Source of the DNA: Frondihabitans sp. PhB188
GTDB taxonomy: Bacteria > Actinomycetota > Actinomycetes > Actinomycetales > Microbacteriaceae
Length of the DNA stretch: 64,000 bases
NCBI RefSeq assembly: GCF_003752365.1
Contig: NZ_RJUO01000003.1
Coordinates: forward strand, 620,001-684,000
Direction: 5' to 3'
Shown here: one piece after another, positions 1-64,000 of the stretch
Numbering within the stretch: position 1 is the first letter of the stretch
Layout of the letters: every line of letters starts with the position of its first letter
The notes under the pieces: model-generated
Told to the model about the DNA's origin: nothing
The model's database searches: none
Seen by the model: only the letters and a program-made list of their open reading frames with translations
Position numbers and translations under genes: made by a program

Positions 1-789
1 GCCCATGGCCTTGGCCGTGCGGACGTACTCGGAGTCGAGCGACTCGACCATCGCCGATCGGACCTGCCGGGCGACCGGGCCGAAGCTGCCGACCGAGAGG
101 GTGATCACGGGCAGGACGAGCTGCTTGACCGCGGCCACCGCCGTCGCGAAGTCGCCGTGCAGGAGCGCATCAGGAACGTAGAGGCCGGTGATCGTCGGCG
201 GCGACTCCATGCCGATCGGCAGGCGGCCGGTCGGCCCGGGCAGCAGGTGCAGGTTGACGAAGAAGATCCAGAGCAGCATGAGGCCGATCCAGAACTGCGG
301 GAGGGCGAGAGTGCCGGTCGTGAAGAAGCGGAGCACGGCGTCGAGGACGGTCCCGCGGAAGACGGCCGCGGCGACCCCGACGATGATGCCGAACACGAGG
401 CCGACGATCACGGCGTAGAGGCCGAGCTCGACCGTCGCGGGAAGCCGGCCGAAGAGCTCCGGGCCGACAGCCTCACCCGAGAGGTACGACGTGCCGAAGT
501 TGCCGGTGGCGAGACCGCCGAGGAAGCGGAGGTACTGCACGATCAGCGGGGCATCGAGGCCGAGCTGAGCGCGAGCCTGCTGACGGGTGGCCTCGGTGGC
601 CGAGTCGCCGACGAACAGGTTGATCGGGTCCGCCGTGAAGACGCGTGACACCAGGAACGTGATCGACACGATCGCGACGATGACGACGAACGCCCCGATG
701 ATGCGGAGCACGGGGCCGCGGACGGCGCGGCCGAGGCGGATGGCGCGCCCGGGTGCGGGGCGGGAGCGGGGAGGAGCAAGAGCAACCAT
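1..789 (-). CDS. ABC transporter permease, DppB/OppB family (partial)
   Basis: Inner-membrane subunit of a peptide/nickel-type ABC importer. The reading frame is open from an ATG at 789 to the left edge, giving 263 codons; the C-terminus lies outside the window. The N-terminal half shows a first membrane helix at about residues 30-50, an ADPINLF segment typical of DppB-like permeases, and further hydrophobic helices near 115-137, 155-178 and 222-240. The visible part ends in EYVRTAKAMG (about 253-262), which matches the EAA loop that docks on the ATPase. The divergent GntR gene about 220 bp away and the palindrome 43 bp upstream of the start suggest control by that regulator (inference). The ligand cannot be told from this subunit. 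Confidence 0.85.
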   Translation of the reverse strand, partial: MVALAPPRSRPAPGRAIRLGRAVRGPVLRIIGAFVVIVAIVSITFLVSRVFTADPINLFVGDSATEATRQQARAQLGLDAPLIVQYLRFLGGLATGNFGTSYLSGEAVGPELFGRLPATVELGLYAVIVGLVFGIIVGVAAAVFRGTVLDAVLRFFTTGTLALPQFWIGLMLLWIFFVNLHLLPGPTGRLPIGMESPPTITGLYVPDALLHGDFATAVAAVKQLVLPVITLSVGSFGPVARQVRSAMVESLDSEYVRTAKAMG

Positions 790-831
790 GTCGATCCTCT
801 GTCGGGGTGTCGTCCGAATTCACCTGGCTCA

Positions 832-846
832 ACTGGTTGGACCAGT
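832..846. promoter_or_regulatory. Candidate GntR/FadR-type operator
   Basis: Inverted repeat ACTGGT-TGG-ACCAGT with perfect 6-bp arms. TGGT-N-ACCA palindromes are the usual binding sites of FCD-domain GntR regulators. It lies 43 bp upstream of the permease start, in the gap between the permease gene and the gntR gene. Binding by the neighbouring regulator is inferred. Confidence 0.55.
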
Positions 847-874
847 GGACGTGTTGCGACTGTAATGAGGATTC

Positions 875-890
875 GACGGTTAAAACCGTC
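875..890. promoter_or_regulatory. Perfect palindrome in the divergent promoter region
   Basis: GACGGTT-AA-AACCGTC, 7-bp arms with a 2-bp centre. It sits between the permease and gntR genes, 29 bp from the TGGT/ACCA palindrome. It could be a second operator or a promoter-linked site; nothing in the sequence identifies the protein that binds it. Confidence 0.4.
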
Positions 891-1007
891 ATTTCTCGCG
901 GTTTTCACGCACCCCTAACATGCCCGAAACAAACCAGTTGTGCGTCCACCCGGGTTGTACGCTCGGCCCCATAGAGTTGTCGGCAACCACGGAGAGGCGC
1001 GTTCGGC

Positions 1008-1706
1008 ATGAGTAACGATGAGCTCGTCGAGTTCCGGCGTCGATCGCGGCCGCTCGGCTCCGAGCTCGCCGCGCACCTCGAGCAGCAGATCCTCAACGAC
1101 ACCTACCCCCCGGGCTCGGTCCTGCCGGCCGAGCGCGAGATGGCGGTGTCGCTGGGCGTCTCCCGAACCTCTCTGCGCGACGCGCTCCAGGAGCTCGAGG
1201 GCAAGCACCTCATCGAGCGCCACCACGGCAAGGCGTCGCGCGTCCTCCCCCTCGACATGGAGTCGCTGGCCGTCCAGGAGCGCCTGCATCCGATCGAAGA
1301 CCGGATCCAGCACGTCATCGAGGTCGAGAACCTCGTCGAGCCCGGCGTCGCGCGTCTCGCAGCCGAGCGGGCGACCGCGGCCGACGTGCTCCAGCTCGAG
1401 TCGATCCTCGGCCGCAGCAGCGAGCACCTCGCCCCCGAGGCGTCACTCGATCTCGACGTCGACTTCCACTACACGCTCGCCCGCGTCACGCGGAACAACT
1501 TCATGGTCGGCATCAGCGGCCTCGCTTCCGAGCGCACGCGCGAGACGCGCCTGCTCGCCCACACGACAGTCGAGACGCGAGCCGATTGCATCCGCGGCCA
1601 CGCCGCGATCGTCCGCGCGGTCTCGGATCACGACGCCGACGCGGCCGAGCTGGCCATGCGCAGCCACCTCGAGGCGGTGCACCGGTCGATGCGGGTCCCT
1701 GGTTAG
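1008..1706 (+). CDS. GntR-family transcriptional regulator, FCD (FadR) subfamily
   Basis: DNA-binding repressor of 232 residues. Residues about 15-75 form a winged helix with the signature SVLPAEREMAVSLGVSRTSLRDAL; the remainder is an all-helical FCD ligand-binding domain containing acidic and histidine residues typical of metal or carboxylate-binding FadR relatives (FHYTLARV, then GHAAIVRAVSDHD near residues 205-215). The ATG start is preceded by GGAGAGG. The gene is divergent from the DppB-type permease, so it most likely controls that transporter in response to its substrate or a product. The stop codon lies inside a 15-bp tandem repeat shared with the convergent SDR gene. Confidence 0.88.
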   Translation: MSNDELVEFRRRSRPLGSELAAHLEQQILNDTYPPGSVLPAEREMAVSLGVSRTSLRDALQELEGKHLIERHHGKASRVLPLDMESLAVQERLHPIEDRIQHVIEVENLVEPGVARLAAERATAADVLQLESILGRSSEHLAPEASLDLDVDFHYTLARVTRNNFMVGISGLASERTRETRLLAHTTVETRADCIRGHAAIVRAVSDHDADAAELAMRSHLEAVHRSMRVPG

Positions 1707-1748
1707 TCCGACGCAGGCTAGTCCGACGCCGGCTAGTCCGACGCCGGC
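1704..1748. repeat. Three tandem 15-bp repeats carrying both stop codons
   Basis: Unit TAGTCCGACGCMGGC at 1704-1718, 1719-1733 and 1734-1748. The TAG of the first unit ends the gntR gene, and the complement of CTAG around 1733-1735 ends the convergent SDR gene, whose last residues (APASD) are therefore encoded by the third unit. Confidence 0.85.
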
Positions 1749-2632
1749 GCCTTCTCGAGAGCGCGCCCGTCGGCGTTCAGGTAGTCCCGCCATGACCTCT
1801 TCGCCTCCCAGCCCAGCAGGCGTCGCGCCTTCGACGTGTCGATCCCCGAGGCGTCCACTCGAGAGAGCGAGCGCAGTTCGATGCTCTCGCCGTGGTTCTG
1901 GCGCAGGAACTGCGCGAAGTCGTGACCACCCGCGTTGTCGGGCGCCGCGATGTAGAACACCTCGTGCCCGGGAAGCTCCGACTCGGCCGCCAGCAGCAGG
2001 GCGTCGGCGAGGTCGTCGGCGTCGATGTAGCTGCCGAAGTTGGCGCTCGTGCTCGACGCCTCGCGGACCTGTGGTCCGAGGTTCGACTCGTAGTTGTCGG
2101 CGTTGTGCACCGTGCTCGGACGGATCGAGATCGCTCGCAGATCGGAGCGGCGGACGGCGGCGTCCATCATCTGCTCGCCGAACAGCTTGGAGAGCGCGTA
2201 GGGGTCCTGCGGGTAGAGCGGGTGCTCCTCGTCGACCGGCACGTAGTCGGGGAGGAACGGACGCTCGGGGAAGAAGTTGCCGACGATGCTCTCGCTCGAG
2301 ACGTTGACGAACCGCTTCACCCCGAAGCGGACGGCCGCCTCGACGAGGTTGAAGGTCGACATGACGTTGGTCTGGAGCACGACGTGCGGCGGGTGCGCCG
2401 TCGGCTGCGGGATGGCGGCGACGTGCACGACGACGTCGGCCCCGGCCACGACGGAGTAGGCCGCGCCGGCGTCGGTGAGGTCGGCCATCACATAGCGCCC
2501 CGGCACGACCACGCCGGCGTCGAAGACGGGGCGGACGAGGTCGACGCCCAGCACGTCATGGCCTGCCGCGACGAATGCTTCCACCGTCGCTCGGCCGACT
2601 TTGCCACGGGATCCGGTGATGACGACTTTCAT
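1733..2632 (-). CDS. NAD-dependent epimerase/dehydratase (extended SDR)
   Basis: 299-residue short-chain dehydrogenase of the extended, sugar-nucleotide-epimerase-like class. The N-terminus carries the Rossmann dinucleotide motif TGSRGKVGR at residues 7-15, and the catalytic YxxxK appears as YALSK near residue 145. The reaction is probably oxidation/reduction or epimerisation of a sugar or uronate; the exact substrate cannot be read from sequence. Neighbouring TetR and aldo/keto reductase genes also point to carbohydrate or carbonyl metabolism. An exact copy of the window-wide 11-mer GCGCAGGAACT lies within it at 1901-1911, encoding QFLR. Confidence 0.82.
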   Translation of the reverse strand: MKVVITGSRGKVGRATVEAFVAAGHDVLGVDLVRPVFDAGVVVPGRYVMADLTDAGAAYSVVAGADVVVHVAAIPQPTAHPPHVVLQTNVMSTFNLVEAAVRFGVKRFVNVSSESIVGNFFPERPFLPDYVPVDEEHPLYPQDPYALSKLFGEQMMDAAVRRSDLRAISIRPSTVHNADNYESNLGPQVREASSTSANFGSYIDADDLADALLLAAESELPGHEVFYIAAPDNAGGHDFAQFLRQNHGESIELRSLSRVDASGIDTSKARRLLGWEAKRSWRDYLNADGRALEKAPASD

Positions 2633-2696
2633 GAGCTCTCCTTCGAACGGCAGGATGTTCGACGGTACTCACTTTCGGGTTCGTCAGCCGGATACG

Positions 2697-3263
2697 TCAG
2701 CCCCGCCGCATGCCCGCCATCAGCGCGTCGAGCACTCGGTGCCGCTGCGTCTCGCTGTCGACGGGCATCGTCGCGATGCCGTAGACACCGCGGGTGAGGT
2801 CGGATTCGCTGATGCCCGGGTCGAGCTCGCCGGCCGCCCGGGCCCGCTCGACGATCGGCAGGGCGGTCGCGATGATCGTGCGAGTGCAGGCCTCGTACAC
2901 GTCGCCGCTCGGGTCGAGGGTCGTCGCCAGCGCGTTCTTGGCGCCGATGCGGTCGGCGAAGCGATGCATCCAGGCCAGGAGCGCGGGCCACGGCTCGAGT
3001 CCCTCGACCGCCTGGGCGTCGGCCACGATCGACTCGATCTCGTCGATGTAGAGGTGCTGGATCAGCGACTCGCGGGTCGGGAAGTTGCGGTACAGCGTGG
3101 CGATCCCCACCCCGGCGGCATCCGCGATCGCCTCGAGCGCGACGTCGGCGCCGTCGCGGCGGAACGCGGCCCGGGCGGCCAGCACGATGGCGTCGAAGTT
3201 CCGCGCGCCGTCGGCCCGTCGGGGCCGCGGTGCGCGGAACTGCTCGAGCTCGGCGATGGTCAC
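2697..3263 (-). CDS. TetR-family transcriptional regulator
   Basis: 188-residue one-component regulator starting at GTG. The N-terminal helix-turn-helix (about residues 22-68) includes ALEAIADAAGVGIATLYRNFPTRE in substance, the classic TetR recognition helix ending in LYRNFPTRE. The C-terminal helical ligand domain is not specific. The gene is on the same strand as, and 30 bp after, the aldo/keto reductase, with 64 bp to the SDR gene beyond; regulation of this small redox-gene group is plausible but inferred. Confidence 0.85.
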   Translation of the reverse strand: MTIAELEQFRAPRPRRADGARNFDAIVLAARAAFRRDGADVALEAIADAAGVGIATLYRNFPTRESLIQHLYIDEIESIVADAQAVEGLEPWPALLAWMHRFADRIGAKNALATTLDPSGDVYEACTRTIIATALPIVERARAAGELDPGISESDLTRGVYGIATMPVDSETQRHRVLDALMAGMRRG

Positions 3264-3293
3264 CCTCTCAGAGTAGGGCGAGTGAGCAGAGCC

Positions 3294-5399
<2,106 letters not shown>

Positions 5400-5400
<1 letters not shown>

Positions 5401-5438
5401 GCACCTCCACGAGGTACCGCAGCGCCAGCTCGGTCAGC
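5400..5438. repeat. 39-bp duplicated fragment of the lysR gene, copy 1
   Basis: Identical to 5782-5820, which lies inside the lysR coding region (encoding [11 protein letters not shown] on the minus strand). Here it abuts the truncated aldo/keto reductase, marking a rearrangement junction. Confidence 0.9.
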
Positions 5439-5741
5439 CGACACGGAGGTGCGGCTCGCGACTCGAGAGCACCCGACAGGTTCCTCGGCAGTTGCAGGAT
5501 CGGGAGAGGCCACGACGAAGGCTCGACCAGTGGTCGTCTCCAGTCGAACGGCCCGCGATCCGCCGACGGAAGCAGCGCAGCTCGGACGACTGCGGACCAT
5601 CGACTACGCGGGTTCGCAAGGACCTGGGGCGGGGTCGTCCTTGTGGGGGTGCGCCGAAGAGGTGGTTCTCCTATTGCGCGACGCAGTTCCTGCGCCCGAT
5701 CCTTGCCTAGTGAAGGGGTGTCCTTTGATAAGGACGACGCC
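5439..5741. other. Gene-free stretch between pseudogene and lysR
   Basis: About 300 bases with no recognisable gene, bounded by the two copies of the 39-bp duplication. It contains one intergenic copy of AGTTCCTGCGC followed by CCG (5685-5698). It may be debris of the lost 5' part of the aldo/keto reductase locus, but no homology is visible by eye. Confidence 0.5.
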
Positions 5742-6683
5742 CTACCCCAGCAGCGCCACCCCGAACCCCGCGACGACGGCCCGCACCTCCACGAGGTACC
5801 GCAGCGCCAGCTCGGTCAGCGGGATCGCGGAGTGCCCGATCCAGCCGATCTCGATGCGCTCGTCGACGTCGAGCGGCACGGCCACGATCTCGGGGTCGAG
5901 GTCGTCGCTGACGATGCCGGTCGAGATCGTGTAGCCGTTGAGGCCGATCATGAGGTTGAAGATCGTCGCGCGGTCGGAGACCCGGATCTCGCGCTTGCTC
6001 GACAGCGTCGACAGGATCTCTTCGGCGAAGTAGAAGGAGTTGTTCGAGCCCTGGTCGAAGGTCAGGCGCGGCAGATCGGCGAGGTCGGCGAGGGTCGCGC
6101 GATCCTGCGATGCCAGCGGGTTCTTGCGCGAGATGAAGATGTGCGGCTGGGCGAGGAAGAGCGGATGGAAGACCAGCCCCGAGTCGCGCAGGAGCTTGTC
6201 GATGACGTTGCGGTTGAAGTCGTTGCGGTAGAGGATCCCGAGCTCGCTGCGGAGCGTCCGCACGTCTTCGATGATGTCGAACGTGCGGGTCTCTCGGAGC
6301 GAGAACTCGTACTCGGGAGCCTCGGTGCCCTTGACCATCTGCACGAACGCGTCGACGGCGAACGAGTAGTGCTGGGCCGACACCCCGAGCAGGCGGCGCT
6401 GCGGCGGCCTGCCCAGATAGCGCTGCTCGAGCAGAGCGACCTGCTCGACGACCTGTCTGGCATAGCCCAGGAACTCCGCCCCATCGGTCGTCAGCGTCAC
6501 GCCGCGCGCGCTCCGCACCAGAAGGGCTCGGCCCACCCGCGCCTCGAGATCTTTCATCGCTGCCGACATGGTCGGCTGGGCGACGTACAGGACGTCGGCC
6601 GCCGCTGTGATCGACTCCTCTGACGCGACCTCGATGAAGTACTGGAGCTGCTGCAGCGTGATGCCGCTCGGACGCCTGGCCAT
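5742..6683 (-). CDS. LysR-family transcriptional regulator
   Basis: 313-residue LTTR. Residues about 8-65 form the winged helix ([20 protein letters not shown], then [23 protein letters not shown]), followed by a periplasmic-binding-like effector domain. I start it at ATG 6683 rather than the in-frame TTG at 6689, as the ATG gives the usual short LysR N-terminus. It is divergent from mesX-mesD with a LysR-type operator between, so it probably activates methionine synthesis; known MetR-type LTTRs sense homocysteine, but the ligand here is unknown. Its 3' part contains copy 2 of the 39-bp duplication (5782-5820). Confidence 0.87.
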
Positions 6684-6691
6684 AGGCAAAG

Positions 6692-6709
6692 GCTATAGCA
6701 AACCATAGC
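6692..6709. promoter_or_regulatory. LysR-type operator between lysR and mesX
   Basis: GCTAT-N8-ATAGC, a perfect 5-bp-arm dyad of T-N11-A type, 8 bp upstream of the lysR start and about 100 bp upstream of mesX. Position and form fit an autoregulatory/activator LTTR box. Confidence 0.6.
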
Positions 6710-6806
6710 GGCGCCGAATTACCTGATACCCGACGAATGCCTGCACCATGGGTCTACCGACATTCACGAGGCCACCCCCGGCCGACAGCTTCCGGATTGG
6801 CCGCTC

Positions 6807-7799
6807 ATGGCGAACGAGTTCACGTTCAGCATCACCACCACCCGCTTCGACGACGACTACGCGCCGTCCGAGAGCTCGCGGGCCACGACGAACTTCGCCA
6901 ACCTGGCCCGCGGCGAGCACCGTCAGCAGAACCTCCGCAACGCTCTGACGATGATCGACCGCCGCTTCAACGACCTCGCGCACTGGGACAACCCCTCCGG
7001 CGACCGCTACACCGTCGAGCTCGACATCGTGTCGGTCGAGCTCCAGTTCGCCGCCGCCGGCGAGGACCAGGTGTTCCCGCTGCTCGAGGTGCTCGACATC
7101 CACATCGTCGACCGGCAGACCGGAGTGCGCCACCAGGGCATCGTCGGCAACAACTTCTCGTCGTTCGTCCGCGACTTCGACTTCAGCGTTCGCCTCCCGG
7201 CTGTCAACAAGAGTGCGACCGAGTTCACCGTCCCCGACGACTTCGGCGTGCTGCACGGCAAGCTGTTCCAGCACTTCCTCGACTCCCCCGTGTACCGGGA
7301 GCGCTACCCGATGACGCCGGTCATCTGCATCAGCGTCTCGACGAGCAAGACCTACACCCGCACCGCGAACTCGCACCCGGTGCTCGGCGTCGAGTACCGC
7401 CAGGACGACTACTCCATGACCGACGAGTACTTCGGCCGGATGGGCCTGAACGTGCGGTACTTCATGCCCCCGGGAGCAGTCGCGCCCCTCGCGTTCTACC
7501 ACCGCGGCGATCTGCTGAACGACTACTCCACCCTGCAGCTCGTCGGCACGATCAGCACGATGGAGACGTTCCAGAAGATCTACCGGCCCGAGATCTACAA
7601 CGCGAACTCGTCTGCCCCTGCCGTCTACCGGCCGAGCCTTGAGCAGCAGGACTACTCGCGCACCGAGATCTCGTACGACCGCGTCGAGCGCAACCAGCTC
7701 GCGGTCACGCAGGGCAGGTTCACCGAAGACCACTTCGTGAAGCCGCACAGCGACGTACTGAAGCGCTGGGCCGCCGACTTCTCCACCCCCGCCCGATGA
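6807..7799 (+). CDS. mesX: MesX-like protein (DUF1852), partner of a methionine synthase
   Basis: 330-residue member of the DUF1852 family, recognised from its N-terminal FTFSITTTRFDDDY and NFANLARGE blocks and the central DIHIVDRQTGVRHQGIVGN. In the literature on folate-independent methionine synthases this family (MesX) is required, together with oxygen, for activity of the MetE-like MesD; its biochemical role, possibly making or transferring the methyl donor, is not settled. The stop codon overlaps the downstream start as ATGA, so the pair is translationally coupled, which fits an obligate partnership. Divergent from a LysR regulator. Family assignment is from memory of conserved blocks, not a search. 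Confidence 0.82.
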   Translation: MANEFTFSITTTRFDDDYAPSESSRATTNFANLARGEHRQQNLRNALTMIDRRFNDLAHWDNPSGDRYTVELDIVSVELQFAAAGEDQVFPLLEVLDIHIVDRQTGVRHQGIVGNNFSSFVRDFDFSVRLPAVNKSATEFTVPDDFGVLHGKLFQHFLDSPVYRERYPMTPVICISVSTSKTYTRTANSHPVLGVEYRQDDYSMTDEYFGRMGLNVRYFMPPGAVAPLAFYHRGDLLNDYSTLQLVGTISTMETFQKIYRPEIYNANSSAPAVYRPSLEQQDYSRTEISYDRVERNQLAVTQGRFTEDHFVKPHSDVLKRWAADFSTPAR

Positions 7800-8866
7800 C
7801 CGCCCTGCCCACCGAAGGATCGCCGAACGTGAACACCCTGCTCCCCACCGCCCTTGTCGGCAGCCTCCCGAAGCCCTCGTGGCTCTCGGAGCCCGAGAAG
7901 CTCTGGTCGCCCTGGAACCTCGAGGGCAGCGCGCTGGCCGAGGGCAAGCTCGACGCGCTCCGCATCGCCGCGCACGAGCAGCTGCGCCGCGGCATCGACA
8001 TCATCAGCGACGGTGAGCAGACCCGCCAGCACTTCGTCACCACCTTCATCGAGCACCTCAGCGGCGTCGACTTCGAGCAGCGAGAGACCGTGCGGATCCG
8101 CGACCGCTACGACGCGAGCGTTCCGACCGTCGTCGGCGAGGTGAGTCGCGAGAAGGGCGTGTTCGTCGACGATGCGAAGTTCCTGCGCCAGCAGACGGAT
8201 CAGCCGATCAAGTGGGCGCTTCCGGGACCGATGACGATGATCGACACCCTCTACGACCGCCACTACAAGAGCCGCGAGAAGCTGGCGTGGGAGTTCGCGA
8301 CGATCCTCAATCAGGAAGCGCAGGAACTCGAGGCGGCTGGGGTCGACGTCATCCAGTTCGACGAGCCGGCGTTCAACGTGTTCCACGATGAGGTGCACGA
8401 CTGGGGCATCGCGGCGCTCGAGCGGGCAGCCGAGGGGTTGAAGGCCGAGACGGTCGTCCACATCTGCTACGGCTACGGGATCAAGGCGAACAACGACTGG
8501 AAGTCGACCCTCGGGCCGGAATGGCGGCAGTACGAGACGTCGTTCCCGTTGCTGCAGCAGTCCTCGATCGACGTCGTCTCGCTCGAGAGCCACCACTCGC
8601 ACGTGCCCATGGACCTGATCGAGCTGCTGCGCGGCAAGAAGGTCATGCTCGGGGCGATCGACGTCGCGAGCGACCAGGTCGAGACGCCTGAAGAGGTGGC
8701 CGACACCCTGCGGCGAGCGCTGCAGTTCGTCGATGCCGACAAGCTGATTCCCAGCACGAACTGCGGCATGGCCCCGTTCGCACGCGATGTCTCGCTCGAG
8801 AAGATGAGTGCGCTAGCGGCGGGGGCGGGCGTCGTGCGGGCGGAGCTGAGGGGGGCGGGCGCCTAG
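7796..8866 (+). CDS. mesD: MetE-like core methionine synthase (MesD type)
   Basis: 356 residues, about half the length of MetE, corresponding to the C-terminal catalytic barrel only. Zinc-site residues are visible as HIC (VVHICYGYG, near residue 221) and the distal cysteine in STNCGMAPF near residue 323; VIQFDEPAF near residue 184 is the conserved substrate region. Such core-MetE proteins cannot use the standard folate-binding N-terminal half; paired with MesX they make methionine from homocysteine by an oxygen-dependent, folate-independent route. Start ATG at 7796 overlaps mesX; a GTG at 7830 is an alternative. Two exact copies of the 11-mer word lie inside (8178, 8318). Confidence 0.83.
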   Translation: MTALPTEGSPNVNTLLPTALVGSLPKPSWLSEPEKLWSPWNLEGSALAEGKLDALRIAAHEQLRRGIDIISDGEQTRQHFVTTFIEHLSGVDFEQRETVRIRDRYDASVPTVVGEVSREKGVFVDDAKFLRQQTDQPIKWALPGPMTMIDTLYDRHYKSREKLAWEFATILNQEAQELEAAGVDVIQFDEPAFNVFHDEVHDWGIAALERAAEGLKAETVVHICYGYGIKANNDWKSTLGPEWRQYETSFPLLQQSSIDVVSLESHHSHVPMDLIELLRGKKVMLGAIDVASDQVETPEEVADTLRRALQFVDADKLIPSTNCGMAPFARDVSLEKMSALAAGAGVVRAELRGAGA

Positions 8867-8884
8867 CCTTCACGCGGAGCCACG

Positions 8885-9310
8885 TCACTCGGCGGTGACG
8901 ACGACTTCTCGTGTGGCGGTGGCTTCGTCCCCGACGGGAGACGCCACGGTCAGAGTCGCCGTGCCGAGAGGAAAGTCATCGGGCAGCACGTAATCGCCCT
9001 CGGCCGTGAAGCGCGGACCTGAAGTCGACGCGATCGTCCCGAGGGCGTGATCACTGCCGCTCGACGGCGTGATGGTGACGCGCATGTCTCGCGCGGAGCG
9101 ATTGACGCCGCCGGTGTCTTCGCACGTCTCGGTCATCCAGTCGACGCGGACGCTCAGCCGTGCGCCGGGGTGCGGCGAGGTGTCACCGAGAACGATCTTC
9201 TTCGCCGCGCACGATCCAGCGCCGCTGCTCGTCACAACGCCGCACCCGGCCGTCGCGACCACCGCGATGGTCGCTCCCATGACGAAGATCGTGCGTGCAA
9301 TGAACCCCAT
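8885..9310 (-). CDS. Small secreted lipoprotein, unknown function
   Basis: About 141 residues from the ATG at 9310, which follows a GGGGGG stretch and gives a clean signal peptide (MGFIARTIFVMGATIAVVA) ending in a lipobox-like TAGC. Longer in-frame starts exist but add a charged leader. The mature part looks like a single beta-rich domain with two further cysteines (SCAAKK and ETCEDT). No family recognised. It converges on mesD with an 18-bp gap. Confidence 0.6.
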   Translation of the reverse strand: MGFIARTIFVMGATIAVVATAGCGVVTSSGAGSCAAKKIVLGDTSPHPGARLSVRVDWMTETCEDTGGVNRSARDMRVTITPSSGSDHALGTIASTSGPRFTAEGDYVLPDDFPLGTATLTVASPVGDEATATREVVVTAE

Positions 9311-9492
9311 GACGCCCCCCTTGAGTCGAGAGCTAACCATGATCTCGCGATCGGCCGGGTAACGGCTTGGCAACGGTCGCGGCGCCGGCCTCGGGGCGGC
9401 TCGCTAGGACCGTTGCTTGCCGTCGGGATCGCGATGCGCGAGCAGGCTCGCATCGGGATGCTCGTGCCCGGAGGTGGTCGTCGAATCGCGGC

Positions 9493-9816
9493 CTAGACGT
9501 CGATCAGCGTGATCGTGGCCGAGACGGGCGCGCCCAGCTCGAGTGCCTCGGCGTCTCGCACAGCGCGCTTGACGGGCAGCATGTAGCCGCTGCCCTCACC
9601 GCCCGGAAAGATCGAGGTCCGGAAGTCGGTGGCACCGACGCGCGCGTCGACCCGGAGCGATCCCCAACCGCCGGCCTGATCGCCGGCGATCGCCGCGATC
9701 TCGTCACTCGCATCGAGCGGGAGCGACACGAACGTCCAGAGCTCACGTCGGGCCTCCCACCGCCAGAGGTCGCCGACGAAGTCGTACGAAAGGCCTCGTC
9801 GGCGGGTCGGTGTCAT
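9493..9816 (-). CDS. DUF1905 domain protein
   Basis: 107 residues. The compact beta-barrel signature YDFVGDLWRWEARRELWTFVSLP followed by GWGSLRVDARVGATDFRTSIFP and a C-terminal strand ending ITLIDV matches the DUF1905 family, usually stand-alone or fused to YdeI-like domains in actinobacteria. Function unknown. The longer open frame covering this gene continues upstream without coding character, so I use the ATG at 9816. Confidence 0.75.
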   Translation of the reverse strand: MTPTRRRGLSYDFVGDLWRWEARRELWTFVSLPLDASDEIAAIAGDQAGGWGSLRVDARVGATDFRTSIFPGGEGSGYMLPVKRAVRDAEALELGAPVSATITLIDV

Positions 9817-10039
9817 GTGATCCAGGGTAGGCGGGTGCTCGGTCGATCCCGATCGCGGGCCTGTGGGCCGCACCAGCGGCGGCCGGGAACGAGGCACGGT
9901 GGGCATCGAACGGCAGTATGCGGCCGTCCGTGGTCCGAGAGGCAACATAGTGATACATTCTCGGCACGGCCGACGGGGACATCGCGGTTCGATTATTTGC
10001 ACCGCGACCATGTCGCCGATCACCAGGGGAACCAACTTC

Positions 10040-12082
10040 GTGAAGACCAACCTGCTCACGCGCGCCTGGCGGCCCTTCGCCGCCGGCGCCGGCGTTCTCA
10101 CCGTCGCCGCAGCACTCACCCTCACCACAGGCGGCATCGCGAACGCTGCCACCGGACCGACCTGCGTCGACGGGACCTGCACGGTCAGCTTCGCGCTGAC
10201 CGGCGCCCCGGAGACATGGATAGTGCCGACCGGTGTGACATCAATCACCGCCACCGTCAAAGGCGGCGCGGGAGGCGCCCAAAGCGCCGGCGCGAGAGAT
10301 CCAGAGCCAACTGCAGGCGGCGCTGGTGGCGACGTGCAGGCGACGTTGCCCGTCGCAAGCGGCGACGCCATCACAGCCGTCGTCGGCAGTAAAGGCGCCG
10401 ACGGAGTGGCAAATAGCGCGACACCTGCTGCCGGTGGCTACGGCGGCGGCGGCAACGGCGGATCCATGGCGTACCCCACACACTCCTCCGGCGGCGCCGG
10501 CGGCGGCGGCAGCTTCCTGTTCACCGGTTCAGCCCTGGCCGTGGCAGCGGGCGGAGGCGGCGGGTCCTCCGCAGTCCTCTTCAATCCAGTAACCGGAGGG
10601 ACCGGCGGCACCACGGGGGCAGGTACCCCGGCCAACGGTCAGGCCGGCCTCGACGGCGGTCAAGGAACCGCCACGGGGCCGGGTGCTGCCGGCAACGAAG
10701 AATTCGCAGGTGCCCCTGGCAGCTCAGCGATGACAACGAGCCCGACAGCCATATCGGCCGGAGGTGCCGGCGCCATCAACACCGGCGGCAGTAACTTCTA
10801 CACAGCCGGTGGCGGCGGCGGTGGGCTCTACGGCGGCGGCGGTGGCGGTACGGACGGGCCCGGCGGCTTCTCGGGAGCGGGCGGCGGTGGGTCCGGCTTC
10901 GTTGCGACCGCAGCGACCAACGTCACCACGCTCGCCGGCAATACCGGTGACGGCAGCATCGTCCTCACCTACGCGGCCCCGGCCGTGGTGAAGACCGCCA
11001 CGGCAACGACGGTCACCGCCAGCGCCAACCCGGTAGTCGGCGAGCCGACCACACTCACCGCCACGGTGACTCCGGCTCCTGCTGATGGCGGGCTCGTCAC
11101 GTTCAAAGACGGCACGACAACCCTCGGCACCGCCCCGGTGACCGATGGTGTCGCCACCCTCAAGGCGAACCTCGCCGAAGGTGCGCACAGCATCACCGCC
11201 GCCTACGCCGGGGATACTGCATCCGCTGACTCCACCAGCACCGCGAAGACCGTCACCGTGGCCCCGGCCGCACCTGCCACGACCAAGCCGGTCTTCCCGG
11301 CCACGTCGTCGAAGGCGGACCCCATCGTCAAGACGGCGACCGCCGGGAAAGCGTTCTCCTTCACCGGCCTCGCCGCCACCGGAACCCCGGCACCGACGTA
11401 CACGGTGAAGGGTGACGACCAGGACGGACAGATCCTGCCGGACGGCGTCACGTTCGAGAACGGTGTCCTCGCCGGCCGCACCACGACCTCGGGCATCTGG
11501 CTCATCGAAGTCACCGCGACGAACTCCGCCGGCACCACTGTCGAGCACATCGCCCTCGAAGTCGGTGCTGCGGCCGCTGTCGGTCTGAACACCGTCGTCG
11601 TCCCCGGCGACGGCACAACCGAGATCACCCGCGCGTGGACCGTTGCACCCGATGGAACCGTCACCGAAGCGACCGAGACCGGCACGGTGAAGAACGCCAT
11701 CATCACCGCCAAGCAGGGGGAGCAGGTGTCGTTCATCAGCGTCCCCGTCGACCGGTACGGCAACATCGCCGGCGACGTCAAGGTCAAGCCCGCGACGAAG
11801 TCCTCCGTTGCAAGCGACACCATCACGTACGACGCCGACCTCGCGACGACGTCCGTCCTGTTCAACCACGCGAGCCCGCACACGATCACCGTCGCGCTCG
11901 ACGGTGTGACGACCTCGTTCACGGTCCAGGTCGCAGCCGTGACGACACCGACGGCTGTCGTTCCGACGTCGCTGGCGTTCACCGGGTCGAACCCCTCCGG
12001 AGCAGCCGGTCTCGCCGGGCTTCTGCTCGCCGCCGGGATCGCACTCCGTGGCATCGTGATCGCCCGCCGCCGGCGAGCCTGA
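10040..12082 (+). CDS. Sortase-anchored glycine-rich surface protein with Ig-like repeats
   Basis: 680 residues from a GTG at 10040 with AGGGGA 9 nt upstream; this start gives a clean Sec signal peptide ending near ANAA. Order of parts: a beta-rich N-terminal segment (about 35-110), a very glycine-rich region with repeated GGGGG and GGYGGGGNGG blocks (about 110-310), a Big_3-like Ig domain (TATTVTASANPVVGEPTTLTATV, about 325-420), a putative Ig/cadherin-like domain (SFTGLAATGTPAPTYTV), a further beta domain, then a C-terminal sorting signal LAFTG, hydrophobic helix and RRRRA tail. LAXTG is the class E sortase motif of high-GC actinobacteria. Probably a cell-wall-linked adhesin or matrix protein; ligand unknown. 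Confidence 0.85.
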   Translation: MKTNLLTRAWRPFAAGAGVLTVAAALTLTTGGIANAATGPTCVDGTCTVSFALTGAPETWIVPTGVTSITATVKGGAGGAQSAGARDPEPTAGGAGGDVQATLPVASGDAITAVVGSKGADGVANSATPAAGGYGGGGNGGSMAYPTHSSGGAGGGGSFLFTGSALAVAAGGGGGSSAVLFNPVTGGTGGTTGAGTPANGQAGLDGGQGTATGPGAAGNEEFAGAPGSSAMTTSPTAISAGGAGAINTGGSNFYTAGGGGGGLYGGGGGGTDGPGGFSGAGGGGSGFVATAATNVTTLAGNTGDGSIVLTYAAPAVVKTATATTVTASANPVVGEPTTLTATVTPAPADGGLVTFKDGTTTLGTAPVTDGVATLKANLAEGAHSITAAYAGDTASADSTSTAKTVTVAPAAPATTKPVFPATSSKADPIVKTATAGKAFSFTGLAATGTPAPTYTVKGDDQDGQILPDGVTFENGVLAGRTTTSGIWLIEVTATNSAGTTVEHIALEVGAAAAVGLNTVVVPGDGTTEITRAWTVAPDGTVTEATETGTVKNAIITAKQGEQVSFISVPVDRYGNIAGDVKVKPATKSSVASDTITYDADLATTSVLFNHASPHTITVALDGVTTSFTVQVAAVTTPTAVVPTSLAFTGSNPSGAAGLAGLLLAAGIALRGIVIARRRRA

Positions 12083-12102
12083 CCGAACCGACCCAGAAAC
12101 GA

Positions 12103-12137
12103 GGACGCCCCCGCCGCTATCAGCTGCGGGGGCGTCC
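12103..12137 (+). terminator. Terminator hairpin after the surface-protein gene
   Basis: GGACGCCCCCGC pairs perfectly with GCGGGGGCGTCC over an 11-nt loop, starting 21 bp after the stop codon. There is no T-run, which is common in high-GC actinobacteria. Confidence 0.75.
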
Positions 12138-12712
12138 TGCACCGGTCGAAACGACGTTGCGGGCGACGGACGAGAGCGTGCCGAAGCGCTCCCCGAAGAC
12201 CACCGGCCGAACGCGACTCATCAGGGGGCGGTGTTCGTCGTCACGTCGGCGGTGCGGTTGACTCGACCGGATACGGACCTCGTCCTCGTCACGCGGAACA
12301 TGGCCTTGGGCGCACTGCTCGTCACTACGGGCATCGTGTCCTGGCGTCGGTCGCGGCGACAATAGGGATGCAACCACGACCACATATACTCGCATGTCGC
12401 CCGGACCGAGGTGGGGCTAGCGGAGGAGCCTGCGGAGTGGAGGCGTTACGCGAACGAGACCTCCCGAGGAAAGCATTTTGAACCGTTCAGCGGCGCGACT
12501 GCCGCATCTCCTGTCCGTCAGCCACAGCCTCTTCGCGCCTGGGCGACTCCCCTGCCCCTGGCGTGCTTCCTGGCTTTCAGCGTGATCCTTCCCGTTCGGA
12601 GCTCTTGCTCTGAGGAAATGGAGAGATACGGCCCATGACTTCTCGGGGATGGATATCGCTGAGCCTTCTGGGTCTCGCCGTGCTCGTCAGACCCGTGCCA
12701 TGAACGACCCGC
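12138..12712. other. Gene-poor stretch with degraded fragments
   Basis: No confident gene. In the third forward frame about 12180-12365 reads like the C-terminus of a small membrane protein (MALGALLVTTGIVSWRRSRR) but lacks a credible start. A 22-residue open frame at 12635-12703 with a good ribosome site looks like a truncated signal or membrane anchor. A 19-bp word at 12445-12463 recurs upstream of the lipoprotein gene at 13018. I read this as remnants of small exported-protein genes. Confidence 0.45.
12445..12463. repeat. 19-bp direct repeat, copy 1
   Basis: GTTACGCGAACGAGACCTC, identical to 12968-12986. Both copies lie upstream of exported-protein-like reading frames. Confidence 0.85.
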
Positions 12713-12892
12713 TCAGGAACGCTGCCGCGAGCGCCGGATGAGGTCCACACCCCAGAGTGCGATTCCGAGCCCGACGAAGAACATCACCTGGCCCACGATC
12801 TGAACACCAGGACCGCCTCCGATGGCGAACTGAAGAACCAGGCCAGCCGCTAGCACCACGCCGGCAGCGGCGAAAGTGAGGAAGATGCGCAT
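12713..12892 (-). CDS. Small membrane protein, unknown
   Basis: 59 residues from ATG 12892 (MRIFLTFAAAGVVL). Two hydrophobic helices, residues about 3-22 and 29-49, followed by a basic RRSRQR tail, so probably an integral membrane protein with a cytoplasmic C-terminus. A start 24 bp further upstream is possible, but GGAG lies at a more usual distance from 12892. No family recognised. Confidence 0.5.
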   Translation of the reverse strand: MRIFLTFAAAGVVLAAGLVLQFAIGGGPGVQIVGQVMFFVGLGIALWGVDLIRRSRQRS

Positions 12893-12967
12893 TCGGTCAC
12901 GGTACTCCGCGCGCAACGCCGATCCCGCTTTCCGGAACTCCTGTCGAGGAGCGCGCCCGAATCAGGT

Positions 12968-12986
12968 GTTACGCGAACGAGACCTC
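12968..12986. repeat. 19-bp direct repeat, copy 2 (possible promoter element)
   Basis: Identical to 12445-12463; located 32-50 bp before the GTG of the lipoprotein gene at 13018, a distance compatible with a promoter or operator. Confidence 0.75.
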
Positions 12987-13017
12987 GGACGGAGAGCGTC
13001 TCAACCATGCTTGCTTC

Positions 13018-13437
13018 GTGAAGAAGCACCTCACCGCCGCCACTGCTGTAGTCGCGCTCGCGATCTTGCCCATTCTCTCAGCGTGCAGCCGCGAACCCGC
13101 AGACCCCGTCGCATCGGCACGCCAGCTCTCCGGTGCCCCCGCGTGGGTCAGGACACCGACCGGGATCGATTGCGGCGAGGCCGAACTGGATTCGAGGCGC
13201 ACGCTTCCCGAGAAGAATCTCGAGTGCCTGGCCGACGCGAGGAGGGCGGGCGATGCGGCTTTCCTGACGTGGATCGCGCGCACGACCGAGGGCGACCCGA
13301 TCCCGACTTTTGCTCGAGCGACGCGTTCGGGCGTCGATGTCGCATCGACCACCGCGTACGACTCCTTCGGCCCCGGAGGCTGGAGCGAATCGACGTGCGC
13401 CAATGTCGCCGCCTTGCCGAGCTGTGCCGACATCTAA
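13018..13437 (+). CDS. Small lipoprotein, unknown function
   Basis: 139 residues from GTG 13018: a KK-positive start, hydrophobic core and lipobox LSAC (cysteine near residue 23) typical of a lipidated extracytoplasmic protein. Four more cysteines in the mature part (DCGEAEL, LECLAD, STCANVA, SCADI) may form two disulfides. No family recognised. It is followed after 9 bp by a second lipoprotein gene on the same strand, so the two are probably co-transcribed. Confidence 0.65.
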   Translation: MKKHLTAATAVVALAILPILSACSREPADPVASARQLSGAPAWVRTPTGIDCGEAELDSRRTLPEKNLECLADARRAGDAAFLTWIARTTEGDPIPTFARATRSGVDVASTTAYDSFGPGGWSESTCANVAALPSCADI

Positions 13438-13446
13438 AGTGGGCCC

Positions 13447-13905
13447 GTGCGTTTTTCCTGCCCTCTGCTTATTTCTGCCGCAGCGTGCGTTCTCCTCCTG
13501 GCGGGGTGCTCGGCAGAACCCGCTCTCGACCAAGCCGCCCTCGACAAATGGACCGCGCAGCAGGAGGCCGTCGCTCAGGGCGGGGGGAGCCTCGGTGCTC
13601 TGTCTGCAGGTATCACGACCCAGGATCCAGAACCCGGTACGGATGAGGGGATCACGATCACCTATGCCACACCGACCGACATCGGCGGCTTCGACTTCTC
13701 CTGCTTTGGCAGCGGCACCATGAGCGGAACGCTGACGACCGTCGCCGGCAGCCTCAGCACCAACAAGGTCTATTCGTCACTCTCCTGCGCCGAAGGGTTG
13801 CAGCGTCTTTACCTCTCCCGGGCGGGGCGCACCCAGGTCGAGAAGGTGACATTCAACGCCTTTGATGCAAATCAGGACAGCGCTTGGCAGGTCGTGATCC
13901 GCTAG
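13447..13905 (+). CDS. Small lipoprotein, unknown function
   Basis: 152 residues from GTG 13447. Signal peptide MRFSCPLLISAAACVLLLAGC ends in a consensus lipobox LAGC. The mature domain is beta-rich with two cysteines (DFSCFGSG, SLSCAEG) that could pair. It follows the preceding lipoprotein gene by 9 bp. No known domain recognised. Confidence 0.68.
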   Translation: MRFSCPLLISAAACVLLLAGCSAEPALDQAALDKWTAQQEAVAQGGGSLGALSAGITTQDPEPGTDEGITITYATPTDIGGFDFSCFGSGTMSGTLTTVAGSLSTNKVYSSLSCAEGLQRLYLSRAGRTQVEKVTFNAFDANQDSAWQVVIR

Positions 13906-13931
13906 GACCGGGGCGCAGATCCCAGTCAGTC

Positions 13932-14537
13932 TTGCGGCGCGTCTCGCCCGCGGCGGCGAGAGTCACGACCCGCTGGGTCTCCTGGCTGATCTTCGCCGTG
14001 GGCTCTGGGGTGACCGTCACCGTGAGTCTGGTCTTGCTCTTCCTGACGACAGACACTCTGGGCGCGGCCTTCTCTCTGCTCAACATCTGCGTTATCCGCG
14101 CCTCTGATCCGAACGTCTGCGACTACTCATACGTCAACGTCACAGCGATCGTGGAGGGGCTCGTCGACCTGGCGGTGCTTGTCGCAACGGGGGTCTCGTT
14201 CCGCCGTCGGCTTCGGCGACGCGAGAGCGTCTGGTGGCTCTCGATCGCAAGCACGTGCGCCGGCGTCGGCGGGGCGGGGCAGTTCCTGCGCTATTACATC
14301 GCGAGGATGAAAAGGACGAGGCCGGGGGCTCGCGGGGGTTCCTGGGGATACATCGGCAGGCGGACGCTGACGTCAGAGGGTCTTCCTAGGCTGAGCACAA
14401 CCGAACCACTAGGAGTGACATGCTCAACCGCCACCGCACCGCCCTCGCCACCGCAGCCCTCGCCGGGCTCGCTCTCGCAACGATCGGGGCCGCGCTACCC
14501 GCAACTGCCGCCCCGGCACCCGTCCGACTCTCGCTGA
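13932..14537 (+). CDS. Putative membrane protein with doubtful C-terminus
   Basis: About 201 residues from TTG 13932 (a TTG at 13884 is also in frame, overlapping the upstream gene). Three hydrophobic helices are visible: WLIFAVGSGVTVTVSLVLLFL, a second beginning VTAIVEGLVDLAVLVATGVSF, and a third around WWLSIASTCAGVGGAG. After about position 14310 the frame is no longer protein-like and runs 118 bp into the next gene as a proline/serine-rich shadow, so the true end is probably lost or lies earlier after a frameshift. One exact AGTTCCTGCGC sits at 14281. Confidence 0.4.
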   Translation: MRRVSPAAARVTTRWVSWLIFAVGSGVTVTVSLVLLFLTTDTLGAAFSLLNICVIRASDPNVCDYSYVNVTAIVEGLVDLAVLVATGVSFRRRLRRRESVWWLSIASTCAGVGGAGQFLRYYIARMKRTRPGARGGSWGYIGRRTLTSEGLPRLSTTEPLGVTCSTATAPPSPPQPSPGSLSQRSGPRYPQLPPRHPSDSR

Positions 14538-14926
14538 ACAAGACGGCGACGGCGTCGTCCGAGTTGAATGCCACGATGGCCGCGCATTTCGTCGATGACG
14601 GGAAGCTCGGCACCAGGTGGTCAAGCCAGCCCGCGCCCACGAAGCAGTGGATCAAGATCGACCTGGGCAAGAAGTACTCCCTCGACCGCGTCGAGCTGCG
14701 CTGGGCCTACGACTACGCGAAGTCGGAGCGCGTGCAGATCTCGACGAACAACGCCACCTGGACCGAGATCTACCAGAACACCGACGTCACCAAGCGCAAC
14801 CAGTCGATCCCCGTCGGGGCGACGGCGCGCTACGTCCGCGTCGTGGGCGACAAGGCGGCGTACAACAACGGCTACGCGATCAACGAGTTCGCCGTTTACG
14901 GCATCGACACCGCGCCGGCGAAGTAA
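14420..14926 (+). CDS. Secreted F5/8 type C (discoidin) domain protein
   Basis: 168 residues: signal peptide ending near ATAAPA (about residue 32), then one discoidin/CBM32-like beta-sandwich. Diagnostic blocks are the SLNKTATASSE start, VDDGKLGTRWSSQP, QWIKIDLGKKYSLDRVELRW and ARYVRVVGDK. Such domains bind carbohydrate or phospholipid; with no catalytic domain attached this is probably a secreted glycan-binding protein. It is the last gene of the exported-protein cluster and converges on the lipid kinase gene. Confidence 0.8.
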   Translation: MLNRHRTALATAALAGLALATIGAALPATAAPAPVRLSLNKTATASSELNATMAAHFVDDGKLGTRWSSQPAPTKQWIKIDLGKKYSLDRVELRWAYDYAKSERVQISTNNATWTEIYQNTDVTKRNQSIPVGATARYVRVVGDKAAYNNGYAINEFAVYGIDTAPAK

Positions 14927-14935
14927 GGCGCACTG

Positions 14936-14989
14936 CGATCCGCACCCCGTCGGCGCGTCATGCGCTGCCCGACTACGGGGTGCGGATCG
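14936..14989. terminator. Bidirectional hairpin between convergent genes
   Basis: CGATCCGCACCCCGT (14936-14950) is the exact reverse complement of 14975-14989, separated by 24 nt. It lies after the discoidin gene and overlaps the last codons of the convergent lipid kinase gene, so it can serve both. Confidence 0.6.
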
Positions 14990-15956
14990 CGAGGCCCCGG
15001 TGGCGGACCTCGAGAACGGCCCCGCTCACCTTGCCGAACGGGTCGCCGTCCAGCTGGATCTGCTCGGGAACGTCGAACCTCACCGTCAGACGCCGCCCCG
15101 ACGTGTACCGGAGGGTCCGTGACGTCGGCAGGAAGAGATCGAGCACCCGTCCGAAGCGCGTGCGATGGAAGAACCTGTTGAGCGCGAGTCCGTAGCCGAT
15201 CTTGGTCCAGCCTGCGCCGCCCTTGGGTCGGAATGCGACGGCGTTCAAGATCCCGTCGTCTATCACGGCGTCCGGAAGCAGCAGCAGTCCCGCTGTCAGG
15301 GTGCCGCAGTTGCCGACGATGACGGTGTGCGCCTTCATCTCCTGCTCCGGCTGGTCATCGAGGCCATAGCGCAGGGTGAACTGGTGGTTGCCGAACACCG
15401 ACCGCGCGATCGGGTCCGAGTACGCCACCCACCCGAGCCGCTTCTTCACCCGCGCGTTCGTGTTGGCGGCCATATTGGCATCCAACCCGACCCCTGCCAT
15501 CACCAGGAACGCATGGATCTGCACGCCGCCGTCCTCCAGCGTCAGGGTCGCCTCACCGATGTCGACCCGTCGGTCTGTTCCCTCGAAAGCGGTCCGGACC
15601 GCCAGCGGCAGGTTGTTCAAGGGCAGGTGCAGGTTTCGGGCGAACAGGTTGCCTGTGCCGACCGGGATCAGCGCGATCGGAATACCCGCGGGGGCGAGTT
15701 CCTCCGCCGCGACACGGAGGGTACCGTCACCGCCGGCGACCAGGACCACGTCGGGGTGGTGCGCGGCTGCGTCCTGCGCCGCCCCGCGCCCGTCATCCGC
15801 GGCCGAGGTCTCGTGCCACGTCGACGGCCCCCACCCCAGGCTCTTCTCGCGCGCAGCGACCTGGTCGCGAAGCCGCTGCGTGTTGACTTTGGCAGGATTG
15901 AAGACCACCGCCGCCCTCGACGATGGGGCGTCACGAGTCTGCGCGTCAGTCGTCAC
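14973..15956 (-). CDS. Diacylglycerol/lipid kinase family protein
   Basis: 327 residues from GTG 15956. The N-terminus AAVVFNPAK and the nucleotide motif VVLVAGGDGTLRVAAEEL (about residues 70-88), followed by IPVGTGNLFARNL, are the defining ATP-binding blocks of the DAGK catalytic domain; GVGLDANMAANTN and DDGILNAV are the usual downstream elements. Members phosphorylate diacylglycerol or related lipids at the inner membrane face. The open frame continues about 120 residues upstream to 16313 but has no domain and low coding character, so the longer start is rejected. Confidence 0.85.
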   Translation of the reverse strand: MTTDAQTRDAPSSRAAVVFNPAKVNTQRLRDQVAAREKSLGWGPSTWHETSAADDGRGAAQDAAAHHPDVVLVAGGDGTLRVAAEELAPAGIPIALIPVGTGNLFARNLHLPLNNLPLAVRTAFEGTDRRVDIGEATLTLEDGGVQIHAFLVMAGVGLDANMAANTNARVKKRLGWVAYSDPIARSVFGNHQFTLRYGLDDQPEQEMKAHTVIVGNCGTLTAGLLLLPDAVIDDGILNAVAFRPKGGAGWTKIGYGLALNRFFHRTRFGRVLDLFLPTSRTLRYTSGRRLTVRFDVPEQIQLDGDPFGKVSGAVLEVRHRGLAIRTP

Positions 15957-16239
15957 GGTGGAAAGCGTAGAGGACCGCACGCGCCCGCCGAGCCCGCTGG
16001 CCGCAGACGGAGGGACGTGAAATTCATAAGACGATCGTCTTTCGAATCTAGCGCGCAAGGGGCCGCGTGAACTACCGTGAGTGCGCCCAGGGTGGTTCCC
16101 GGGCGGACCCGCGGCGACCGGTGTCACTGATCCGATGGCGGTCGTCGCGGTCGTGGTCCCCGGTTCACCCCGGGGGCCACTCTCGAGACGGTCTGAGGCG
16201 GGCAACGCCATCGACCTTCGAAGGGGTACCGAGAGAGTC

Positions 16240-16947
16240 TCAAGCCTCCGGGGAGGCCTGCTCGCCGCCAGTGCCCGGCTTCGACGGAGCGACGCCGGGC
16301 GCCGACTCCGCAATGGCGATCACCTGGAGCCCATCGACGAGGGTGTCGGCGTCTCTGACCCCGAGAGACGGAAGGATCGTTCTCCACACCTCTCGCAGGT
16401 GCTCGTCGGTACGCACGTCCTCGAAGCCCTGATTCTCAGACACGAACACCCCGTAGCTGCCCGTCAGCACGACGCTGACGACCTTCTCGACGGGGTGCTC
16501 ACGGGGCAGCTCGCCGGACTCCAGGCTCTGCCAGACGAAGTCGTGGGCGATGCCCCTCCAGCTGAACTCCGACGGCGGCAGCGCGAATCCGTTGACCCGC
16601 TGGTCGGCCGCGAGGCGGACGGCCGCAGAAGCGAGAACGTTGTTCCGAGCATCGACGGCCGCCGACAGGAGGAGCGTCAAGAGCTTTTCGAGGCCCGTCC
16701 CGGATTCAGCGGAGACGACCTCGATGAGAGACCACCACCGGGATCGGGCGTACTCGACGATCTCGACTGCGATCTCGTGCTTGCTCTCGAAGTGGTGATA
16801 GCCGATCGCCGACTTCGGGGCGCCCATGCGGTCGGCAATGCCCGCGATCGTCGTGCCCCGGTAGCCCATCTCGGTGAAGGCCTCCGCCGCGGACTCGAGG
16901 ATCTCGCGCCGTCGCTCGGCCTTCTTCGCTTCCCGGACTCCACTCAT
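16240..16947 (-). CDS. TetR-family transcriptional regulator
   Basis: 235 residues from ATG 16947. The DNA-binding domain (residues about 10-58) reads ILESAAEAFTEMGYRGTTIA, then MGAPKSAIGYHHFESKHEIA; the GYHHFESK form resembles the gamma-butyrolactone-receptor-like branch of TetR proteins (weak evidence). Centre: AVRLAADQRVNGFALPPSEF. A signal-molecule role is possible but unproven. No co-directional neighbour close enough to name a target; the lipid kinase gene follows 280 bp downstream on the same strand. Confidence 0.83.
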   Translation of the reverse strand: MSGVREAKKAERRREILESAAEAFTEMGYRGTTIAGIADRMGAPKSAIGYHHFESKHEIAVEIVEYARSRWWSLIEVVSAESGTGLEKLLTLLLSAAVDARNNVLASAAVRLAADQRVNGFALPPSEFSWRGIAHDFVWQSLESGELPREHPVEKVVSVVLTGSYGVFVSENQGFEDVRTDEHLREVWRTILPSLGVRDADTLVDGLQVIAIAESAPGVAPSKPGTGGEQASPEA

Positions 16948-17204
16948 CTCAGAACTGACGCTACCCAGCGCCCGGCCTCAAATCCAGCGCGACTCTGCTG
17001 TTCGCGGTGCTGCAGCAGATCAGCTGGTCGTCTGCGTCGCAGCGGCTCGACCCATTCGCGTCAGTCGGGTACGGGGCTGTCAGCGGCTACCCCGCGATGC
17101 TTGCCGCGGTCCTTCCTGCCGCGTCGGTTCTGCGTCTGCGCTCGAGACGCTCGCACCGCCGCACCGGGAGCGCCGGTCGTCCCACGCACCCTAAAGTCAG
17201 TGCC

Positions 17205-17792
17205 ATGAACGTCATCGACTGGACCTCTGGTACCTGGACGAACGCACCCGTGAACGTGGAGATCACTGGCGACGGGATGCGCGTGACAGCCGTCGAGGAG
17301 AGTGATGCCTGGCGCATCACGTCCTACGGGTTCGTGCACGACACCGAGCACGCCCTGCTCGCCCCGTTCGCCCCGGGCACCGCGATGGAGGTGTCGTTCC
17401 GCCTCGACTTCTCGGCCCAGTTCGACCAGGCCGGCATCTTCGTCAAGGTCGACGACACCTCCTGGATCAAGGCCGGCGTCGAGCGAAGCGACGGTGAGAA
17501 CAGCCTCGGCGCTGTCGTGACGCGCGGCGTCTCCGACTGGTCGCTCTCTCCCGTGCCCGGCTGGCAGGGCAAGCTCGTCACCATTCGCGCCAGCCGTTCC
17601 GGCGACGCTCTGACGATCCGCGCCCGGGCGGACGAGGAGCCGTGGCGGCTCGTGCGCGTGGCACCTCTGGATCCGGAGGCCGCTGTCACCGCGGGGCCGA
17701 TGTGCTGCGCTCCGACACGGGCCGGCCTGACCGTCCACTTCACCAGCTGGCAGACCGGGCCGGCAGACACGAGCCTTCACCCCGACGACTGA
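17205..17792 (+). CDS. DUF1349 family protein
   Basis: 195 residues from ATG 17205. The beta-jelly-roll pattern WRITSYGFVHDTEHALLAPF, then FDQAGIFVKVDDTSWIKAGVE and the C-terminal MCCAPTRAGLTVHF matches DUF1349 proteins (also described as regulation-of-enolase-protein-1 like), which resemble concanavalin-type lectin/glucanase folds. Function unknown. The open frame extends upstream to 17007, but that portion lacks family similarity. Confidence 0.8.
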   Translation: MNVIDWTSGTWTNAPVNVEITGDGMRVTAVEESDAWRITSYGFVHDTEHALLAPFAPGTAMEVSFRLDFSAQFDQAGIFVKVDDTSWIKAGVERSDGENSLGAVVTRGVSDWSLSPVPGWQGKLVTIRASRSGDALTIRARADEEPWRLVRVAPLDPEAAVTAGPMCCAPTRAGLTVHFTSWQTGPADTSLHPDD

Positions 17793-18300
17793 GCGATCGA
17801 GAGTCGGAGTGGCTCGCGGAGAACGTCTCGACAACACGGACGCCCGCAGGACGTAGACGTAGGTCGGGCTTTCGCCGCCCGGTATCTGCGGACGCTGAGG
17901 AACCACAAACTGCTGGGCGCAACACCCAGCGGATGGCGCGCGCCCTGCGAATTGGACCCTCATCTGATCGATGAACAAGATTATCTCGTCGTGGGACGGC
18001 CTGGTTCCTTGGTGAAAAACGCGAACTCAGGACCTCGTTCGCCCGCTTCAGCTCCGCGACTTCACGCTTCAGGCGAGGGTTCTCCTCGAGATCGTCCGAT
18101 GTCACACCGGGCCGCCGGCCGGCGTAGACCTCATAGCGGCCCTGCCACATCTGAAGCGTCTCCGGACATCTCTTGAGCATCCCCGCGACATGACGAATCG
18201 CCGTCATCAGGTTCGGTGCTCCGGGCGGGCCTCCGAAAGCGCCCTCAGAGCCCGTTCGCGCATCTCTGCTGTTTATCTGGCCATGGTTTCCATCCTTGAT
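17790..18300 (-). pseudogene. Decayed IS3-family transposase remnant (orfA plus start of orfB)
   Basis: Minus-strand remnant. About 18000-18290 encodes an OrfA-like stretch (NSRDARTGSEGAFGG, then GRRPGVTSDDLEENPRLKRE and the coiled AELKRANEVL), close to IS3/IS911-type OrfA proteins. Nearer 17790-17985 pieces of OrfB appear in mixed frames (FIDQMRVQF, then PQIPGG in one frame and ADTGRRKPDL in another), showing frameshifts. The catalytic DDE region is missing and no paired terminal repeats are evident. It marks the left side of the A+T-rich island. Confidence 0.7.
17830..17850. repeat. Imperfect direct repeat flanking the island, left copy
   Basis: GACAACACGGACGCCCGCAGG; differs at only two positions from 21886-21906, which lies 4 bp from the 3' end of tRNA-Arg(CCT). 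Candidate attachment repeat or leftover of a second IS copy. Confidence 0.6.
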
Positions 18301-18513
18301 CAAAAGACGGAACTAAACCCAGGCCAATTCAATGCCAACTCTTGCCTCATGCTGCCTGCCAAGTAGCGCCCTTCAGACATAGTCCCCTTGGCGCCATCGC
18401 TGAAAAATTATTCATACAGGTCGTCGGCGACAATGGCCGCGCCGAGCCCTAGAATCGAACCCATATTAAATTGCGAATGACAGCACGAATCATGAAAGCG
18501 CGCCCAACCAGCG
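18301..18513. other. A+T-rich downstream flank of the DGQHR gene
   Basis: No gene seen. On the minus strand 18446-18463 reads GGGTTCGATTCTAGGGCT, which looks like the T-arm and acceptor end of a tRNA but lacks the rest of the molecule. Confidence 0.5.
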
Positions 18514-20817
18514 TCACAGATCGTTGTCAGTTTGGCCCTTGACCAGCCAAGTATGCAGCGTGGTCAGGAGGTCGTGGTCGTCGACCGATACCGTTCGTTG
18601 GTGCGCAACATCGTTGCGCAAATCGCTAACCGATGCAATCCAACTGGTGCGACCTTTCCGACCGCCGGGCTTGTTCTCGTCTCCAGGAGGCGTGTAACGC
18701 TTTTCAAACAGCTCTTGCCAAAGTTCCTGCGTCTGGATCATCACGTCGCGGTAGTTGACGATATAAAGGCAATCCCACTCGTCAATTTCTTGTCCAGGCA
18801 CCCGATCTGCGTTGCGTTCGACCATGATCTTGCCGGCCTCGACGCGCAAATTCCTGGGCACACCAAACTTGAACCACTCTGCCCCATACCTGTCCTGCAG
18901 GCGCTTTCGGACGTCTTGCTTCATAAACGCCTCTAGGGCGTCGATCATGTCGCGAGACTCGTCGTTGAACTGCTTCTGCTCATCAAGCAGATACTCCTCT
19001 AGGCCCGGCGGGTTGAATTCAGGCCGGGCCTCGTTCACCGCTTGCTGCAGACGCCGCCAGTACTTTGTCCCAGCACCAGACCCGTATAGTTGTCGGTATT
19101 CAAGGCCCTCGGCCGGCTCTAGACCTGCAAGATAATCGATCATAGAGTCCAAATAAGGTACTGCATCCTCGTAAAGGGTTCGCGAATTCTGAAGTCTCGG
19201 GTCGTAGTCGCCGCCTTGGGTTGCATTGTGGACAACGATGTCGCCTAGGAGCCGAATGATCGACTCGATGCCGTTATTAATGAACACGAATCCGCCCTCT
19301 GCGCTACCGAGCTTATATTGGACGTCCAGGTGTTCTCGAACATGACCGATTCCTAGTGCGAGGTACTCAAACAGGGCATCGCAAGTCGCATCGTTGGTGC
19401 CTCGGTAGAAGGTACCAATCTCTTTCACCTCCGACTTAGTGAATGTGCCAATGAACCCTCCCCTGTCGAGACCTCTTGCGACTGCGTCGATAGTGAGGCA
19501 CCGAAGCGGAGTCTTCGTTTCTTCCCCAACTTGAACGCGGCCATAGAGCGGTGACACCTTGTCCTCGCCGAGTCTTTGTGCGAGCACTAATTTAAGCGCT
19601 TTTGACTGCTCGCGAAGGTCATCGGACGCATACAGAAGATCGGCGTTGAGAGTGTTACGGAGGTTTTTCGGTACGGCCTGTTGATTCTCATTAACATCCA
19701 TGAACATCCGCATTTGAGCCGAGCGACTGAGCGACACGAATGCGACGACAGGAATGAGATCCGTTGCCGCTCGAGCGCTGGCAGAGTACCCATACAAGCG
19801 GTGCTGCCCGTCTATGACATAGGCTGCCCTGAAAGTCTGCGGCAGATGCAAGATGCCAGCGCGGGTCTGTCCGTCCACCTTCCGGAACGCGTCAAATTGA
19901 AGACCGCGTGGGCCCCCTTCCAGGCTCAGAATCAGCGAGTTAGGGAAGTACCCCCCAGAATCGACAAACTGGGCCACGTTCTTAAGGCGTGTCTTTTTAA
20001 TAAGGCGCTGATAGGTGGGCATGAGGCTCGAGTTTGCCTTGTTCCTGTGCAAGATGTAGCCAAGTTTGAGTAGACGATCTGGCTCGATAGAGAATGAGTA
20101 ATACTTCTGGCCGCCCATAGAGGCCTCAATTGCCACTACTTCGTGGTTCAGGTTCGGAATTTTCTGGCCCGCGAAGAGATTCCCGAGAAGCTGGAACCGG
20201 GCAGCCGCGCCAAGGTGATCTGCTAGGGCAAGGTAATAATCAATCACCTCGTCACCCATATGGATGATATCCGCGTCCGCGATCCGTTCCGCGGTTGGCT
20301 TCGTAACGCCGTAATTGTTCGTAGCCAGCACGAATTTCACTTTGTGGTTCTCGTACTCGTTCTTGATGGAACGGAGCATTCCGGCCCGCTGGCCCTGAAT
20401 CGTCTCGATTTCCTTTTTGAACTGACCAGTCCTAGTCTCCGCCGTTGATTTGCACTCAACCACTAGAACGACGTCATCGTCGGCAGCAAAGACGTCGATC
20501 TGTTGGCGCTCTCCGATGCCGGGGCCGTACTTAAGGGTTAGGAATCGATCTTTATTCAGCGAGGTAAAACCGAGCTTTGCAAACGTCGCCCAGACGCGAT
20601 CCTCAAACGCCACGTCATGAGGCTTTGCTTTCCTCATGCGCACAGAACGCTTATTCCGGGTATCAACTACCCATCCTTGCTCCTCCAGTTCTGGGATACG
20701 GGTGGGCGGAACTGTTTGCAACAAGACGGGAGCCAACCGCCTGCGGGTCTCGGCCAAAATACTTTTCTCTGGCACTAAGGCGTCGCGGATCAACTCGCCC
20801 TGCGGTGGGAGCGTCAT
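18514..20817 (-). CDS. Nuclease-DGQHR-HEPN fusion protein, putative defence effector
   Basis: 767 residues, three parts. Residues about 65-165 look like a PD-(D/E)xK nuclease: FEDRVW (E72), QIDVF (D108), then VVECKS (E121-K123), the Mrr/restriction-endonuclease pattern D-x12-ExK. Residues about 230-480 hold a DGQHR domain: YVIDGQHRLYGYS (336-340) followed by MFMDVNENQQAVPKNLRNTL, as in the phosphorothioation regulator DndB and its relatives. The C-terminal about 120 residues end in LRNDVAHQ, a Rx4H HEPN-type RNase/toxin signature (R734, H739), similar to Swt1-like HEPN domains. The ATG overlaps the stop of the upstream D12 methyltransferase gene (ATGA), implying coupled expression. A+T content and codon use are unlike the flanking genes, so acquisition by transfer is likely. 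The overall function is inferred. Confidence 0.75.
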   Translation of the reverse strand: MTLPPQGELIRDALVPEKSILAETRRRLAPVLLQTVPPTRIPELEEQGWVVDTRNKRSVRMRKAKPHDVAFEDRVWATFAKLGFTSLNKDRFLTLKYGPGIGERQQIDVFAADDDVVLVVECKSTAETRTGQFKKEIETIQGQRAGMLRSIKNEYENHKVKFVLATNNYGVTKPTAERIADADIIHMGDEVIDYYLALADHLGAAARFQLLGNLFAGQKIPNLNHEVVAIEASMGGQKYYSFSIEPDRLLKLGYILHRNKANSSLMPTYQRLIKKTRLKNVAQFVDSGGYFPNSLILSLEGGPRGLQFDAFRKVDGQTRAGILHLPQTFRAAYVIDGQHRLYGYSASARAATDLIPVVAFVSLSRSAQMRMFMDVNENQQAVPKNLRNTLNADLLYASDDLREQSKALKLVLAQRLGEDKVSPLYGRVQVGEETKTPLRCLTIDAVARGLDRGGFIGTFTKSEVKEIGTFYRGTNDATCDALFEYLALGIGHVREHLDVQYKLGSAEGGFVFINNGIESIIRLLGDIVVHNATQGGDYDPRLQNSRTLYEDAVPYLDSMIDYLAGLEPAEGLEYRQLYGSGAGTKYWRRLQQAVNEARPEFNPPGLEEYLLDEQKQFNDESRDMIDALEAFMKQDVRKRLQDRYGAEWFKFGVPRNLRVEAGKIMVERNADRVPGQEIDEWDCLYIVNYRDVMIQTQELWQELFEKRYTPPGDENKPGGRKGRTSWIASVSDLRNDVAHQRTVSVDDHDLLTTLHTWLVKGQTDNDL

Positions 20818-21677
20818 GCGATCGGTAAATTCGTGAACAGGTATTCGGTGGCGCGCCCCCGGGCCGCCAACCTGCCTCCTACATTATTCTTTCGACTGGT
20901 TTCCACGCGCCTGTCCCCCTTCTCGAAAAGCTCGGAAATAGATGTGTGCGCCGCATTGGTCATCACGTAGTAAGCGCCCCGGTCTCGAACCTGATCTATC
21001 GAGGCGCTTAATCGCTCTTGGTCGGCAAATAGGAACAATCGGTCGTTGTACTTCACGAAGCCATTGCTGTTGTGAGCCACCGTGTATGGGGGATCAAGGA
21101 AAACGAGGTCTCCCTCGCCAACTTCACGGAGCGCTTTCGCAAAATCCCCCACTAGGAGCGACGCAGACTCCAACCGACTGCTCGCTAATTTGAGCTGCGT
21201 CAGATCTGGCCGATTGTCCGTCTCCTTATACCCGAACGGAACGTTATACTCCCCTCGCAGATTGACCCTGTGCAAACCATTGAAAGAAGTGTGATTAAGG
21301 AAGATAAACCTCGCGGCACGATTGACTGGCGTCCGTGGTCTGGCCGCACGAGCCTCGTAATAGTCCTGGGCCGTGTTTTTGTATTTGCGTAACCGGTTCC
21401 AAACGTCTTCTGGGGCATCTCGCACCGCGGAATAGGTCTCGATGAGGTCCGCATTTAGGTCGCACAGATACGAATGGCCCCCAAAATCAACCCCGAAAAA
21501 TATAGCAGCGCCACCAGCGAAGGGTTCGTGGTAGTTGCGAATCGGTATGCCGGTTGTAAGTTCCTCAACGTAGGAGACAAGCCAACGTTTTCCGCCCGCC
21601 CATCGAAGAAAGGGCGGTAGGCCTAAATGGGACCACGTCGGCGCCATTGCCGAGGGTTCCGGTGATGCCTCCGACAT
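20814..21677 (-). CDS. D12-class N6-adenine DNA methyltransferase (Dam-like)
   Basis: 287 residues from ATG 21677 (an upstream start at 21743 adds a 22-residue tail without similarity). FLRWAGGKRWLVSYVEEL is motif X plus AdoMet-binding start, YHEPFAGGAAIFF is motif I (FxGxG type), and LVFLDPPYT is the catalytic DPPY motif IV; FIFLNHTSFNGLHRVN is the conserved D12/Dam block. It transfers methyl groups from AdoMet to adenine N6; the recognition sequence is unknown. In an operon with the nuclease-DGQHR-HEPN protein, so it probably marks self DNA or provides a mark that the partner reads. Low G+C relative to the core genes. Confidence 0.88.
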   Translation of the reverse strand: MSEASPEPSAMAPTWSHLGLPPFLRWAGGKRWLVSYVEELTTGIPIRNYHEPFAGGAAIFFGVDFGGHSYLCDLNADLIETYSAVRDAPEDVWNRLRKYKNTAQDYYEARAARPRTPVNRAARFIFLNHTSFNGLHRVNLRGEYNVPFGYKETDNRPDLTQLKLASSRLESASLLVGDFAKALREVGEGDLVFLDPPYTVAHNSNGFVKYNDRLFLFADQERLSASIDQVRDRGAYYVMTNAAHTSISELFEKGDRRVETSRKNNVGGRLAARGRATEYLFTNLPIA

Positions 21678-21743
21678 GTATGTCCTTGTCCTACAGAAGT
21701 TGAGTGGGTCGATGATATGCGTGCCGCCCGTCGCTCTGTGCAA

Positions 21744-21885
21744 AACACGCCGAATGAGAGACTGTCAGTCATAAAAAAGGCAGGGTGGTTCCGGCACTTA
21801 ATTCACAACCACTTCGAGCTGGTCCTCCGCGGTGCGAGTTTCGCTGACAACATCCACTTCGGACTGCTATGAAGCCTTGTTCCTT
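21744..21885. promoter_or_regulatory. Promoter region of the methyltransferase operon (A+T-rich)
   Basis: Gap between the tRNA-Arg gene and the methyltransferase gene. It is A+T-rich and contains a CATAAAAAA tract near 21770; it must hold the promoter of the two-gene operon, but I cannot assign -35/-10 boxes confidently. No gene seen. Confidence 0.4.
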
Positions 21886-21906
21886 GACAACACGCACGCC
21901 CGCAAG
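21886..21906. repeat. Imperfect direct repeat flanking the island, right copy
   Basis: GACAACACGCACGCCCGCAAG; 19 of 21 positions match 17830-17850. It ends 4 bp from the 3' end of tRNA-Arg(CCT), the usual place for integration of mobile islands. Confidence 0.6.
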
Positions 21907-21910
21907 GCAG

Positions 21911-21982
21911 TGCCCCTGGAGGGACTCGAACCCCCAACCCTTTCCTTAGGACGGAACTGCTCTTCCATTGAGCTACAGAGGC
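21911..21982 (-). tRNA. tRNA-Arg (anticodon CCT)
   Basis: 72-nt cloverleaf on the minus strand. Acceptor GCCTCTG pairs with CAGGGGC (one G-U), D-arm GCTC/GAGC, anticodon loop GTCCTAA with U33 and anticodon CCT reading AGG, T-arm with loop TTCGAGT, discriminator A. CCA is not encoded. Its 3' end faces the A+T-rich island. Confidence 0.9.
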
Positions 21983-22069
21983 TGATCCGTCAAGCCTACC
22001 GAACGTCACGCCCGGCTACAGAGCCGTCACATGTGAGCGCGCACACCCGCAGGGGAATAGCGTGCACCC

Positions 22070-23008
22070 ATGCCTCTCACCGCCGAGACCTGGCCCATCG
22101 CCGCGATGCTCCTGCAGTTCCCCAACCAGAAGCGCGACGGCACCACCGTTCAAGACGACCCGCCTGAAGCCTGGCGGGAGGTGTTCGACGAGGTGCGCGC
22201 AGCCGGCTTCACGGCAGTCGACCTGACCGACGGCTGGCTCCGCGTCGGCGACCTGAGCGCCGAGCAGCTCGACGCACTGAAGCACGAGGCGGCCAGTGCA
22301 GGTCTTGCGACGCCGGCAATCAGCCTGGTCCGCCGCAGCGTCATCGACGCCGAGAACTGGCAAGACAACCTCGCCTTCACCCACCGCACCATCGATGCGG
22401 CCGCGGCCCTTGGTGTCGGCACCGTCAGCATCGGCCTTCACCAGGCGCTCACCGACGCGCAGAAGCAGCAGCTCTGGTTCTGGACCGTCGACGGCCACAA
22501 AGACCCCGACGACGCCGACACCTGGCGCAAGGCAGTGACCCGGATTCAGGAACTCGCCGACCACGCCGCAGACCTGAAGATCGAGCTCTCTCTCGAGATG
22601 TACGAGGACACGTACCTCGGCACCGCCGACTCCGCGGTCCGGCTCAAGACCGACATCGACCGCCCGAACTGCGGCCTCAACCCCGACCTCGGCAACCTCG
22701 TGCGCCTGCACCGCCCGATCGAGGACTGGCGCGAGGCCCTGAAGAAGACGCTCCCCCACTCCAACTACTGGCACGTCAAGAACTACTACCGCGACGAAGA
22801 CCGCGCGAACGAGATCTACGTGGCCAGCCCTGCGCCGATGGAGTTCGGCATCATCAGCTACCGCGAGGCGATCAAGATCGCACTCGCCTCCGGCTACACG
22901 GGCGCATTCTGCTGCGAGCACTACGGCGGAGACGGCCTGAGCGTCAGCGCGACCAACGAGAAGTACCTGCGAGGCCTGCTCAAGGCCCTGAAGAAGGAGA
23001 ACCGATGA
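22070..23008 (+). CDS. Sugar phosphate isomerase/epimerase-like TIM-barrel protein
   Basis: 312 residues of the AP-endonuclease-2 / xylose-isomerase-like barrel superfamily. Likely metal-binding residues sit at strand ends: ELSLEMYEDT (E near 180), GLNPDLGN (D), YWHVKNYY (H) and FCCEHYGG (E near 285). Such enzymes isomerise or epimerise sugars or hydroxy acids. Its stop overlaps the start of the 3-hydroxyacyl-CoA dehydrogenase-like gene as ATGA, so both steps may belong to one catabolic route, for example of a sugar acid or inositol-like compound; the substrate is unknown. Confidence 0.8.
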   Translation: MPLTAETWPIAAMLLQFPNQKRDGTTVQDDPPEAWREVFDEVRAAGFTAVDLTDGWLRVGDLSAEQLDALKHEAASAGLATPAISLVRRSVIDAENWQDNLAFTHRTIDAAAALGVGTVSIGLHQALTDAQKQQLWFWTVDGHKDPDDADTWRKAVTRIQELADHAADLKIELSLEMYEDTYLGTADSAVRLKTDIDRPNCGLNPDLGNLVRLHRPIEDWREALKKTLPHSNYWHVKNYYRDEDRANEIYVASPAPMEFGIISYREAIKIALASGYTGAFCCEHYGGDGLSVSATNEKYLRGLLKALKKENR

Positions 23009-23964
23009 CCGAGTACGCAGTGGTGGGATCCGGATACATGGGCGGCGGCATCGCGCAGGTGCTCGCCTTGAGCGGCGCGAACGTGGTGCTCGCCGACGTG
23101 TCAGCCGAGATCGCCGAGTCCAACCTCGAGCGGCTGCTGCGGGAGGCAGGCGACTTCGAGCGCGACGGGTTGATGCGCGACGGGGCCGTCGAGTTCCTGC
23201 GCCCGAGACTGAGGGCCGCTGCGAGCATCGAGGAGGCCGTCGCAGACGCCGACTTCATCGAAGAAGCCGTGCCCGAGAAGATCGAGCTGAAGGGTGCGAC
23301 ACTCGCCCGCATCAGCGCAGCCGCGCGACCAGATGCCTTGATCGGCAGCAACACGTCGACGATCTCGATCACCGAGCTCGCGGGTCATGTCACCAACCCG
23401 GAGCGCTTTCTCGGGATCCACTTCTCGAACCCGGCGCCGTTCATCCCCGGCGTCGAGCTGATCGCGCACCCGACGACGACCGAGCAGGCGATCGCCACCG
23501 CTGAGACCATCGTGCGCGCCACCGGCAAGCAGACCGCCCGCATCGGCGACCGAACCGGCTTCGTGCTCAACCGCCTGCAGTACGCCCTGTTCAGCGAGGC
23601 GAACCAGCTCGTCGAAGAAGGCGTGGCCTCGGCCGAAGACATCGACACCGTCGTGCGCACCACGTTCGGCTTCCGGCTGCCGTTCTTCGGGCCGTTCGCC
23701 ATCGCCGACATGGCCGGACTCGACGTCTACCGCTTCTGCTACGAGTCGATGCAGACCGACTTCCCCGAGCGCTTCGCCACTCCCCCGCGGCTCGACGCGC
23801 TCGTCGAGCAGGGCCGGTTCGGCACGAAATCGGGCGGCGGCTACTTCGACAACACCGAAGACGGGGCGCAGGAACTCGTCGCCTACCGCAACAAGGCCTA
23901 CGTCGCGATGCAGCGTCTGCTCGACGAGCTCGGCCCCGCCCCGCTGGGCCCGCCCGCCGCCTGA
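23005..23964 (+). CDS. 3-hydroxyacyl-CoA dehydrogenase family protein
   Basis: 319 residues. N-terminal Rossmann motif VGSGYMGGGIAQV at residues 5-17, the NTSTISITELA segment and the conserved FLGIHFSNPAPFIPGVELI are typical of the 3-HCDH family; the C-terminal helical domain contains RTTFGFRLPFFGPF. Family members oxidise beta-hydroxyacyl-CoA, or in related branches L-gulonate or carnitine. Translational coupling to the sugar isomerase-like gene favours a hydroxy-acid substrate from sugar catabolism over fatty-acid oxidation (inference). Two copies of the 11-mer word lie inside (23192, 23866). Confidence 0.85.
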   Translation: MTEYAVVGSGYMGGGIAQVLALSGANVVLADVSAEIAESNLERLLREAGDFERDGLMRDGAVEFLRPRLRAAASIEEAVADADFIEEAVPEKIELKGATLARISAAARPDALIGSNTSTISITELAGHVTNPERFLGIHFSNPAPFIPGVELIAHPTTTEQAIATAETIVRATGKQTARIGDRTGFVLNRLQYALFSEANQLVEEGVASAEDIDTVVRTTFGFRLPFFGPFAIADMAGLDVYRFCYESMQTDFPERFATPPRLDALVEQGRFGTKSGGGYFDNTEDGAQELVAYRNKAYVAMQRLLDELGPAPLGPPAA

Positions 23965-23986
23965 CCCGCGTCGACACCCCGCAGGG

Positions 23987-24478
23987 CTAAGCCGCCGTCA
24001 GGTACTCGTCCCAGACGGCCTGGGGCTGCTCCACCCCGCGCACCACCCAGCCGACGCCGTGCGGCGCCTTCGGCACGAACCGCAGGCTCCAGCCCATCTC
24101 GAGCGGGGTGCGGTTGCTCTTGAGGTTGTTGCAGCGCAGGCAGCAGGCGACGAGGTTCTCCCACGAGTCGACGCCGCCGCGCGAACGGGGCTGCACGTGG
24201 TCGATCGTCGCCGCCTTGCCGCAGTAGGCGCAGCGGTGCGCGTCACGGCGGAGGACGCCGCGACGCGAGACCGGGATGAGCCGCGTGTGCGGCAGGCGCA
24301 CGTACCGGGTCAGGACGATGACGGAGGGCCGGTCGTACTCGAACCGGGCGCCGTGCACGGGATTATCGGCATCGGCGGCCAGGACGGTGGCCTTGTGGCT
24401 CATGACGAGCACGAGGGCCCGTCGGAACGACACGACAGCGAGAGGCTCGTAACCGGCGTTCAGGACAAGAGTGCGCAT
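23987..24478 (-). CDS. HNH endonuclease
   Basis: 163 residues from ATG 24478 (MRTLVLNAGYEPL, the usual start of this family). The HNH core appears as CAYCGKAATIDHVQPRSRGG followed by NLVACCLRCNNLK: two CxxC pairs bind structural zinc, with the DH and N residues forming the catalytic site. This small stand-alone HNH type is widespread in actinobacteria and probably acts in DNA metabolism rather than in a mobile element. Convergent with the dehydrogenase gene. Confidence 0.87.
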   Translation of the reverse strand: MRTLVLNAGYEPLAVVSFRRALVLVMSHKATVLAADADNPVHGARFEYDRPSVIVLTRYVRLPHTRLIPVSRRGVLRRDAHRCAYCGKAATIDHVQPRSRGGVDSWENLVACCLRCNNLKSNRTPLEMGWSLRFVPKAPHGVGWVVRGVEQPQAVWDEYLTAA

Positions 24479-24557
24479 TGGTTCCCTTTCGAAACGGCCT
24501 GGACGGCTTCCAGGCATTCGATCTCGCGCGGTTCAGCGATTCATCAGGGGTGCCCAC

Positions 24558-24588
24558 GAAAAAAGCACCGCCACACAGTGGCGGTGCT
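24558..24588 (-). terminator. Intrinsic terminator of a small minus-strand gene
   Basis: AGCACCGCCAC pairs perfectly with GTGGCGGTGCT over a 3-nt loop; on the minus strand it is followed by a run of six T residues. It begins directly at the stop codon of the 36-codon frame 24588-24698. Confidence 0.85.
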
Positions 24589-24698
24589 CAGTCGTGGGCG
24601 CCGAAGCGCACACCGGAATGGTGCAGGCCTCGGCGCGTGGTCCGTATGGCACAGCTGAGCAGCGCACCCATGGTGCGAGTGGCTGCTCGGTGCGACAT
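24588..24698 (-). CDS. Small protein of 36 residues, or leader/sRNA gene
   Basis: Short open frame starting ATG 24698 with AGGAGAG five bases upstream, and ending inside a perfect intrinsic terminator. Upstream on the minus strand TTGCAC and TAATGT are spaced 16 nt, a plausible promoter (about 24740-24765). The peptide is basic, with one cysteine (LLSCAIRTTRRG) and histidines at the end. No family recognised. A complete promoter, ribosome site, frame and terminator in 200 bp argue for a real transcription unit; whether the peptide or the RNA matters is open. Confidence 0.5.
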   Translation of the reverse strand: MSHRAATRTMGALLSCAIRTTRRGLHHSGVRFGAHD

Positions 24699-24805
24699 GC
24701 GGTCTCTCCTGGTGGATCGTCGATCTGCGTTGCGCTCACATTACGACACGTCCCGCCGGGTGCAAAGCACTGGCGAGAACGGTTTACAGGGTGTTAACCG
24801 CGAAC

Positions 24806-24831
24806 GGCCCCTCTCCCGCGGGAGGGGGGCC
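24806..24831. terminator. Hairpin after the NlpC/P60 gene
   Basis: GGCCCC-TCTCCC opposite GGGAGG-GGGGCC, with one unpaired position, 14 bp beyond the stop of the NlpC/P60 gene. No T-run. Confidence 0.55.
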
Positions 24832-24844
24832 GATGCGGCAAGAC

Positions 24845-25768
24845 CTACTTGATGCCGAATCGCACGAAGTGGACGTCGGTGGTCCACAGCGGGCGGACAC
24901 TCACCACACCGCCGGGCTTGGGGGCGTCGAGGATCATGCCGTTGCCGGCGTAGAAGCCGTCGTGGCTGCCGTTGTTGAGCACGACGACGTCGCCGGGCTC
25001 GGCATCGGCCTCGGAGATGATCGTGCCAGCCGCAGACTGCGCGGGCACCGAGTGGGCCAGCGAGATGCCGTACTGGGCGTAGACGTACATGACGAAGCCG
25101 GAGCAGTCGAAGCCGGAGGGCGTCGCACCGCCGAAGACGTAGGGGGTGCCCTGGTACTGCAGCGCGGTCTGGTAGACGGCGGCGAGCGAGAACGCGGGGT
25201 GCGACGGCGAGGCCAGGTAGTCGGCGGCCGTCTTGCCGGTGTAGGCGGTGCTGGCGGCGAACGAGGCGCGCTGGGCCGTCGAGGCGGCGGTCTCGGTGGT
25301 CGAGAGGGTGGTCGCCGTCGTAGTCGTGGTCGTCTGCACGACGGGAGCCACCGGGACGGTGGTCGTGTAGCCGTCGCGCGAGAGGCTGGCGTTCTTGACG
25401 CCGGAGGCGACGGAGACGGACTGCGAGCCGTTGGCGCGCACGGCGTTGACAGCCGCGGTGCTGGCCGACGAGGAGTCGCTGTCGCCGGGGGTGTGAGCGA
25501 AGGCGGGAAGCGCCATCGTGCCGAGAAGACCGGCGACGAGGGTCAGGGCGCCGACGCTGGCGACGGTGCGCTTCATGGAGTGCCTCGACGCGGCGGCCTT
25601 GGCCTGGGCCTTGTCGGCGGCGCGAGCGGCGCGGCGGGTGACCGGAGCCACGACTGCGTCCGCCGTGACCGTCGTGACGGGGCCGGTGCGGATCGGGTCG
25701 GTGCGAGGGGTCGACCGGCTGGCGACGAAGCTCGTCGTGCGCGGTGTCGTAGTGATGCCAGTGCTCAA
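24845..25768 (-). CDS. Secreted NlpC/P60 family peptidoglycan hydrolase
   Basis: 307 residues from TTG 25768, with AGGAG ten bases upstream. Cytoplasmic basic segment, then a Sec signal/anchor (VGALTLVAGLLGTMALPAFA, about residues 67-86), a Thr/Ser-rich linker, and a C-terminal NlpC/P60 domain: FDCSGFVMYVYAQYGISLAHS contains the nucleophilic cysteine, GSHDGFYAGNG the catalytic histidine. It cleaves D-glutamyl-diaminopimelate-type peptide bonds in the wall and probably acts in cell separation. The unusually long N-terminus before the signal is odd. A leader of about 240 nt precedes it. Confidence 0.85.
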   Translation of the reverse strand: MSTGITTTPRTTSFVASRSTPRTDPIRTGPVTTVTADAVVAPVTRRAARAADKAQAKAAASRHSMKRTVASVGALTLVAGLLGTMALPAFAHTPGDSDSSSASTAAVNAVRANGSQSVSVASGVKNASLSRDGYTTTVPVAPVVQTTTTTTATTLSTTETAASTAQRASFAASTAYTGKTAADYLASPSHPAFSLAAVYQTALQYQGTPYVFGGATPSGFDCSGFVMYVYAQYGISLAHSVPAQSAAGTIISEADAEPGDVVVLNNGSHDGFYAGNGMILDAPKPGGVVSVRPLWTTDVHFVRFGIK

Positions 25769-25794
25769 GAGGGGGAATCTCCTGCGCCTCGACG

Positions 25795-25965
25795 TGAATC
25801 GGCCACAGCTGTAGCTGCGACCGGGCCTCACGACCCATCCGTTCGTTGGATCAACGACTCACGGCGAGAGATGGGAATCGAGACGTCTCGCCACGGGCCC
25901 GGCAACCGGCTTCCTGGTTGTTTGGACTTGGCGAGCGTACCCGAGTACGACCTCCGTGTCATCCT
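25795..25965 (-). promoter_or_regulatory. Structured leader, possible c-di-AMP (ydaO/yuaA) riboswitch
   Basis: The 240-nt untranslated region before the NlpC/P60 gene contains, on the minus strand, CGCCAAGTCC at the 5' side, a GCCGGTTGCCGGGCCC stem and further GC-rich stems, then a GAGGCGC that could close a basal helix. Actinobacterial NlpC/P60 and rpf genes often carry ydaO-type riboswitches beginning with a CGCCgAAUCC-like block. The resemblance is partial; the GGGUGAA element is not clear. Confidence 0.35.
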
Positions 25966-26010
25966 GAAGGAGGACATTTGTAACGAAAAGGTAAAGAGAC
26001 CTTGTGGTTT

Positions 26011-27962
<1,952 letters not shown>

Positions 27963-28091
27963 CCGTCACGAGGCGTGCTCCGCCCCGGGCTCCTCCCGAT
28001 CTCGAGGAGCCCGGCGCGGGATCCCGCCAGCGCATGCCGATCCGGCCTCGTCGGCGCGCCGATCTCCTCGAGAATGCGCGCCGAGCGGGGG

Positions 28092-28715
28092 CTACTTCTC
28101 GTCGGAGGTCGCAGCCGGGTCGAAGCCGGCGGCCTCAGCCGCCTCCTCGACGTCGATGCCGTCGAACTCCTCGCGAGGGGCGAGGTCGTCGCCGTCCTCG
28201 TTCTCTTCTTCGTCGTCCGACTCGTCCTCGTCGTCCGACTCGTCGTCGTCCTCGTCGTCGAAGTCATCGTCGTCGTCGGGGTCGTCGTCGTCGCCGGAGT
28301 CATCCGACTCGTCGGAGTCGTCGTCGTCGGACTCGTCCTCGTCGGAATCGTCGTCGTCGGAGCCGTCCTCACCTGACTCGTCGGCGTGGGCCGCAGCCTC
28401 CTGCGAGGCCTCGTACTCGGCGAGGCGCTCCACCCACGGCACCCAGTCGGGTGCGAGGAGCGCGTCGCCGGTCGGAATCAGCTCGGTCTCGAGCACGTTC
28501 GGCGCCTCGCCGTCGAGCTCGGCGATGCTGACGGTCCAGAGCCAGCCCGGGTAGCCGGGGAGAGTGTTCTCGAAGCGGACCGTCGAGACGCCCTCGCCCT
28601 CGTCGACGATCTCGAACGGCTCGCCGATCGTGTCGTCGCGCGTGATCTCGAGCAGCGCCGTGCGGGCGAGCGAGTAATAGTCGTCGGCCCGTGCCGAGTC
28701 GAACGCCTCAGGCAT
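28092..28715 (-). CDS. DUF3027 family protein with long acidic region
   Basis: 207 residues. The N-terminal half (DYYSLARTALLEIT, then LPGYPGWLWTVSIAEL, and LLAPDWVPWVERL) is the DUF3027 domain found in actinobacteria next to cold-shock genes. Residues about 115-185 are almost entirely Asp, Glu and Ser, a polyacidic disordered tail that could bind basic proteins or mimic nucleic acid. Its start overlaps the end of the cold-shock gene by 8 bp, so the two are co-expressed. Function unknown. Confidence 0.82.
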   Translation of the reverse strand: MPEAFDSARADDYYSLARTALLEITRDDTIGEPFEIVDEGEGVSTVRFENTLPGYPGWLWTVSIAELDGEAPNVLETELIPTGDALLAPDWVPWVERLAEYEASQEAAAHADESGEDGSDDDDSDEDESDDDDSDESDDSGDDDDPDDDDDFDDEDDDESDDEDESDDEEENEDGDDLAPREEFDGIDVEEAAEAAGFDPAATSDEK

Positions 28716-29085
28716 CGAGCTGGTCCGCGATCTTGCGGAGCACGGCGGCGACCTGCGGGCCGTTCTCGGGGTAGCGGCCCCGGCGGAGTCGGTTGCCGAC
28801 GCCGTCGAGCATCTTCACGAGGTCCTCGACGATGACCGCCATGTCTTCGGCCGAGCGGCGGTTGCGCTCGACGAGGCTCGGGGCCTTCTCGAGCACGTGG
28901 ACCGAGAGCGCCTGCGCGCCCTTCTTGCCGTCGGCGATGCCGTACTCGAGGCGGGCTCCGGCCTTCACCCCGGTCGTGCCTGCGGGCAGGGCCGACGCGT
29001 GGAGGAAGACCTCTTGGCCGTCATCGCCGGAGATGAAGCCGAAGCCTTTCTCGTCGTCGTAGAACTTGACCTTGCCGGTGGGCAT
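28708..29085 (-). CDS. Cold-shock-domain protein with C-terminal extension
   Basis: 125 residues. Residues 1-67 form a cold-shock domain: GKVKFYDDEKGFGFISGDDG contains RNP1, EVFLHASAL RNP2. The C-terminal 55 residues are helical (RRSAEDMAVIVEDLVKMLDGVG) and extend beyond the usual 67-residue CspA. A nucleic-acid chaperone role is likely; the helical tail may mediate binding to the coupled DUF3027 partner (inference). Confidence 0.85.
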   Translation of the reverse strand: MPTGKVKFYDDEKGFGFISGDDGQEVFLHASALPAGTTGVKAGARLEYGIADGKKGAQALSVHVLEKAPSLVERNRRSAEDMAVIVEDLVKMLDGVGNRLRRGRYPENGPQVAAVLRKIADQLDA

Positions 29086-29174
29086 GACTGAACTCCTTGG
29101 TTGCGGGGCGCCCTTGCGGGCGACCTACAGCATACGGGGCCACAGCCAGGGCCGCCCCGACTACGCTGGGGCCT

Positions 29175-29456
29175 GTGGCTACCAAGACTCTCTCCGCCGA
29201 CGCTGCGACCGGCATCCGCCGCGTCGAGCGCGTGCTGTCGTACGCCGCCATCTCGGTGGCCGGCCTGGGCGTCGTCTGCATCGCCATCATCCTGATCGGC
29301 GCCGCCGCCGGCATCGGCAACCGCGACAGCAGCATCTGGCCCACGGTCACCGTGCTCCCCGCCCTCGCGTTCCCCATCGCAGTGCTCCTCCTGATCTCGT
29401 ACGTCATCGTCAGCCTGGTGCGCCGCAGCCGAGAGAACCGAGAGACCTCACGCTGA
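29175..29456 (+). CDS. Small membrane protein, unknown
   Basis: 93 residues from GTG 29175. Two membrane helices (AISVAGLGVVCIAIILIGAA and VLPALAFPIAVLLLISYVIV) separated by a polar loop, ending in a charged SRENRETSR tail. Divergent from the cold-shock gene and 34 bp ahead of the helicase-associated gene. No family recognised. Confidence 0.6.
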   Translation: MATKTLSADAATGIRRVERVLSYAAISVAGLGVVCIAIILIGAAAGIGNRDSSIWPTVTVLPALAFPIAVLLLISYVIVSLVRRSRENRETSR

Positions 29457-29489
29457 TACACGGCCGCCACGGCGAGGCAGAGGCGCCTC

Positions 29490-31355
29490 GTGGCTAGCGC
29501 CCTCGACCTCGCGGGCGAGCTCCGCCGCCTTCCGAAATCCGAGCTCGCCGAGCGCCTGAGCGAGCGACAGGTCTCACGCCCCAACGCGGTGAAAGACGCG
29601 TTCGATCTCGCCGACGTCCTGCTCGACCGCCCGTCGGTGCGCGAGGTCGTCACCCGGCTCGACCGCGTCGCGCTCCTGGTGCTCCGCGCGGCCGCGCATC
29701 CCACTCGGGCGCAGGAACTCCCCGCCACCGCCCACCCCGCCTTCACCACGGCGCCGCCCGACGTCGAGCGCGCCCTCGAGCGGCTCACGCGGCTCTTCCT
29801 CGTGCTCGACCGCGACGGCGTCATCACCACGTACGAGCCCGTCATCGAGGCGCTCGACGACGACCCCGCGCTGTCGCTCCCGGCCCTGGCCGAGACGCTT
29901 CCCCCGGTCGTCCTCGAGGCCGTCGACGACGTCGACCGGTCGGCGCAGGACGCAGCGAGCGCCGAGCGCCTCTTCGCCGTGGTCGTCGAGGTCGCCGAGA
30001 TCGTGCGCGCGGTGTCCGAGAGCCCGGCGCGCCAGCTGGCGCGCGGCGGTCTGGCGCTGCCGGAGACGCGGCGCCTGGCCGAGGCCGCCCGCATCGACGT
30101 CGACGACGTCGCTCCTCTCCTCGACGCCGCGCGCTCCGCCGGCCTGGTCGACGTGGGGCCGGACGGCTGGGCCCCCACCTCCCGCGCCGACGACTGGCTG
30201 CTCGCCGAGTGGGCCGACCGCTGGGCGGCGCTCGTGGCCGCGTGGCTGGGCGCGCTGCCGGGCGAGATCCGCACCGTGCTCGACCAGCGCAGCTCGACGT
30301 CGTGGGGCGAGCCGCTCCGCACGTTCAGCACCTGGTACTTCCCGGCGGGCGGCGCCTGGGTGACCGAGCGGCTCGAGGCCTTCGCGCGCTCGGCGGCGCT
30401 GTTCGGGCTCACCGTCGACTCGCGCCCGACGAGCGCCGCGGTCGCACTCCTCGGCGACGGCCTCGAGGCGGCGACCGACGTCGTGCGCGCGCTCCTGCCC
30501 GAGCCGATCGAGAACGTCTACCTCCAGCACGATCTCACGGTCGTCGCGCCGGGCCCGCTGGCGCCCGCGCTCGACGCGCGGCTCCGCACGATCGCCGACG
30601 TCGAGAGCGCCGGGCTCGCGGCGACGTACCGGATCAGCGAGGCGCGGATCCGGCAGGCGCTCACGGAAGGCGAGTCGGCCGACGGGGTGCGCGAGTTCCT
30701 GCGCTCCCTGTCTTCGACGGGGATGCCGCAGCCGGTCGACTACCTCATCACCGAGACCGCGCAGCGCCACGGCCGGTACCGGGCGCACGACCTCGAGCCG
30801 TCCGAGCTCGACGAGGTGGCCCGGCGCATCGGCGCCGTGAGCCGGCTCCGGAGCGACGACGCCGCCCTGCTCGACACCGTCTCGGTCGACCAGGCGCTGC
30901 ACCCGCTCGGGCTCATCCGTGTCGACGCGCACCGCATGCTGTGCCGGTTCAGCGCCGAGACCGTGTACTGGGCCCTGAGCGACGAGCGGTACCCCGTGCT
31001 GATCGAGGATGCGGCGGGCGATCCCGTCCGGCCCCCGGCTCGACGACGTGGTCGTCGACCTGCGTCGGCTCCGTCGCCGGATCCTCTGGACGGCCTGGTC
31101 GAGCGGGTGACCGCGACCGCCACCGACGACGACACCGAGCGCGCCTGGATCGCCCGGCAGCTCGACGCCGCCGTGAAGAGCCGCATGACCGTCGTCGTGT
31201 CGGTCGCGATGCCCGACGGCACGACCACCGACCTGCAGATCGAGCCGACCGGCGTCGGCGGCGGACGCCTTCGGGGGCGCGACCGCAAGTCGGACATCGA
31301 GCGGACGCTGCCGCTGTCGAGCATCGTCGGCGTCGCCACGCCCGATCACGACTAG
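29490..31355 (+). CDS. Helicase-associated domain protein (partner of XPB helicase)
   Basis: 621 residues from GTG 29490. Actinobacteria usually carry a protein of this length just upstream of the XPB/RAD25-like helicase; the central part (ENVYLQHDLTVVAPGPLAPALDARLRTIADVESAG) matches the helicase XPB-N/helicase_C_3-type domain, preceded by helical winged-helix-like segments. It lacks Walker motifs, so it is not itself an ATPase. Probably regulates or targets the helicase in DNA repair. Two 11-mer copies lie inside (29709 and 30694). Confidence 0.8.
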   Translation: MASALDLAGELRRLPKSELAERLSERQVSRPNAVKDAFDLADVLLDRPSVREVVTRLDRVALLVLRAAAHPTRAQELPATAHPAFTTAPPDVERALERLTRLFLVLDRDGVITTYEPVIEALDDDPALSLPALAETLPPVVLEAVDDVDRSAQDAASAERLFAVVVEVAEIVRAVSESPARQLARGGLALPETRRLAEAARIDVDDVAPLLDAARSAGLVDVGPDGWAPTSRADDWLLAEWADRWAALVAAWLGALPGEIRTVLDQRSSTSWGEPLRTFSTWYFPAGGAWVTERLEAFARSAALFGLTVDSRPTSAAVALLGDGLEAATDVVRALLPEPIENVYLQHDLTVVAPGPLAPALDARLRTIADVESAGLAATYRISEARIRQALTEGESADGVREFLRSLSSTGMPQPVDYLITETAQRHGRYRAHDLEPSELDEVARRIGAVSRLRSDDAALLDTVSVDQALHPLGLIRVDAHRMLCRFSAETVYWALSDERYPVLIEDAAGDPVRPPARRRGRRPASAPSPDPLDGLVERVTATATDDDTERAWIARQLDAAVKSRMTVVVSVAMPDGTTTDLQIEPTGVGGGRLRGRDRKSDIERTLPLSSIVGVATPDHD

Positions 31356-31457
31356 CGGGAGGCCCGGGGCGAGCCCGAGCGGGCCGCAGAGACGCCCACC
31401 GCGAACACGTACCCCCACCCGGCTCGCGCGGAGCAGCCCTGCATAGACTGATTCTTT

Positions 31458-33092
31458 GTGACAGGCCCCCTCATCGTCCAGAGCGACCGCACCGTGCTCC
31501 TCGAAGTCGCGCACCCCGATGCCGAGGACGCCCGGCACGACCTCTCCGTCTTCGCCGAGCTCGAGCGCGCCCCCGAGCACGTGCACACGTACCGGATCAC
31601 GCGCCTCGGCCTGTGGAACGCCCGGGCCGCCGGCCACTCGTCCGACGACATGCTCGAGACGCTCAACCGGTACTCGAAGTTCCCGGTGCCGCAGAGCGTC
31701 ACGGTCGACATCTCCGAGACGGTGGGTCGCTACGGCCGCATCGTGATCGAGCGCGACGGCGACCAGCTGCTCCTGCGCGGCACCGACAAGGCCGTGCTCA
31801 ACGAGGTCACCCGCTCCAAGAAGATCGGCGAGCTGCTCGGCGTCAAGCGGGCCGACGACCTGTGGGAGCTCCTGCCCTGGGCACGCGGCGAGGTCAAGCA
31901 GCAGCTCATCAAGCTCGGCTGGCCGGCCGAAGACCACGCGGGCTACACCCCGGGCACCCCGCACGCGATCGACCTCGACACCGCCGACTGGAACCTCCGC
32001 GACTACCAGCAGAAGGCCGTCGACAACTTCTTCGAGGGCGGCTCGGGCGTCGTCGTGCTCCCCTGCGGCGCCGGCAAGACCCTCGTCGGCGCGGGTGCCA
32101 TGGCGCAGGCCAAGACGAACACGCTGATCCTGGTGACGAACACCGTCAGCGCCCGGCAGTGGCGCGACGAGCTGCTCAAGCGCACGACGCTCACCGAAGA
32201 CGAGATCGGCGAGTACTCCGGCGCCGTGAAAGAGATCAAGCCGGTCACCATCGCGACCTACCAGATCCTCACCGCGCGACGGGCCGGCAAGTACACCCAC
32301 CTCTCCCTCCTCGACGCCAACGACTGGGGCCTCGTCGTCTACGACGAGGTGCACCTGCTGCCCGCGCCCGTGTTCAAGCTGACCGCCGAGCTCCAGGCCC
32401 GTCGTCGCCTCGGCCTCACCGCGACGCTCGTGCGCGAGGACGGCCGCGAGGGCGACGTGTTCAGCCTCATCGGACCGAAGCGCTTCGACGCCCCGTGGAA
32501 GGAGATCGAGGCCCAGGGCTACATCTCCCCCGCCAGCTGCTACGAGGTGCGCGTCGACCTGCCGCAGGAGGCCCGGCTCGAGTACGCGGCCTCGGCCGAC
32601 GACGAGCGCTACCGCCTCGCGGCGACGGCGCCGATCAAGCTCGACGTCGTCAAGGAGCTCGTGAAGCGGCACGAGGGCGAGCAGATCCTCGTGATCGGCC
32701 AGTACCTCGACCAGATCGACGAGCTGGCCGAGACCCTCGACGCCCCGAAGCTCACCGGCGCGACCCCGGTCGACGAGCGTCAGCGGCTCTTCCAGGCGTT
32801 CCGCGACGGCGAGGTGAAGGTGCTCGTCGTGTCGAAGGTCGCCAACTTCTCGGTCGACCTCCCCGAGGCGACGGTCGCGATCCAGGTCTCCGGCTCGTAC
32901 GGCTCCCGCCAAGAAGAGGCGCAGCGCCTCGGCCGTCTGCTCCGACCCAAGAAGTCGGGCATCCCCGCCAGCTTCTACACGCTCGTGAGCCGCGACACCG
33001 TCGACCAGGACTTCGCCCAGAACCGTCAGCGCTTCCTCGCCGAGCAGGGCTACAGCTACACGATCCTCGACAGCCCCCTGCTCGCCGCCTGA
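31458..33092 (+). CDS. XPB/RAD25-family DNA repair helicase
   Basis: 544 residues from GTG 31458. SF2 helicase: an N-terminal damage-recognition-like domain, LRDYQQKAVDNFF (Q-like motif), Walker A LPCGAGKTLVGA near residue 205, DEVH Walker B, LTATLVRED containing the XPB-specific RED motif, and motifs V-VI (VSKVANFSVDLPEA, QRLGRLLRPK). It unwinds DNA 3' to 5' and acts in repair. It follows the helicase-associated gene by 102 bp on the same strand. Confidence 0.92.
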   Translation: MTGPLIVQSDRTVLLEVAHPDAEDARHDLSVFAELERAPEHVHTYRITRLGLWNARAAGHSSDDMLETLNRYSKFPVPQSVTVDISETVGRYGRIVIERDGDQLLLRGTDKAVLNEVTRSKKIGELLGVKRADDLWELLPWARGEVKQQLIKLGWPAEDHAGYTPGTPHAIDLDTADWNLRDYQQKAVDNFFEGGSGVVVLPCGAGKTLVGAGAMAQAKTNTLILVTNTVSARQWRDELLKRTTLTEDEIGEYSGAVKEIKPVTIATYQILTARRAGKYTHLSLLDANDWGLVVYDEVHLLPAPVFKLTAELQARRRLGLTATLVREDGREGDVFSLIGPKRFDAPWKEIEAQGYISPASCYEVRVDLPQEARLEYAASADDERYRLAATAPIKLDVVKELVKRHEGEQILVIGQYLDQIDELAETLDAPKLTGATPVDERQRLFQAFRDGEVKVLVVSKVANFSVDLPEATVAIQVSGSYGSRQEEAQRLGRLLRPKKSGIPASFYTLVSRDTVDQDFAQNRQRFLAEQGYSYTILDSPLLAA

Positions 33093-33234
33093 GCCCGAGC
33101 CGTCCAGCCCGGCTCCGACACGGCGGGCGCAGGAACTGCGACACCCGTCGCCCTGACCAGCCGCCAGCGCGCTACCACCCCCCGCCCCACCCCCTCCCAG
33201 CAAACGCTTAGGCGCCGCGCAGATACTAAGAGGC
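33093..33234. other. Intergenic region with one 11-mer copy
   Basis: 142 bp between helicase and response-regulator genes. Contains GCGCAGGAACT at 33127-33137, preceded by CGG as in the other intergenic copies. The rest should hold the promoter of the two-component operon; boxes are not clear. Confidence 0.6.
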
Positions 33235-33927
33235 ATGAGCGACGGCCCCAAGATCCTTATCGTTGACGACGAGCCCAACATCCGCGACCTGCTGACCACG
33301 AGCCTGCGCTTCGCTGGCTTCGCGGTCCGTGCCGTCGGCAACGGAGCTCAGGCGATCTCGGCCGTTCTCGAAGAAGAGCCCGACCTGATCATCCTCGACG
33401 TCATGCTCCCCGACATGAACGGCTTCGGCGTCACGAAGCGCCTCCGCTCGTCGGGCTACACGTCGCCGATCCTGTTCCTCACCGCCAAGGACGACACCGA
33501 GGACAAGATCACCGGCCTCACCGTCGGCGGCGACGACTACGTCACCAAGCCGTTCAGTCTCGACGAGATCGTCGCGCGCATCAAGGCGATCCTGCGCCGC
33601 ACCATGAACGAGGACGAAGACGCGATTATCCGCGCCGGCGAGCTCACGATGGACCAGGACACCCACGAGGTCACCATCGGCGACACGGCCATCGAGCTCA
33701 GCCCCACCGAATTCAAGCTGCTGCGCTACCTCATGCTCAATCCCAACCGCGTGCTGTCGAAGGCGCAGATCCTCGACCACGTGTGGGAGTACGATTTCAA
33801 CGGCGACGCCGGCATCGTCGAGAGCTACATCTCGTACCTGCGCCGCAAGCTCGACCAGTTCTCGGCCGAGCCGATCATCCAGACGAAGCGCGGCTTCGGC
33901 TACATGCTGAAGGCCGCCAAGGCCTGA
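33235..33927 (+). CDS. OmpR/PhoB-family response regulator
   Basis: 230 residues. Receiver domain with DDEPN (acidic pocket near residues 11-13), phosphoacceptor aspartate in IILDVMLP (about residue 55), T in FLTAKDD and the conserved K in DDYVTKPF; then a winged-helix effector domain (ELSPTEFKLLRYLMLN, GYML at the end). Directly upstream of its sensor kinase. The pair resembles TcrXY/TrcRS-like systems of actinobacteria, but the signal is unknown. Confidence 0.9.
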   Translation: MSDGPKILIVDDEPNIRDLLTTSLRFAGFAVRAVGNGAQAISAVLEEEPDLIILDVMLPDMNGFGVTKRLRSSGYTSPILFLTAKDDTEDKITGLTVGGDDYVTKPFSLDEIVARIKAILRRTMNEDEDAIIRAGELTMDQDTHEVTIGDTAIELSPTEFKLLRYLMLNPNRVLSKAQILDHVWEYDFNGDAGIVESYISYLRRKLDQFSAEPIIQTKRGFGYMLKAAKA

Positions 33928-33975
33928 CGCGTGCTGAGCCGAAATCCCAGGCTCATCGCCTAATCTCGTCCGTCT

Positions 33976-35673
33976 ATGCACTCACGCCTGTCGCAGTGGT
34001 GGAGCGAGATCTCCATCCGCACGAAGATCACCGGGATCACGGTCTGTTTGGTGACCCTCGGGTTGCTCGTCGCGGGTCTCGGCACGATGACCGTGCTGAG
34101 CACCTATCTCTACGGGCAGGTGGATCGCGACCTGAAGGCGGGAGTCGTCGGCACGCAGAAGTGGACGCCCGGCGGGGATCAGTACTGCAGCGCCGAGTTC
34201 GGCAGCTACAAGACGACCTACTACGCACTGGTCGCGAACGACGGCTCGTTGATCTGCGACAACGCGAAAGATCTGTCGCCGGAGGGCTCCACGCCCTACC
34301 TCCCGTCGTTCACCGAAGCGGTCGCGAAGAACCACTCGACGCCGTTCACCGGCTACAACAAGTCGGGCACGCAGGAGTGGCGGCTCTTCGCGGCCGCTGA
34401 GGCGACGGCGACGAACGAGAGCACCGGCGCCAGCATCCCGGTCACGATCATCACCGGCCAGAACCTCGCGACGACCAACTCGACCATCTCGCGGTTCACC
34501 TACATCTTCCTGGGCTTCGGCCTGTCGGTCGTCGTGCTCGGCGCCGCGATCACGCGGCTCCTGGTGACGTCGACCTTCGCGCCGCTGCGCGACGTCGAAG
34601 ACACGGCGGCGCGCTTCGCCGACGGCGACTTCAGCCAGCGCCTCGACACCACCTCGCCCCACACCGAGGTCGGCCGTCTCAACCGCTCGCTCAACACGAT
34701 GCTCGCGCGAATCGACCGCTCGTTCGACGACCGCGCGAAGACCATCGACCAGATGCGGCGCTTCGTCGGCGATGCCAGCCACGAGCTGCGCACCCCCCTC
34801 GTCTCGCTCCGCGGCTACGCCGAGCTCTACCGCATGGGCGCGCTGACGAAGCCCGAAGACGTGGCCCAGGCGATGGACCGCATCGAGAAGGAGGCCATCC
34901 GCATGGGCGGCCTCGTGCAAGACCTCCTGCAGCTCGCACGCCTCGACGAGTCGAAGCCGCTCGAGCTCGGCCCCGTCGACCTGGTCACGATCGCCCGCGA
35001 CTCCGCTCTCGACACCATGGCGTCGAACACCGACCGCGAGATCCGCGTCATCGTGCGCGAGCCCGTGATGCCGGGCGGCGGAGCCATCGGCGAGGAGTAC
35101 GTGTTCGGGTCCGACGCGTCCTTCCCGGCGTCGCCTCCCGGCGCGACCGGCCCCATCGCCTTCGCCGGCGCCACTCTCGCGCGCCTCCGCAGCCGCAGAG
35201 CCCGCGCCACCGAGGCGGGCGCCGAGACAGCTCCCGAGCCCGGCCGTCCGGGGCTCAGAGGTCCCCGCCTCAGCCTCGAGCGCCGCCCCGTCGTGAACCC
35301 CGTCGTGCTCGGTGAGGAGAACAAGATCCGCCAGGTCGTCACCAACCTCATGGGCAACGCGATGCGGTTCACCGATCACGATGCGCCCATCGAGCTGGCC
35401 GTGCAGGCCGACCCCGGCCGAGGCATGGCGACGATCGACGTCATCGACCACGGCGAGGGGATCCCCCCGCAGATCCGCGAGAAGATCTTCCAGCGCTTCT
35501 GGCGCGCCGACTCGTCGCGCACCCGCGACACGGGCGGCTCGGGCCTCGGCCTGGCCATCGTCTCGGGAATCGTCGCCGCGCACCACGGCGAGGTGGACGT
35601 GTTCGACACCCCCGGCGGCGGCGCCACCTTCCGCGTCTCGCTGCCCCTGCTCCCCGCCGCCCCCGCCGCGTAG
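33976..35673 (+). CDS. Sensor histidine kinase with insertion in the ATPase domain
   Basis: 565 residues. TM1 about 22-47, extracytoplasmic domain about 48-175 with two cysteines (QYCSAEF, LICDNAK), TM2 about 178-200, HAMP, then the H-box DASHELRTPL with the phosphorylated histidine near residue 271. The ATPase domain has N-box NLMGNAMRFTDH, G1 DHGEGIP and G2 GSGLGLAIVSG. Between the dimerisation domain and the N-box there is an extra low-complexity stretch of about 80 residues (roughly 365-440, Ala/Arg/Pro/Gly-rich). It phosphorylates the response regulator encoded 48 bp upstream. Confidence 0.88.
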   Translation: MHSRLSQWWSEISIRTKITGITVCLVTLGLLVAGLGTMTVLSTYLYGQVDRDLKAGVVGTQKWTPGGDQYCSAEFGSYKTTYYALVANDGSLICDNAKDLSPEGSTPYLPSFTEAVAKNHSTPFTGYNKSGTQEWRLFAAAEATATNESTGASIPVTIITGQNLATTNSTISRFTYIFLGFGLSVVVLGAAITRLLVTSTFAPLRDVEDTAARFADGDFSQRLDTTSPHTEVGRLNRSLNTMLARIDRSFDDRAKTIDQMRRFVGDASHELRTPLVSLRGYAELYRMGALTKPEDVAQAMDRIEKEAIRMGGLVQDLLQLARLDESKPLELGPVDLVTIARDSALDTMASNTDREIRVIVREPVMPGGGAIGEEYVFGSDASFPASPPGATGPIAFAGATLARLRSRRARATEAGAETAPEPGRPGLRGPRLSLERRPVVNPVVLGEENKIRQVVTNLMGNAMRFTDHDAPIELAVQADPGRGMATIDVIDHGEGIPPQIREKIFQRFWRADSSRTRDTGGSGLGLAIVSGIVAAHHGEVDVFDTPGGGATFRVSLPLLPAAPAA

Positions 35674-35835
35674 CCGCGCGCGCGGTCCTCTGCGAAGGAC
35701 GCTGTGCTCGTAGGACAGGATCGGCCCCCGCGTCTGTACGCCCCACAAGGAGAACGGCTAGTTCCTGCGCCCGCCACAAGGACGTCTACCCCGCGAATCC
35801 TTGCCTGGGCGACGACGCCGACCCGCGCCAACGAC

Positions 35836-35868
35836 AAAGGCCGGCTCCCCCGAGGGGAAACCGGCCTT
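35836..35868. terminator. Terminator hairpin after groL
   Basis: AAGGCCGG pairs with CCGGCCTT around a loop that itself contains CCCC/GGGG. It lies 15 bp beyond the groL stop on the minus strand and also downstream of the histidine kinase gene, so it may act in both directions. Confidence 0.75.
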
Positions 35869-35882
35869 CGACGCAGTCGGAC

Positions 35883-37599
<1,717 letters not shown>

Positions 37600-37605
37600 T
37601 TGATT

Positions 37606-37632
37606 CTGGCACTCTCACCTATCGAGTGCAAG
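37606..37632. promoter_or_regulatory. CIRCE operator 2 (HrcA site, imperfect)
   Basis: TCTGGCACTC then 9 nt then GAGTGCAAG; the central GCACTC/GAGTGC is intact and the outer bases are imperfect. Only 6 bp from the first CIRCE. Confidence 0.8.
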
Positions 37633-37663
37633 CGAATCCGCGCGCGTCGACAGCAAGCGAAAA

Positions 37664-37691
37664 GGCGCCGCTCCCGGTGGGGAGCGACGCC
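37664..37691 (-). terminator. Intrinsic terminator of cspA
   Basis: On the minus strand GGCGTCGCTCCC pairs with GGGAGCGGCGCC (one mismatch) and is followed by TTTT. It begins 20 bp after the csp stop. Confidence 0.8.
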
Positions 37692-37710
37692 GTCTCGAGG
37701 GTTCCGCGGG

Positions 37711-37914
37711 TCAGGCGAGGCGCACTGCCTCCGCCTGGGGACCCTTGTTGCCGGTGCCGACCTCGAACACGACGGCCTGACCCTCTTCGAGAACCTTGTA
37801 TCCGCTCATGTCGATGGCCGAGTAGTGGACGAAGACATCCTGTCCGTCCCCCTCGACGGTGATGAACCCGTAGCCCTTCTCGGCGTTAAACCACTTGACG
37901 GTTCCGTTGGCCAT
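37711..37914 (-). CDS. cspA: Cold shock protein, CspA family
   Basis: 67 residues from ATG 37914, standard length. [31 protein letters not shown] holds both RNP motifs; ends [14 protein letters not shown] chaperone. A long A+T-richer untranslated leader (about 37915-38090) precedes it, as usual for cold-regulated csp genes. The open frame extends upstream but only through this leader. Confidence 0.94.
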
Positions 37915-38101
37915 TTTCGTACTCCCTAGCTGTCTGGCAGACGGCACGAGCCCAGGCGCGGGGTGCCGATTGGTTCCAGATAGTAATGAAAGACGAGAGC
38001 CGTTCACGTACCCCGACGAGGGTTGTTTACACGGACGTAACCACACCCGTCATTTCGCGTCATACAAGCGGCGCAATCCAGGGGTAAGCCCGGTGCTGAC
38101 G

Positions 38102-38683
38102 CTACGACGAGGCGGTGAAGTCCGCTCCCAGCACGACCGTGATGGTCGCACCCGGGAAGGCCGTCGATGCCTGCACGGTGTCGATGCCGAGGCTCTTCGC
38201 GACGCCGAGGGCGATCGACTCGTTGTCGGCCGCGGAGTCGTCGTAGTACACGACCGAGGTCGACACCTGCGACGACGCGTTGCCCTCGTTGCCGACCGTC
38301 CAGCCGGCGTTCCTCAGCGTCGTGCCGGCGCCCGAGGCGAGCCCCGGGGTGGTGGTCGCGTTGAGGATCGTGATCGTGGTCTTCGCGGGGTCGACCTTCG
38401 ACGGGTCGGTCAGCGCCGAGGCCGTCGGGCTGGGAGTCGACGTCGCGGTCGCCGTGGCCGTCGCCGTGGCCGACGAGGCGCTCGACGATCCGCTGGTGAA
38501 CTGGAAGCTGCCGTTGAAGGCGGTCAGCGTGATGATGCCGGCGCCGACCAGGATCCCGGTGGCGAGGGCCGCCCAGGCGAAGACGATGAGGCCGGTGTGG
38601 CGCTTCGCACCGGTGCGGTGGGCGCCGACGCGCAGCAGGGAGTCGGGCACGCCGTCGAAGCGGTCGGTCGGGAACTTGGCCAT
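38102..38683 (-). CDS. LytR C-terminal domain protein (membrane-anchored)
   Basis: 193 residues from ATG 38683. One membrane helix (HTGLIVFAWAALATGILVGAGIITL, about 28-52), a Ser/Ala/Thr-rich linker (ATATATATSTPSPTAS), then a LytR_C domain from about 95 (TTITILNATTTPGLASGAGTTLRNAGWTVG ... YYDDSAADNESIALGVAKSLGID). This domain occurs in actinobacterial envelope proteins related to wall-polymer attachment, usually without the LytR-CpsA-Psr catalytic domain, as here. A DUF3263 gene lies 43 bp upstream on the same strand. Confidence 0.82.
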   Translation of the reverse strand: MAKFPTDRFDGVPDSLLRVGAHRTGAKRHTGLIVFAWAALATGILVGAGIITLTAFNGSFQFTSGSSSASSATATATATATSTPSPTASALTDPSKVDPAKTTITILNATTTPGLASGAGTTLRNAGWTVGNEGNASSQVSTSVVYYDDSAADNESIALGVAKSLGIDTVQASTAFPGATITVVLGADFTASS

Positions 38684-38726
38684 GCGTGTCAGGTCTTTTC
38701 GTGGTTCGGGCAGGTGCCGTTCGAAG

Positions 38727-38996
38727 TCAGCGCCCGAAGGTCCGGGTGCTGCGCGCGTGGTCCCGGGCGTCGCGGAGACGGAGCAGCCGCCCGACCAGCA
38801 TCGGCGCGTAGGCCAGTGCACCCGGTTTTTCTATGAGTGAGCCGAGCAGCTGCTGGTACCGCGGTGCCGTGAGCCCCAGCTCCGAGCGGATCGCGGCGGC
38901 CTTGCGCGGGGGCGAGACGGGCGCGTGCTGCTCGAAGTCGAGGATCCGCCGGTCGCGGTCGCTCAGACCGGCCGATCGCGCCTCGCCCTGCTGCAT
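38727..38996 (-). CDS. DUF3263 family protein (helix-turn-helix-like)
   Basis: 89 residues from ATG 38996. LSDRDRRILDFEQHAP followed by KAAAIRSELGLTAPRYQQLLGSLIEKPGAL matches DUF3263, a small actinobacterial family with a helix-turn-helix-like arrangement. Usually found just ahead of LytR_C genes, as here, so the two probably work together; function unknown. Confidence 0.82.
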   Translation of the reverse strand: MQQGEARSAGLSDRDRRILDFEQHAPVSPPRKAAAIRSELGLTAPRYQQLLGSLIEKPGALAYAPMLVGRLLRLRDARDHARSTRTFGR

Positions 38997-39022
38997 CGTC
39001 TCACCCTTCGGTCCCGCACATA

Positions 39023-40051
39023 CTAGGTCGGCCGGGCTCCGCCGCCGTGGCGACACGCGTCGGGCGACGCAGAAGGGAGCCACCGCAGGCGGGTGCCGTG
39101 GGCGTCGCCGACGGCGAGTGCCGTCCCGTCGAGCGCGAGGGTCGCGAAAGCGTCGGCGTCAGAAGCAGAGGGCGCAGGAACGGGCACCGTCGAGGCCACC
39201 CCCGTCAAGAGGCCCGACCTCTCGTACGACACCCACCGCACGCCGAGCCCGGCGATCAGGTCGACGAAGGCCTGCCGCCGCGCGCCGGGCAGGTAGACGA
39301 GGGTGCCCGAGGTGACGACGACGGGCGTGGTGCCCGGAGGGGCGAGGGCGACGAGGTCGGGGAGTTCCTGCACCGCATCGCCTGCGATCACCGGGGCCGG
39401 GTCGTCGAGGAGCACGTCGACGGCGTCGCGGAGCAGCTCGACCCGGTCGGTGCGCTCGGGCGGGAGGAGCATCTCGAGCCAGTGGAGCTCCCCCTGGCGC
39501 CTCGGGTCGAGGGGGGCGAGGTCGAGGCCGAAGCGCGCGGCGATGGGCGGGAGGGCGGGGAGGGCGGGTTCCTGCGCCCCGGGGAGGACGTCGACCGCGA
39601 CGTGCACGCGACTCTCGGGGTCGCCGAGCCGGGCGGCGCCCACGCGGATGTCATAGCGGTCGGGGTAGAGGCCGAGTCCGGCGGAGGCTCCGACCTCGAG
39701 GAGCGTGACCGGGCCGTCGACCCCGGCGAGCGCCAGGGCTGCCGCGACGGGGCCTGTGCGCCGGACGTCGTTGGTCTGCGTGAAGCGGATCTCGAGCTCG
39801 GCGACGATCGCGACGGCATTCCGGAGCATCCAGGCCCGGACGACCGGGAACGCGTCGACCGGACCGCCCAGGTACCTCGTCGCGGCGAAGACGAGGGCCG
39901 GCTGCCGCTTGGCCGCCGGTGCCCGCTCGACGACGGCCAGGAGCTCCAGATCCGAAGCGACGCCGCGGGCCCACTCCGCGTACAAAGGCGAACCCGACGC
40001 CTCGGACGCCTCGGCGAACGACAGGAACCGCTGGGCAAGACTCACCCCCAC
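39023..40051 (-). CDS. DUF2332 family protein
   Basis: 342 residues. Start LAQRFLSFAEASEASGSPLYAEWARGVASD, the EVGASAGLGLYPDRYDIRVG block (about 128-147) that resembles an AdoMet-type glycine loop, and the C-terminal RLRWLPSASPDACRHGG are features of DUF2332 proteins of actinobacteria. A methyltransferase-like role is possible but not established. Two ten-base versions of the window-wide word occur inside (39172, 39568). Divergent from msrB. Confidence 0.8.
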   Translation of the reverse strand: MGVSLAQRFLSFAEASEASGSPLYAEWARGVASDLELLAVVERAPAAKRQPALVFAATRYLGGPVDAFPVVRAWMLRNAVAIVAELEIRFTQTNDVRRTGPVAAALALAGVDGPVTLLEVGASAGLGLYPDRYDIRVGAARLGDPESRVHVAVDVLPGAQEPALPALPPIAARFGLDLAPLDPRRQGELHWLEMLLPPERTDRVELLRDAVDVLLDDPAPVIAGDAVQELPDLVALAPPGTTPVVVTSGTLVYLPGARRQAFVDLIAGLGVRWVSYERSGLLTGVASTVPVPAPSASDADAFATLALDGTALAVGDAHGTRLRWLPSASPDACRHGGGARPT

Positions 40052-40180
40052 ACCGTACGGGCCACTCAGCCGACGCCGGGCCGACTCACGGAATCATCGG
40101 CGGGCATGCAGTGTTGAATGGGGAGGCCGAAAACTCCCGGGCCACGGGAGACGCCGGCCCCGAGACGAAGGAGCATCCCC

Positions 40181-40600
40181 ATGGACGCCGAGACCACCAA
40201 CTACGCGGTCGCCAAGTCGGACGCCGAATGGCGCGAGGAGCTCAGCGCCGACGAGTTCGCCGTGCTGCGCCAGGCTGCGACGGAGCGCCCCTGGACGGGC
40301 GAGCTGCTCGACGAGAGCCGCGCCGGCCTGTACACCTGTGCCGCCTGCAACGCCGAGCTGTTCAAGGCCGGCACGAAGTTCGACTCCGGCTGCGGCTGGC
40401 CGTCGTTCTACGAGTCGATCCGCCCCGAGGCGGTCCAGCTCATCGAGGACAAGTCGCTCGGCATGGTCCGCACCGAGGTCCGCTGCGCGAACTGCGGGTC
40501 GCACCTGGGCCACGTCTTCGACGACGGCTTCGGCACGCCGACCGGCGACCGCTACTGCATGAACAGCATCTCGCTGAACTTCCAGGCCGACGAGGCGTGA
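40181..40600 (+). CDS. msrB: Peptide-methionine (R)-S-oxide reductase
   Basis: 139 residues from ATG 40181 with GAAGGAG nine bases upstream. Reduces methionine-R-sulfoxide in proteins. Two CxxC pairs bind structural zinc (TCAACNAEL is CAAC; RCANCGSHLGHVF is CANC), SGCGWPSF carries the resolving region, and RYCMNSISLNF the catalytic cysteine. Its stop overlaps the next start as GTGA. Confidence 0.93.
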   Translation: MDAETTNYAVAKSDAEWREELSADEFAVLRQAATERPWTGELLDESRAGLYTCAACNAELFKAGTKFDSGCGWPSFYESIRPEAVQLIEDKSLGMVRTEVRCANCGSHLGHVFDDGFGTPTGDRYCMNSISLNFQADEA

Positions 40601-41163
40601 GCCACGCTTCAGCGACCGCGGCGCCCGTCCGCGAGGCGGCGCTGCGGCGCCGCTCGCGGTCGCGCGTCAACGACGAGTCGCCGACGCGGGCCGAGCTTCT
40701 CGAGCTCGTGACCGCGGCGGGCACCGTGGCCGACCACTCGGGTCTTCGTCCCTGGCGGCTGATCGAGCTCCGCGGCGACGACCGCCTGACGGTTGGCCGT
40801 GCACTGGCCAAGGCCTGCGGCGCGAGGGGCGACAAGGCTGACCGCGGCGCGAGGCGTCTGCTGCGCGCGCCACTCGTGATCGCCGTCGTGTCGTCGCCGC
40901 GCTCAAGCAGCAAGGTGCCCGAGTGGGAGCAGGAGTCCGTCACGTCCGGCGTCGCGCATCTCCTGAGCCTGCTGCTCGACGAGGCCGGGTGGGGCGTGTT
41001 CTGGCGCACCGGGTCGCACACCCGCGACAAGAAGGTCGCGAAGGCGCACAAGCTCTCGAAGAACGAGAAGCTGCTGGGCTGGCTCTACGTGGGCGGCTCC
41101 AACGAGGCAGACCGCAAGCCGCGGAAGCTGATCGACGCGGCCGACTTCATCGGCGGGCTCTGA
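40597..41163 (+). CDS. Nitroreductase family protein
   Basis: 188 residues from GTG 40597. RRRSRSRV at the start, AGTVADHSGLRPWRLIELRG and the C-terminal LLDEAGWGVFWRTGSHTRDKKV, GWLYVGG follow the short NfnB/YdjA-type FMN-binding nitroreductase pattern (RRS... and SGLRPWR for SA.NxQPW). Likely an NAD(P)H-dependent flavoprotein of unknown substrate. Coupled to msrB, so a role in oxidative-damage response fits. Confidence 0.82.
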   Translation: MSHASATAAPVREAALRRRSRSRVNDESPTRAELLELVTAAGTVADHSGLRPWRLIELRGDDRLTVGRALAKACGARGDKADRGARRLLRAPLVIAVVSSPRSSSKVPEWEQESVTSGVAHLLSLLLDEAGWGVFWRTGSHTRDKKVAKAHKLSKNEKLLGWLYVGGSNEADRKPRKLIDAADFIGGL

Positions 41164-41181
41164 CGAGCACGGGCCCGATGC

Positions 41182-41367
41182 CTACCAGGAGCGGTTGCTG
41201 CGACCGACGAACGTCATCGGGATGAAGAGCGCGACGGTGCAGGCGATGATGCCGCCGAAGAACGTGAGCATGCGCCACGCCTCGGGCACCTGGAACGCGA
41301 GGCCGAAGCAGAAGATGCCGAAGATGAACAGCGCGATGGCGACAACGGCGATGACGATGTTAGACAA
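41182..41367 (-). CDS. Small membrane protein, unknown
   Basis: 61 residues from TTG 41367 with GAGGAG eight bases upstream. Two membrane helices (IVIAVVAIALFIFGIFCFGLA and LTFFGGIIACTVALFIPMTF) cover most of the chain. Common small-protein architecture in Microbacteriaceae; no named family. Convergent with the nitroreductase gene. Confidence 0.62.
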   Translation of the reverse strand: MSNIVIAVVAIALFIFGIFCFGLAFQVPEAWRMLTFFGGIIACTVALFIPMTFVGRSNRSW

Positions 41368-41466
41368 ACGGGGCTCCTCAGGCTTCGAACTGCCTCTAGC
41401 GTAAGCCCTCCGGCGGGCCGCTCGCATCGCGAGGGCCCGCCGGCGTCGTTTAGACTTGCGGCACTT

Positions 41467-41539
41467 GCCGACTTGGCGCAATTGGTAGCGCAGCTGTCTT
41501 GTAAACAGCAGGTTGCGGGTTCAAGTCCCGCAGTCGGCC
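41467..41539 (+). tRNA. tRNA-Thr (anticodon TGT)
   Basis: 73-nt cloverleaf. Acceptor GCCGACT pairs perfectly with AGTCGGC, D-arm GCGC/GCGC, anticodon stem GCTGT/ACAGC with loop CTTGTAA, giving anticodon TGT (reads ACA), T-arm GCGGG/CCCGC with loop TTCAAGT. No encoded CCA. Confidence 0.93.
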
Positions 41540-41633
41540 CCACGATTCAAGGCGCCACGCCGTCGCTCCCCCTGTACTGGGGCCGCCCGCTCTGGGGGGA
41601 GATCATCCTGAAGGATGATGCGAGCCTCGAGGC

Positions 41634-42233
41634 ATGACTTTTTCGACGATCACACTCTCCTCGTCGCGGCGTCGGCTCGTCATCATCGTGCTCGGCCTCC
41701 TGCTCGCCTTCGGCATCGTCCTGGGCCAGTCCGCGACTCCTGCTCACGCCAACGGCGCCTGGGGCGGCTACTCCAACGGCAACATCCCGCTCTCGAAGAT
41801 GATCGCGGTTCCGAACGGCCACCTGCGAATCGATGCGGCGGCCGGCTACGGCTCCATGAACGCGGCCTTCAAGAAGCGCTTCGGCTACGAGCTCGGGATC
41901 ACCGAGGCGTACCGCTCCTACGGCACGCAGGTGAAGATCTGGAACGCCCGCTACGTGGCGCACTCGAAGAAGGTCAAGAACAGCATCGAGTACAAGGGCA
42001 AGTACTGGACGAAGAAGAAGAACGTCTCGGTCGCCGCAGTGCCTGGCACGAGCATCCACGGCTGGGGCCTGGCGGTCGACCTCAACTCGCACGTCAACGA
42101 GTCGGGCAGCATCCAGAAGCGCTGGGCCGACAAGTACGGCCCCTCGTACGGCTGGTACCCGGTCGGCAACAGCTTCGGAGAGGCCTGGCACTTCGAGTTC
42201 ACGCCGCCCAAGAAGACGACGACCAAGAAATAG
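41634..42233 (+). CDS. Secreted M15 family D-alanyl-D-alanine carboxypeptidase (VanY type)
   Basis: 199 residues. Signal peptide with core LVIIVLGLLLAFGIVLG and cleavage near AHA (about residue 39). Catalytic zinc motifs of the VanY branch: EAYRSYGTQVKIW, SIHGWGLAVDLN (SxHxxGxAxD) and GEAWHFEF (ExxWHxE). Cuts the terminal D-Ala of peptidoglycan stems. A lysine-rich patch (KKVKN, WTKKKN, PPKKTTTKK) may bind anionic wall polymers. Confidence 0.87.
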   Translation: MTFSTITLSSSRRRLVIIVLGLLLAFGIVLGQSATPAHANGAWGGYSNGNIPLSKMIAVPNGHLRIDAAAGYGSMNAAFKKRFGYELGITEAYRSYGTQVKIWNARYVAHSKKVKNSIEYKGKYWTKKKNVSVAAVPGTSIHGWGLAVDLNSHVNESGSIQKRWADKYGPSYGWYPVGNSFGEAWHFEFTPPKKTTTKK

Positions 42234-42251
42234 TATTCCCGTAACGGAATA
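42234..42251. promoter_or_regulatory. Inverted repeat before oleA
   Basis: TATTCC-N6-GGAATA, perfect 6-bp arms, just after the carboxypeptidase stop and about 95 bp ahead of oleA. Either a weak terminator or an operator; no clear partner. Confidence 0.35.
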
Positions 42252-42345
42252 TCTCCCCGGGGGACACCCGGCATCCATCCAGTCGACGCGGTCGTACACT
42301 CGAACGGGTACAAAAGCGCCTGCGACAACTGGATAGGGAGTTCCG

Positions 42346-43368
42346 TTGGACGGAAATGCAAACACGCGGCACAAGAACGTCGCTCTTCTCTCCGTGACGA
42401 GCGAACTGGCCGACCGCGTGACGACGTCCGATGAGCTCGACCGCCGCCTGCAGCCGGTCCTCAAGCGCCTGAAGCTTCCGAGGGGTCTCCTCCAGCGGGT
42501 CGCCGGCGTTCTCGAGCGCCGCAACTGGGGCGAGACGCAGACGTTCGAGAAGGCGGCGATCATCGCCGGCAAGCGCGCCCTCGACGAGGCCGGCATCCGC
42601 GCCGACCAGGTCGGGCTCCTGATCAACACGTCGATCACCCGCCGCAACCTCGAGCCGTCGGTCGCCGTGCACCTGCATGACGGTCTCGGACTCGGATCGG
42701 CCGCCACCAACTTCGACATCGCCAACGCGTGCCTCGGCTTCGTCAACGGCATGAACCTCGCCGCGACCCTGATCGACGCCGGCCAGGTCGAGTACGCAAT
42801 CGTCATCGATGGCGAGGACTTCGACGACGTGCAGTCGAACACCGTCGACCGACTCCTCAACGGCGACATCGCGCGCAAGGACTTCATGAGCGAGTTCGCG
42901 TCGCTCACCCTCGGCAGCGGCGCCGCGGCGGCGGTGCTCGGCCGGGCCGACAGGCACCCCGAGGGCCATCGGATCCTCGGCGGGATCACCCGCTCGGCCA
43001 GCCAGTACAACGACCTCTGCGTCGGCACGGTCAACGGCATGTTCACCGACGCCAAGGGCCTGCTCAAGCACGGCATGGAGCTCGTCGTGCAGGCCTGGCG
43101 CGACGCGTCGACCGAGTGGAACTGGTCGCACATGGACCGCTACGTCATGCACCAGGTCTCCGACATCCACACCGCCGACCTCGTGAAGTCGGCGGGCATC
43201 GACCGCGACCGCGTGCCGCTCACGTACCCGACCCTCGGCAACGTGGGCTCGGCGTCCATCCCGATCACCCTCGCGCACGAGCAGAAGTCGCTGAACCGCG
43301 GCGACCGCGTGCTGCTGATGGGCGTCGGGTCCGGCATCAACACGGCCATGACCGAGCTCGCCTGGTGA
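42346..43368 (+). CDS. oleA: OleA: thiolase-fold acyl-CoA condensing enzyme
   Basis: 340 residues of the 3-oxoacyl-ACP synthase III/OleA type. It joins two fatty acyl-CoAs head-to-head to give a 2-alkyl-3-ketoacid. Nucleophile region NFDIANACLGFVNGMN carries the active-site cysteine near residue 128; MDRYVMHQVSDIHT carries the catalytic histidine and LGNVGSASIPITLA the asparagine region. The gene starts at a TTG/GTG-type codon (TTG 42346, after AGGGAG). The following genes are OleBC and OleD, each overlapping by 4 bp, confirming the pathway. Confidence 0.9.
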   Translation: MDGNANTRHKNVALLSVTSELADRVTTSDELDRRLQPVLKRLKLPRGLLQRVAGVLERRNWGETQTFEKAAIIAGKRALDEAGIRADQVGLLINTSITRRNLEPSVAVHLHDGLGLGSAATNFDIANACLGFVNGMNLAATLIDAGQVEYAIVIDGEDFDDVQSNTVDRLLNGDIARKDFMSEFASLTLGSGAAAAVLGRADRHPEGHRILGGITRSASQYNDLCVGTVNGMFTDAKGLLKHGMELVVQAWRDASTEWNWSHMDRYVMHQVSDIHTADLVKSAGIDRDRVPLTYPTLGNVGSASIPITLAHEQKSLNRGDRVLLMGVGSGINTAMTELAW

Positions 43369-45989
43369 CCTCCCGGCTCCCGGGCGCGGCCAGGACGACT
43401 GCTCCCGCCCAGCTGCCGCCGCCGGGCCTGCCCGGGATGCGGTCGGAGTTCTCTCGGCTCGTGACGGCCGCGTCGCGCACGTGGCACGTCCTCGACAGCG
43501 GGCCGGTTCTCGCGGCGAACGGCATCGAGCCGGTCGGCACGGTGCTCTGCGTGCACGGCAACCCCACCTGGTCGTACCTCTGGCGCTCCCTCGTCGCCCA
43601 GGCCGCCGACCAGGCGCTGGCCGGCGGCACGGCCTGGCGCGTCATCGCGGTCGACCAGCTCGACATGGGCTTCTCGGAGCGCACCGGCGTCGAGCGCGAC
43701 CTCACCCGCCGCGTCGGCGACCTCGGCGACCTGACCGACGAGCTCGGCCTCTCCGGCCCCGTGGTGACGTTCGGCCACGACTGGGGCGGCGTCATCTCGC
43801 TCGGCTGGGCCGTCGACCACCCCGACCTGCTCGCCGCATCGATGCTGCTCAACACGGCGATCCACCAGCCGGAGTCGTCGAAGATCCCAGCGCCCCTGCG
43901 CTTCGCGCTCGGTCGCGGTGTGCTCGGCCGCGCGACCGTGACCACGCCGGCGTTCCTCGAGACCACCCTCGCGCTGGCGCATCCGGCACTCGACGTCGAC
44001 GTGAAGGACGCCTTCCGGGCGCCGTACCGCGGAGCGCGGCGCCGAGGCGGCATCGGCGGATTCGTCGCCGACATCCCCGCCGACGCGGGCCACGTCAGCG
44101 AGCCGGAGCGCCGACGGATCGCCGAGGCCGTCGCGGGGCTGCGAGTTCCTGCGCTGATGCTCTGGGGCCCCCGCGACCCGATCTTCAGCGACCGCTACCT
44201 GGACGACCTCGTGCACCGGCTGCCGCACGCCGACGTGCACCGCTTCGAGGGCGCGGGCCACCTGATCGCCGAAGACGTCGACTTCGCCGCCGCCGCTCTC
44301 ACCTGGCTCGACGACCGCTTCGCCGGCACGGCCGAGAGACCTGAAGCGCAGGAACTCGCCCCCGCCTCCCCCACCACCCTCTTCGCGCCGCTTGACGCCC
44401 GCCGCACCTCCGACGCCACGGCCGTCGTCGAGATGGCCGCCGCCGACCGGCCTCCCCGCGCGACCGTGTCGTGGCGCTCGCTGATGCGGCGCGTGGAACG
44501 CCTCGCCAAGGGCCTCGTGCTCGCCGGTGTGAACCCGGGTGACCGGGTGTCGCTGCTGGTGCCTCCGGGCGCCGACCTGACGGCGGTGCTCTACGCCTGC
44601 CTGCGCATCGGCGCGGTGGTCGTCGTCGCCGATGCGGGGCTCGGGGCCAAGGGTCTGACCCGCGCGGTCCGCGGCGCCTATCCGCAGCACCTGATCGGCG
44701 CCCTCCCGGGGCTGTCGGCGGCGCGCGCGTTCGGCTGGCCGGGCCAGAAGATCTCGACCGAGGCGCTGCCTGCCGCAGCCGCCGCCGCTCTCGGCGTCAA
44801 GCACTCGCTGCCCGAGCTGCAGTCGATCGGGGCGGCCGACGCGAGCCCGATGCCCTCGATGCCGGCGGCGAGCGACCCCGCGGCGATCCTGTTCACCTCG
44901 GGCTCGACCGGCCCGGCGAAGGGCGTCGCGTACACCCACGCACAGCTCGCCGCCGTCTGCTCCGTGCTCGCCGACACGTACGACGTCGGCTCCGAGACCG
45001 GGATCGTCGCCGGGTTCGCCCCGTTCGCCCTGCTCGGGCCCGCGCTCGGCGCCCGCTCGGTGACGCCCGACATGGACGTCACGAACCCGAAGACGCTGAC
45101 CGCCGACGCGGTCGCCGCCGCGGCAGCCGAGATCGACGCCACCGTGGTGTTCCTCTCGCCGGCGGCGCTGGCCAACGTCGTCGCGACCTCCGACGGCCTG
45201 TCGCCCGAGCGGCGGCAGGCGCTCGACCGCGTGCAGACCTTCCTCTCGGCCGGGGCTCCGGTCTCGGCCGCCCTGCTCGAGAAGGCGCAGCGGCTCATGC
45301 CCGCGGCGAGCGCGCACACCCCCTACGGGATGACGGAGTGCCTGCTGCTCACCGACGTGAGCCTCGACGGGCTCGAGCCGGGCAACGGCGTCTGCGTCGG
45401 AACCCCGACGTCGGGCGTCCGCGTTCGCATCAGCGCCCTCGACGCCGACGGCACCGCGACGGGCACGCCATCCGACGAGGCGGGCGTGACCGGCGAGATC
45501 GTCGTCTCGGCGCCGCACCTGTTCGACCATTACGACCGGCTCTGGCTGACCGACCGGGCCTCGCGTCGCGGGGTCACGGCCGGCGAGCGCTGGCACCGCA
45601 CCGGAGATGTCGGCCACCTCGACGCCTCGGGTCGGCTCTGGGTCGAGGGGCGGCTCCCCCACGTCATCACCACGCCCGAAGGCGCTCTCACCCCGGTCGC
45701 CGCCGAGCAGCGCATCGAGTCGGTGCCGGCCGTCGTGCGCGCCGCCGTCGTCGGAACCGGCCCGCAGGGCACGCAGCAGGTGGTCGCCGTCGTCGAGACC
45801 ATGCCGCGTGCGACCCGTGCCGGGCTCGCCGGGCCCGCGATCTCGTCGGTCGTCCGGAGCGCCGCGGGCGTCTCGGTCGCCGCCGTGCTGACTGTGCCGG
45901 AGCTGCCGACCGACGTGCGCCACAACTCCAAGATCGACCGGACCGCCCTCGGCGAGTGGGCGGGCGAGGTGCTCGCGGGCGGCCGATGA
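43365..45989 (+). CDS. oleBC: OleBC fusion: beta-lactone decarboxylase plus beta-lactone synthetase
   Basis: 874 residues from GTG 43365. Residues about 25-325 are an alpha/beta hydrolase of haloalkane-dehalogenase type: CVHGNPTWSYLWRSL and GHDWGGVISLG (Asp nucleophile, where serine hydrolases have Ser), ending in GAGHLIAEDV (His). This is OleB, which decarboxylates the beta-lactone to the alkene. Residues about 370-870 are an AMP-binding enzyme: ILFTSGSTGPAKGVAYTH, PYGMTECLLLT, WHRTGDVGHLD, KIDRTALG. This is OleC, which forms the beta-lactone with ATP. The fused BC arrangement is known from actinobacteria such as Micrococcus luteus. Confidence 0.92.
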   Translation: MTSRLPGAARTTAPAQLPPPGLPGMRSEFSRLVTAASRTWHVLDSGPVLAANGIEPVGTVLCVHGNPTWSYLWRSLVAQAADQALAGGTAWRVIAVDQLDMGFSERTGVERDLTRRVGDLGDLTDELGLSGPVVTFGHDWGGVISLGWAVDHPDLLAASMLLNTAIHQPESSKIPAPLRFALGRGVLGRATVTTPAFLETTLALAHPALDVDVKDAFRAPYRGARRRGGIGGFVADIPADAGHVSEPERRRIAEAVAGLRVPALMLWGPRDPIFSDRYLDDLVHRLPHADVHRFEGAGHLIAEDVDFAAAALTWLDDRFAGTAERPEAQELAPASPTTLFAPLDARRTSDATAVVEMAAADRPPRATVSWRSLMRRVERLAKGLVLAGVNPGDRVSLLVPPGADLTAVLYACLRIGAVVVVADAGLGAKGLTRAVRGAYPQHLIGALPGLSAARAFGWPGQKISTEALPAAAAAALGVKHSLPELQSIGAADASPMPSMPAASDPAAILFTSGSTGPAKGVAYTHAQLAAVCSVLADTYDVGSETGIVAGFAPFALLGPALGARSVTPDMDVTNPKTLTADAVAAAAAEIDATVVFLSPAALANVVATSDGLSPERRQALDRVQTFLSAGAPVSAALLEKAQRLMPAASAHTPYGMTECLLLTDVSLDGLEPGNGVCVGTPTSGVRVRISALDADGTATGTPSDEAGVTGEIVVSAPHLFDHYDRLWLTDRASRRGVTAGERWHRTGDVGHLDASGRLWVEGRLPHVITTPEGALTPVAAEQRIESVPAVVRAAVVGTGPQGTQQVVAVVETMPRATRAGLAGPAISSVVRSAAGVSVAAVLTVPELPTDVRHNSKIDRTALGEWAGEVLAGGR

Positions 45990-46966
45990 GGGTCCTCGTC
46001 ACCGGGGCGTCCGGCCTGCTCGGGCGATCCGTCGCGACCGAGCTCCTCCGCCGGGGCGACGAGGTGCGCACGCTCCAGCGTCGACCGGCCGGCATCGACG
46101 GGGCGCAGGAACTCGCGGGCACGATCACCGACCCCGCGACCGTCGCGCGCGCCCTCGCCGGTGTCGACGCCGTCGTGCACCTCGCCGCGAAGGTGTCGCT
46201 GGCCGGCGACCCCGCCGAGTTCGACACGGTCAACGTCGGCGGCACGCGGCATCTGGTCGAGGGGGCCCGTCGCGCGGCCGTCGGGCGCTTCGTCTTCGTG
46301 TCGTCGCCCTCCGTCGCCCACGCCGGCTCCTCCCTCGTCGGCGTCGACGCCGAGCCCGCCGACCCCGGCGCCGCCCGCGGCGAGTACGCCCGCACCAAGG
46401 CCGCGGCCGAGCTGCTCGCCCTCGGGGCCGACTCCGCCGAGCTCCGCGTCGTCGCGGTGCGCCCGCACCTCGTCTGGGGCCCCGGCGACACCCAGCTCGT
46501 GGGCCGCATCGTCGAGCGCTCCCGTGTCGGGCGGCTGCCGCTGCTCGACCACGGCACGGCCCTCATCGACACGCTCTACATCGACAACGCCGCCACCGGC
46601 ATCGCGCAGGCGCTTGCCCGTATCGACGCCGTCCACGGCAACGCGTACGTGCTGACCAACGGCGAGCCTCGGCCCGTGGCGGAGCTGCTCGCCGGCATCT
46701 GCCGCGCGGCCGGCGTCCCGGCGCCGACCCGCAGCGTGCCGGCGGGCGTCGCCCTCGCGGCGGGCTCCCTGATCGAGCGGGCCTGGCGCCTGCGGCCCGG
46801 CGCTGACGAGCCGCCGATGACGCGGTTCCTGGCCGAGCAGCTCTCGACGGCGCACTGGTTCGACCAGCGGCGGGTGAGGCGCGACCTGGAGTGGACGCCC
46901 GAGGTGTCACTGGACGACGGGTTCGCGCGGTTGGCGGCGTGGTACGCGGCCGGGGCTCGGAGCTAG
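45986..46966 (+). CDS. oleD: OleD: NAD(P)H-dependent 2-alkyl-3-ketoalkanoate reductase
   Basis: 326 residues from ATG 45986, overlapping oleBC as ATGA. Extended SDR: VLVTGASGLLGRSVA Rossmann motif, DAVVHLAAKVS, FVSSPSVAH (catalytic Ser), YARTKAAAE (YxxxK), and the C-terminal substrate region. It reduces the OleA product to the beta-hydroxy acid that OleC cyclises. The gene contains one 11-mer copy (46103) and another follows 13 bp after its stop (46979). Confidence 0.9.
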   Translation: MRVLVTGASGLLGRSVATELLRRGDEVRTLQRRPAGIDGAQELAGTITDPATVARALAGVDAVVHLAAKVSLAGDPAEFDTVNVGGTRHLVEGARRAAVGRFVFVSSPSVAHAGSSLVGVDAEPADPGAARGEYARTKAAAELLALGADSAELRVVAVRPHLVWGPGDTQLVGRIVERSRVGRLPLLDHGTALIDTLYIDNAATGIAQALARIDAVHGNAYVLTNGEPRPVAELLAGICRAAGVPAPTRSVPAGVALAAGSLIERAWRLRPGADEPPMTRFLAEQLSTAHWFDQRRVRRDLEWTPEVSLDDGFARLAAWYAAGARS

Positions 46967-46999
46967 GCGGGGTCTCGCAGTTCCTGCGCCCGCGGCCTC

Positions 47000-48007
47000 T
47001 CAGGAGGCGACGGGGCCGGCCGAGCCGCGATCGATGAAGGTGACGGGCTCCGGCTCGAACCACGGCTGAGGAGGCTGCCCGGCGAGCTCGCCCAGCAGCA
47101 CGCGGGTGGCCCGGGTGCCCTGGGCCCGGGGGTCCTGCGCGAAGGTGGTCAAGCCGAGGGTCTCACCGTAGACGTGGCCGTCGATCCCGATGACGCTGAT
47201 GTCGCCGGGCACGCTCAGTCCGGCCTCGCGGATCGCCTGCATCGCACCGAAGGCCATCTCGTCGGAGGCGCAGAACACCGCGGTCGGGACGTCACCCGAG
47301 CCGAGGATGCTCCGCATCGACGAGTGCCCGCCGGCGAAGGTGTACGCGCCGTTGCGGCTCCAGTCGGTCACGAGGGGCAGGCCCGCCGACTTCAGCGCCT
47401 CCGTGTAGCCGTCGTGTCGCTCGCCCGGCACCAGGAAGTTCATTCCCGCCTCGTCCAGGCCGCCGATGTGCGCGATGCGCCGGTGCCCGAGGCCGAGGAG
47501 GTACCGGGTCGCCCTCTGCGCCACGTCGAAGTCGTCGATCCCGATGTGCCGCACGCCCGGCGCGCGCCCGCCGATTACGACGGTCGGGTACTCGCTGAGC
47601 TCGAGCTGCTCGCGCTCCGAGTCGTCGAACACGAGCGAGAGGAGCACGAGCGCGTCGACCCGCTTGCGCAGGATCGACCGGTGGAACACCCGCTCGCGGT
47701 TGCCGGTGCGGCCCGCGAGGTTGAAGAGGATGAGGTCGTAGCCCTCGCGCCGCAGCTCGGCGTCGATGCCCTCGATCGTCTGGATGTAGAACCAGCGGTC
47801 GATGACCGGCACGACGACGCCGACGGCGTGGTTGCGACCGGTGGCCAGGCCAGAGGCGGCCAACGAAGGGACGTAGCCCAGCTCGTCGGCCGCCCGCCGG
47901 ACGGTCATGATGGTCGCGGGGGCGACGCTCGGGAGGTTGCGGAGGGCTCTCGACACCGTCGACTTCGACAGCCCCGTCGCCCTCGCGATCTCCTGGATGC
48001 CGCTCAC
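47000..48007 (-). CDS. LacI-family transcriptional repressor
   Basis: 335 residues from GTG 48007. Helix-turn-helix IQEIARATGLSKSTVSRALRNLPSVAPATIMTV and hinge LGYVPSLAASGLATGRN (residues 4-60), then a periplasmic-binding-like sugar domain. It is encoded just beyond the end of the sugar ABC transporter operon on the same strand and probably binds the two GCAACCGGTTGY palindromes between the transporter and the glucosidase genes. The inducer is presumably an alpha-glucoside (inference). Confidence 0.9.
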   Translation of the reverse strand: MSGIQEIARATGLSKSTVSRALRNLPSVAPATIMTVRRAADELGYVPSLAASGLATGRNHAVGVVVPVIDRWFYIQTIEGIDAELRREGYDLILFNLAGRTGNRERVFHRSILRKRVDALVLLSLVFDDSEREQLELSEYPTVVIGGRAPGVRHIGIDDFDVAQRATRYLLGLGHRRIAHIGGLDEAGMNFLVPGERHDGYTEALKSAGLPLVTDWSRNGAYTFAGGHSSMRSILGSGDVPTAVFCASDEMAFGAMQAIREAGLSVPGDISVIGIDGHVYGETLGLTTFAQDPRAQGTRATRVLLGELAGQPPQPWFEPEPVTFIDRGSAGPVAS

Positions 48008-48023
48008 GGTATGAATCTAGCGG

Positions 48024-48266
48024 TCACTGCTGATCGAGCTGATCCGCCGTCTCGCGCACGGGACGACGGAGCAGAGCGGCTCGACGCCGCACGGCGACGA
48101 GGATGCAGACGACCGCCGCGAGCAGGACGAGGGCCCAGCCGAGGGCGGGCCTGCCCGTGAGCTCGCAGACGACCGTGGCGACCAGCAGCACGACCCCGAA
48201 GAAGCCGAGGAACCCGATGAGGCCGTCGATGCCGTCGGTCGGCTTCGCCGGGGACATGCGTGCCAT
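48024..48266 (-). CDS. Small two-helix membrane protein in the sugar transporter operon
   Basis: 80 residues from ATG 48266, two bases after the stop of the second permease gene. Two hydrophobic helices (GLIGFLGFFGVVLLVATVVCEL and ALGWALVLLAAVVCILVAV) and a basic C-terminal tail. Its place between the permeases and the repressor suggests it is co-transcribed. Unknown role; not a known transporter subunit. Confidence 0.6.
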   Translation of the reverse strand: MARMSPAKPTDGIDGLIGFLGFFGVVLLVATVVCELTGRPALGWALVLLAAVVCILVAVRRRAALLRRPVRETADQLDQQ

Positions 48267-48268
48267 GG

Positions 48269-49180
48269 CTACCCCTTCACTCCGCCGGCGGTGAGGCCTG
48301 CGACGATGCGGCGCTGGAAGACCAGCACCAGGATCACGAGCGGGATCGTCACGATGGTGCCGGCCGCCATGACGGCGGTATACGGCTCCTGGTGCGGCTG
48401 GCTGCCCGCGAACTGCGCGATGGCGACCGTGACCGGCTGCGTCGCCGCGCTCGAGAGCTGGTTCGAGATCAGGTACTCGTTCCACGACGAGATGAACGCC
48501 AGGATCGCGGTCGTGAACACGGCCGGTGCCGCGAGCGGCAGGATGATCCGTCGGAACGCCTGGATCCGCGTGCAGCCGTCGATCCGAGCGGCCTCCTCGA
48601 GGTCCCACGGCATCTCGCGGAAGAACGAGGTGAGCGTGTAGACCGTCAGCGGCAGCACGAACGAGATGCTCGGCAGGATGAGCGCCTGGTACGACCCGAA
48701 CCAGTGGATGTCGGTGAACAGCTGGAAGAGGGGCGAGATCAGCGCGACGCCGGGGAACATCGACGCGGCGAGGATGCCGCCGGCGATGAACGACTTGCCC
48801 TTGAAGTCCAGGCGGGCCAGCGCGTATGCGGCGCTGATGCCGACCAGGAGGGCGATCGCCGTGACGCAGACGCCGATGAACAGGCTGTTCAGGAGGGCCC
48901 GGCCGAGGTGGTTGCCCAGCTCGGTCGAGAAGGCCGTCTTGAAGTTGTCGAGGGTGACGTGGCTCGGCAGCGGGTTCGTGTCGAACGTGTAGCCCACGTC
49001 GCGGAAGGCGGTGACGATCATCCAGTAGAACGGCAGCAGGCACCAGATCGTGATGATCGCGGCCTGGATGAGAGTCCGTGCCCGCGGACCGCGGTGCTTC
49101 CGCACACGGACGGCGACGACGTCGTTGTCGCGTGAGCGGTCGCGGGTGGTGCTGCGGGGTCGGTCGACGGCGACGCTCAT
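48269..49180 (-). CDS. Carbohydrate ABC transporter permease (MalG type)
   Basis: 303 residues, six membrane helices. First helix LIQAAIITIWCLLPFYWMIVTAF, periplasmic loop, and the EAA loop EEAARIDGCTRIQAFRRIILPLAAP near residues 200-222 that contacts the ATPase. ATG overlaps the stop of the MalF-type permease gene (ATGA). No ATPase gene is present in the cluster, so a shared MsiK-like ATPase probably energises it, as usual in actinobacteria. Confidence 0.9.
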   Translation of the reverse strand: MSVAVDRPRSTTRDRSRDNDVVAVRVRKHRGPRARTLIQAAIITIWCLLPFYWMIVTAFRDVGYTFDTNPLPSHVTLDNFKTAFSTELGNHLGRALLNSLFIGVCVTAIALLVGISAAYALARLDFKGKSFIAGGILAASMFPGVALISPLFQLFTDIHWFGSYQALILPSISFVLPLTVYTLTSFFREMPWDLEEAARIDGCTRIQAFRRIILPLAAPAVFTTAILAFISSWNEYLISNQLSSAATQPVTVAIAQFAGSQPHQEPYTAVMAAGTIVTIPLVILVLVFQRRIVAGLTAGGVKG

Positions 49181-50205
49181 TTGAGTTCACCCTTCTGCTG
49201 GGCCGCCTGCGTCTGCACCACGTTCGCGCCGAGGAAGCGCACGAACAGGAAGGCGACGAGGAAGACGATGAGGAACGTGATCGTCGAGAGGGCTGATGCC
49301 GAGTTGAAACCTATTCGGATCTGCTGCACGACGAGGATCGACAGGGTCGTGGTCGCGTTGCCGCCACCACCGCCTCCGCCGGTGAGGATGGCCGGGAGGT
49401 CGTACATGCGCAGCGCGTCGAGCACGCGGAACAGCACGGCCACCATGAGCGCCGGACGGACCAGCGGGAGCGTGATGCGGAAGAAGCGCTGCAGCGTGGA
49501 TGCGCCGTCCATGGAGGCCGCCTCGTAGACGTCCTCCGGGATGAGCTGCAGGCCGGCGAGGATGAGCAGCGCCATGAACGGCGTGGTCTTCCAGGTGTCG
49601 GCGATGATGATGGCGAACTTCGACGCCCACTCGCTCGACGTCCACAGGATGTGGGTCCCGAGCACGTTGTTGAGGATTCCGTCGTAGGCGAAGATGAAGT
49701 ACCAGAGCTTCGCGGTGACCGCCGTCGGGATCGCCCACGGCACCAGGATCGCCGCGCGCACCAGGGCGCGGCCCCGGAAGTTGCGGTTCATGATGATGGC
49801 CATCCACACGCCGATGACGGTCTCGAGCACGACCGTGACGACCGTGAAGAAGAACGTGTTGCCGACGGCCTCCCAGAAGACGGCGCCGATCGTGCCGGGA
49901 GGGCACGCTCCGGTCCCGGCCGCGGTGGTGCACTGCTGGAACAGCCAGTGCGCGTAGTTCGCGAGACCGGCGAACCCGCCCGAGACGAACAGCCCTGTCG
50001 CGGCGTCGAGACCGGCGTCCTTCTTGAACGACATGACGACGGCCGAGACGACCGGGTAGCCGATCACGATCAGCAGCAGGATCGCCGTGGGGACGATGAG
50101 GTAGAACGCCCAGCGGCCGTGGGCCTCGTTGAGACCGCCCTTCTTGCGGGGCGGGGTGGAGCGGGGTCGAGCGAGATCGCTCGGAAGATCGGTGAGAGCG
50201 GACAC
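49177..50205 (-). CDS. Carbohydrate ABC transporter permease (MalF type)
   Basis: 342 residues. N-terminal helix FYLIVPTAILLLIVIGYPVVSAVVMSF; EAA loop YEAASMDGASTLQRFFRITLPLVRPAL near residues 238-262. A glycine-rich loop (GGGGGGG, near 285) is unusual in this family. Couples with the MalG-type protein to form the membrane channel for an oligosaccharide. Confidence 0.9.
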   Translation of the reverse strand: MSALTDLPSDLARPRSTPPRKKGGLNEAHGRWAFYLIVPTAILLLIVIGYPVVSAVVMSFKKDAGLDAATGLFVSGGFAGLANYAHWLFQQCTTAAGTGACPPGTIGAVFWEAVGNTFFFTVVTVVLETVIGVWMAIIMNRNFRGRALVRAAILVPWAIPTAVTAKLWYFIFAYDGILNNVLGTHILWTSSEWASKFAIIIADTWKTTPFMALLILAGLQLIPEDVYEAASMDGASTLQRFFRITLPLVRPALMVAVLFRVLDALRMYDLPAILTGGGGGGGNATTTLSILVVQQIRIGFNSASALSTITFLIVFLVAFLFVRFLGANVVQTQAAQQKGELK

Positions 50206-50303
50206 GGGGCCTCCTTGCCGAGTGCGGTGCTTCGGGATCAGGTGAGAGGTAGGGGACGGGGCGGGAGAGTCGGACTCTCCCGCCCCGTCACTGGATCAGG
50301 AGA

Positions 50304-51578
50304 TCAGCCGGCTGCCTTGATGGCGGCCTGCATGTCGGTCATCGCCTGGTCGACCGTCTTCGATCCCTTCAGGGCCGCATAGGAGTTGTCCTGAATGGCG
50401 GCCGTCACGGCCGGGTAGAACGGCGTGACCGGGCGGGGCACGGCGTTCTGGATCGAGGTGAGCAGCGTCGGGAGGTACGGCAGCTGCTTCACGAGCGTCG
50501 GGTCGGTGTAGAGGCTCGCGATGACCGGAGCCAGCGAGCCCTTCGTGGCGAAGAACTTCTGCGTCTGCTCCGACTCCAGGAACTCGAGGAAGTCGTGCGC
50601 CGTCGCCTTGTGCTTCGAGTAGACGCTGATCGCGGCGTTGTGGCCGCCCAGCGACGAGGCGCCGGTTCCGTCGACGCCGGGAAGCGGGGCGACCTTGAAG
50701 TCGTTCTTCACCTTGGACGAGCCGTCGGTCTTGGCGAGCGAGTAGACGTAGGGCCAGTTGCGCAGGAACAGCAGCTTGCCGGCCTCGAACGCCTGACGAC
50801 CCTGCTCCTCCTGGTACGTGATGGCCTCGGCGGGGATGTTGCCGTCCTTGAAGGCGTCGACCAGGTTCTGGAGGCCGGCCTTCGCCTTGGCGGTGTCGAC
50901 TGTGGGGGTCGAGCCGTCGGAGGCCAGGATCGATCCGCCGGCACCGTTGACGGCCTCGGCCGTGTTGACGGTCAGGCCCTCGTACTTGGCGAACTGGCCC
51001 GCGTAGCAGCCCATGTCCTTCGCCTTGGCGATGGTGCACATGCCCATCATCTCGGACCACGTCTTCGGCGGGGTCTTCACGAGGTCGCTGCGGTAGTAGA
51101 GCAGACCGCCGTCCGACGACTGCGGTGCCGCGTACAGCACCTTGTTGTAGGTCGCAGTCGCGACGGTCGAGGGCAGGAGGTCGCTCGTGTCGACCTTCAT
51201 CTTGCCGGTGAGCGGTGTCAGCCAGCCCTTGGCCGCGAACTCTGCCGTCCACACGACGTCGACGTCGACGACGTCGTAGCCGGAGTCCTTCGCCTGGAAG
51301 TGCTGCACGAGGTCGTCGTGCTGCTGATCGGCCTGATCGGACTGCTCCTTGAAGGTGACCTTCTCATCAGGGTGAGCCTTGTTCCATCGCGCGATGGTCG
51401 GGCGCACGATGTTGCTGTTGTCCTTGCCCTGGACGAACGTGATGGGGCCCCTGCTGTCCTGCCCCGCCGCCGCGTCTCCCCCGCCGCCGCTACCGCCCGA
51501 AGACCCTCCGGAACAGCCTGCCAGCGCCAATCCGATGACCGCGATTCCGGCCACGGCGGCAAATCGCCTGGTTTTCAT
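50304..51578 (-). CDS. Sugar-binding lipoprotein of the ABC importer
   Basis: 424 residues. Signal peptide MKTRRFAAVAGIAVIGLALAGC with lipobox LAGC, then a Gly/Ser linker and a family 1 extracellular solute-binding domain (ARWNKAHPDEKVTFKE, VDVDVVWTAEFAAKGWLTPL, LPGVDGTGASSLGGHNAAIS). The neighbouring alpha-glucosidase gene suggests trehalose, maltose-type or isomalto-oligosaccharides as ligand (inference). Confidence 0.9.
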   Translation of the reverse strand: MKTRRFAAVAGIAVIGLALAGCSGGSSGGSGGGGDAAAGQDSRGPITFVQGKDNSNIVRPTIARWNKAHPDEKVTFKEQSDQADQQHDDLVQHFQAKDSGYDVVDVDVVWTAEFAAKGWLTPLTGKMKVDTSDLLPSTVATATYNKVLYAAPQSSDGGLLYYRSDLVKTPPKTWSEMMGMCTIAKAKDMGCYAGQFAKYEGLTVNTAEAVNGAGGSILASDGSTPTVDTAKAKAGLQNLVDAFKDGNIPAEAITYQEEQGRQAFEAGKLLFLRNWPYVYSLAKTDGSSKVKNDFKVAPLPGVDGTGASSLGGHNAAISVYSKHKATAHDFLEFLESEQTQKFFATKGSLAPVIASLYTDPTLVKQLPYLPTLLTSIQNAVPRPVTPFYPAVTAAIQDNSYAALKGSKTVDQAMTDMQAAIKAAG

Positions 51579-51653
51579 ACCTTCTCCTCATTGAGATCGC
51601 ATCTGCTTCTGTGCTTGGTGCCAGGTCAATGTAACCCGATTGGGATAGGGCGT

Positions 51654-51665
51654 GCAACCGGTTGC
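51654..51665. promoter_or_regulatory. LacI-type operator 1
   Basis: GCAACCGGTTGC, perfect 12-bp palindrome with the central CG typical of LacI/GalR operators; lies between the divergent transporter and glucosidase genes. Confidence 0.85.
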
Positions 51666-51666
51666 A

Positions 51667-51678
51667 GCAACCGGTTGT
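51667..51678. promoter_or_regulatory. LacI-type operator 2
   Basis: GCAACCGGTTGT, 11 of 12 positions as operator 1, starting one base after it; centre-to-centre distance is 13 bp. Confidence 0.8.
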
Positions 51679-51724
51679 CTCTCACTAGTGTCGGAGGCTG
51701 ACCGACACAGAAGGACCCTCGACG

Positions 51725-53356
51725 ATGAGCACCCTCCCCCTGGACGACACCGCCACCGAGCTCCAGACGGCTCGCGAATGGTGGCGCGACGCCGTCATCT
51801 ACCAGATCTACCCGCGCTCGTTCGCCGACTCGAACGGCGACGGGATCGGCGACTTCCCGGGCTACACGTCCAAGATCCCCTACCTCAGGCAGCTCGGCGT
51901 CGACGCCGTGTGGCTCTCGCCGTTCTACGTCTCTCCGCAGGCCGATGCCGGCTACGACGTGGCCGACTACTGCGACGTGAACCCCCTGTTCGGCGGGCTC
52001 GACGACTTCGACGAGTTCCTGCGCACTGCCCACGAGGTGGGAATCCGGGTGGTCGTCGACCTCGTGCCGAACCACTCGTCTGATGAGCACGCCTGGTTCA
52101 GGGCCGCACTCGCGGCGGAGCGGGGCTCGCAGGAACGCGCGCGCTACGTGTTCCGCGAGGGCCGCGGCGCGCAGGGCGAGCTGCCGCCGAACAACTGGCA
52201 GTCGAACTTCGGCGGCCCGGCGTGGACGCGCATCGCCGACGGCTCGTGGTACCTCCACCTGTTCGACACGAAGCAGCCCGACTTCGACTGGACCAACCCC
52301 GAGGTCGCCGACTTCTTCGACGACGTGCTGCGCTTCTGGCTCGACCGCGGCGTCGACGGGTTCCGGGTCGATGTCGCGCACGCGCTGATCAAGGCCGAGA
52401 ACCTGCCCGACATCGACGACCGCAAGAAGGTCCCGGCCGGCGACACCGGCCCGATGTGGGACCAGGAGGGCGTGCACGACGTCTACCGGCGCTGGCATGC
52501 CGTGCTCGACGAGTACGACGGCGACCGGCTGCTCGTCGCGGAGGCCTGGGTGTCGCCGCCCGAGCGGCTCGCCCGCTACGTGCGCCCCGACGAGATGCAC
52601 CAGGCCTTCAACTTCCCGTACATGGTCGCCGGCTGGGATGCCGCGCGCCTCCGCGCCGTGATCGACCAGTCGATCGAGGCCAACGAGTCGGTCGGGGCTC
52701 CGACGACCTGGGTGCTCTCGAACCACGACGTCGTGCGGCACGCGTCGCGCTTCGGCCTCGCCGACCCGACCTCGTGGCCCAACGGCATCGCACCCGACGA
52801 CGAGCAGCCCGACGCCGCCCTCGGCCTGCGCCGCGCCCGCGCCGCCACGCTGATGATGCTCGCCCTGCCCGGCTCGGCCTACGTCTACCAGGGCGAGGAG
52901 CTCGGCCTGCCCGAAGCCACTCAGCTGCCCGCCGATGTGCGACAGGACCCGACGTTCGCCCGCACGGGCGGCGCCGAGGCAGGCCGCGACGGCTGCCGGA
53001 TCCCGCTGCCGTGGGTGAAGGACGCCCCCGCGTTCGGCTTCGGCCCGAGCGCCGACGTCTGGCTGCCCCAACCCGACTCGTACGGACCGCTCGCCGCCGA
53101 CCAGCAGGTCGACGACCCCTCCTCGACGTACTCCCTCTACCGGACGGCCCTCGAGCTGCGAGCCCGGTACGGCCTCGGCTCGGGATCGCTCGCGTGGGAC
53201 GCCGACGGATTCGGGTTCACGAACGGCTCGGTGCGCGTGGTCTCGAACTTCGGCACGTCGCCCGTAGGCGTCGACGGCGAGATCCTCGTGTCGAGCGATG
53301 GCACGGCCGGGCCGACGCTGGCGCAGGACGCGACGGCCTGGGTGCTGGTGCCATAG
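51725..53356 (+). CDS. GH13 alpha-glucosidase / oligo-1,6-glucosidase
   Basis: 543 residues. Catalytic (beta/alpha)8 barrel of family GH13: [25 protein letters not shown], region I DLVPNHSS, region [12 protein letters not shown] with the Asp nucleophile near residue 215, region III LVAEAWV with the Glu acid/base, region [11 protein letters not shown]. No signal peptide, so it acts in the cytoplasm on imported oligosaccharides. Divergent from the ABC importer, with LacI operators between. One 11-mer copy at 52014. Confidence 0.92.
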
Positions 53357-53410
53357 CCGCACCTGGGCCGCTGAACCCTGCGTGCCGGCGAGGGGGCCGG
53401 ACGAGGGTGT

Positions 53411-53941
53411 CTAGCCGTCGCGCCGGCCCCTCACGCTGTCGATCGCTGCCGCAAGCGCGGCCACGTCGACGGGCCCGTCGGTCGCCACCCGGACGACCGG
53501 GAAGCCCGAGAGCGGTGCCGCCGCCTGCGCGAAGACCTCCCACTCGGCAGTCCGCGCGGCATCGTCGTGGGCGGCGTGACGGGCCCGCGTCCGGAACCGC
53601 ATCCGCATCACGTCGACCGGAGCCTCGCACCACACCTCGACGCCGCGGATGGCACCTGCCGTACGCAGGCCTGCGGCCAGGAACGCGTCGTCGCGTCCGG
53701 TGAACCAGAACGACTCGATGACGACCGCTCCGTCGATCAGGGCCGCGATCGACCACATGGCGTCTGACGCGACGGCGCCGAGGGGGCTGGTCGGCAAGAC
53801 GGCGTCCACCGCGTCGGCCAGCGCCTCCTTGACGGCGTCCTTCGACACGACGGGTACCGCCAGCACGCGACCGAGCTCGGCCGAGAGCGTCGTCTTGCCG
53901 GCGCCGGGCACCCCGTTCACCAGGACGACGAAGGAGGCCAC
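53411..53941 (-). CDS. P-loop kinase-like ATPase
   Basis: 176 residues from GTG 53941. Walker A NGVPGAGKTTLSAEL at residues 9-23, then SKDAVKEAL and VVIESFWF; overall like chloramphenicol phosphotransferase/AAA_33-type small-molecule kinases. Substrate unknown. No neighbour clarifies the role. Confidence 0.75.
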   Translation of the reverse strand: MASFVVLVNGVPGAGKTTLSAELGRVLAVPVVSKDAVKEALADAVDAVLPTSPLGAVASDAMWSIAALIDGAVVIESFWFTGRDDAFLAAGLRTAGAIRGVEVWCEAPVDVMRMRFRTRARHAAHDDAARTAEWEVFAQAAAPLSGFPVVRVATDGPVDVAALAAAIDSVRGRRDG

Positions 53942-53963
53942 GCCGCCACGCTATCGCGCGGGG

Positions 53964-54419
53964 TCAGGCCTCGACGTCGCCGCGCCAGCCGCCGTCTTCC
54001 AGGCCCTTCGACTCGATGTACTCCTTGAAGTTCTGGAGGTCCTTCTTGATGGCGTGGTTGTCCGCGCCGAGGGTCGACCCGACCTTCTCGAGGAATCCGG
54101 TGGGCTCCCAGTCGATCTGCACCGTGAGGCGCGTCTCGGTGTCGCTGAGCTTGTGGAACGTGACGACGCCGGCGTGGTCGACCTCGCCGCCGGTGGAGTT
54201 CCAGGCGACGCGCTCGTCGGGGTGCTGCTCGGTGATCTCGGCCTCGAACTGCTTCTCGACGGGCCCGACCTTGACCCGCCAGACGGTGAGGGTGTCGGTG
54301 ACCTGGTCGATCGACTCGACCTCGTCGAGGAACTTCGGGAACTCGGTGAACTGCGTCCACTGGTTGTAGGCGACGGACACGGGGACGTTCACGTCGACGG
54401 TTTCGATGGCCTGGGCCAT
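53964..54419 (-). CDS. SRPBCC (START-like) family protein
   Basis: 151 residues from ATG 54419. ETVDVNVPVSVAYNQWTQFTEFPKF, WRVKVGPVEKQFEAEITEQHPDERVAWNST and the long C-terminal helix match polyketide-cyclase/CoxG-like SRPBCC proteins that bind hydrophobic ligands. This particular branch is frequent in actinobacteria as a stress-type protein; the ligand is unknown. Confidence 0.82.
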   Translation of the reverse strand: MAQAIETVDVNVPVSVAYNQWTQFTEFPKFLDEVESIDQVTDTLTVWRVKVGPVEKQFEAEITEQHPDERVAWNSTGGEVDHAGVVTFHKLSDTETRLTVQIDWEPTGFLEKVGSTLGADNHAIKKDLQNFKEYIESKGLEDGGWRGDVEA

Positions 54420-54579
54420 GGGATGCTCCTCTGCTGGGTGTTCGCACGCACGGGGTGTCCGCGTGGGGTCGACGGTAGGTCGCACCGGCCATCGCCGCCC
54501 GGACTGGCCTGGTTACCCGGTCAGTTGGCAGAAGCGCGTACCCCGTGCCGCTCAGCAGAGAGCGCATAACGTACACGCC

Positions 54580-56091
54580 ATGGCATCCCGCTCCCAGGAA
54601 CCCGACGACACCACCACGAGGTGGCTCTTCTCGGGCCAGCTCGGCCCCCTCTTCGACGACGGCGGCAGGATCCTGCTCATCGAGGCGAAGTCGCTCATCG
54701 CGGGCAGGCCCATCCATCGCGCCAAGGCCCACCTGCTCCTCAGCGCCCTGCGGCACCGCGCGCGCGAGCTCGGCGACCGCTGCGAGTACCACCGGGTCGA
54801 CGACTACGACGAGGCCCTGATCGCCACGGGCGGCCTGCACGATCGCTCCGACCTGGAGGTCGTCGACCCGCCGTCCTGGGCGGCTCGGCGGTTCGTCCGG
54901 TCGACGGGGGCGCGCGTGCTCGAGTCGAGGGGGTTCGTCACCTCCGAGGCGGTCTTCCGCGAGTGGGCCGACGCCCGCGCCGGGAAGCGGCTCCTGCTCG
55001 ACGACTTCTACCGGACCGTCCGCGAGCGCACCGGACTGCTGATGGAGGGCGACCAGCCGGCAGGCGGGCGCTGGAACTACGACCACGACAACCGAGCGGC
55101 ACCGCCGAAGGGCGCGGTCACGCTGGGGCTTCCCGAGCCGTGGTGGCCGACCGAGGACGACATCGACGACGAGGTGCGCCGCGATCTCGACGCCTGGCAG
55201 GCCGATGGCAGCGTGCAGCTCGTCGGCGACGACGGCCCTCGCCGGTTCGCGGTCACGGCCGCCGAGGCCGAGGCCGCGCTCGACGACTTCATCGACGTCC
55301 GGCTGGGCGACTTCGGCCCGTTCGAGGACGCCACTCTCACCGGCGACTGGACCATGGCGCACTCCCTCCTGAGCGCACCCCTCAATCTCGGTCTGCTCGA
55401 CCCGATGGCCGTGGTCGAGCGGGTCGCCGGGGAGCACACCCGCGGCACGGCTCCCCTCGCGAGCGTCGAGGGATTCGTCCGGCAGATCACCGGCTGGCGC
55501 GACTGGGTGTGGCACCTGTACTGGTACCTCGGCGAGGACTACGCCGTCACGCGCAACGCCCTCGATGCGACGACTCCGCTGCCGGAGGCGTTCTGGCAGC
55601 TGGCACCCGACGCGATCGAGGAGAACTGCCTGCACCACGCGGTCGACGGCGTCCGCCGCCACGGCTGGGCGCATCACATCCAGCGGCTGATGGTCCTGGG
55701 CAACTGGGCGCTCCAGCGCGGCTACGACCCGGCCGAGCTGAACCGGTGGTTCATCGACATGTTCGTCGACGGCACGCCGTGGGTGATGCCGGCGAACGTC
55801 GTCGGGATGTCGCAGCACGCCGACGGCGGGATCGTCGCGACCAAGCCCTACGCCTCGGGTGGCGCGTACATCAACCGCATGACCGACTTCTGCGGCGGCT
55901 GCCGGTTCACGCCGTCGAAGAGGCTCGGCCCGGACGCCTGCCCCTACACCGCGGGCTACTGGGCCTTCCTCGACCGCAACGAGGGCCGCCTCGCCGGCAA
56001 CCACCGCATGGCCCAGCCGCTCGCGGGGCTCCGCGGGCTGGCCGACCGGGAGGCCGTCGTCGCCCAGGAGCGCGAACGGCAGTCGTTCTGA
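54580..56091 (+). CDS. FeS-BCP type cryptochrome/photolyase (PhrB-like)
   Basis: 503 residues from ATG 54580. Photolyase-related family that repairs (6-4) or CPD photoproducts with FAD and light. The N-terminal nucleotide-like domain (LIEAKSLIAGRPIHRAKAHLLLSALRHRA), the FAD region FVRQITGWRDWVWHLYWYLG, and four cysteines set as ENCLHH, FCGGCRF and ACPYT that should bind the 4Fe-4S cluster. The catalytic-pocket block HHIQRLMVLGNWALQRGYDP is typical. Convergent with the glycosyltransferase operon. Confidence 0.9.
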   Translation: MASRSQEPDDTTTRWLFSGQLGPLFDDGGRILLIEAKSLIAGRPIHRAKAHLLLSALRHRARELGDRCEYHRVDDYDEALIATGGLHDRSDLEVVDPPSWAARRFVRSTGARVLESRGFVTSEAVFREWADARAGKRLLLDDFYRTVRERTGLLMEGDQPAGGRWNYDHDNRAAPPKGAVTLGLPEPWWPTEDDIDDEVRRDLDAWQADGSVQLVGDDGPRRFAVTAAEAEAALDDFIDVRLGDFGPFEDATLTGDWTMAHSLLSAPLNLGLLDPMAVVERVAGEHTRGTAPLASVEGFVRQITGWRDWVWHLYWYLGEDYAVTRNALDATTPLPEAFWQLAPDAIEENCLHHAVDGVRRHGWAHHIQRLMVLGNWALQRGYDPAELNRWFIDMFVDGTPWVMPANVVGMSQHADGGIVATKPYASGGAYINRMTDFCGGCRFTPSKRLGPDACPYTAGYWAFLDRNEGRLAGNHRMAQPLAGLRGLADREAVVAQERERQSF

Positions 56092-56098
56092 CCGAGGG

Positions 56099-56929
56099 TC
56101 AGCCGGCGGCCCGCACCCAGCCCCGCGACGCCGACGGCACGATGGCCCCTGCGTCGGCGAACGCGTCGATCCAGCCGCCCATGGGCCAGGCACCCCACCG
56201 CTGGGCGAAGATGCGGCCGTTGCGGAGGATGTCGTCGAGGTGCTGCCACGGCGGCGACGAGGTCGGGTGATGCTGGTGGTAGGCGTCGGCGCCGCCCACC
56301 CAGACGAGCGGAACGCCGAGGTCCCTCGCGCCGTAGGCGAAGTCGGTGTCCTCTCCGCCGTAGCCCTCGTACGCCTCGTCGAACCCGCCGACGCGTTCCC
56401 AGGTCGCGGCGGTGACGGCGAACGAGAGCGACCAGAAGAGCGAGTACTCGCCGGAGCGCGACAGCGTCCCGGGTGCCGGAGCCGGTCGCGCCGGGTGCGG
56501 CCTCGTGAGCTCGTCGAGTCGTGAGCCGTCGCCGACCCCGACCCCCTCGGCGAGATACGTCACGGCGCCGACCAGGAGCGCCTCCGGCAGTCGAGCGGCC
56601 GCCTCGGCGTACGAGCCCACGAGCGATCGGCCGGGAACGCAGTCGGCGTCGAGAAACACGAGCACGCGTCCACCCGCCTCGATCGCCGCTCGGGCGCCGG
56701 CGTTGCGACCGGCCGCCAGACGGAGGCCGTGCCGGCCCGGGGGCACCCGCACGACGATGGCGCCGTCGAAGGGAGGAGCCTCGGCATCGTCCAGCCACAC
56801 CACGACACGGCCGGCCTCCGGCGCCCACTCCTCGAGCAGCCGCTGCTGCGCTCGGACGTGTCGCAGCCGCGCCTCCGAGCACATCGTCACGACGACGACT
56901 GCCTGAGCGTCGAGCGACGGCGCGCTCAC
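56099..56929 (-). CDS. Family 2 glycosyltransferase
   Basis: 276 residues from GTG 56929. GT-A fold: VVVVTMCSEARLRHV start, RNAGARAAIEAGGRVLVFLDADCVPG with the DxD-like metal site, and FDEAYEGYGGEDTDFAYGARD with the ED catalytic pair. Last gene of a four-gene operon with four-base overlaps. Donor and acceptor unknown. Confidence 0.85.
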   Translation of the reverse strand: MSAPSLDAQAVVVVTMCSEARLRHVRAQQRLLEEWAPEAGRVVVWLDDAEAPPFDGAIVVRVPPGRHGLRLAAGRNAGARAAIEAGGRVLVFLDADCVPGRSLVGSYAEAAARLPEALLVGAVTYLAEGVGVGDGSRLDELTRPHPARPAPAPGTLSRSGEYSLFWSLSFAVTAATWERVGGFDEAYEGYGGEDTDFAYGARDLGVPLVWVGGADAYHQHHPTSSPPWQHLDDILRNGRIFAQRWGAWPMGGWIDAFADAGAIVPSASRGWVRAAG

Positions 56930-57924
56930 TCGGCCACCTCGGCGATGACGTCGGCCGCGCGACGGGCGGCGCCGGCCGTCTGCCACCGCTCCCACTCCGG
57001 CCGGAGCTCTCGGGCCCGCTCGAGCAGGGCGGGCCAGTCCTCGGCCTCGGGCCACGCGTCGACGACGATGGCCAGCCCCGCCGAGGCGAGGGCGCGCGCG
57101 GTGGCCGCCTGCTCGCCGAAGGGCCGATCCTGCGCGACGATCACGGCCCGGGCGCCGACGGCAGCCAGATCGGCCACGCTGTTCTGCCCGGCCGCCGACA
57201 CCACGATCTCTGCCCGGCGCAGGAACTCCCACGGCTCGTCCGCCCACACGCCGCCGGGGCCGCCGAGCGTCGTCCACCGGGCCGTCGGGGTCGCCGCCGC
57301 CGCAGCGGCGACCTGCCCTGCCGAGGCTGCTCCGAGAACCACCACGTGTCCGGGCTCGACGTCGCTGTCTCCGCGGCCGTCGTACCGGGACACGCCGCCG
57401 ACCCAGCGGACTGCCGCCCGCACCGCGTCGAGCGGCCCCGCGGGGTGCACGCCGTCGGGCCACGGCGCCACGATGCGCTCCGCGGCCCGGAAGGCCAGCG
57501 CATGCGGCTCGTCGGTCCGCTCGCCCGGCTGGGTCATCAGGACGATGGGCACACCCAGGAGGCGCACGAAGAGCGTGACCTCAGCCGAGACGTCGACGAC
57601 GAAGGCGCTGGGGTCGCGCTCGGCGATGCACTGCGCGATGGCCGCGAGACGCGCCGTGTGGCCGGCGTGGCGAAGCGGCGCCCAGTGCAGGAGCCCGCTG
57701 GCCGTCGGCGAGGAGTCCTGGGGCAGCCGCACGGTTCCGTCAGGACGCACGCTGGGCTCGTCGTCGCGCGGGAGGACGGTCCACGTGGTCCGGGGAGGCA
57801 GGACCGCCGGTGCCGGCAGGGAGCTCAGCACCGCGATCTCGGCGTCGAGGTGCGGCCGGACGGCGAGGAAGCGGGTGAGGTGCCCGGCCCCGTGATGGTG
57901 GACGTACCAGCCCACGACCGTCAC
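56926..57924 (-). CDS. GT-B glycosyltransferase, MurG/GT28-like
   Basis: 332 residues from GTG 57924. VTVVGWYVHHHGAGHLTRFLAV contains the HGxGHxxR loop of GT28-like enzymes; the C-terminal half EIVVSAAGQNSVADLAAVGARAVIVAQDRPFGEQ is the nucleotide-sugar-binding region. Overlaps both neighbours by four bases (GTGA). One 11-mer copy (57217, encoding EFLR). Confidence 0.82.
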   Translation of the reverse strand: MTVVGWYVHHHGAGHLTRFLAVRPHLDAEIAVLSSLPAPAVLPPRTTWTVLPRDDEPSVRPDGTVRLPQDSSPTASGLLHWAPLRHAGHTARLAAIAQCIAERDPSAFVVDVSAEVTLFVRLLGVPIVLMTQPGERTDEPHALAFRAAERIVAPWPDGVHPAGPLDAVRAAVRWVGGVSRYDGRGDSDVEPGHVVVLGAASAGQVAAAAAATPTARWTTLGGPGGVWADEPWEFLRRAEIVVSAAGQNSVADLAAVGARAVIVAQDRPFGEQAATARALASAGLAIVVDAWPEAEDWPALLERARELRPEWERWQTAGAARRAADVIAEVAE

Positions 57925-59045
57925 GCGAGGACCGCCGCCCGGTCGAAGTCGTGGATGAGGTCGCCGTAGATGCCTTCGAGACGCTCGACCCGGTGGTGGA
58001 GCGAGAAGCGGGCCTCGGCCGCGGCCCGGATGCTCGCGCGCACGCCGGGTCGAGCCGCGGTGGCGTCGGCGAGCGCGGTCGCCGCCGCGGCGAGCGCCGA
58101 CGCGTCGCCCATGTCGACGAGGGCGGTGCCGGGGATGGACCCGACGACCTCGGGGATGCCGCCGGTGCGGAAGGCGGCGACGGGGGTGCCGGCGCTGAGC
58201 GCTTCGGCGATGACCAGGCCGAACGGCTCCTGCCAGACGGGGGTGACGAGCGCGCAGGCGCTTCGGCCGACGAGGGCTGCCAGTTCCTGCGCCCCGAGCA
58301 CTCCGGCGTAGACCGCGTCGGCACCGAGCTGCGGCTCGACGAGACGCTCGAAGTAGTCGCTGTCGCCGATGCGACCGGCGAGCACGATGCGGCGGCCGGC
58401 GATGCGAGCGGCCTCGAGGGCGAGGTGGGTGCCCTTCTCGGGGACGATGCGGCCGGTCCAGACGAAGTCGCCGCCGCCTGAGCCGAGGCGCCAGACGTCG
58501 GTGTCGACGCCGTTCGGCACGACGGTCGCCTCGATGCCCTCCGCCCGCCATTCGGCGGCGGTGTGGTCGCTGACAGCGAGGAACGCGCTTCGCGGCTCGG
58601 AGCACGAGGCGTTCGCCTCGAGCAGCGACGGGAGCGTCGGGGTGTGCAGGGTCGACACCATCGGGACGCCGAGGCGATCGGCCCACTCGAGCGGCAGACC
58701 GTGCAGGCAGTGGTTGACGACCAGGTCGAAGCGGCCGGGAGTGCACTGGACGTACTCGAGCGCTCGACCCACGGCGGGGAGGGCGCGCTCCAGGTACCCG
58801 GCCGGATAGGTGGTGTCGGTGGCTTCGCTCGGGTCGTCCCAGTGGAGGGCGGGCAGGACGAACTCGCTCGGGGACTGCTCGAGGAAGTCCGAGCCTTCGA
58901 CTGCGCAGAGGATCACCTCGTGTCCGCGGGCGCGGAGGATCCGCACCTCGTTCCACACGGACGACTCGAGGCCTCCGGCGTGGGGCTGCGAGATCGGGTA
59001 GCGGATGGGCGCCATCACGGCGATACGGAGCCGGGGGCGGGTCAC
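57921..59045 (-). CDS. Family 4 glycosyltransferase
   Basis: 374 residues. RIAVMAPIRYPISQPHAGGLESSVWNEVRILRARGHEV at the start, VVPNGVDTDVWR, FVWTGRIVPEKGTHLALEAARIAG, and the EPFGLVIAEALSAGTPVAAFRTGGIPEVV donor-binding block with the E-x7-E pair. GT-B retaining enzyme. The HAGGLE entry is typical for glycosylating enzymes of glycan or glycolipid assembly. One 11-mer copy at 58282. Confidence 0.9.
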   Translation of the reverse strand: MTRPRLRIAVMAPIRYPISQPHAGGLESSVWNEVRILRARGHEVILCAVEGSDFLEQSPSEFVLPALHWDDPSEATDTTYPAGYLERALPAVGRALEYVQCTPGRFDLVVNHCLHGLPLEWADRLGVPMVSTLHTPTLPSLLEANASCSEPRSAFLAVSDHTAAEWRAEGIEATVVPNGVDTDVWRLGSGGGDFVWTGRIVPEKGTHLALEAARIAGRRIVLAGRIGDSDYFERLVEPQLGADAVYAGVLGAQELAALVGRSACALVTPVWQEPFGLVIAEALSAGTPVAAFRTGGIPEVVGSIPGTALVDMGDASALAAAATALADATAARPGVRASIRAAAEARFSLHHRVERLEGIYGDLIHDFDRAAVLA

Positions 59046-60151
59046 GCGCTGGCCCCGGCCGACTCGTAGGCCGCCCGGTGGGCGAGCTGGATGTCGATGC
59101 GCTGTCGCCCGCGATCCTCGCGTCTCCGTGCGACCAGCGCGCGGCGGGACGCCGACCCGGGGCGCGTGGCTCCGTCCGCGAGGAGACGCTCGACGGCGTC
59201 GGCGAGTGCCGCGGCGTCATCGCGCGCGAACTCGGCGAACGACTCGGGGTGCTGGTCGCGGAGGTGCCCGACCGGCGGGCCTGCGACCGAGACTCCGAGG
59301 TCGAAGCAGAGCTCGACCCAGCCGGAGTGCGTGCCGTGACCGTAGGGCAGGACGGCGACGTCGAGATCGGCGAGGGAGTCCGCGAGCTCGTCGTCCGACA
59401 GACGCGGCCCCTCGAGGAGTGTCGCACCCGGGTGGCCGGCGACGAGAGCGACCACGCGGTCGCGGGAGCGGGAGTCGCGGACGCGGTCGTTGACGAAGAC
59501 TCGGGCGACGGCGTCGATTCCACGCACGCGCAGCCGCACGAGCGCCGCGAGCAGCGTCTCGACCGCGACCACGGCGTCGATGTTCGGGCGGATGTCGCGC
59601 AGGTGCATGCCGAGCACGACCGGAACGGACGGCGCACCGACCGGGATCTCGCCATCGAGGGGGAACACGTTCGGGTGCGGGACGGTGAGCGGCCGGCGGC
59701 CCCATCGCGACTCGATCTCATCGGCGGCGCCCGGCGTGAGCGTGACGAGCACGTCCGCCGCCGTGACGAGCCTCTCGATCTGGGCGAGATGATGGGACTG
59801 GTCGACGAGCTGCGGGTTCTCGAGGTCGTGGACCGTGTAGACGAGCGGCTTCCCGAGATCGCGGAGCGCCGCGACGACATCGTCCAGCTCCGCGAGGGAG
59901 AACGACTCGAGGCCGAAGTGCAGGTGCAATAGGTCGTACTCGTCGGCGTGCGCGCGCAGCCACGACGGGTCGAAGGCAACCGGCGGCCACCACTGACCCG
60001 GCGCCGCGCCCTCGCGGACCGGATCGACGAGGCGGGCGACGGCGTCGTCACCCTGCTCGGCGGAGAGATGGCGGACGTATGGATGGCCCGCGGGCACGGA
60101 GAGAACGCGGATGCGCTCCGGTGGTGCGGCAAGCGCGGTCGCTGTCTTCAT
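59042..60151 (-). CDS. Glycosyltransferase, GT4-like
   Basis: 369 residues, first gene of the minus-strand operon. RVLSVPAGHPYVRHLS start, DLLHLHFGLESFSLAELDDVV, VYTVHDLENPQLVDQ, VPHPNVFP, then VVLGMHLRDIRPNIDAV and the C-terminal VLPYGHGTHSGWVELCFDLGVSVAGPPVGH. The donor-binding end is a variant (no E-x7-E of standard form), so the sugar donor may differ from usual GT4 enzymes. Confidence 0.8.
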   Translation of the reverse strand: MKTATALAAPPERIRVLSVPAGHPYVRHLSAEQGDDAVARLVDPVREGAAPGQWWPPVAFDPSWLRAHADEYDLLHLHFGLESFSLAELDDVVAALRDLGKPLVYTVHDLENPQLVDQSHHLAQIERLVTAADVLVTLTPGAADEIESRWGRRPLTVPHPNVFPLDGEIPVGAPSVPVVLGMHLRDIRPNIDAVVAVETLLAALVRLRVRGIDAVARVFVNDRVRDSRSRDRVVALVAGHPGATLLEGPRLSDDELADSLADLDVAVLPYGHGTHSGWVELCFDLGVSVAGPPVGHLRDQHPESFAEFARDDAAALADAVERLLADGATRPGSASRRALVARRREDRGRQRIDIQLAHRAAYESAGASA

Positions 60152-60383
60152 GGGTCGCCTCCTCGGCGGTGATGCGGTGAGCCGGGGCGACTCGACGGGC
60201 CCTCGTGACGGCCTGCGTCGATGGGAAGGATGGGCCGATGGGAGCGGCCTGTGCTCAAGCTAGCCCCCGGGGGCTGTCGAGCGGCCCGTTGTACCCCGGT
60301 TCGGTCGCCCGCCGGGCGCGTCGAGCAGCGGACCGGCCATGATGGATCGACCCGCGCGCGACGCGGCCACCCGAGGAGCAACC
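60152..60383. promoter_or_regulatory. Divergent promoter region of the glycan operons
   Basis: About 230 bp between the two divergent glycosyltransferase operons. Both promoters must be here; no clear boxes or palindromes of note seen. No gene. Confidence 0.4.
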
Positions 60384-61295
60384 GTGACAGTCGTCGACGC
60401 AGCAGACCCGCGGACGCTGCACTACGGCGACTTCTACGGGATCACCGACCTCCCCGGCGACGCCCCGGTCGCCCTCGTCGTCGGCAACTGCCAGGCCGAG
60501 TCGCTCCGGCTCTTCCTCGGCGAGGGGCTGCGCTCCGTCCGCATGCCCGCCGTCCACGAGCTCGTCGCCGCCGACCTCCCGCACCTCGAGCGCTGGCTCT
60601 CCCGCGCCTCGGTCCTCATCACCCAGCCGATTCGCGACGGCTACCACGGCCTCCCCCTCGGGTCGGCGCAGCTGTCCGGTCGCCTTCCGGCCGGAGCGCT
60701 GGTCGTGAGGGTGCCGGTGATCAGGTTCGCCGGGCTCTACCCGGCGCACGCCATCGTCCGGCCCCCGACGGATCCGTCGCTCACCCCGCCGCTGGTCGAG
60801 TACCACGACCTCCGGATCCTCGCCGAGGCTGCCGGGCTGAGCACTGCTCCCGCAGTCGACGCCGTCGCGACCCGGGCGATCGCCGAGCTCTCCCTCGGCG
60901 AGCTCCGCCGGCGGGAGGCCGCCCATGCGACGGTGCCCGTCTCCGACCTCTTCGAGCGCCCGTCGTTCGCGCAGATGCGCACCCTCAACCATCCCGGCAA
61001 CCCCGTCTGGACCGCCGTCGCCCAGCGAGTCCGCGAGGCGATCTGCCTGCCCGGCCCGGCCGGCGACCCCGGGCGTCCCGTCCTGACCTCGATCCACGCT
61101 CCCCGCGAGGCCGCGGTCATCGAGGCGTGGGGCCTCGACGACGAGCCGACCGACGACTGGGTCGTCGGCGGCCGCTCCGTCGACGGCACCGAGGTCCGGG
61201 AGGCGCACCTGCGGTGGTACGCCGACAATCCCGATGTCGTCGAGGCCGGCCTCGCTCGGCACGGCGAGGCACTCGGCGTACTGGGGCTGGCGTGA
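60384..61295 (+). CDS. WcbI-like polysaccharide biosynthesis protein
   Basis: 303 residues from GTG 60384, which has GAGGAG six bases upstream and is preferred over the ATG at 60339. VALVVGNCQAESLRLFL (about residues 28-44) is the diagnostic start of the WcbI family, putative acyl/acetyltransferases of capsule biosynthesis related to SGNH-type folds. TQPIRDGYHGLPLGSAQL and FAGLYPAHAIV follow. Stop overlaps the next start (GTGA). Confidence 0.78.
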   Translation: MTVVDAADPRTLHYGDFYGITDLPGDAPVALVVGNCQAESLRLFLGEGLRSVRMPAVHELVAADLPHLERWLSRASVLITQPIRDGYHGLPLGSAQLSGRLPAGALVVRVPVIRFAGLYPAHAIVRPPTDPSLTPPLVEYHDLRILAEAAGLSTAPAVDAVATRAIAELSLGELRRREAAHATVPVSDLFERPSFAQMRTLNHPGNPVWTAVAQRVREAICLPGPAGDPGRPVLTSIHAPREAAVIEAWGLDDEPTDDWVVGGRSVDGTEVREAHLRWYADNPDVVEAGLARHGEALGVLGLA

Positions 61296-62443
61296 CGGCG
61301 GGGAAGGTCGGCGGCGGGGCAGTTCCTGCGCTCGTGGTCACGCCCGAGGCGCATCACGGCGTCGCCCTCTACGCGCGCCAGGTCGCCGCAGACATCGCGA
61401 GGCTGGTCGGGGCGGACCCCTCGATCGGCGTGGACGGTCTCGACGGGCCGACTCCGCCGGCTCGCGCGCACCTGCACTTCACCGACCGCCTCTGGGGCAG
61501 CTCTCCTGAGGCCGCAGCCGAGCGGATCGCCGAGCTGGCCCGGCGGACCGCGGTGACCGTGACTCTCCACGACCTCCCCCAGCCATCGGACGGCCCCCGC
61601 AACCTCGCACGCCGGGCCGCCTGCTACGCGCGGGTCGTCGCCGCATCCGAGGCGGTCGTCGTCAACAGCCGGCACGAGGCCGCCCTGCTCGAGGAGCACT
61701 CGGGCGGCTCGCGAACTCCCGTCGGGGTGATCCCCCTCCCGGTGCTGTCGAGGGGCGTCGACCCGCGGCCGCGCCCCGAGCCTGACGGCAGCGTCGCGAT
61801 CGTCGGGTTCTTCTACCCGGGCAAGGGCCACGCCGAGATGGTCGACGCGGTCGCCGAGCTCGGCCGGGGCGTCACGGCCCCCGACCTCGGCCGGCCCGTC
61901 ACGGTAGGCATGCTCGGACGCGCCTCCGCCGGCCACGAACGCGAGCTCGAGGAGCTCGTCGCGTCGGCTAGGGATCGGGGCGTGCCGTTCGAGCTGAGCG
62001 GCTGGCTCGACGACGAGGCACTGCGCGAGCGGTGCCGTCGGGCATCCGTGCCGGTGGCGGCCCACCGGCATGTCTCGGCGTCGGGGTCTCTCGCCACCTG
62101 GATCGCCGCAGGTCGACGCCCCCTCGTGCCGGCGACGCGCTACTCGCGCGAGATGGACGCGCTCCGCCCCGGCACCCTGACGCTCGTCGACCCCGACCGC
62201 GGGTGGGCGGACGCCATCGGACGCGCACTCGAGGACCCCGCCTCGACGTGGCTCGACGAGGCGGCCGTCACGCGACCCCACCTCGCCGACACGGCGACGT
62301 CGTACCTGCGCTGGTTCGACGACCCCGAGCGGTTCGACAGCACCGAGCCGTTCGACAGCACCGAGCAGCCCGGGGACGCCCAGCAGCTCGACGACGCCCA
62401 GCGGTTCACAGGCGCCCGCAGCCTCGCGGGCCTCAGCCGGTGA
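61292..62443 (+). CDS. Glycosyltransferase, GT-B type
   Basis: 383 residues from GTG 61292. PALVVTPEAHHGVALYARQVAADIARLVG, VTLHDLPQPSD, VVNSRHEAALLEEHS, VGFFYPGKGHAEMVDAVAEL and SGWLDDEALRERCRRASVPVAAHRHVSASGSLATWIAAGRRPLVP follow a GT4-like layout with a degenerate donor site. The last 45 residues are low-complexity, with tandem FDSTE and DAQ units encoded by 18-bp DNA repeats. One 11-mer copy near the start (61321). Confidence 0.8.
   Translation: MTAGKVGGGAVPALVVTPEAHHGVALYARQVAADIARLVGADPSIGVDGLDGPTPPARAHLHFTDRLWGSSPEAAAERIAELARRTAVTVTLHDLPQPSDGPRNLARRAACYARVVAASEAVVVNSRHEAALLEEHSGGSRTPVGVIPLPVLSRGVDPRPRPEPDGSVAIVGFFYPGKGHAEMVDAVAELGRGVTAPDLGRPVTVGMLGRASAGHERELEELVASARDRGVPFELSGWLDDEALRERCRRASVPVAAHRHVSASGSLATWIAAGRRPLVPATRYSREMDALRPGTLTLVDPDRGWADAIGRALEDPASTWLDEAAVTRPHLADTATSYLRWFDDPERFDSTEPFDSTEQPGDAQQLDDAQRFTGARSLAGLSR
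62327..62362. repeat. Two tandem 18-bp repeats in a glycosyltransferase gene
   Basis: GAGCSGTTCGACAGCACC at 62327-62344 and 62345-62362, encoding E(R/P)FDST twice; followed by GACGCCCAGC repeated at about 62376 and 62393. In-frame, in the disordered C-terminal tail. Confidence 0.8.
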
Positions 62444-63735
62444 CCGCCCCCGCGCCGTTCGGCCGCGGTCTCCCGGGCAACCGGTGGGACCTCCTGGCCG
62501 GCGAGCGACCCGCCGTGCTCCCGTCGGTGTCGGTCGTCGTGCCCTACTACCGGCAGCAGGCCGAGCTCGACCGGACCCTCGCCGCTCTGGCGCGCCAGAC
62601 CTACCCCGCCGAGCTGCTCGACGTGGTGGTCGTGGACGACGGGTCTCCCGAGGCGCCCGTGGTCGCCGACGGGGTCCGGGTCGTGCGGCAGGAGGATGAC
62701 GGCTTCCGTCTGGCGGCCGCCCGGAACCTCGGCGTCCGGTCCTCGCGGGGCGACATCCTCTGCTTCCTCGACGCCGACACCTCGCCCGAGCCGGAGTACG
62801 TAGCCCGGCTGACGCGGCTGGTGGCCCTCGCTCCCGAGACCGTCGCGGTCGGCCGTCGCCGTCACGCCGACTTCTCGTCGACACCGGTCGGCGAGCCGAT
62901 CGAGGCGGCGGGCCCCGCGGCTGCCCTGCCGGAGCCCGAGTGGCTGCGAGCGGCCTACGTCGGCTGCCGCGACCTGCTCGACTCCGACTCCCGCTCCTAC
63001 CGCTTCGTCATCGGGGCCGTCACCGCCTGCAGCCGCTGGTTCTTCGAGCAGGTGGGCGGCTACGACGAGAGCTTCACGGAGTACGGCGGGGAGGACTGGG
63101 AGTGGGCGCATCGCGCCTGGATCGCCGGCGCTCTCTTCGCCCATGAGCCGGACGCCGTGGCGTGGCACGACGGGGCCGACTGGGCGGGGCGCGATTCGGC
63201 CGACCGCCTCCGGGAGAAGAACGCCGAGACCCTGACGCTCGCGTCGACCGTCCCGGTACGTGGCTCGGCGGGGTTCGGCGTGATCGGCGCGCGACCGGAC
63301 GTCGTCGTGACCCTCGCCTCCGCTTCGTCGCCCGCCCGCGCCTTCGTCTGCGTCGACAGCGTGCTGACGGCGCTGCCGCGGGCGCGCGTCGTCGTGCCGG
63401 CCGAGCACGCCGGGCTGTTCGGAGCCGACCCGCGAGTGTCGACGAACGCGTCGGAGGCCCGAGTGGAGATCTCCTTCGATTCCCCCGTCCGCATCCACGA
63501 CGCGACCGCCCTGATCGATGCGGTGGAGGCGGTGGGCACCGGCGAGCTCGGCAGCGTGCACTTCGCGAGGGGCCATGGCACCGTCGTGATCCGGGTCGAC
63601 AGTCGACGGGCTCGCCTCCGCCACGGGCGCTGGCCCGGCCCGCCCCTGTTCGTCACCCGGACCGAGCCCGGGGACTGGGCAGAGCCCCTGACCGGCGAGC
63701 CCCGGCTGGCCGCCTACCTCGGAGGCTGGGTCTAG
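62440..63735 (+). CDS. Family 2 glycosyltransferase with C-terminal extension
   Basis: 431 residues from GTG 62440. N-terminal GT-A domain: PSVSVVVPYYRQQAELDRTLAALARQTYP, VVVDDGSPEAP, RLAAARNLGVRSSRGDILCFLDADTSPEP, and GGYDESFTEYGGEDWEWAHRAW with the ED catalytic pair. After about residue 285 there is a further 145-residue domain (VVVTLASASSPARAFVCVDSVLTALPRARVVVP) of unknown function. Last gene of the plus-strand operon. Confidence 0.86.
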   Translation: MTAPAPFGRGLPGNRWDLLAGERPAVLPSVSVVVPYYRQQAELDRTLAALARQTYPAELLDVVVVDDGSPEAPVVADGVRVVRQEDDGFRLAAARNLGVRSSRGDILCFLDADTSPEPEYVARLTRLVALAPETVAVGRRRHADFSSTPVGEPIEAAGPAAALPEPEWLRAAYVGCRDLLDSDSRSYRFVIGAVTACSRWFFEQVGGYDESFTEYGGEDWEWAHRAWIAGALFAHEPDAVAWHDGADWAGRDSADRLREKNAETLTLASTVPVRGSAGFGVIGARPDVVVTLASASSPARAFVCVDSVLTALPRARVVVPAEHAGLFGADPRVSTNASEARVEISFDSPVRIHDATALIDAVEAVGTGELGSVHFARGHGTVVIRVDSRRARLRHGRWPGPPLFVTRTEPGDWAEPLTGEPRLAAYLGGWV

Positions 63736-63795
63736 CAGCCCGGAAGCGCTGTCAACCCCCTCGGGCAGATCCCCGACCGGCGTAGCGTCACCCCA

Positions 63796-63939
63796 ATGAC
63801 CCCAGCAGACGGCTCCACGACTCCCGACGACGACCAGAAGAAGCACACCGACGAGCTGGGCGACGGCTCGCCCACGGGCAACGCCACGGAGGATCCCGAC
63901 CAGGACAGCGACACGACGTCGGGCGGTGAGCCCGAGTGA
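63796..63939 (+). CDS. Small acidic protein, unknown
   Basis: 47 residues, ATG 63796 to TGA 63939. Almost entirely Asp, Glu, Gly, Ser, Thr and Pro, so probably disordered. Its stop overlaps a GTG that opens a similar acidic frame. No family recognised. Confidence 0.5.
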   Translation: MTPADGSTTPDDDQKKHTDELGDGSPTGNATEDPDQDSDTTSGGEPE

Positions 63940-64000
63940 GCGACCCCAAGCCCACCTCCGTGCCCCACCCCGACGAGGTCGACCCCGATACCGGCACGAC
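63936..64000 (+). CDS. Start of a further small acidic frame (partial)
   Basis: GTG 63936 overlaps the preceding stop as GTGA and opens VSDPKPTSVPHPDEVDPDTGT, which runs off the right edge. Only 21 codons are visible. Confidence 0.4.
   Translation, partial: MSDPKPTSVPHPDEVDPDTGT

Follow-up and report, generated by a model that had tools for sequence, protein, structure and literature searches.

What function is encoded by the two-gene pair lodged in an A+T-rich island of the actinobacterium Frondihabitans sp. PhB188? The window, the whole 64,000-nucleotide stretch of DNA analysed (contig NZ_RJUO01000003.1, positions 620,001 to 684,000), carries this pair at 18514-21743 on the minus strand, with a methyltransferase gene followed by a gene for a 767-aa fusion protein. 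The two genes overlap by 4 nt, an ATGA formed by the fusion ATG (20817-20815) and the methyltransferase TGA, in agreement with the coordinates, strand and operon-like coupling given in a preliminary description of the locus. The A+T-rich island reported there is equally evident, with 1-kb blocks at 54.6-56.4% GC between 18 and 22 kb and at 64.6-76.9% everywhere else. The island, a small, mobile element of ~4 kb and 55% GC, adjoins a tRNA-Arg (CCT) gene predicted by ARAGORN (21910..21982, minus strand), a probable integration hotspot. Two copies of a 22-nt direct repeat with 91% identity, the right one beside the tRNA 3' end (21883..21904) and the left one at 17827..17848 (neither assigned a strand), are probable attachment-site halves. 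Synteny with the congeneric genome G001 is present on the tRNA side but absent from the island side. The left repeat has no match with ≤5 mismatches in the relatives' loci L115 and L116, and on the left no empty site was identified, matches to the left-flank DNA falling elsewhere in the relatives.

The upstream gene (20814..21677, minus strand) encodes a D12-class (Dam/DpnM-type) DNA adenine-N6 methyltransferase, an assignment made earlier from motifs and upheld here by PF02086 (E=2.6e-39; sole match to this family across the genome) and TIGR00571 dam (186.6 bits vs a cut-off of 114.85), with 2dpm (DpnII methylase 1; E=2e-43) as the nearest solved structure. Its DPPY catalytic motif (21084..21095, minus strand; D217-Y220 of the 309-aa ORF) is invariant in 24 aligned methyltransferases. 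The ORF is open up to a TTG at 21743 (309 aa), a listed start that is probably too far upstream; the ATG at 21677 (287 aa) is preferred as the probable real start because of a GA-rich stretch upstream and because 287 aa lies closer to the relatives' lengths. The enzyme shares with the Dam and DpnM structures an NGL..R.N..NVP-type segment, which has a role in GATC contacts. DpnII adjoins the methyltransferases of some relatives, but these are 29-30% identical to that of the window, and GATC specificity is therefore treated as a possibility rather than a firm claim.

The downstream gene (18514..20817, minus strand, as for all features within it) encodes the fusion protein, composed of a winged-helix-like N-terminus, a PD-(D/E)xK nuclease, a DGQHR domain, a helical region and a Swt1-like HEPN domain (AlphaFold2 mean pLDDT 89.5, pTM 0.75). 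The nuclease-DGQHR-HEPN architecture first proposed is backed by AlphaFold2 and by Pfam scans of relatives, and weakly by Foldseek; structure prediction and profile searches recover both a nuclease core and a HEPN fold, and D108/E121/K123, DGQHR 336-340, NENQQ 376-380 and R734/H739 all lie where they had been placed. The tentative winged-helix-like part (residues 10-64; 20626..20790; predicted H-H-E-H-E-E) matches HTH_39 at E=7.4e-05 in the window segment, a match found in only 1/79 members. In the modelled nuclease core (residues 67-188; 20254..20619), a helix is followed by strands 86-130 bearing the triad, a helix (134-154) and a strand (159-170), placing D108, E121 and K123 on a PD-(D/E)xK-like order of elements, with the window's own Pfam scores on the whole fusion below cut-off (Hjc 0.0036, PDDEXK_4 0.019). 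Among members' N-terminal segments, Hjc is matched in 34/79 and Card1_endonuc in 15/79 at E≤0.01, and whole-model Foldseek matches include Cdn1, Card1, AF1548, EndoMS and McrBC, every one at E>0.001.

The central DndB/ParB-sulfiredoxin-like DGQHR domain (residues 226-451; 19465..20142) matches TIGR03187 at E=4.6e-36 (125 bits vs a curated cut-off of 58.85) and DndB PF14072 at E=1.2e-12, with sulfiredoxin (probability 0.98, E 0.2) and ParB-like PadC (probability 0.97, E 0.3) among the Foldseek matches of the fusion. It holds the DGQHR motif (336-340; 19798..19812) and the NENQQ block (376-380; 19678..19692). The C-terminal Swt1/Abi2-type HEPN domain (residues 618-759; 18541..18966) carries the Rx4H motif R734-H739 (RNDVAH; 18601..18618). 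HEPN_Swt1 reaches 0.0016 on the whole fusion, below the Pfam cut-off, and E=5.5e-05 on the isolated segment, whose 23.9 falls just short of the gathering score of 27.5; it is matched in 30/79 members' C-terminal segments at E≤0.01 (best 4.1e-07). The isolated segment is modelled by AlphaFold2 at pLDDT 91.3, with AbiF as top Foldseek match (TM 0.55, probability 0.84, E=1.2). A PDB sequence search with the fusion profile returns just two designed proteins at E≤1.

A single scan of GTDB species genomes yielded 325 relatives (tblastn E≤1e-3), some of which may be DGQHR-only proteins; the best 80 of the 325 loci were retained, so that close relatives are over-represented, and 3 of these are truncated, leaving 77 full-length relatives. 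Together with the 5/36 matching plasmid records that cover ≥80% of the query, these rule out a one-off fusion. Counts below refer to 81 rows, omitting the window's own copy (L001), two partial DGQHR matches (L003, L004) and the truncated L048, L070 and L082 (<700 aa). The identical pairs L050/L051 and L080/L081 reduce these to 79 different rows; L005 and L006 are within the 81 but outside the 79-row alignments A3, A5 and A6, and L118-L120, found later, are outside both. In a phylum sample of 396 genomes, matches at E≤1e-30 occur in 2, namely that of the window itself and G206, and in an order sample of 396 genomes, 3 match: the window's own and two with fusion and methyltransferase identities equal to those of L007 and L014. 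Viral contigs yielded no relative (8 pattern matches, 0 confirmed), and the DGQHR matches in phage records, 4 in all, are partial.

The survey revealed a D12 methyltransferase in the same gene cluster for 76/81 full-length fusions across several phyla, and the absence of co-occurrence that would have spoken against the preliminary description was not seen. A Dam-type D12 gene lies directly upstream on the same strand in 62/81, overlapping the fusion in 45 (by exactly 4 nt in 18), and within 113 nt downstream in 6/81; in 3/81 only a DpnII gene intervenes, and in 5/81 the same-strand cluster contains a D12 gene of another type, the second methyltransferase and DpnII being assigned by a PADLOC scan of 1/4 loci and by BLAST cluster in the others. 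The distances of the paired proteins correlate (r=0.41, n=62; maximum of 500 shuffles 0.20). Those without a same-strand clustered methyltransferase are L005, L006, L013 (4 kb away), L072 (opposite strand) and L051 (contig end), and the three divergent relatives L005, L006 and L118 adjoin a radical-SAM gene instead. In L034, L036 and L038 the fusion lies inside a DpnM-DpnII-type operon, with a DpnII restriction endonuclease (E=1.9e-94) beside it in L034. A PNKP-type 3'-phosphatase gene is present upstream in 3 actinobacterial loci (Pfam scan of one). The recurrence of the same pair in many unrelated bacteria looks like an undescribed restriction-type anti-phage defence, seemingly a compact two-gene module spanning several phyla in which a single protein combines restriction with abortive components, and a genuine role of the pair as a defence module of the modification/restriction type appears likely.

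Our main reading, to which we assign a probability of roughly 55%, is that the pair is an island-borne, restriction-modification-like anti-phage module with a three-step mechanism. First, judging from its family, the Dam/DpnM-type enzyme would methylate adenine at GATC or a close relative across the host genome. Second, the DGQHR domain, related by its putative ParB/sulfiredoxin fold to the DGQQR NTPase switch in SspE, would read the DNA mark and switch state, probably with NTP turnover. Third, wrongly marked DNA would release the fused PD-(D/E)xK nuclease against that DNA, with HEPN as a possible second, RNA-cutting, abortive layer. On the separate parts we are more guarded: the odds that DGQHR is a mark-reading switch appear about even, as do those that DNA cleavage is the primary effector in the window protein, and an actively RNA-cutting HEPN in that protein seems a shade less probable. 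The preliminary description had proposed a similar scheme, in which the methyltransferase marks host DNA and the fusion acts on DNA and possibly RNA; its coupling to a D12 methyltransferase recurs in many genomes, whereas cutting of both nucleic acids as a general mechanism is not supported.

Motif conservation separates the parts of the fusion. DGQHR is the sole invariant motif (81/81, with N376 and Q379 likewise in 81/81), whereas the PD-(D/E)xK triad (DEK/DER) is intact in 62/81 and both R734 and H739 of Rx4H are present in 41/81. The triad is kept without R734/H739 in 31/81, Rx4H is kept with a broken triad in 10/81 and both are missing in 9/81, losses that contradict DNA and RNA cutting as a universal mechanism. 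Since 9/40 rows without R734/H739 carry another R-x4-6-H within the last 90 residues, some HEPN domains counted dead may not be. Nuclease-motif losses fall more often where Rx4H is intact (6 vs 1), a complementarity that is only suggestive given p=0.14, a reconstruction needing 2 regains and too few informative pairs in an independent-pairs test; it was rejected as a significant effect. All 9 double-dead loci carry gene clusters C2-C4, against 0/74 other loci (59/74 of which show ≥2 kb upstream). In the 2/9 scanned with PADLOC, C2 is DrmA (3.1e-137; 1e-134), C3 is DrmB (7.2e-44; 4.4e-44) and C4 is a NERD-helicase (5.2e-43; 1.5e-46); the others are assigned by BLAST clusters (E≤1e-8, half length), which may miss distant homologues. 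The nine form one clade (SH-aLRT 100, quick tree), so this 9/9 effector swap counts as one event. With DGQHR alone invariant and the effector motifs lost in part of the relatives, the DGQHR domain and a modification enzyme would seem to make up the core, to which interchangeable effectors appear to be attached.

The same losses bear on a different output. The methyltransferase and DGQHR domain might instead monitor methylation, with HEPN-mediated cell arrest as the main result, the nuclease as an accessory, and a phage or other element that blocks or changes host methylation as the trigger. Relatives keeping Rx4H with a broken triad fit this scheme, the label changing 8 times across the tree, with no fewer than 6 of these changes forced by well supported branches; so do the three fusions inside DpnM-DpnII-type operons, whose restriction endonuclease should already restrict, and the upstream 3'-phosphatase, which would suit end repair. 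HEPN catalysis is nevertheless unlikely as a general output because so many relatives keep the triad without R734/H739, and we regard this scheme as unlikely overall. The sign of the switch could also be reversed: m6A-marked self DNA would bind DGQHR, and NTP turnover would license the nuclease against unmarked invading DNA, such that methyltransferase loss would silence, not unleash, the effector. SspE with its DGQQR acts so with phosphorothioate (PMC13251355), and the invariance of DGQHR agrees with it; SspE, however, combines DUF262/GmrSD_N with HNH, and the GmrSD_N score of the fusion is sub-cut-off (E=0.12). We consider this reading rather improbable. Least probable is a regulatory or maintenance role, with the fusion repressing or modulating the methyltransferase operon in the manner of DndB, or the pair acting as a selfish addiction module, and phage defence as incidental: a negative regulatory role in phosphorothioation has been proposed for DndB (PMC10853773; PMC4507180) and the N-terminus is winged-helix-like, but the triad or Rx4H is kept in 72/81, the other nine have DrmA/DrmB/NERD-helicase, and the island location and DpnII association also speak against it.

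The favoured reading is a restriction-modification-like defence with effectors that can be swapped, the DGQHR domain linking them to the mark status of the DNA. More tentatively, and at somewhat less than even odds, the DGQHR protein may be a general adaptor of prokaryotic immunity, a conserved mark-reading NTP switch that works with various marking enzymes (D12 of the Dam type or of a second type, or a radical-SAM/DpdB-like module) and with various killing parts (PD-(D/E)xK or HEPN within the fusion, or DISARM DrmA/DrmB/NERD-helicase in trans). The relatives provide a natural variant series, with both effectors intact, one broken, or both broken and DISARM genes present, which makes the role of DGQHR/ParB-like proteins in immunity directly testable.

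Among known systems, Dnd (DndB) and Dpd (DpdB) share the DGQHR superfamily with the fusion, which matches the DpdB model at E=6.6e-19 and that of DndB at E=3.7e-06, far below both equivalog cut-offs (59.4 vs 300 and 24.9 vs 328 bits); these models span 352-355 residues, against 767 aa in the fusion. The earlier observation that dnd machinery is absent is borne out for dndC (0 matches in the genome), and dndD matches only below its cut-off, over positions 1-59 of 650. A phosphorothioation system was rejected on the missing dndC and the missed equivalog cut-offs. Type II systems of the DpnII/MboI kind couple a Dam/DpnM-type methyltransferase to a nuclease gene, as do the ATGA overlap in the window and the clustering in its relatives, but their partner is a DpnII-fold restriction endonuclease rather than a multidomain protein with added DGQHR and HEPN.

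SspE and GmrSD, to our knowledge, contain no HEPN or PD-(D/E)xK domain; they combine the DUF262 family with an HNH nuclease, unlike the fusion, which has no HNH match and a GmrSD_N score of 12.9 vs 33.2 bits. The likeness lies in a ParB/sulfiredoxin-type domain with DGQ[H/Q]R that is joined to a nuclease and linked to DNA modification (PMC13251355, PMC4619093), the former source describing GTP hydrolysis by SspE as dependent on DGQQR and as the step that licenses the nuclease. These systems work with phosphorothioate or glucosylated DNA, and the window pair would use adenine methylation. PD-Lambda-5, a compacted RM+Abi system (PMC9519451), has a subunit B matched by the window methyltransferase at E=1.1e-12, far weaker than the enzyme's best MTase_II match (2.7e-80), and the PD-Lambda-5 subunit A model (PD-Lambda-5_A) has no match to the fusion.

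The closest published fusion is very probably the relative on pNL1 (L005), 33% identical to the window protein, which like it combines DGQHR with a Swt1-like HEPN and has a radical-SAM gene nearby in place of a methyltransferase. Saro_ is presumably the locus-tag prefix of its species. Saro_3948, listed as a ParB-HEPN (Swt1-like) fusion in Table 1 of Anantharaman et al. (2013; PMC3710099), is very probably this relative, a link from tag to locus that we infer; the entry lists the fusion alone, and the restriction endonuclease part, the D12 partner and the effector swap are not in it. The preliminary description knew of no described system with this combination; searches of open-licence PMC papers gave no description of the methyltransferase with a DGQHR nuclease-HEPN protein, though a HEPN-ParB fusion has been in print since 2013.

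DISARM is approached from the double-dead clade, where a methyltransferase stands alongside homologues of DrmA and DrmB. DrmA has no match across the window's genome, the drm clusters among surveyed loci being confined to the nine double-dead relatives, and the DISARM parts given in the consulted portion of PMC12458937 name neither a DGQHR protein nor a D12 methyltransferase. The variants also suggest a way in which a simple core of methyltransferase and reader could give rise to DISARM-like systems or have them added to it. If the DGQHR protein is indeed a general adaptor, it would stand for a new class of defence, gated by modification and linking simple restriction-modification with DISARM.

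The gene pair lies at 18514-21743 on the minus strand, its two genes overlapping by four bases (ATGA), and GC content is 54.6-56.4% in the 1-kb blocks between 18 and 22 kb, compared with 64.6-76.9% in all remaining blocks of the window. Both the ATGA-coupled operon and the A+T-rich island of the preliminary description are therefore upheld, as is its assignment of gene 1 as a D12 adenine methyltransferase (PF02086, E=2.6e-39; TIGR00571 above cut-off). The closest solved structure to gene 1 is 2dpm, DpnII methylase 1 (DpnM; E=2e-43), followed by DNA adenine methylases, among them E. coli Dam (4rtj, 1.3e-27). Dam has a segment contacting GATC, largely shared by gene 1 in alignments with solved methylases. 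The window's genome has no D12 match besides gene 1.

A tRNA-Arg gene (21910-21982) has the gene pair on its 3' side, and a 22-nt direct repeat of 91% identity (17827-17848 and 21883-21904) flanks a 4.06-kb element. The congeneric genome G001 is syntenic on the tRNA side and differs on the island side, the pattern expected of an integration hotspot. No candidate integrase was seen among the ORFs listed within the element. The left end of the island has a transposase-like remnant (17862-18325), recognized by ORF reading and lacking a Pfam match; contig C1 of the window's genome carries a stretch 79% identical to it.

The AlphaFold2 model of the 767-aa fusion, built with 79 sequences (pLDDT 89.5, pTM 0.75), comprises a winged-helix-like start, a nuclease core, a DGQHR domain (TIGR03187, E=4.6e-36), a helical region and, at the C-terminus, further helices carrying R734-x4-H739. 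The predicted nuclease core adopts a helix-strands-helix-strand arrangement holding D108, E121 and K123. Foldseek of the whole model returns Card1/Cdn1, AF1548, EndoMS, McrBC, sulfiredoxin and ParB-like proteins at probabilities of 0.66-1.0, amid unrelated low-probability matches; none of the 309 matches reaches an E of 0.001 (best 0.0092), and their aligned ranges are not printed. The isolated C-terminus, modelled at pLDDT 91.3, matches the HEPN protein AbiF best (TM 0.55, probability 0.84, E 1.2), all other matches listed having probabilities of ≤0.08. Pfam scans of individual relatives (E≤0.01) support the domain calls, with Hjc in 34/79, Card1_endonuc in 15/79 and HEPN_Swt1 in 30/79; HTH_39 appears in only 1/79. 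Predicted order and family profiles thus agree with the nuclease-DGQHR-HEPN fusion proposed in the preliminary description, with all whole-model Foldseek E-values above 0.001.

One scan of GTDB species genomes (tblastn, E≤1e-3) yielded 325 relatives, the best 80 of which, from Actinomycetota, Bacteroidota, Bacillota, one Spirochaetota MAG and others, were kept. With three truncated loci taken out and the window, a same-family genome (locus L002) and the plasmids L005 and L006 brought in, the set counts 81 full-length fusions. The family is sparse: full-length matches occur in 2 of 149 genomes of relatives, and matches in 2/396 genomes of a phylum sample and 3/396 of an order sample, the window's own genome being counted each time. 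The co-occurrence survey proposed in the preliminary description finds a D12 methyltransferase in the fusion's cluster in 76/81. A Dam-type gene immediately precedes the fusion on its strand in 62 (overlapping it in 45, by exactly four bases in 18), lies downstream within 113 nt in six, and is separated from it by one DpnII gene in three; another D12 type (cluster C6; Pfam scan of L011 and L037) shares the same-strand cluster in five (L011, L037, L039, L042 and L071). No methyltransferase was seen in L005 and L006, that of L013 lies 4 kb upstream, that of L072 is on the opposite strand with DpnII, and L051 ends with its contig. Methyltransferase and fusion distances are correlated, r being 0.41 (n=62) against no more than 0.20 in shuffles. 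Five loci (L077, L078, L084, L085 and L086) have the reversed order of fusion, methyltransferase and a small cluster C7 protein, which is DUF7226 in L077, the one scanned.

The DGQHR motif is identical in 81/81 fusions. Among the nuclease residues, D108 is retained by 71 fusions, E121 by 64 and K123 by 60 (nine more have R); counting D, E and K/R jointly, the triad is intact in 62/81, and R734 occurs together with H739 in 41/81. Both motifs are present in 31, the nuclease motif only in 31, the HEPN motif only in 10 and neither in nine; another R-x4-6-H falls within the last 90 residues in 9/40 rows lacking R734/H739. A quick maximum-likelihood tree assigns one change to the Rx4H trait and nine to the triad. 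Nuclease losses are commoner where HEPN is intact (6 vs 1, in a reconstruction involving two regains), an excess that is not significant (p=0.14).

The nine fusions with neither motif form a single clade (support 100, same type of quick tree), and all nine loci carry three extra upstream genes (clusters C2-C4), absent from the other 74 loci clustered, 15 of which show <2 kb upstream. Profile scans of two of the loci identify these genes as DrmA (3.1e-137 and 1e-134), DrmB (7.2e-44 and 4.4e-44) and a NERD-helicase (5.2e-43 and 1.5e-46), upstream of the D12 methyltransferase and motif-dead fusion (L046, 186-7141; L052, 249-7172); BLAST clusters assign the same set to L053, L055, L056, L058, L059, L060 and L063. 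The association is one event, not nine independent pieces of evidence. Motif loss together with these extra genes is expected if the fused domains are replaceable effectors, and the loci are possibly a DISARM-like subtype in Bacillota, a candidate new one.

Other partners also occur. In L034, L036 and L038, the fusion sits inside a DpnII-type operon of D12 methyltransferase, DpnII (E=1.9e-94), fusion and N6/N4 methyltransferase, the Pfam scan covering L034 only. In a divergent branch, a radical-SAM gene adjoins the fusion (L005 on pNL1, 10311-14451; L006, 10371-14594; L118, from the window's phylum, 3394-4266), and no methyltransferase was seen in these sequences, that of L118 spanning 4.3 kb. 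The radical-SAM name in L005 is the record annotation, its Pfam match being below cut-off; L005 and L006 additionally encode another DGQHR protein as well as one that binds ATP, classed as an Hsp90-like ATPase by the Pfam scan of L005. This branch possibly uses DNA modification of an unfamiliar kind.

Directly upstream of the L002 methyltransferase lies a PNKP-type polynucleotide 3'-phosphatase gene (4684-5229, minus strand; PF25109, E=3e-20), its cluster common to three actinobacterial loci (L002, L007 and L012; profile from L002 only); the phosphatase could repair RNA or DNA ends. In L039 (4121-7939) and L042 (10393-14176), the fusion's neighbours are the other D12 type, an ATPase of the AAA_15/AAA_21 kind and an HNH protein (the latter two by Pfam in L039 only), the ATPase-HNH pair resembling Septu PtuA/PtuB. 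A shorter second ORF (393-396 aa), clustering with the fusion, lies just downstream of it in L017 (10941-12122) and L043 (10915-12105).

From these sequences, our reading is that the modification enzyme and DGQHR domain are the constant parts and the putative killers the variable ones. In SspE, according to excerpts of PMC13251355, a DGQQR motif is needed for GTP hydrolysis, licensing the HNH nuclease after mark recognition, and kinship of DUF262 and DGQHR is argued in part of PMC4619093; by analogy, the DGQHR domain is taken as a mark-reading switch that would gate the PD-(D/E)xK nuclease. The HEPN domain would be a putative second layer behind the nuclease; HEPN parts in R-M proteins are argued to serve as fallback in excerpts of the 2013 HEPN survey (PMC3710099). 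Table 1 of that survey already lists a HEPN-ParB fusion, Saro_3948, for which these excerpts mention no nuclease part, D12 partner, DISARM-carrying clade or DpnII operons. No description of the methyltransferase/fusion system was recognized in searches of open-licence papers, and PADLOC 2.0.0 has no model matching the fusion over its whole length. The pair is filed as a predicted new variant of modification-gated (R-M-like) defence, and placed apart from Dnd, Ssp, DISARM and PD-Lambda-5.
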